Source: a bacterium
GTDB taxonomy: Bacteria; JAMCPX01
DNA: 11,418 nt
Assembly (NCBI GenBank): GCA_021789095.1
Contig: JAJYJX010000072.1
Location: forward strand, 1 to 11,418
Reading direction: 5' to 3'
The translations under genes and the position numbers were made by a program. This document shows positions 1 to 11,418 of this stretch, piece by piece (the stretch's first letter is position 1; every line of letters begins with the position of its first letter). The notes beneath the pieces are model-generated. The model saw only the letters and a program-made list of their open reading frames with translations. It did not search any database and had not been told where the DNA came from.

Positions 1-3
1 TCT

Positions 4-32
4 GCCCCTGATATTATAGGGGCTTGTTTTTT
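4..32 (+). terminator. Rho-independent terminator of an upstream gene
   Basis: The arms GCCCCT (4-9) and AGGGGC (18-23) pair perfectly around an 8-base AT-rich loop and are followed at once by TTGTTTTTT (24-32). This is the classic layout of an intrinsic terminator reading left to right. It probably ends a gene lying outside the window. The first ATG of yjbQ lies only 15 bases beyond the T-run, so the hairpin could also act as an attenuator for the yjbQ unit. Confidence 0.75.
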
Positions 33-47
33 AAAAAGAATCCTGTT

Positions 48-443
48 ATGAAGCAAATATCCGTCGTTACCAAAAAAAGGATAGAGATGATTGATGTTAC
101 AGCCGAGATAAACAGTACGCTGAAAAGGCTGGGCATCGTAAGGGGTGTTTGCTACCTGTTTGTGCCCCACACAACAAGCGGCATTACCATAAATGAAAAT
201 GCAGATCCCGCTGTAAAGCAGGACATACTTGACGCCCTTGAAAGAATAGCGCCTGCAAATACCGGATACCATCATAAAGAAGGAAATGCAGATGCGCATA
301 TCAAATCGAGCATGACAGGTGTTACTCTGTCAGTGTTTGTTGAAAACAGCAGACTCGTACTCGGGACATGGCAATCGGTGTTCTTCTGCGAATTTGACGG
401 CCCGAGAACAAGAAGCCTGCTGTTAGAAGTAACCCCTGTATGA
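48..443 (+). CDS. yjbQ: YjbQ/UPF0047 family protein (secondary thiamine-phosphate synthase type)
   Basis: This 131-residue protein is the full usual length of the YjbQ/UPF0047 family, a small cytosolic beta-rich fold. Visible family motifs are PHTTSGITINEN (40-51), the HIKSSMTG block (84-91) and GTWQ followed by the FFCEFDGPR strand (106-120). E. coli YjbQ has been reported to have weak thiamine-phosphate synthase activity; the true role of the family is still unsettled. I chose the ATG at 48. An in-frame TTG at 24 would extend the protein by eight residues, but it lies in the T-run of the preceding terminator. No strong Shine-Dalgarno is seen (AAAGAA about 8 bases upstream). Only seven bases separate the stop from the PilZ gene, so the two are probably co-transcribed. 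Family assignment is secure, biochemical role is not. Confidence 0.9.
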   Translation: MKQISVVTKKRIEMIDVTAEINSTLKRLGIVRGVCYLFVPHTTSGITINENADPAVKQDILDALERIAPANTGYHHKEGNADAHIKSSMTGVTLSVFVENSRLVLGTWQSVFFCEFDGPRTRSLLLEVTPV

Positions 444-450
444 TAATGGC

Positions 451-849
451 ATGAACGATAACTTTAATCTATTACACCAGGTAAGAAAACAGCAAAGAAG
501 GCTGATCTGTATACCCGTTCTTTTATCCGCGCAGGGGGCCAATAAATTCAAGATTGATTATACAACGGACATGAGCGTCGGCGGATTTCTTATACAGACA
601 GAATCTCCGATGGAAAAGGGTACGATACTTGACGTAAGATTCCGGCTCCCGGGCGCAATCAAACTCATCGAAGCAAAGGGAGAAGTTATCTGGTCACATA
701 AATATACACCCGGCTCTGAGCTGACGCAGGAAACGCTTCCGGGTATGGGTATAAAGTTCCTGGAACTCGATGATCAGAGCAGGCACTATCTTGTCTCCTA
801 CATTGAGAACGAGAAAGGCTCCACAGAAGAGGATATCTTTGTTGACTAA
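451..849 (+). CDS. PilZ domain protein (c-di-GMP receptor candidate)
   Basis: The 132-residue protein is essentially one PilZ domain. The c-di-GMP binding signature is present: RKQQR (R12 and R16, the RxxxR motif near the N terminus) and DMSVGG (D40, S42, G45, the (D/N)xSxxG motif). The beta-barrel follows, with KGEVIWS (about 75-81) and the closing strand PGMGIKFLEL (about 97-106), typical of stand-alone PilZ proteins of deltaproteobacterial type. No membrane segment or signal peptide is visible, so it should act in the cytosol by binding c-di-GMP and a partner protein. The start is the ATG seven bases after yjbQ; the ribosome site is weak, which suggests coupling to yjbQ. Its end overlaps the start of the DUF502 gene, making that membrane protein a possible partner (inference). 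Confidence 0.88.
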   Translation: MNDNFNLLHQVRKQQRRLICIPVLLSAQGANKFKIDYTTDMSVGGFLIQTESPMEKGTILDVRFRLPGAIKLIEAKGEVIWSHKYTPGSELTQETLPGMGIKFLELDDQSRHYLVSYIENEKGSTEEDIFVD

Positions 850-1492
850 TAAAATACCTGCTATAAAAAATAAACTGAGCGTAAAAATAAGAAACATTTT
901 TATTGCGGGTATTGCGGTATTCATTCCTATAATTATAACAATCTTCATAATAAAGGTCCTCATATCATGGTCGGACAGCCTGCTCAATATACTGCCGCAT
1001 GTGATAAACCCCCAGACGTACATACCTGTACGAGGCATAAGCCTTATTATTGCCATTGTATTAATATTTATAATCGGTTTAATGACCTACAACTATATAG
1101 GACAAAAACTGCTCAGTTTGATGGAGGATATTTTTTCCAATATACCGTTCATAAAAGGTATATATAGCGGAGCAAAGCAGATGACGGAGGCTTTCACAGA
1201 AAACAAAAAACAATTCAATCATGTAGTACTTGTAGAATTTCCGAGGGCCGGCAGCTATGCCCTGGGATTTGTCGTAGGCAGGGCGGAGATCAAGGGCACG
1301 GATATCACAGGTGAGAGCATAACTGTCTTTGTTCCAACAGTTCCGAATCCTACATCCGGCTTCTTTTTATTTGTTCAAAAACAAAGCTTGTTTGAACTCA
1401 ACATATCCATAGAGGAGGCATTCAAGATCATTCTTACAATGGGTGTTGCAGTAAAAAAAGATATCAAGGCCATACCCCTCCAATCCATATAA
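839..1492 (+). CDS. DUF502 family membrane protein
   Basis: A protein of about 217 residues matching the DUF502 family of small bacterial membrane proteins of unknown function. There are two hydrophobic segments at roughly 20-44 and 66-88, separated by a loop containing a PHVINP stretch. The conserved soluble part follows: the NIPFIKGIYSGAKQ motif (101-114), LVEFPRAGSYALGFVVGR (131-148) and VFVPTVPNPTSGFF (163-176), the family hallmark. No ATG exists at the expected place. Tandem TTG codons at 839 and 842 lie 6 and 9 bases after GAGG (829-832), so I chose 839. An in-frame ATG at 770 would add 23 residues unlike the family and lies deep inside the PilZ gene. The overlap with the PilZ stop (847-849) implies translational coupling. 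The function is unknown; no enzyme motif is seen. Confidence 0.85.
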   Translation: MLTNKIPAIKNKLSVKIRNIFIAGIAVFIPIIITIFIIKVLISWSDSLLNILPHVINPQTYIPVRGISLIIAIVLIFIIGLMTYNYIGQKLLSLMEDIFSNIPFIKGIYSGAKQMTEAFTENKKQFNHVVLVEFPRAGSYALGFVVGRAEIKGTDITGESITVFVPTVPNPTSGFFLFVQKQSLFELNISIEEAFKIILTMGVAVKKDIKAIPLQSI

Positions 1493-1520
1493 TTTCTGAT
1501 AGAAATTCCTTGTCTATAAT
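1491..1520 (+). promoter_or_regulatory. Short perfect inverted repeat followed by TATAAT, before the HIT gene
   Basis: AATTTCT (1491-1497) and AGAAATT (1501-1507) are a perfect 7-base inverted repeat around GAT, starting at the stop codon of the DUF502 gene. A consensus -10 box TATAAT lies at 1515-1520, 40 bases before the HIT gene start. No good -35 box is found at the proper distance (about 1492-1497 is ATTTCT, inside the repeat). This could be an activator- or repressor-controlled promoter for the HIT gene, or merely an AT-rich hairpin. Confidence 0.3.
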
Positions 1521-1559
1521 CCAATGTTCTGATAGCAATTTTTTTGCGAGGAGGCAGTT

Positions 1560-1904
1560 ATGAAAAATTGCATATTCTGTCAGATTATAGATGGGAAGAT
1601 ACCTGCAAAAAAGGTGTATGAGGACGATGATGTCATAGTAATAGAAGACTTGTATCCGGTTGCTCCGGTACACCTTTTGATTATACCGAAAAAACATATA
1701 CCAACGCTTGTAGATATAACCGCGGACGATCAGGCACTGCTCGGCAAGATTATGCTTGTTGCCAAACAGGTGGCTGATAAAACAGGTATCTCAGAAAAAG
1801 GATTCAAGGCCGTGTTCAATGTAAAACAGTGGGGCGGTCAGAGCATATACCACATCCATCTTCATGTTGTCGGCGGAGCACCCCTGCGCATACACGTAGC
1901 TTAG
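1560..1904 (+). CDS. HIT-family (HinT-like) nucleotide phosphoramidase/hydrolase
   Basis: This 114-residue protein is a standard HinT-type member of the histidine triad superfamily. It has the zinc-type CIFC pair (C4, C7) at the N terminus, IPAKKVYEDDDVIVIED (14-30), PVHLLIIPKKH (36-46) and the triad YHIHLHVVGG (H98, H100, H102; the middle histidine is the expected nucleophile), preceded by GGQS. Such enzymes hydrolyse AMP-lysine or aminoacyl-adenylate-type nucleoside phosphoramidates in the cytosol. The start is well fixed by AGGAGG (1549-1554) five bases before the ATG. The last residues (GAPLRIHVA) differ from the W-P-P-G tail of many HinT proteins, a minor variation. Neighbours do not suggest a special pathway; it seems transcribed separately from the DUF502 gene. 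Confidence 0.92.
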   Translation: MKNCIFCQIIDGKIPAKKVYEDDDVIVIEDLYPVAPVHLLIIPKKHIPTLVDITADDQALLGKIMLVAKQVADKTGISEKGFKAVFNVKQWGGQSIYHIHLHVVGGAPLRIHVA

Positions 1905-1926
1905 TATAAAACTTAAAGCACAAAGA

Positions 1927-1944
1927 TGTGATGCTGTTATCACA
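1927..1944. promoter_or_regulatory. Perfect 6-6-6 inverted repeat upstream of lpxC
   Basis: TGTGAT (1927-1932) and ATCACA (1939-1944) form a perfect inverted repeat with a 6-base spacer. It resembles a CRP half-site pair, but the TGTGA and TCACA cores are eight bases apart instead of the six CRP requires. It is centred about 90 bases before the lpxC ATG and about 55 bases upstream of a TATTAT (-10-like) at 1991-1996. It may be an operator for another dimeric regulator, or a weak hairpin after the HIT gene. Confidence 0.3.
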
Positions 1945-2003
1945 CTTGTTATGATCATGATATGGCTAACATGCTGAAAAATAGTAACTTTATTATTGGT
2001 ATG

Positions 2004-2030
2004 AACATTGCTTAAAAAAGCATTAATGTT
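2004..2030 (+). promoter_or_regulatory. Hairpin enclosing the lpxC start codon
   Basis: AACAT (2004-2008) can pair with ATGTT (2026-2030), and TGCTT (2009-2013) with AAGCA (2018-2022), closing an AAAA loop with a three-base bulge. The lpxC ATG (2026-2028) lies in the lower stem and no good Shine-Dalgarno is present. Folding would limit initiation. The stem is AT-rich, so its stability is doubtful. Confidence 0.3.
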
Positions 2031-2910
2031 TAAAAGAACCATTAAAAGAAAGCTAATATGTGAGGGCTATGGACTACATACTGGTGAGTTTTCAAGAATA
2101 ACAATCCATCCTGCATCAGAACAGGACGGCGTAATGTTTGTAAAAAAGATCGGGAATGCCCTGAGATACCTTCCGCTCAGCATTGATAAAGTCAAAAGCA
2201 CCATGTTTGCTACAACAATAGGAGACGACCAGTTTACTGTTTTTACTGTAGAGCACCTCTTAAGCACGCTGCACGGTTTTGGTATTGACAGTGCAATAAT
2301 AGAGATCGAAGGTGATGAAGTGCCCGGAGGAGACGGCAGCGCATTCTTATTTGCAGAAGCTATACTTGATGCAGGCATCTTCACCCTGCCTGCAAAAAAG
2401 ACAAATCTAATGCTTGAAAATGAGCTTACTGTTGAATACAACAGCGGTTTTGTAAAATATACTCCCGCAAAAACATTAACCATAGAGGGTATCATAGATT
2501 TTGATCATCCAAAAATACTAAAACAGCAATACACCTATAATAATTCTCCGGAGCACTTCTACTCCGAACTTGCGAGGGCAAGGACTTTCGGATTCTTAAA
2601 GGATTATACCACAATGCAATCTCTCGGCCTTGCAAAAGGTTCTTCACTCGAAAATACCATAGTTCTCGATGAAAAGGACGTGATGAATACAGGTGGTCTA
2701 AGGTTCCATGATGAGTTCGTCAGGCACAAGGTTCTTGACCTGCTGGGTGACCTCTACACCATGGGTAATCCTGTAAAGGGCAATATAACGAGCTATAAGA
2801 GCGGTCATGCTCTTAATCATCTTTTTGTGAAGAAGTTTACGGCTCTGCTTGAGAAAAAATCTGTAGCTGAAGAGCGGGTACTCCAGCCTGCCCTGGTATT
2901 CACGGCTTAA
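2026..2910 (+). CDS. lpxC: UDP-3-O-acyl-N-acetylglucosamine deacetylase LpxC
   Basis: The 294-residue protein is a full-length LpxC, the zinc-dependent cytosolic enzyme that removes acetate from UDP-3-O-acyl-GlcNAc, the committed step of lipid A synthesis. Key residues are visible: EGYGLHTG (13-20), the TVEHLLS motif with E76 (base) and H77 (zinc ligand), EVPGGDGSAF (98-107), ELARARTFGF (181-190), HKVLDLLGD with zinc ligands H234 and D238, and GHALNH with catalytic H261. It ends after the normal LpxC domain and is not fused to FabZ. I prefer the ATG at 2026; a TTG at 2008 would add six residues and is preceded by a stop at 2002-2004. The ribosome site is poor and the start lies in a possible hairpin. 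Other lipid A genes are not adjacent. It converges with the dehydrogenase gene 35 bases downstream; no terminator hairpin is seen there. Confidence 0.96.
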   Translation: MFKRTIKRKLICEGYGLHTGEFSRITIHPASEQDGVMFVKKIGNALRYLPLSIDKVKSTMFATTIGDDQFTVFTVEHLLSTLHGFGIDSAIIEIEGDEVPGGDGSAFLFAEAILDAGIFTLPAKKTNLMLENELTVEYNSGFVKYTPAKTLTIEGIIDFDHPKILKQQYTYNNSPEHFYSELARARTFGFLKDYTTMQSLGLAKGSSLENTIVLDEKDVMNTGGLRFHDEFVRHKVLDLLGDLYTMGNPVKGNITSYKSGHALNHLFVKKFTALLEKKSVAEERVLQPALVFTA

Positions 2911-2945
2911 CCTGTATCTTTAATCTCCCTTCGTGCATTTTCGGG

Positions 2946-4094
2946 TTAATACTGCTCTTCCACAAACCTTGTTATGATGGCTCTCTGTATCTCCGACGTG
3001 CCCTCGCCTATCTCTCCGAGTTTTGCATCCCTGTACAGCCTTTCCACCTTATAACCTTTCATGAACCCGTAGCCGCCGAAGATCTGAACAGCATCACTTG
3101 CTATCCTTGTTGCATGTTCAGATATAAAAAGTTTTGCGATCGAAGCAAACAGCATGGCCTGGGGATCTTCCCGTCCCAGCATCCATGCTGCCTTGTATAT
3201 CAGCTCCCTGGCAACATCTATGTACATCTTCATATCTGCAATCTTGAAATGGATGTCCTGAAAATAGGCAAGTTTCTTCTTAAAAGCCGTTCTCGTCTGT
3301 GCATAATTAATAGATTCTTCAAGACATGCCTGTGCAATGCCGAGGCTGTATACAGCCATGCCTATCCTGCCGTGCGTGAGTGTCTGGACCAGTTGATAAA
3401 ATCCCATATGAAGCTCGCCCAGCAGGTTTTCCCCCGGTACTGCGCAGTCATCAAAGAACAGTTCAGAAGTGGGTGAACCTCTGACACCGAGCTTGTCCAG
3501 TGGTTTGCCCCTTGAAAAGCCTTTTGTACCCTGCTCAACAAGAAACAGGCTTATGCCGTCCCTGTTCTTTTCTTTATCTGTATAAACAACAACAACATAA
3601 TAATCAGCTACAGGCCCGTTGGTTATAAAGGTTTTGGAACCGTTTATAATCCAGTCATTTCCTTTTTTCTGTGCAGATGTCTTTATCCCCAGCACGTCAG
3701 AACCTGCATCAGGCTCCGTTATTGCAAGAGCACCTATCTTGTCGCCCGCAAGGATACCCGGCAGGTATCTTTTCTTCTGTGCTTCCGTACCAAACTTCCA
3801 GACAGGCACAGCGAAAAGTCCTGCAGAAGCACCGGCTGAAAGGTATGTTGCAGCACATGCCTTTGCAAGCTCTTCGCCGAGGACTGACTTGGTTACCGGA
3901 TCACCCTGGGAGCCGCCATTCTCTTCCGGAAACCCCATGCCGAGAAACCCTGTTTTGCCGAGCAACAGGATATTTTCCTTTGGGAATATGGATTCCCTGT
4001 CAATAAGATCTGCGCGGGGTGCAATCTCCTTTACACACAGTTCTGCGAATGACTCTTTAAGCTTTTTTTGATCCTCTGTAAGTTCAAAGTCCAT
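2946..4094 (-). CDS. Acyl-CoA dehydrogenase, MCAD/SCAD-type active site
   Basis: A 382-residue, full-length acyl-CoA dehydrogenase: alpha-beta-alpha fold, FAD-bound, expected to form a tetramer and pass electrons to ETF. Signature AITEPDAGSD is at 124-133, FITNG at 156-160, and the C-terminal QIFGGYG (337-343) with YRDAKLGEIGEGTSEIQR (354-371). E364 in IGEGT sits at the position of the MCAD catalytic base (Glu376). The alternative helix-G position reads LTHGR with G242, so the base here is the MCAD type. The ATG is preceded by GGGAGG at ideal distance. It is the second gene of a pair, 22 bases after its paralogue, surely one operon. Chain-length or branched-chain specificity cannot be read off. 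No electron transfer flavoprotein genes occur in the window. Confidence 0.94.
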   Translation of the reverse strand: MDFELTEDQKKLKESFAELCVKEIAPRADLIDRESIFPKENILLLGKTGFLGMGFPEENGGSQGDPVTKSVLGEELAKACAATYLSAGASAGLFAVPVWKFGTEAQKKRYLPGILAGDKIGALAITEPDAGSDVLGIKTSAQKKGNDWIINGSKTFITNGPVADYYVVVVYTDKEKNRDGISLFLVEQGTKGFSRGKPLDKLGVRGSPTSELFFDDCAVPGENLLGELHMGFYQLVQTLTHGRIGMAVYSLGIAQACLEESINYAQTRTAFKKKLAYFQDIHFKIADMKMYIDVARELIYKAAWMLGREDPQAMLFASIAKLFISEHATRIASDAVQIFGGYGFMKGYKVERLYRDAKLGEIGEGTSEIQRAIITRFVEEQY

Positions 4095-4116
4095 AATTCC
4101 TCCCTGAATATTCCCG

Positions 4117-5274
4117 CTAAAAATTCATTATCGAACGCGCTATAATCCCGCGCTGTATCTCCGATGTTCCCCCGCCTATAGAAGCGAGCCTTGAGTCCCT
4201 GTAACCTCTTTCAACGAGATACTCTTTTATAAATCCGTACCCGCCGAAGATCTGGAGCACTTCTGACGCCGTCTTCTCCATGATCTCGGAAACAAACAGC
4301 TTTGCCATGGACGCATCCATCATTGCAGGTATGTCTCTGTCTTTCTGCCACGCGACCTTGTAAACGATCTGCCTCACGGCCTCGAGGTTCATCTTGAGAT
4401 CTGCTATCTTGTGTCTTATTGCCTGAAACTTTATTATCGGTTTGCCGAACTGTTTCCTCTGTCTCGCGTATTCAACGGCTTTTTTTAATCCGAGCTCAAG
4501 ACCGCCTATCGCGGGTGCGACAAGACAGCTCCTTTCCCATTCGAGCGTAAGCTTGATAACATTTGCAAAACCGTAATCAAGCTCGCCAAGCAGGTTATCC
4601 TCCGGAACCTCGCAGTCCTCAAATATGAGCTCCGATGTTGGCGACGTCCTTACCCCGAGTTTTGAAAGCTTCTTGCCGGGTGAGAAACCTTTCATTCCCT
4701 TTTCCACTATAAATGCGCTTATACCGAAAGCCTTTTTTGATCTGTCCGTAACAGCAGCAACAACAAATACATCGCCGACGGGACCGTTTGTTATGAACAT
4801 CTTTGCGCCGTTCAGGATATACCTGTCGCCCTTTTTAACTGCGGTTGTCTGTATACCTGCAGCATCGGAGCCTGCATTGGGTTCCGTGAGCCCGAGCCCT
4901 CCTATCCATTCGCCTGTTGCAAGTTTTGGAAGATACTTCTTTTTCTGTAATTCTGTGCCCAGCTGCCAGATTGGTATGCCGCACAGTATCATATGGGCCC
5001 CCCAGGAAAGCAGTAATCCCGCATCTACACCGGCTAAGCCCAGTGCCTCACCTGCAAGCGTTGTTGTAAGCACGCTCGCGCCGGAGCCGCCGTATTCCTC
5101 GGGATACGGCAGACCGAGCAGTCCGAAGCCCCCCATCTTCTTCCAGTTCTCGTATATAAATTCTTCTTTATCGTCATACTCTAATTTCTGTGATAAAGGT
5201 GCGAGGTCCCTTAATCCAAACCTGTAAACGCTCTCCCTGAAATCAAGATCTTCTTTTGTAAGACTGAATTCCAT
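4117..5274 (-). CDS. Acyl-CoA dehydrogenase, isovaleryl-CoA-dehydrogenase-type active site
   Basis: A 385-residue acyl-CoA dehydrogenase, first gene of the pair. Family motifs: GLTEPNAGSD (128-137), FITNGPVGD (160-168), RKQFGKPI (273-280) and QIFGGYGFIKE (341-351). The residue matching the MCAD catalytic glutamate is glycine (G368 in IGGGTSEIQ), so it would look inactive by that standard. However, helix G carries LEWER with E247, matching the LxLER position that supplies the base in isovaleryl-CoA and long-chain dehydrogenases. It is therefore probably active with the base in that alternative position (inference by motif alignment). A strong ribosome site AAGGAGG precedes the ATG. The probable TetR operator lies 24 bases upstream of the start. 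It may act on branched or long acyl-CoA, but the substrate is not determined. Confidence 0.94.
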   Translation of the reverse strand: MEFSLTKEDLDFRESVYRFGLRDLAPLSQKLEYDDKEEFIYENWKKMGGFGLLGLPYPEEYGGSGASVLTTTLAGEALGLAGVDAGLLLSWGAHMILCGIPIWQLGTELQKKKYLPKLATGEWIGGLGLTEPNAGSDAAGIQTTAVKKGDRYILNGAKMFITNGPVGDVFVVAAVTDRSKKAFGISAFIVEKGMKGFSPGKKLSKLGVRTSPTSELIFEDCEVPEDNLLGELDYGFANVIKLTLEWERSCLVAPAIGGLELGLKKAVEYARQRKQFGKPIIKFQAIRHKIADLKMNLEAVRQIVYKVAWQKDRDIPAMMDASMAKLFVSEIMEKTASEVLQIFGGYGFIKEYLVERGYRDSRLASIGGGTSEIQRGIIARSIMNF

Positions 5275-5297
5275 GTCATACCTCCTTTGCCATACCT

Positions 5298-5317
5298 GCT
5301 GTACGTGATTGTACAGC
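5298..5317. promoter_or_regulatory. Probable TetR-family operator before the dehydrogenase operon
   Basis: GCTGTAC (5298-5304) and GTACAGC (5311-5317) are a perfect inverted repeat with a 6-base spacer, 20 bases in all, the size and symmetry usual for TetR-family operators. It lies in the 109-base gap between the tetR stop and the first dehydrogenase, just upstream of the ribosome site. On the minus strand it contains TACAAT, a possible -10 box, with TTGCAG 19 bases further up, so binding would block the promoter. A matching 11-base half (CTGTACAATCA) recurs at 6083-6093 upstream of tetR. Confidence 0.55.
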
Positions 5318-5383
5318 GGCTGATCTTTCCCCCTGCAATAACTGTTCTTACAATACCCCGGAGCCTATCAATACATGGACAAA

Positions 5384-6025
5384 TTACTGTACCTCTTTGA
5401 CTGCTGCTATGCCATGTATGTACTGGTTTATAAAATGAGTGGAAAGTTTCTGGAACATCTCCGGTTTTTCAACAGGTATTGCCTTAAGAACAATGCCCGT
5501 AAGCAGCATTTCAAGGCCGCCAAAAAACATGTATGTGCTTACGGCCGTGTTTACACTGTCTGCCAGTTCGCCCTTGCGTTTGTGTTCATACAGTATTTTT
5601 TCGAATGTCGTGAACGCCCTTGTAAATGTTATAAAATTTCTTGTTTCGAGAAACTTCGGCGTCCAGATGACTTCGAACATGATAACATACATAAACTCCG
5701 GGAATTCCCGGCATGCATTGAATAAAAATGTTGTTATGGAATTCAGTTTCTTCTCAAGGCTTATCTCCTGTGCATATGCATTTTCTATGGCTTTTAAAAA
5801 GATGTTTACACTCTTGGCGAATATGGCGTTCAGCACGTCCTCCTTGTTCTTGAAATAATGATAAACGAGCCCATAGGAAACCCCGGCCTCTTTTGCTATA
5901 TCCGCTATCCTGATGCCCTGCATGCCTTTTGCAGCGTATACCTTTATGGCCGCCTTGATGATCGCTTCCTGCATCCTGTTAATTTTAACCTTGTTTCTAT
6001 ACCTCTTATTATTGTTTTTTCTCAT
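5384..6025 (-). CDS. TetR/AcrR-family transcriptional regulator
   Basis: A 213-residue TetR-family protein. The N-terminal DNA-binding domain is clear: MQEAIIKAAIKVYAAKGM (18-35), then the helix-turn-helix IADIAKEAGVSYGLVYHYFKNKEDVL (40-65). The rest is a helical ligand-binding and dimerisation domain without recognisable specificity. I chose the ATG at 6025, because the frame's earlier ATG at 6094 adds 23 residues unlike the family and overlaps the cstA stop as ATGA. At 6025 there is no Shine-Dalgarno, but TTGACA (6059-6064) and a weak TATTTA (6036-6041) are spaced by 17 bases and would give an almost leaderless mRNA. Divergence is absent: it reads the same way as cstA behind it and the dehydrogenases ahead. 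It likely represses the dehydrogenase operon, with an acyl-CoA or related metabolite as inducer (inference). Confidence 0.92.
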   Translation of the reverse strand: MRKNNNKRYRNKVKINRMQEAIIKAAIKVYAAKGMQGIRIADIAKEAGVSYGLVYHYFKNKEDVLNAIFAKSVNIFLKAIENAYAQEISLEKKLNSITTFLFNACREFPEFMYVIMFEVIWTPKFLETRNFITFTRAFTTFEKILYEHKRKGELADSVNTAVSTYMFFGGLEMLLTGIVLKAIPVEKPEMFQKLSTHFINQYIHGIAAVKEVQ

Positions 6026-6035
6026 ATCAGACGGA

Positions 6036-6064
6036 TAAATAAGATGATTTGATTTATTTGTCAA
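6036..6064 (-). promoter_or_regulatory. Candidate promoter of the tetR gene
   Basis: On the minus strand a consensus -35 TTGACA (6059-6064) is followed after 17 bases by TATTTA (6036-6041). Transcription would start around 6029, only a few bases before the ATG at 6025. The -10 match is weak. It lies in the gap between cstA and tetR. Confidence 0.35.
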
Positions 6065-6090
6065 TAAACAGTGCGCGCTTGCCTGTACAA

Positions 6091-7935
6091 TCATTCCAGG
6101 TTGTCTATAGATCTCCTTACATCCTCCGGGACGTGTTCCACAACCTGGCTCGTTGTTACCGGCTCGCTCCTGCCGGACAGTATGTTGAACCAGTTCCTCA
6201 CGCCGTCAACAGCGATAAGCATAACAAGAATGAGCATGGATGCAGTCAAAAATATGTTTACATGCGCTGTTGTTGTGTCCTGCGGAATATATATATTAAA
6301 TATGTTCTCTATCCCGGCCGTGAATGTTACTGCAAGCATGAAAACAAACGGGATAAACGTAATAAGACTGTATATCCTTTTTGCTGAATGATTAAGGATA
6401 AATGTTGTTCCTATTGTAAGCGCTATAACCGCAAGCAGCTGGTTTGCAACACCGAACATCGGCCAGATCGTACTTATGCTTCCGAAGTATAAAAGGTATC
6501 CCCATGAAACAGATATGACCGCGCTCGTTATAATCACCCCGGGCCACCAGGAAATCTCCTTGACCTTCGGTATGATGCTGCCTACAGACTCCTGCAGGAT
6601 GTACCTTCCTACCCTTGTGCCGGCATCTATGGTTGTGAGTATAAAGAGAGCCTCAAACATGATGGCAAAGTGGTACCAGTATGACATCAGGGTTTTAAGC
6701 CCCGGTATATTGCCGAAGATATATGCCATTCCGACTGCAAGTGAAACAGCCCCACCGGGCCTGCCTACAATATTTTCTCCGACAAGCTTTGAGAGTTCGT
6801 CCATATGCACCGTGCTCATACCGAGTTTTGCGAACACTGCGGGCAGGGTGTTTATTGCGAAGTAATCACCCGGCGGCAGGACGCTTGCTGCAATCAGGGC
6901 CATCAATGCAACGAACCCTTCCGTGACCATTGCGCCGTAGCCTATAAACCTTATATCCCTTTCGTTCGAGAGCATCTTGGGTGTTGTTCCGGAGCTTATA
7001 AGAGAATGGAACCCTGATATGGCACCGCATGCAATGGTTATGAATACATAGGGCCAGACCTTACCCGGTATGATAGGCCCGCCGCCGTGTACAAAATTCG
7101 TTATGGCAGGCATCTGCATATACGGACGCGCGATGAATATGCCTATTGCAAGAAGTAAAATGGTCCCGAGTTTCATATAGGTGCTTAGGTAATCCCTTGG
7201 TGCAAGCAAGAGCCAGACAGGCAGTACCGATGCTGTAAATCCGTAGAGCACAAGCAAGATCGACAGCTGGTGCCTTGAGAACATAAACCACGATGAAGTT
7301 GAAGACTGCTGAACGATCCTGCCAAAGATTACACCAAACAGTACGAGTACAACTCCAATGACACTTGCCTCTGCAATTTTATCAGGTCTCAGAATCTTCA
7401 TGTACCATCCCACAAGCAGTGCAACAGGTATGGTAAAACCGATTGTAAATGTGCCCCATGAGCTTTCATTCATGGAATTTACAACGGCTATGGCAAGCCC
7501 TGCCAGGGCCGTTATTATAATGAATAATGTGGCGAGCGCCGTCGTTATACCGCTCAGCCTTCCCATGTATCTTCTTGCTATGTTGTGCAGCGCTTCCCCG
7601 CCGTTGCGCACGGACGCAAAAAGGATCACGATATCGTGGACAGCCCCTGCAATAACAGCCCCGAAGATAATCCAGACAGCACCGGGCAGGAACCCGAACT
7701 GAGCTGCAAGTACCGGACCGATGAGCGGGCCTGCTCCTGCTATTGCAGCGAAGTGATGACCGAACAGCACGAACCTGTTTGTAGGCACGAAGTCCTTGCC
7801 GTTATTCTTTGTATACGCCGGTGTTTTTCTTGTCTCGTCAAGGCTAAGCACCTTTGCCGCAATAAATGCGGAGTACACCCTGTACCCGATTGCGAACACC
7901 CCTAACCCTGCAAGTAAAAGATACACTGAATTCAC
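6091..7935 (-). CDS. cstA: Carbon starvation protein CstA, peptide/pyruvate-type transporter
   Basis: A 614-residue inner-membrane protein with about fifteen hydrophobic segments, a member of the CstA family (TC 2.A.114). Family members import peptides or pyruvate under carbon limitation. Diagnostic motifs are FVPTNRFVLFGHHFAAIAGAG (from about 49), GPVLAAQFG (73-81), AGAVHD (96-101), SSGTTPKMLSNERDIR (314-329), GGAVSLAVGMAYIFG (394-408), LTTIDAGTRVGRY (433-445) and WPMFGVANQLLAV (491-503). It is shorter than E. coli CstA (about 700) and closer in length to the Bacillus type. The start is a GTG at 7935 with AAGGAGAG nine bases upstream; no ATG is available nearby. It precedes tetR on the same strand with a 65-base gap. 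Whether it imports pyruvate or peptides here cannot be told. A TTGACA at 7985-7990 may be its -35 box. Confidence 0.95.
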   Translation of the reverse strand: MNSVYLLLAGLGVFAIGYRVYSAFIAAKVLSLDETRKTPAYTKNNGKDFVPTNRFVLFGHHFAAIAGAGPLIGPVLAAQFGFLPGAVWIIFGAVIAGAVHDIVILFASVRNGGEALHNIARRYMGRLSGITTALATLFIIITALAGLAIAVVNSMNESSWGTFTIGFTIPVALLVGWYMKILRPDKIAEASVIGVVLVLFGVIFGRIVQQSSTSSWFMFSRHQLSILLVLYGFTASVLPVWLLLAPRDYLSTYMKLGTILLLAIGIFIARPYMQMPAITNFVHGGGPIIPGKVWPYVFITIACGAISGFHSLISSGTTPKMLSNERDIRFIGYGAMVTEGFVALMALIAASVLPPGDYFAINTLPAVFAKLGMSTVHMDELSKLVGENIVGRPGGAVSLAVGMAYIFGNIPGLKTLMSYWYHFAIMFEALFILTTIDAGTRVGRYILQESVGSIIPKVKEISWWPGVIITSAVISVSWGYLLYFGSISTIWPMFGVANQLLAVIALTIGTTFILNHSAKRIYSLITFIPFVFMLAVTFTAGIENIFNIYIPQDTTTAHVNIFLTASMLILVMLIAVDGVRNWFNILSGRSEPVTTSQVVEHVPEDVRRSIDNLE

Positions 7936-7959
7936 AACAATGCTCTCCTTGTTATGAAA

Positions 7960-7990
7960 TTGTATTGATCTGTTTTGCCTAAAATGTCAA
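7960..7990 (-). promoter_or_regulatory. Candidate cstA promoter
   Basis: On the minus strand a perfect -35 TTGACA lies at 7985-7990. The best -10 choices (AATACA, ATACAA) are weak and spaced 18 to 19 bases away. The region is AT-rich and 25-55 bases upstream of the GTG start, so a promoter is plausible but not certain. Confidence 0.3.
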
Positions 7991-8024
7991 TAGAAGCACT
8001 AACAAACCAAGCGGTATGCATTTG

Positions 8025-8051
8025 TAGGGGCAGGGTTCAAACCCGCCCCTA
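8025..8051. repeat. REP-like GC-rich palindrome
   Basis: TAGGGGC (8025-8031) pairs perfectly with GCCCCTA (8045-8051), and GGGT (8033-8036) with ACCC (8041-8044) after a single bulged A, leaving a loop TCAA. The strong hairpin resembles the dispersed palindromes of the TAGGGGC...GCCCCTA kind seen between genes in many bacteria (from memory). Only one copy is in this window, so repetition is unproven. No poly-T tail follows, so a terminator role is less likely. Confidence 0.5.
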
Positions 8052-8064
8052 TTTTAAATATAAA
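8036..8064 (+). promoter_or_regulatory. Candidate rightward promoter overlapping the palindrome
   Basis: TTCAAA (8036-8041, four of six to the -35 consensus) and TATAAA (8059-8064) are separated by exactly 17 bases. Transcription would begin near 8071 and could serve the 8214 frame, the aminotransferase and the kinase-like gene. The -35 lies inside the loop side of the GC-rich palindrome. Confidence 0.3.
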
Positions 8065-8213
8065 AGAAGCTGTTAAAAAACAGCAGCGAGATACACTCAC
8101 TGTCGCAGAGGATCACGCTGCATCACGACTGGCAGTACACATTAAATACACAATCATCCTTTTACGATTCTATAGGCGGTAAATTTATTCTCGGGGACAC
8201 CGGTACCTTTAAA

Positions 8214-8534
8214 TTGATAAAGGCATTCCGCAAGATCAGGAGAGACCTGCCTTCAATACCGCTCAACCTGGCAGGTTTATTAAAAGCATGGTTTGCCTTA
8301 CCTGCCAATGAGAAAAAGGCTATAAAAGATGGTATCAGGAAAAAGGGCGATTATGTAAAGATGGATACATTTGTCTTTTCTTTTGGCGCACGGGTAAGAC
8401 TCGAGACGAACGACGGACAGAATTCCCGTAGAGAGTTACAATCCCGCCATGGTGTGCTACTGTGGTTGCACAATTACAAAGCAAACCCTGTCAGTTTTCT
8501 TCCGGGGCAAGACCAAATCTTTCTAACGGGGTAA
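8214..8534 (+). CDS. Unrecognised protein, possibly the remnant of a 5'-truncated gene
   Basis: I do not recognise this product. The frame from the TTG at 8214 gives 106 residues: a basic N-terminal part (KAFRKIRRDL), a hydrophobic stretch around LNLAGLLKAWFALP, then a Lys-rich segment and FVFSFGARVRL. The same frame is open upstream to 8064, 157 codons without a stop, although no ATG occurs before 8361 and no ribosome site supports 8214. So long an open frame is unlikely by chance, which suggests a real gene with an odd start or a gene that lost its 5' end. Its stop codon (8532-8534) lies within the AAAGGAG ribosome site of the aminotransferase, typical of a coupled operon. No membrane, signal or catalytic motif is clear. 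Confidence 0.35.
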   Translation: MIKAFRKIRRDLPSIPLNLAGLLKAWFALPANEKKAIKDGIRKKGDYVKMDTFVFSFGARVRLETNDGQNSRRELQSRHGVLLWLHNYKANPVSFLPGQDQIFLTG

Positions 8535-8546
8535 AGGAGATACCGT

Positions 8547-9794
8547 ATGGACGAACTGTCAAAGCAGGACATTATAAAGCTGTTTCACGATCATGTATCT
8601 TCCGGCAAGGCGGATATGTTTCTATCCAACGACATGGACTTCGTTTTCGGCAAAAGACAGGGCATCTACATGTGGGACCTCGATGGAGAAAAAAGGCTTA
8701 TCAACTGCCACAGCAACGGCGGTGTTTTCAATCTCGGCCATAGAAATCCGGACATTATCAATACGCTTGTATCTTCACTGGACGAGCTTGATATCGGGAA
8801 CCATCATCTCATGAGCAAATCAAGGGCGCTCCTCGCAAAAAGGCTTTCTGAGCTGATGCCCGAGGACATCACCTACACGGTCTTCGGCGTGGGCGGCGGA
8901 GAGTCGATAGACCTTGCGATCAAGATAGCGAGAGCGTACACGGGCAGGCCGAAGATCATTTCTGCAAAAGGCGGTTATCACGGGCATACCGGTTTTGCGC
9001 TTGCAGCAGGCGATGAAAAATACCGCAAGCCGTTCGGCCTGATGGCTCCCGGCTTTGTGCAGGTCCCGTTCAACGATATTGCCGCACTCGATAAGTCCAT
9101 GGATTGCGAAACCGCGGGTGTTATTTTCGAAACCATTCCCGCAACGCTCGGCATATACGTCCCTGACAGGGACTATTTTAAAAAGGTACGGGAGTTGTGC
9201 GACAGAAACGGTGCGGTTATGATCATCGACGAGGTACAGACCGGGCTTGGCAGGACAGGCAGGTTGTGGGGCATTGAGCATTTTAACGTGGCCCCGGACA
9301 TTATCGTTATCGGTAAAGGCCTGAGCGGAGGGATCTACCCCATTACGGCTACCTGCTTCAAAGAAAAACTTGAGACTGTTCTTAAGGAGGACCCGTTTAT
9401 ACATGTCTCCACCTTTGGAGGTGCCGAGGCCGGGTGCAGCATTGCATTGAAGGTGCTTGAACAATCGTCACAGCAGCCGTTTCTTGATCATGTAAACGCA
9501 ATGGCGCGGATGTTCGAACACGGGTTTGAACAATTAAAGGCACGATACTCAAAGCTCATTGTTTCGTTCAGACAGCTCGGACTGATGATGGGTGTCAAGA
9601 TGGCAAATGAGCTGTGCGGTCCGGTTATGACAAAGGCATGCTACGACAACGGCATCTTAAGCATCTATGCCAACAACGATACGTCCGTGAGCCAGCTGAT
9701 GCCGCCCTTGATTATAACAGGACAGGAGACGAGAGAGGTCCTTGAAAGGCTCGATAAGGCGTTCGGACAGGTAAACGAATTGCTTGGATTATAA
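8547..9794 (+). CDS. Class III PLP-dependent aminotransferase family enzyme
   Basis: A 415-residue fold-type I, class III aminotransferase-family enzyme (acetylornithine, ornithine, GABA and phospho-lyase relatives). Visible are GVGGGESIDLAIKIAR (114-129, cofactor phosphate loop region), GGYHGHTGFALAAGD (142-156), IIDEVQTGLGRTG (226-238, with D228 contacting the PLP nitrogen), IGKGLSGG with Schiff-base lysine K257, and HVSTFGG (286-292), the phosphate contact from the partner subunit. The cofactor site is complete, so it should be active in the cytosol. The start is fixed by AAAGGAG seven bases before the ATG. The substrate is not readable; the usual SGTEA/GSEA text of the phosphate loop is replaced by GGGES. 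It is followed after 14 bases by a kinase-like gene, so a phospho-substrate lyase or an amine-linked pathway is possible (inference). Confidence 0.92.
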   Translation: MDELSKQDIIKLFHDHVSSGKADMFLSNDMDFVFGKRQGIYMWDLDGEKRLINCHSNGGVFNLGHRNPDIINTLVSSLDELDIGNHHLMSKSRALLAKRLSELMPEDITYTVFGVGGGESIDLAIKIARAYTGRPKIISAKGGYHGHTGFALAAGDEKYRKPFGLMAPGFVQVPFNDIAALDKSMDCETAGVIFETIPATLGIYVPDRDYFKKVRELCDRNGAVMIIDEVQTGLGRTGRLWGIEHFNVAPDIIVIGKGLSGGIYPITATCFKEKLETVLKEDPFIHVSTFGGAEAGCSIALKVLEQSSQQPFLDHVNAMARMFEHGFEQLKARYSKLIVSFRQLGLMMGVKMANELCGPVMTKACYDNGILSIYANNDTSVSQLMPPLIITGQETREVLERLDKAFGQVNELLGL

Positions 9795-9808
9795 CAAAGG
9801 AGTAACGC

Positions 9809-10777
9809 ATGACCCTTGCCATTGATATCGAACTTTTAAAAAGGTTTGAAGCAGGGCTTGACATACTCCATCCGGAAAACTCTTCAATCCCTGCAAAGAT
9901 ACTCGGCTACGGAGAGATAAGTACTGTTTTCCAGCTTGAACATGAGGGACAGGAAGAGATCGCGTACAAGCGCATGCCTGTATTCGAGACGCAGGTCCAG
10001 GTGGAGCATTATCTGGCGATATACAAAGAATACAACGATATACTCAAAAATGCAGGGTTAACCATCCCTGATCATGATGCAGTGAGTATCGCGGCGGGAA
10101 AACAGGGTGCTGTTGTTTTTGCTGCACAGAAAAAGCTCGTGCCCGAATCCATTGGAAACAAGGTTATACACATCGTGCCGGACGAAGACACGGGCACGCT
10201 GGTACTCGGTGTACTGCGGCAGCTCAAAAGGGTGTGGGACTTTAATGCCGCAAACCAAGGCATAAAGATCGGCATAGACGGCCAGATATCAAACTGGGCC
10301 GTACAAAATTTTGATCCTTCCAGCCCGGCAATAAGCAGCAATCCGGAATTGTTTTATATAGATACCAGTACGCCCATGATCCGCAAAAGCGGGAAAGAGA
10401 TGCTCGAAGCCAATCTCTTTCTGAAAAGCGCGCCGTCTTTTTTACGGTGGATCGTAAAATGGTTCTTCCTTCAGGACGTGCTTGACCGGTATTATGATTT
10501 CAGGCTTGTTGTAACAGACCTTATCGCGAACTTCCATAAAGAAGGAAGACCTGATCTGATCCCGCAGCTCATTGAACTTGCAAACGGTTTTTTTGAGAAG
10601 GACGCAAAAAAGCATGGGATAAAGCCCATAGAGTTCAAAGAGGTGGAGTCTTATTACAGGCAGGATGCATTCATATGGCGTCTGTTCCTGGCACTGCGGA
10701 AGTTCGACAGGTTCTTAAAGACACGCCTCTTCATGGGCAGGTATGAATTCATCCTTCCCGGGAAGATAAAACGATAG
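9809..10777 (+). CDS. Uncharacterised protein with kinase-like (APH/protein-kinase fold) active-site motifs
   Basis: This 322-residue protein belongs to no characterised family I recognise with certainty. The order of motifs matches a kinase fold: a glycine-rich loop ILGYGEISTVF (31-41), AYK with K54 as the nucleotide lysine, an acidic helix (Q63-L79, with E67) as helix C, a catalytic loop GIDGQISNW with D157 and N162 at the D-x4-N spacing of kinases, and YIDTSTP with D185 as the metal-binding aspartate. The C-terminal half is helical with hydrophobic stretches (FLRWIVKWFFL, 211-221) but no clear membrane anchor. It may phosphorylate a small molecule, as APH-family kinases do, or be a non-catalytic relative. 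AAAGGAG precedes the ATG, and it follows the aminotransferase by 14 bases, clearly one operon. An uncharacterised DUF (perhaps DUF6206, from memory, uncertain) could be its family. Confidence 0.75.
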   Translation: MTLAIDIELLKRFEAGLDILHPENSSIPAKILGYGEISTVFQLEHEGQEEIAYKRMPVFETQVQVEHYLAIYKEYNDILKNAGLTIPDHDAVSIAAGKQGAVVFAAQKKLVPESIGNKVIHIVPDEDTGTLVLGVLRQLKRVWDFNAANQGIKIGIDGQISNWAVQNFDPSSPAISSNPELFYIDTSTPMIRKSGKEMLEANLFLKSAPSFLRWIVKWFFLQDVLDRYYDFRLVVTDLIANFHKEGRPDLIPQLIELANGFFEKDAKKHGIKPIEFKEVESYYRQDAFIWRLFLALRKFDRFLKTRLFMGRYEFILPGKIKR

Positions 10778-10833
10778 CACCCGAGGAAGCGTGCATACAG
10801 TGACAATCACCCTGAAAATTGTAATAAGAAAGT

Positions 10834-10862
10834 TTGCGTCCTTTGGTTAAATCATTTATAAA
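10834..10862 (+). promoter_or_regulatory. Candidate promoter of nth
   Basis: TTGCGT (10834-10839) and TATAAA (10857-10862) are separated by exactly 17 bases. Transcription would start near 10869, about nine bases before the ATG at 10878, giving a nearly leaderless mRNA. This agrees with the lack of a Shine-Dalgarno there. Confidence 0.45.
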
Positions 10863-10877
10863 GAACTTGCTTTCACT

Positions 10878-11418
10878 ATGCATAAAGCCAAACCCGACAT
10901 AGTCAAGATTATCAAGCGCCTGAAGTCCGTTTACACGCAGTGGAACGTGCCCATTGTGACCCTGATCAGCAACAGGAGCCACGACCCGTTCAGGATACTG
11001 ATAGCAACCATCCTCAGCCAGAGGACAAAGGATGCCGTTACAGCACAGGCATCGGAACGGCTTTTCAAACTTTCACCAACTCCGGCCGCCATGGCAGGAC
11101 TGATTGTACAGCAGATCCAGCAGGCCATATACCCTGTTGGTTTTTACAGGGTAAAGGCAGGCAGGATCAAGGTTGTCGCACGGGCGATCGTTGACAGGTA
11201 TAACGGCATTGTTCCCGATACCATCGAAGAACTCGTAAAGCTTCCCGGTGTCGGAAGGAAAACCGCAAACCTTGTTGTGGCACTCGGATACAAAAAGCCC
11301 GCGATATGCGTTGATACGCACGTGCACAGGATCACCAACAGGTTCGGGTACATTAAAACAAAAACACCCTTTGAAACAGAGATGACGTTGAGGAAAACAC
11401 TGCCCAAACAGTACTGGA
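10878..11418 (+). CDS. nth: Endonuclease III homologue (DNA glycosylase/AP lyase), 3' end missing
   Basis: The gene runs off the window after 180 codons, with no stop. It encodes a helix-hairpin-helix base-excision repair glycosylase that removes oxidised pyrimidines and cuts the abasic site. Motifs: ILIATILSQRTKD (40-52), the helix-hairpin-helix LPGVGRKTANLVV (122-134) with catalytic K128, and ICVDTHVHRITNR (143-155) with catalytic D146. The Lys plus Asp pair marks a bifunctional Nth-type enzyme, not MutY (which lacks the lysine). The 4Fe-4S cysteines expected near the C terminus lie beyond the window. The SQRTKD text is closer to archaeal and thermophile Nth than to the E. coli SAQATD form. 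The ATG at 10878 has no ribosome site and sits just behind a good promoter match. Confidence 0.92.
   Translation, partial: MHKAKPDIVKIIKRLKSVYTQWNVPIVTLISNRSHDPFRILIATILSQRTKDAVTAQASERLFKLSPTPAAMAGLIVQQIQQAIYPVGFYRVKAGRIKVVARAIVDRYNGIVPDTIEELVKLPGVGRKTANLVVALGYKKPAICVDTHVHRITNRFGYIKTKTPFETEMTLRKTLPKQYW

Follow-up and report, generated by a model that had tools for sequence, protein, structure and literature searches.

A DUF6206 protein with a predicted kinase fold and a class III PLP enzyme form a conserved gene pair that probably marks an undescribed metabolic step

We find that a stretch of bacterial DNA of 11,418 nucleotides (hereafter the window) carries two adjacent genes, one encoding a class III PLP enzyme and the other a protein of the Pfam family DUF6206 (PF19709) with a predicted protein-kinase-like fold, and that these two proteins are functionally linked across distant phyla. 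The pair probably marks an undescribed metabolic step. As a tentative reading, to which we give somewhat less than an even chance, we propose that the DUF6206 kinase would phosphorylate the hydroxyl of a small amine and that the PLP enzyme would act on the same molecule, with elimination being likelier than transamination.

The gene of the PLP enzyme (8547..9794, forward strand) is complete, starts with ATG and encodes 415 amino acids, and after a spacer of 14 bases it is followed by the DUF6206 gene (9809..10777, forward strand), which also starts with ATG and encodes 322 amino acids. An AGGAG-type ribosome-binding site can be read from the sequence closely 5' of each gene. In the Pfam search the PLP enzyme matches Aminotran_3 (PF00202) with 267 bits at a cut-off of 30.5, and it scores under every NCBIfam equivalog cut-off shown for it. 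The open reading frames and the PF00202 match agree with the initial annotation, which described a complete class III PLP enzyme with a kinase-like gene 14 bases on. The same annotation placed the kinase-like protein in an unknown family, which is to be corrected, as the protein belongs to a named Pfam family of unknown function: DUF6206 is matched with 79.7 bits (cut-off 30.4) over model positions 20-271 of 271, and it is the sole Pfam match at E<=1, with no match to APH (PF01636). Pfam lists the function of the family as unknown, and our literature search found no paper naming DUF6206 or PF19709.

The DUF6206 protein has a glycine-rich loop (L32, G33, G35, E36 and I37), a VAIK-type lysine (K54), a catalytic aspartate (D157) with an asparagine (N162) five residues on, and a metal-binding aspartate (D185). 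In 40 of 40 DUF6206 homologues, with identity down to 44%, these residues show no variation, nor do R55, S161, Y183, P189 and R192, and in a wider set of homologues (n=31, identity down to 25%) G33, G35, K54, D157, N162 and D185 are invariant as well. Judged from these alignments, the invariance of the kinase motif residues is far beyond chance. The motif layout of the APH/protein-kinase fold (a glycine-rich loop, K54, D157-x4-N162 and D185), which had been read from the single sequence before, is thus borne out by the 40 homologues. It is also noted that in two DUF6206 genes, in L012 (genome G002, positions 2345-3307) and in L006 (1351-2313), a single in-frame TAG interrupts the otherwise intact reading frame near codon 48, which means either a damaged gene or a mistake in the assembly.

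The structure of the DUF6206 protein was predicted with AlphaFold2 using seven diverse sequences, since four close ones gave a model with pLDDT of 44, which was unusable. The resulting model has pLDDT of 78.4 and pTM of 0.79, with residues 112-120 and 311-322 being poor. Its best Foldseek matches in the PDB are all kinases, namely WaaP (E 3.4e-5), AAK1, Rio2 and CK2. With VIA-align the top match is the amicoumacin kinase AmiN (Z 10.4, rmsd 5.1, 229 residues aligned), near which MEK1, WaaP and APH(2'') are tied within about 1 Z, and all 50 rows are of the kinase fold. A predicted structure was one of the checks proposed in the initial annotation, and only kinase-fold chains are matched by it, AmiN best. 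Taken together, the residues and the model support a protein-kinase-like fold for the DUF6206 protein, in which the ATP-binding and catalytic site is complete and invariant. Note that the matches of the predicted fold do not distinguish between kinds of substrate. A sequence search of solved structures with the DUF6206 kinase gave no match, a tblastn search of plasmids gave none either, and none was found in viral contigs.

The linkage of the two genes is seen in their distribution. Within this small phylum the kinase is present in 4 of 9 genomes, and in the window's own family the pair is adjacent in all 4 of the kinase-bearing genomes. Adjacency is also found in 6 of 6 Chloroflexota and, with 386 genomes sampled, in 12 of 13 further bacteria, with the gene order being flipped, the kinase gene coming first, in several bacteria (loci L024, L025, L085 and L087). 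Among 227 genomes of Asgard archaea the kinase occurs in 55 (56 in another count, roughly a quarter), the PLP enzyme in 70 and both in 50, a co-occurrence for which Fisher's test gives 5e-28, a value that counts too many events as independent, given the common descent of related genomes. In the 55 kinase-bearing Asgard genomes the pair is adjacent on one strand in 20 (including a contig-end fragment in G566), in 12 the two genes share a strand at a distance of 4-11 kb, in 19 they are widely separated or fall on separate contigs, and a PLP partner was not found in the remaining 4. Moreover, the distances between the partner proteins are correlated (r 0.65, with 0 of 2000 permutations as high in a Mantel test). 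The adjacency across genomes, which the initial annotation had proposed to examine, is therefore conserved in the four groups to these extents.

The genes around the pair vary. Among 73 flanking genes no family was seen more than three times, with no common third neighbour and no common clue to a substrate, and thus the conserved unit consists of just the two genes. Beside some pairs there are methyltransferase-related genes (MTTB, URO-D, SAM synthetase, SAH hydrolase) and genes for UbiA, GH2, sulfatase and EamA. Methyl transfer or lipid synthesis was considered as the function of the pair and was not adopted, as the candidate neighbours recur nowhere widely. In the Asgard islands L105-L111, where the kinase and the PLP enzyme are 4-11 kb apart on one strand, the genes between them are varying MFS_2, GH2, sulfatase, acyl-CoA-ligase-like and Fe-S genes. 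In three Asgard genomes (L113, L112 and L115) a gene of the UbiA prenyltransferase type is near the PLP enzyme, with the kinase elsewhere or about 4 kb off. In the locus L072 (8991-10835) the PLP enzyme and a pyridine-nucleotide/Fe-S protein are joined via a run of N, which is a scaffold gap and no fusion.

In the window itself a decayed remnant of an MmgE/PrpD-family gene (8070..8435, forward strand) lies between cstA and the pair. It was detected by tblastn with the MmgE/PrpD protein of L010, of which residues 357-478 are matched with 56% identity (1e-41), while the first 356 and the last roughly 50 residues have no match in the window. Directly upstream of the pair the MmgE/PrpD gene is intact (531 amino acids) in L010 and truncated by the contig end in L011, and it was not found at the other pair loci examined. 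The MmgE/PrpD gene is outside the conserved two-gene unit.

A member of the PLP-enzyme clade is also present on a plasmid of Mesorhizobium mediterraneum (NZ_CP088153; L117/L142), and no DUF6206 gene was found on that plasmid. Its neighbours are a phosphodiesterase, a cytidylyltransferase, a CDP-alcohol phosphatidyltransferase, a GHMP kinase and a dipeptide ABC transporter, together with an apparent fusion of an NTP-transferase and a class I-II aminotransferase, the NTP-transferase part of which is a weak match. The cluster looks like an undescribed head-group pathway, and this one locus points to phosphorylated amino alcohols.

We then consider the place of the PLP enzyme among the class III enzymes. 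In a maximum-likelihood tree of 57 class III proteins, with the GenB3 and PHYKPL sequences left out, the enzyme of the window belongs to a clade on its own branch (support 100/99), the sister of which is formed by the E. coli putrescine aminotransferase PatA and a Streptomyces azoxy-cluster enzyme, with the join supported by 94/82. The phospho-lyases and their APH fusions form a separate clade (100/99) apart from that of the window. Membership of the window enzyme in the phospho-lyase clade (ETNPPL/PHYKPL) is hence rejected by the tree. The distal substrate pocket differs as well, as the position of PatA Q119 is Gln in PatA, Arg in the phospho-lyases and His in 29 of the 33 members of the window clade. 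The interpretation offered in the initial annotation consequently stands in part: the predicted fold is that of a kinase, the four residues K54, D157, N162 and D185 are kept and the adjacency is conserved, so that none of the three outcomes named there as refuting it was seen, while the PLP enzyme, for which a tree together with the phospho-lyases had been proposed as a check, falls outside their clade and beside putrescine aminotransferase. As a separate observation, L118 (NZ_CP109557) is a valanimycin-like azoxy cluster (VlmB-like protein, SerRS, DAG kinase, MmgE/PrpD) that has a class III PLP enzyme sister to PatA.

The residues of PatA, known from its structure (PMC4244111), were mapped onto the 33 members of the window-enzyme clade. 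K300, D271, Q274 and T332 of PatA are kept as K257, D228, Q231 and T289 in the window enzyme, the Schiff-base lysine K257 being present in 32 of the 33 members and D228, which faces the nitrogen of the PLP ring, in 33 of 33. T151 of PatA, in the PLP phosphate loop, is replaced by Gly in 31 of 33. The pair E243/R426 of PatA (E235/R413 of OAT) is the Glu-Arg pair used with 2-oxoglutarate by class III aminotransferases (PMC4244111), and both residues are present at these switch positions in 7 of 7 canonical class III enzymes. In the window clade the equivalent of E243 is Thr in 31 of 33 (T200 in the window enzyme), and the equivalent of R426 is never Arg, being Gln in 22, Lys in 6, Ile in 4 and Leu in 1 (Q383 in the window enzyme). 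As far as the residues allow, this active site argues against ordinary 2-oxoglutarate use. Since putrescine aminotransferase itself keeps the Glu-Arg pair, the pair was lost within the window clade. In the solved phospho-lyases 6tor and 5g4i Cys/Thr and Lys occupy the Glu-Arg positions, with our residue statements on phospho-lyases referring to these two structures and to L132, L133 and L134. The pair is also absent in BioA, in beta-alanine:pyruvate-like and spermidine-like enzymes and in HemL, and its loss therefore singles out no lyase; as a proof of lyase chemistry it was rejected, because class III enzymes of the pyruvate and SAM types are without it too. It is noted separately that the locus L102 (8956-11591) has a run of a kinase gene, two genes of clade PLP enzymes and a TPR gene, where the Schiff-base lysine of the first PLP enzyme is replaced by His, so that this protein may be a pseudoenzyme.

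Based on these data, the proposed pathway is as follows. The DUF6206 kinase would transfer phosphate to a hydroxyl group on a small amino alcohol or a similar molecule. The PLP enzyme would then form an external aldimine with the phosphorylated amine and eliminate the phosphate, giving a carbonyl compound and ammonia, for which an amino acceptor would not be needed. The substrate class, the order of the two steps and the elimination are what we infer here, elimination being favoured over transamination because the enzyme no longer has the acceptor-binding Glu-Arg pair and is partnered by a kinase. The kinase plus PLP-lyase route would have been reached independently of ETNPPL/PHYKPL. In the stronger form of the proposal, which we hold still more tentatively, there would be an undescribed pathway of bacteria and Asgard archaea in which DUF6206, as a new family of small-molecule kinases, and a class III clade that turned into a lyase independently of ETNPPL/PHYKPL would degrade or rebuild a phosphorylated amine. 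Against elimination stand the place in the tree outside the phospho-lyases, the His instead of Arg in the distal pocket, the lack of a common substrate clue among the neighbours and the non-specific nature of the Glu-Arg loss, as well as the Asgard genomes in which the two genes are apart (19 of 55) or no PLP partner was found (4 of 55).

The order of the two steps might also be the reverse, which we regard as rather unlikely and nevertheless as the most serious of the alternatives. The PLP enzyme would be a true transaminase that uses pyruvate, an amine or another partner than 2-oxoglutarate, making or using an amino polyol, and the kinase would then yield a building block, e.g. for a CDP-activated lipid head group. 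That the sister group, putrescine aminotransferase, acts on terminal amines, that pyruvate-type class III transaminases are also without the Glu-Arg pair and that the Mesorhizobium plasmid member adjoins a cytidylyltransferase, a CDP-alcohol phosphatidyltransferase and a GHMP kinase are all consistent with such an order. However, the CDP-alcohol genes are adjacent only in that one plasmid and are absent among the shared neighbour families, and putrescine aminotransferase retains the Glu-Arg pair, so the loss occurred in the window clade.

A chemistry of class III that is free of an acceptor, with the PLP enzyme being a mutase, epimerase or decarboxylase and the kinase acting before or after it, is improbable: HemL is likewise without the Glu-Arg pair, and racemases, an epimerase and an aminomutase do occur in class III, but the window clade is not near HemL in the tree and no such enzyme is known to need a kinase partner. 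Finally, that DUF6206 would be no metabolite kinase but a protein kinase or regulator (RIO/WaaP-like) controlling the PLP enzyme is the least probable. In favour of this reading, the fold matches include RIO, WaaP and protein kinases, which score level with the small-molecule kinases. Against it, amicoumacin kinase and APH(2'') are among the best matches, though with tied Z values, and it would be unusual for a regulator to stay with one enzyme of metabolism across so wide a range of organisms.

With this analysis, DUF6206, so far a family name to which no function was attached, becomes a probable kinase that has a constant partner and is present in roughly one in four Asgard genomes. The PLP partner is probably misannotated as a generic aminotransferase; the one annotated member that we found is named only 'aminotransferase class III-fold'. 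If the pair is indeed a kinase and a lyase, PLP elimination aided by a kinase would have more than one origin.

The window pair is a variation of the known logic of a kinase with a class III PLP enzyme (ETNPPL, PHYKPL, GenP/GenB3), with another kinase family and another PLP clade. PHYKPL is a further parallel, next to ETNPPL, of a kinase with a class III phospho-lyase. The precedent for a class III phospho-lyase acting with a kinase is ETNPPL (PMC8154272). Like the window pair, the ETNPPL/PHYKPL systems (6tor, 5g4i) with APH-type kinases, including the fusions of APH with class III enzymes (NCBIfam PRK06148), combine a kinase-fold protein with a class III PLP enzyme lacking the Glu-Arg switch. 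By contrast, the window PLP enzyme is in another clade and has His, not Arg, distally, and its kinase is of DUF6206 with no Pfam APH match. PatA/YgjG, of the sister branch, offers the closest solved structures by sequence and shares with the window enzyme the PLP-site residues Lys, Asp and Thr, whereas it has E243 and R426 where the latter has T200 and Q383, and the motifs 'SGTE', 'EPIQGEGG' and 'FGGNP' of PatA correspond to 'GGGE', 'ETIPATLG' and 'FGGAE'. VlmJ of valanimycin biosynthesis is of the DAG-kinase type, unlike DUF6206. It phosphorylates the serine moiety, after which the MmgE/PrpD member VlmK completes the dehydration (PMC9379638); this logic of phosphorylation followed by elimination is similar to the one proposed here, and an MmgE/PrpD gene precedes the pair in L010 and L011, with only its decayed remnant left in the window. 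In gentamicin biosynthesis the APH-fold kinase GenP phosphorylates an amino sugar and the PLP enzyme GenB3 then eliminates the phosphate (PMC7941887). GenP/GenB3 belong to an antibiotic cluster, while the window pair, for which a similar logic is proposed, is a two-gene unit in varied neighbourhoods.
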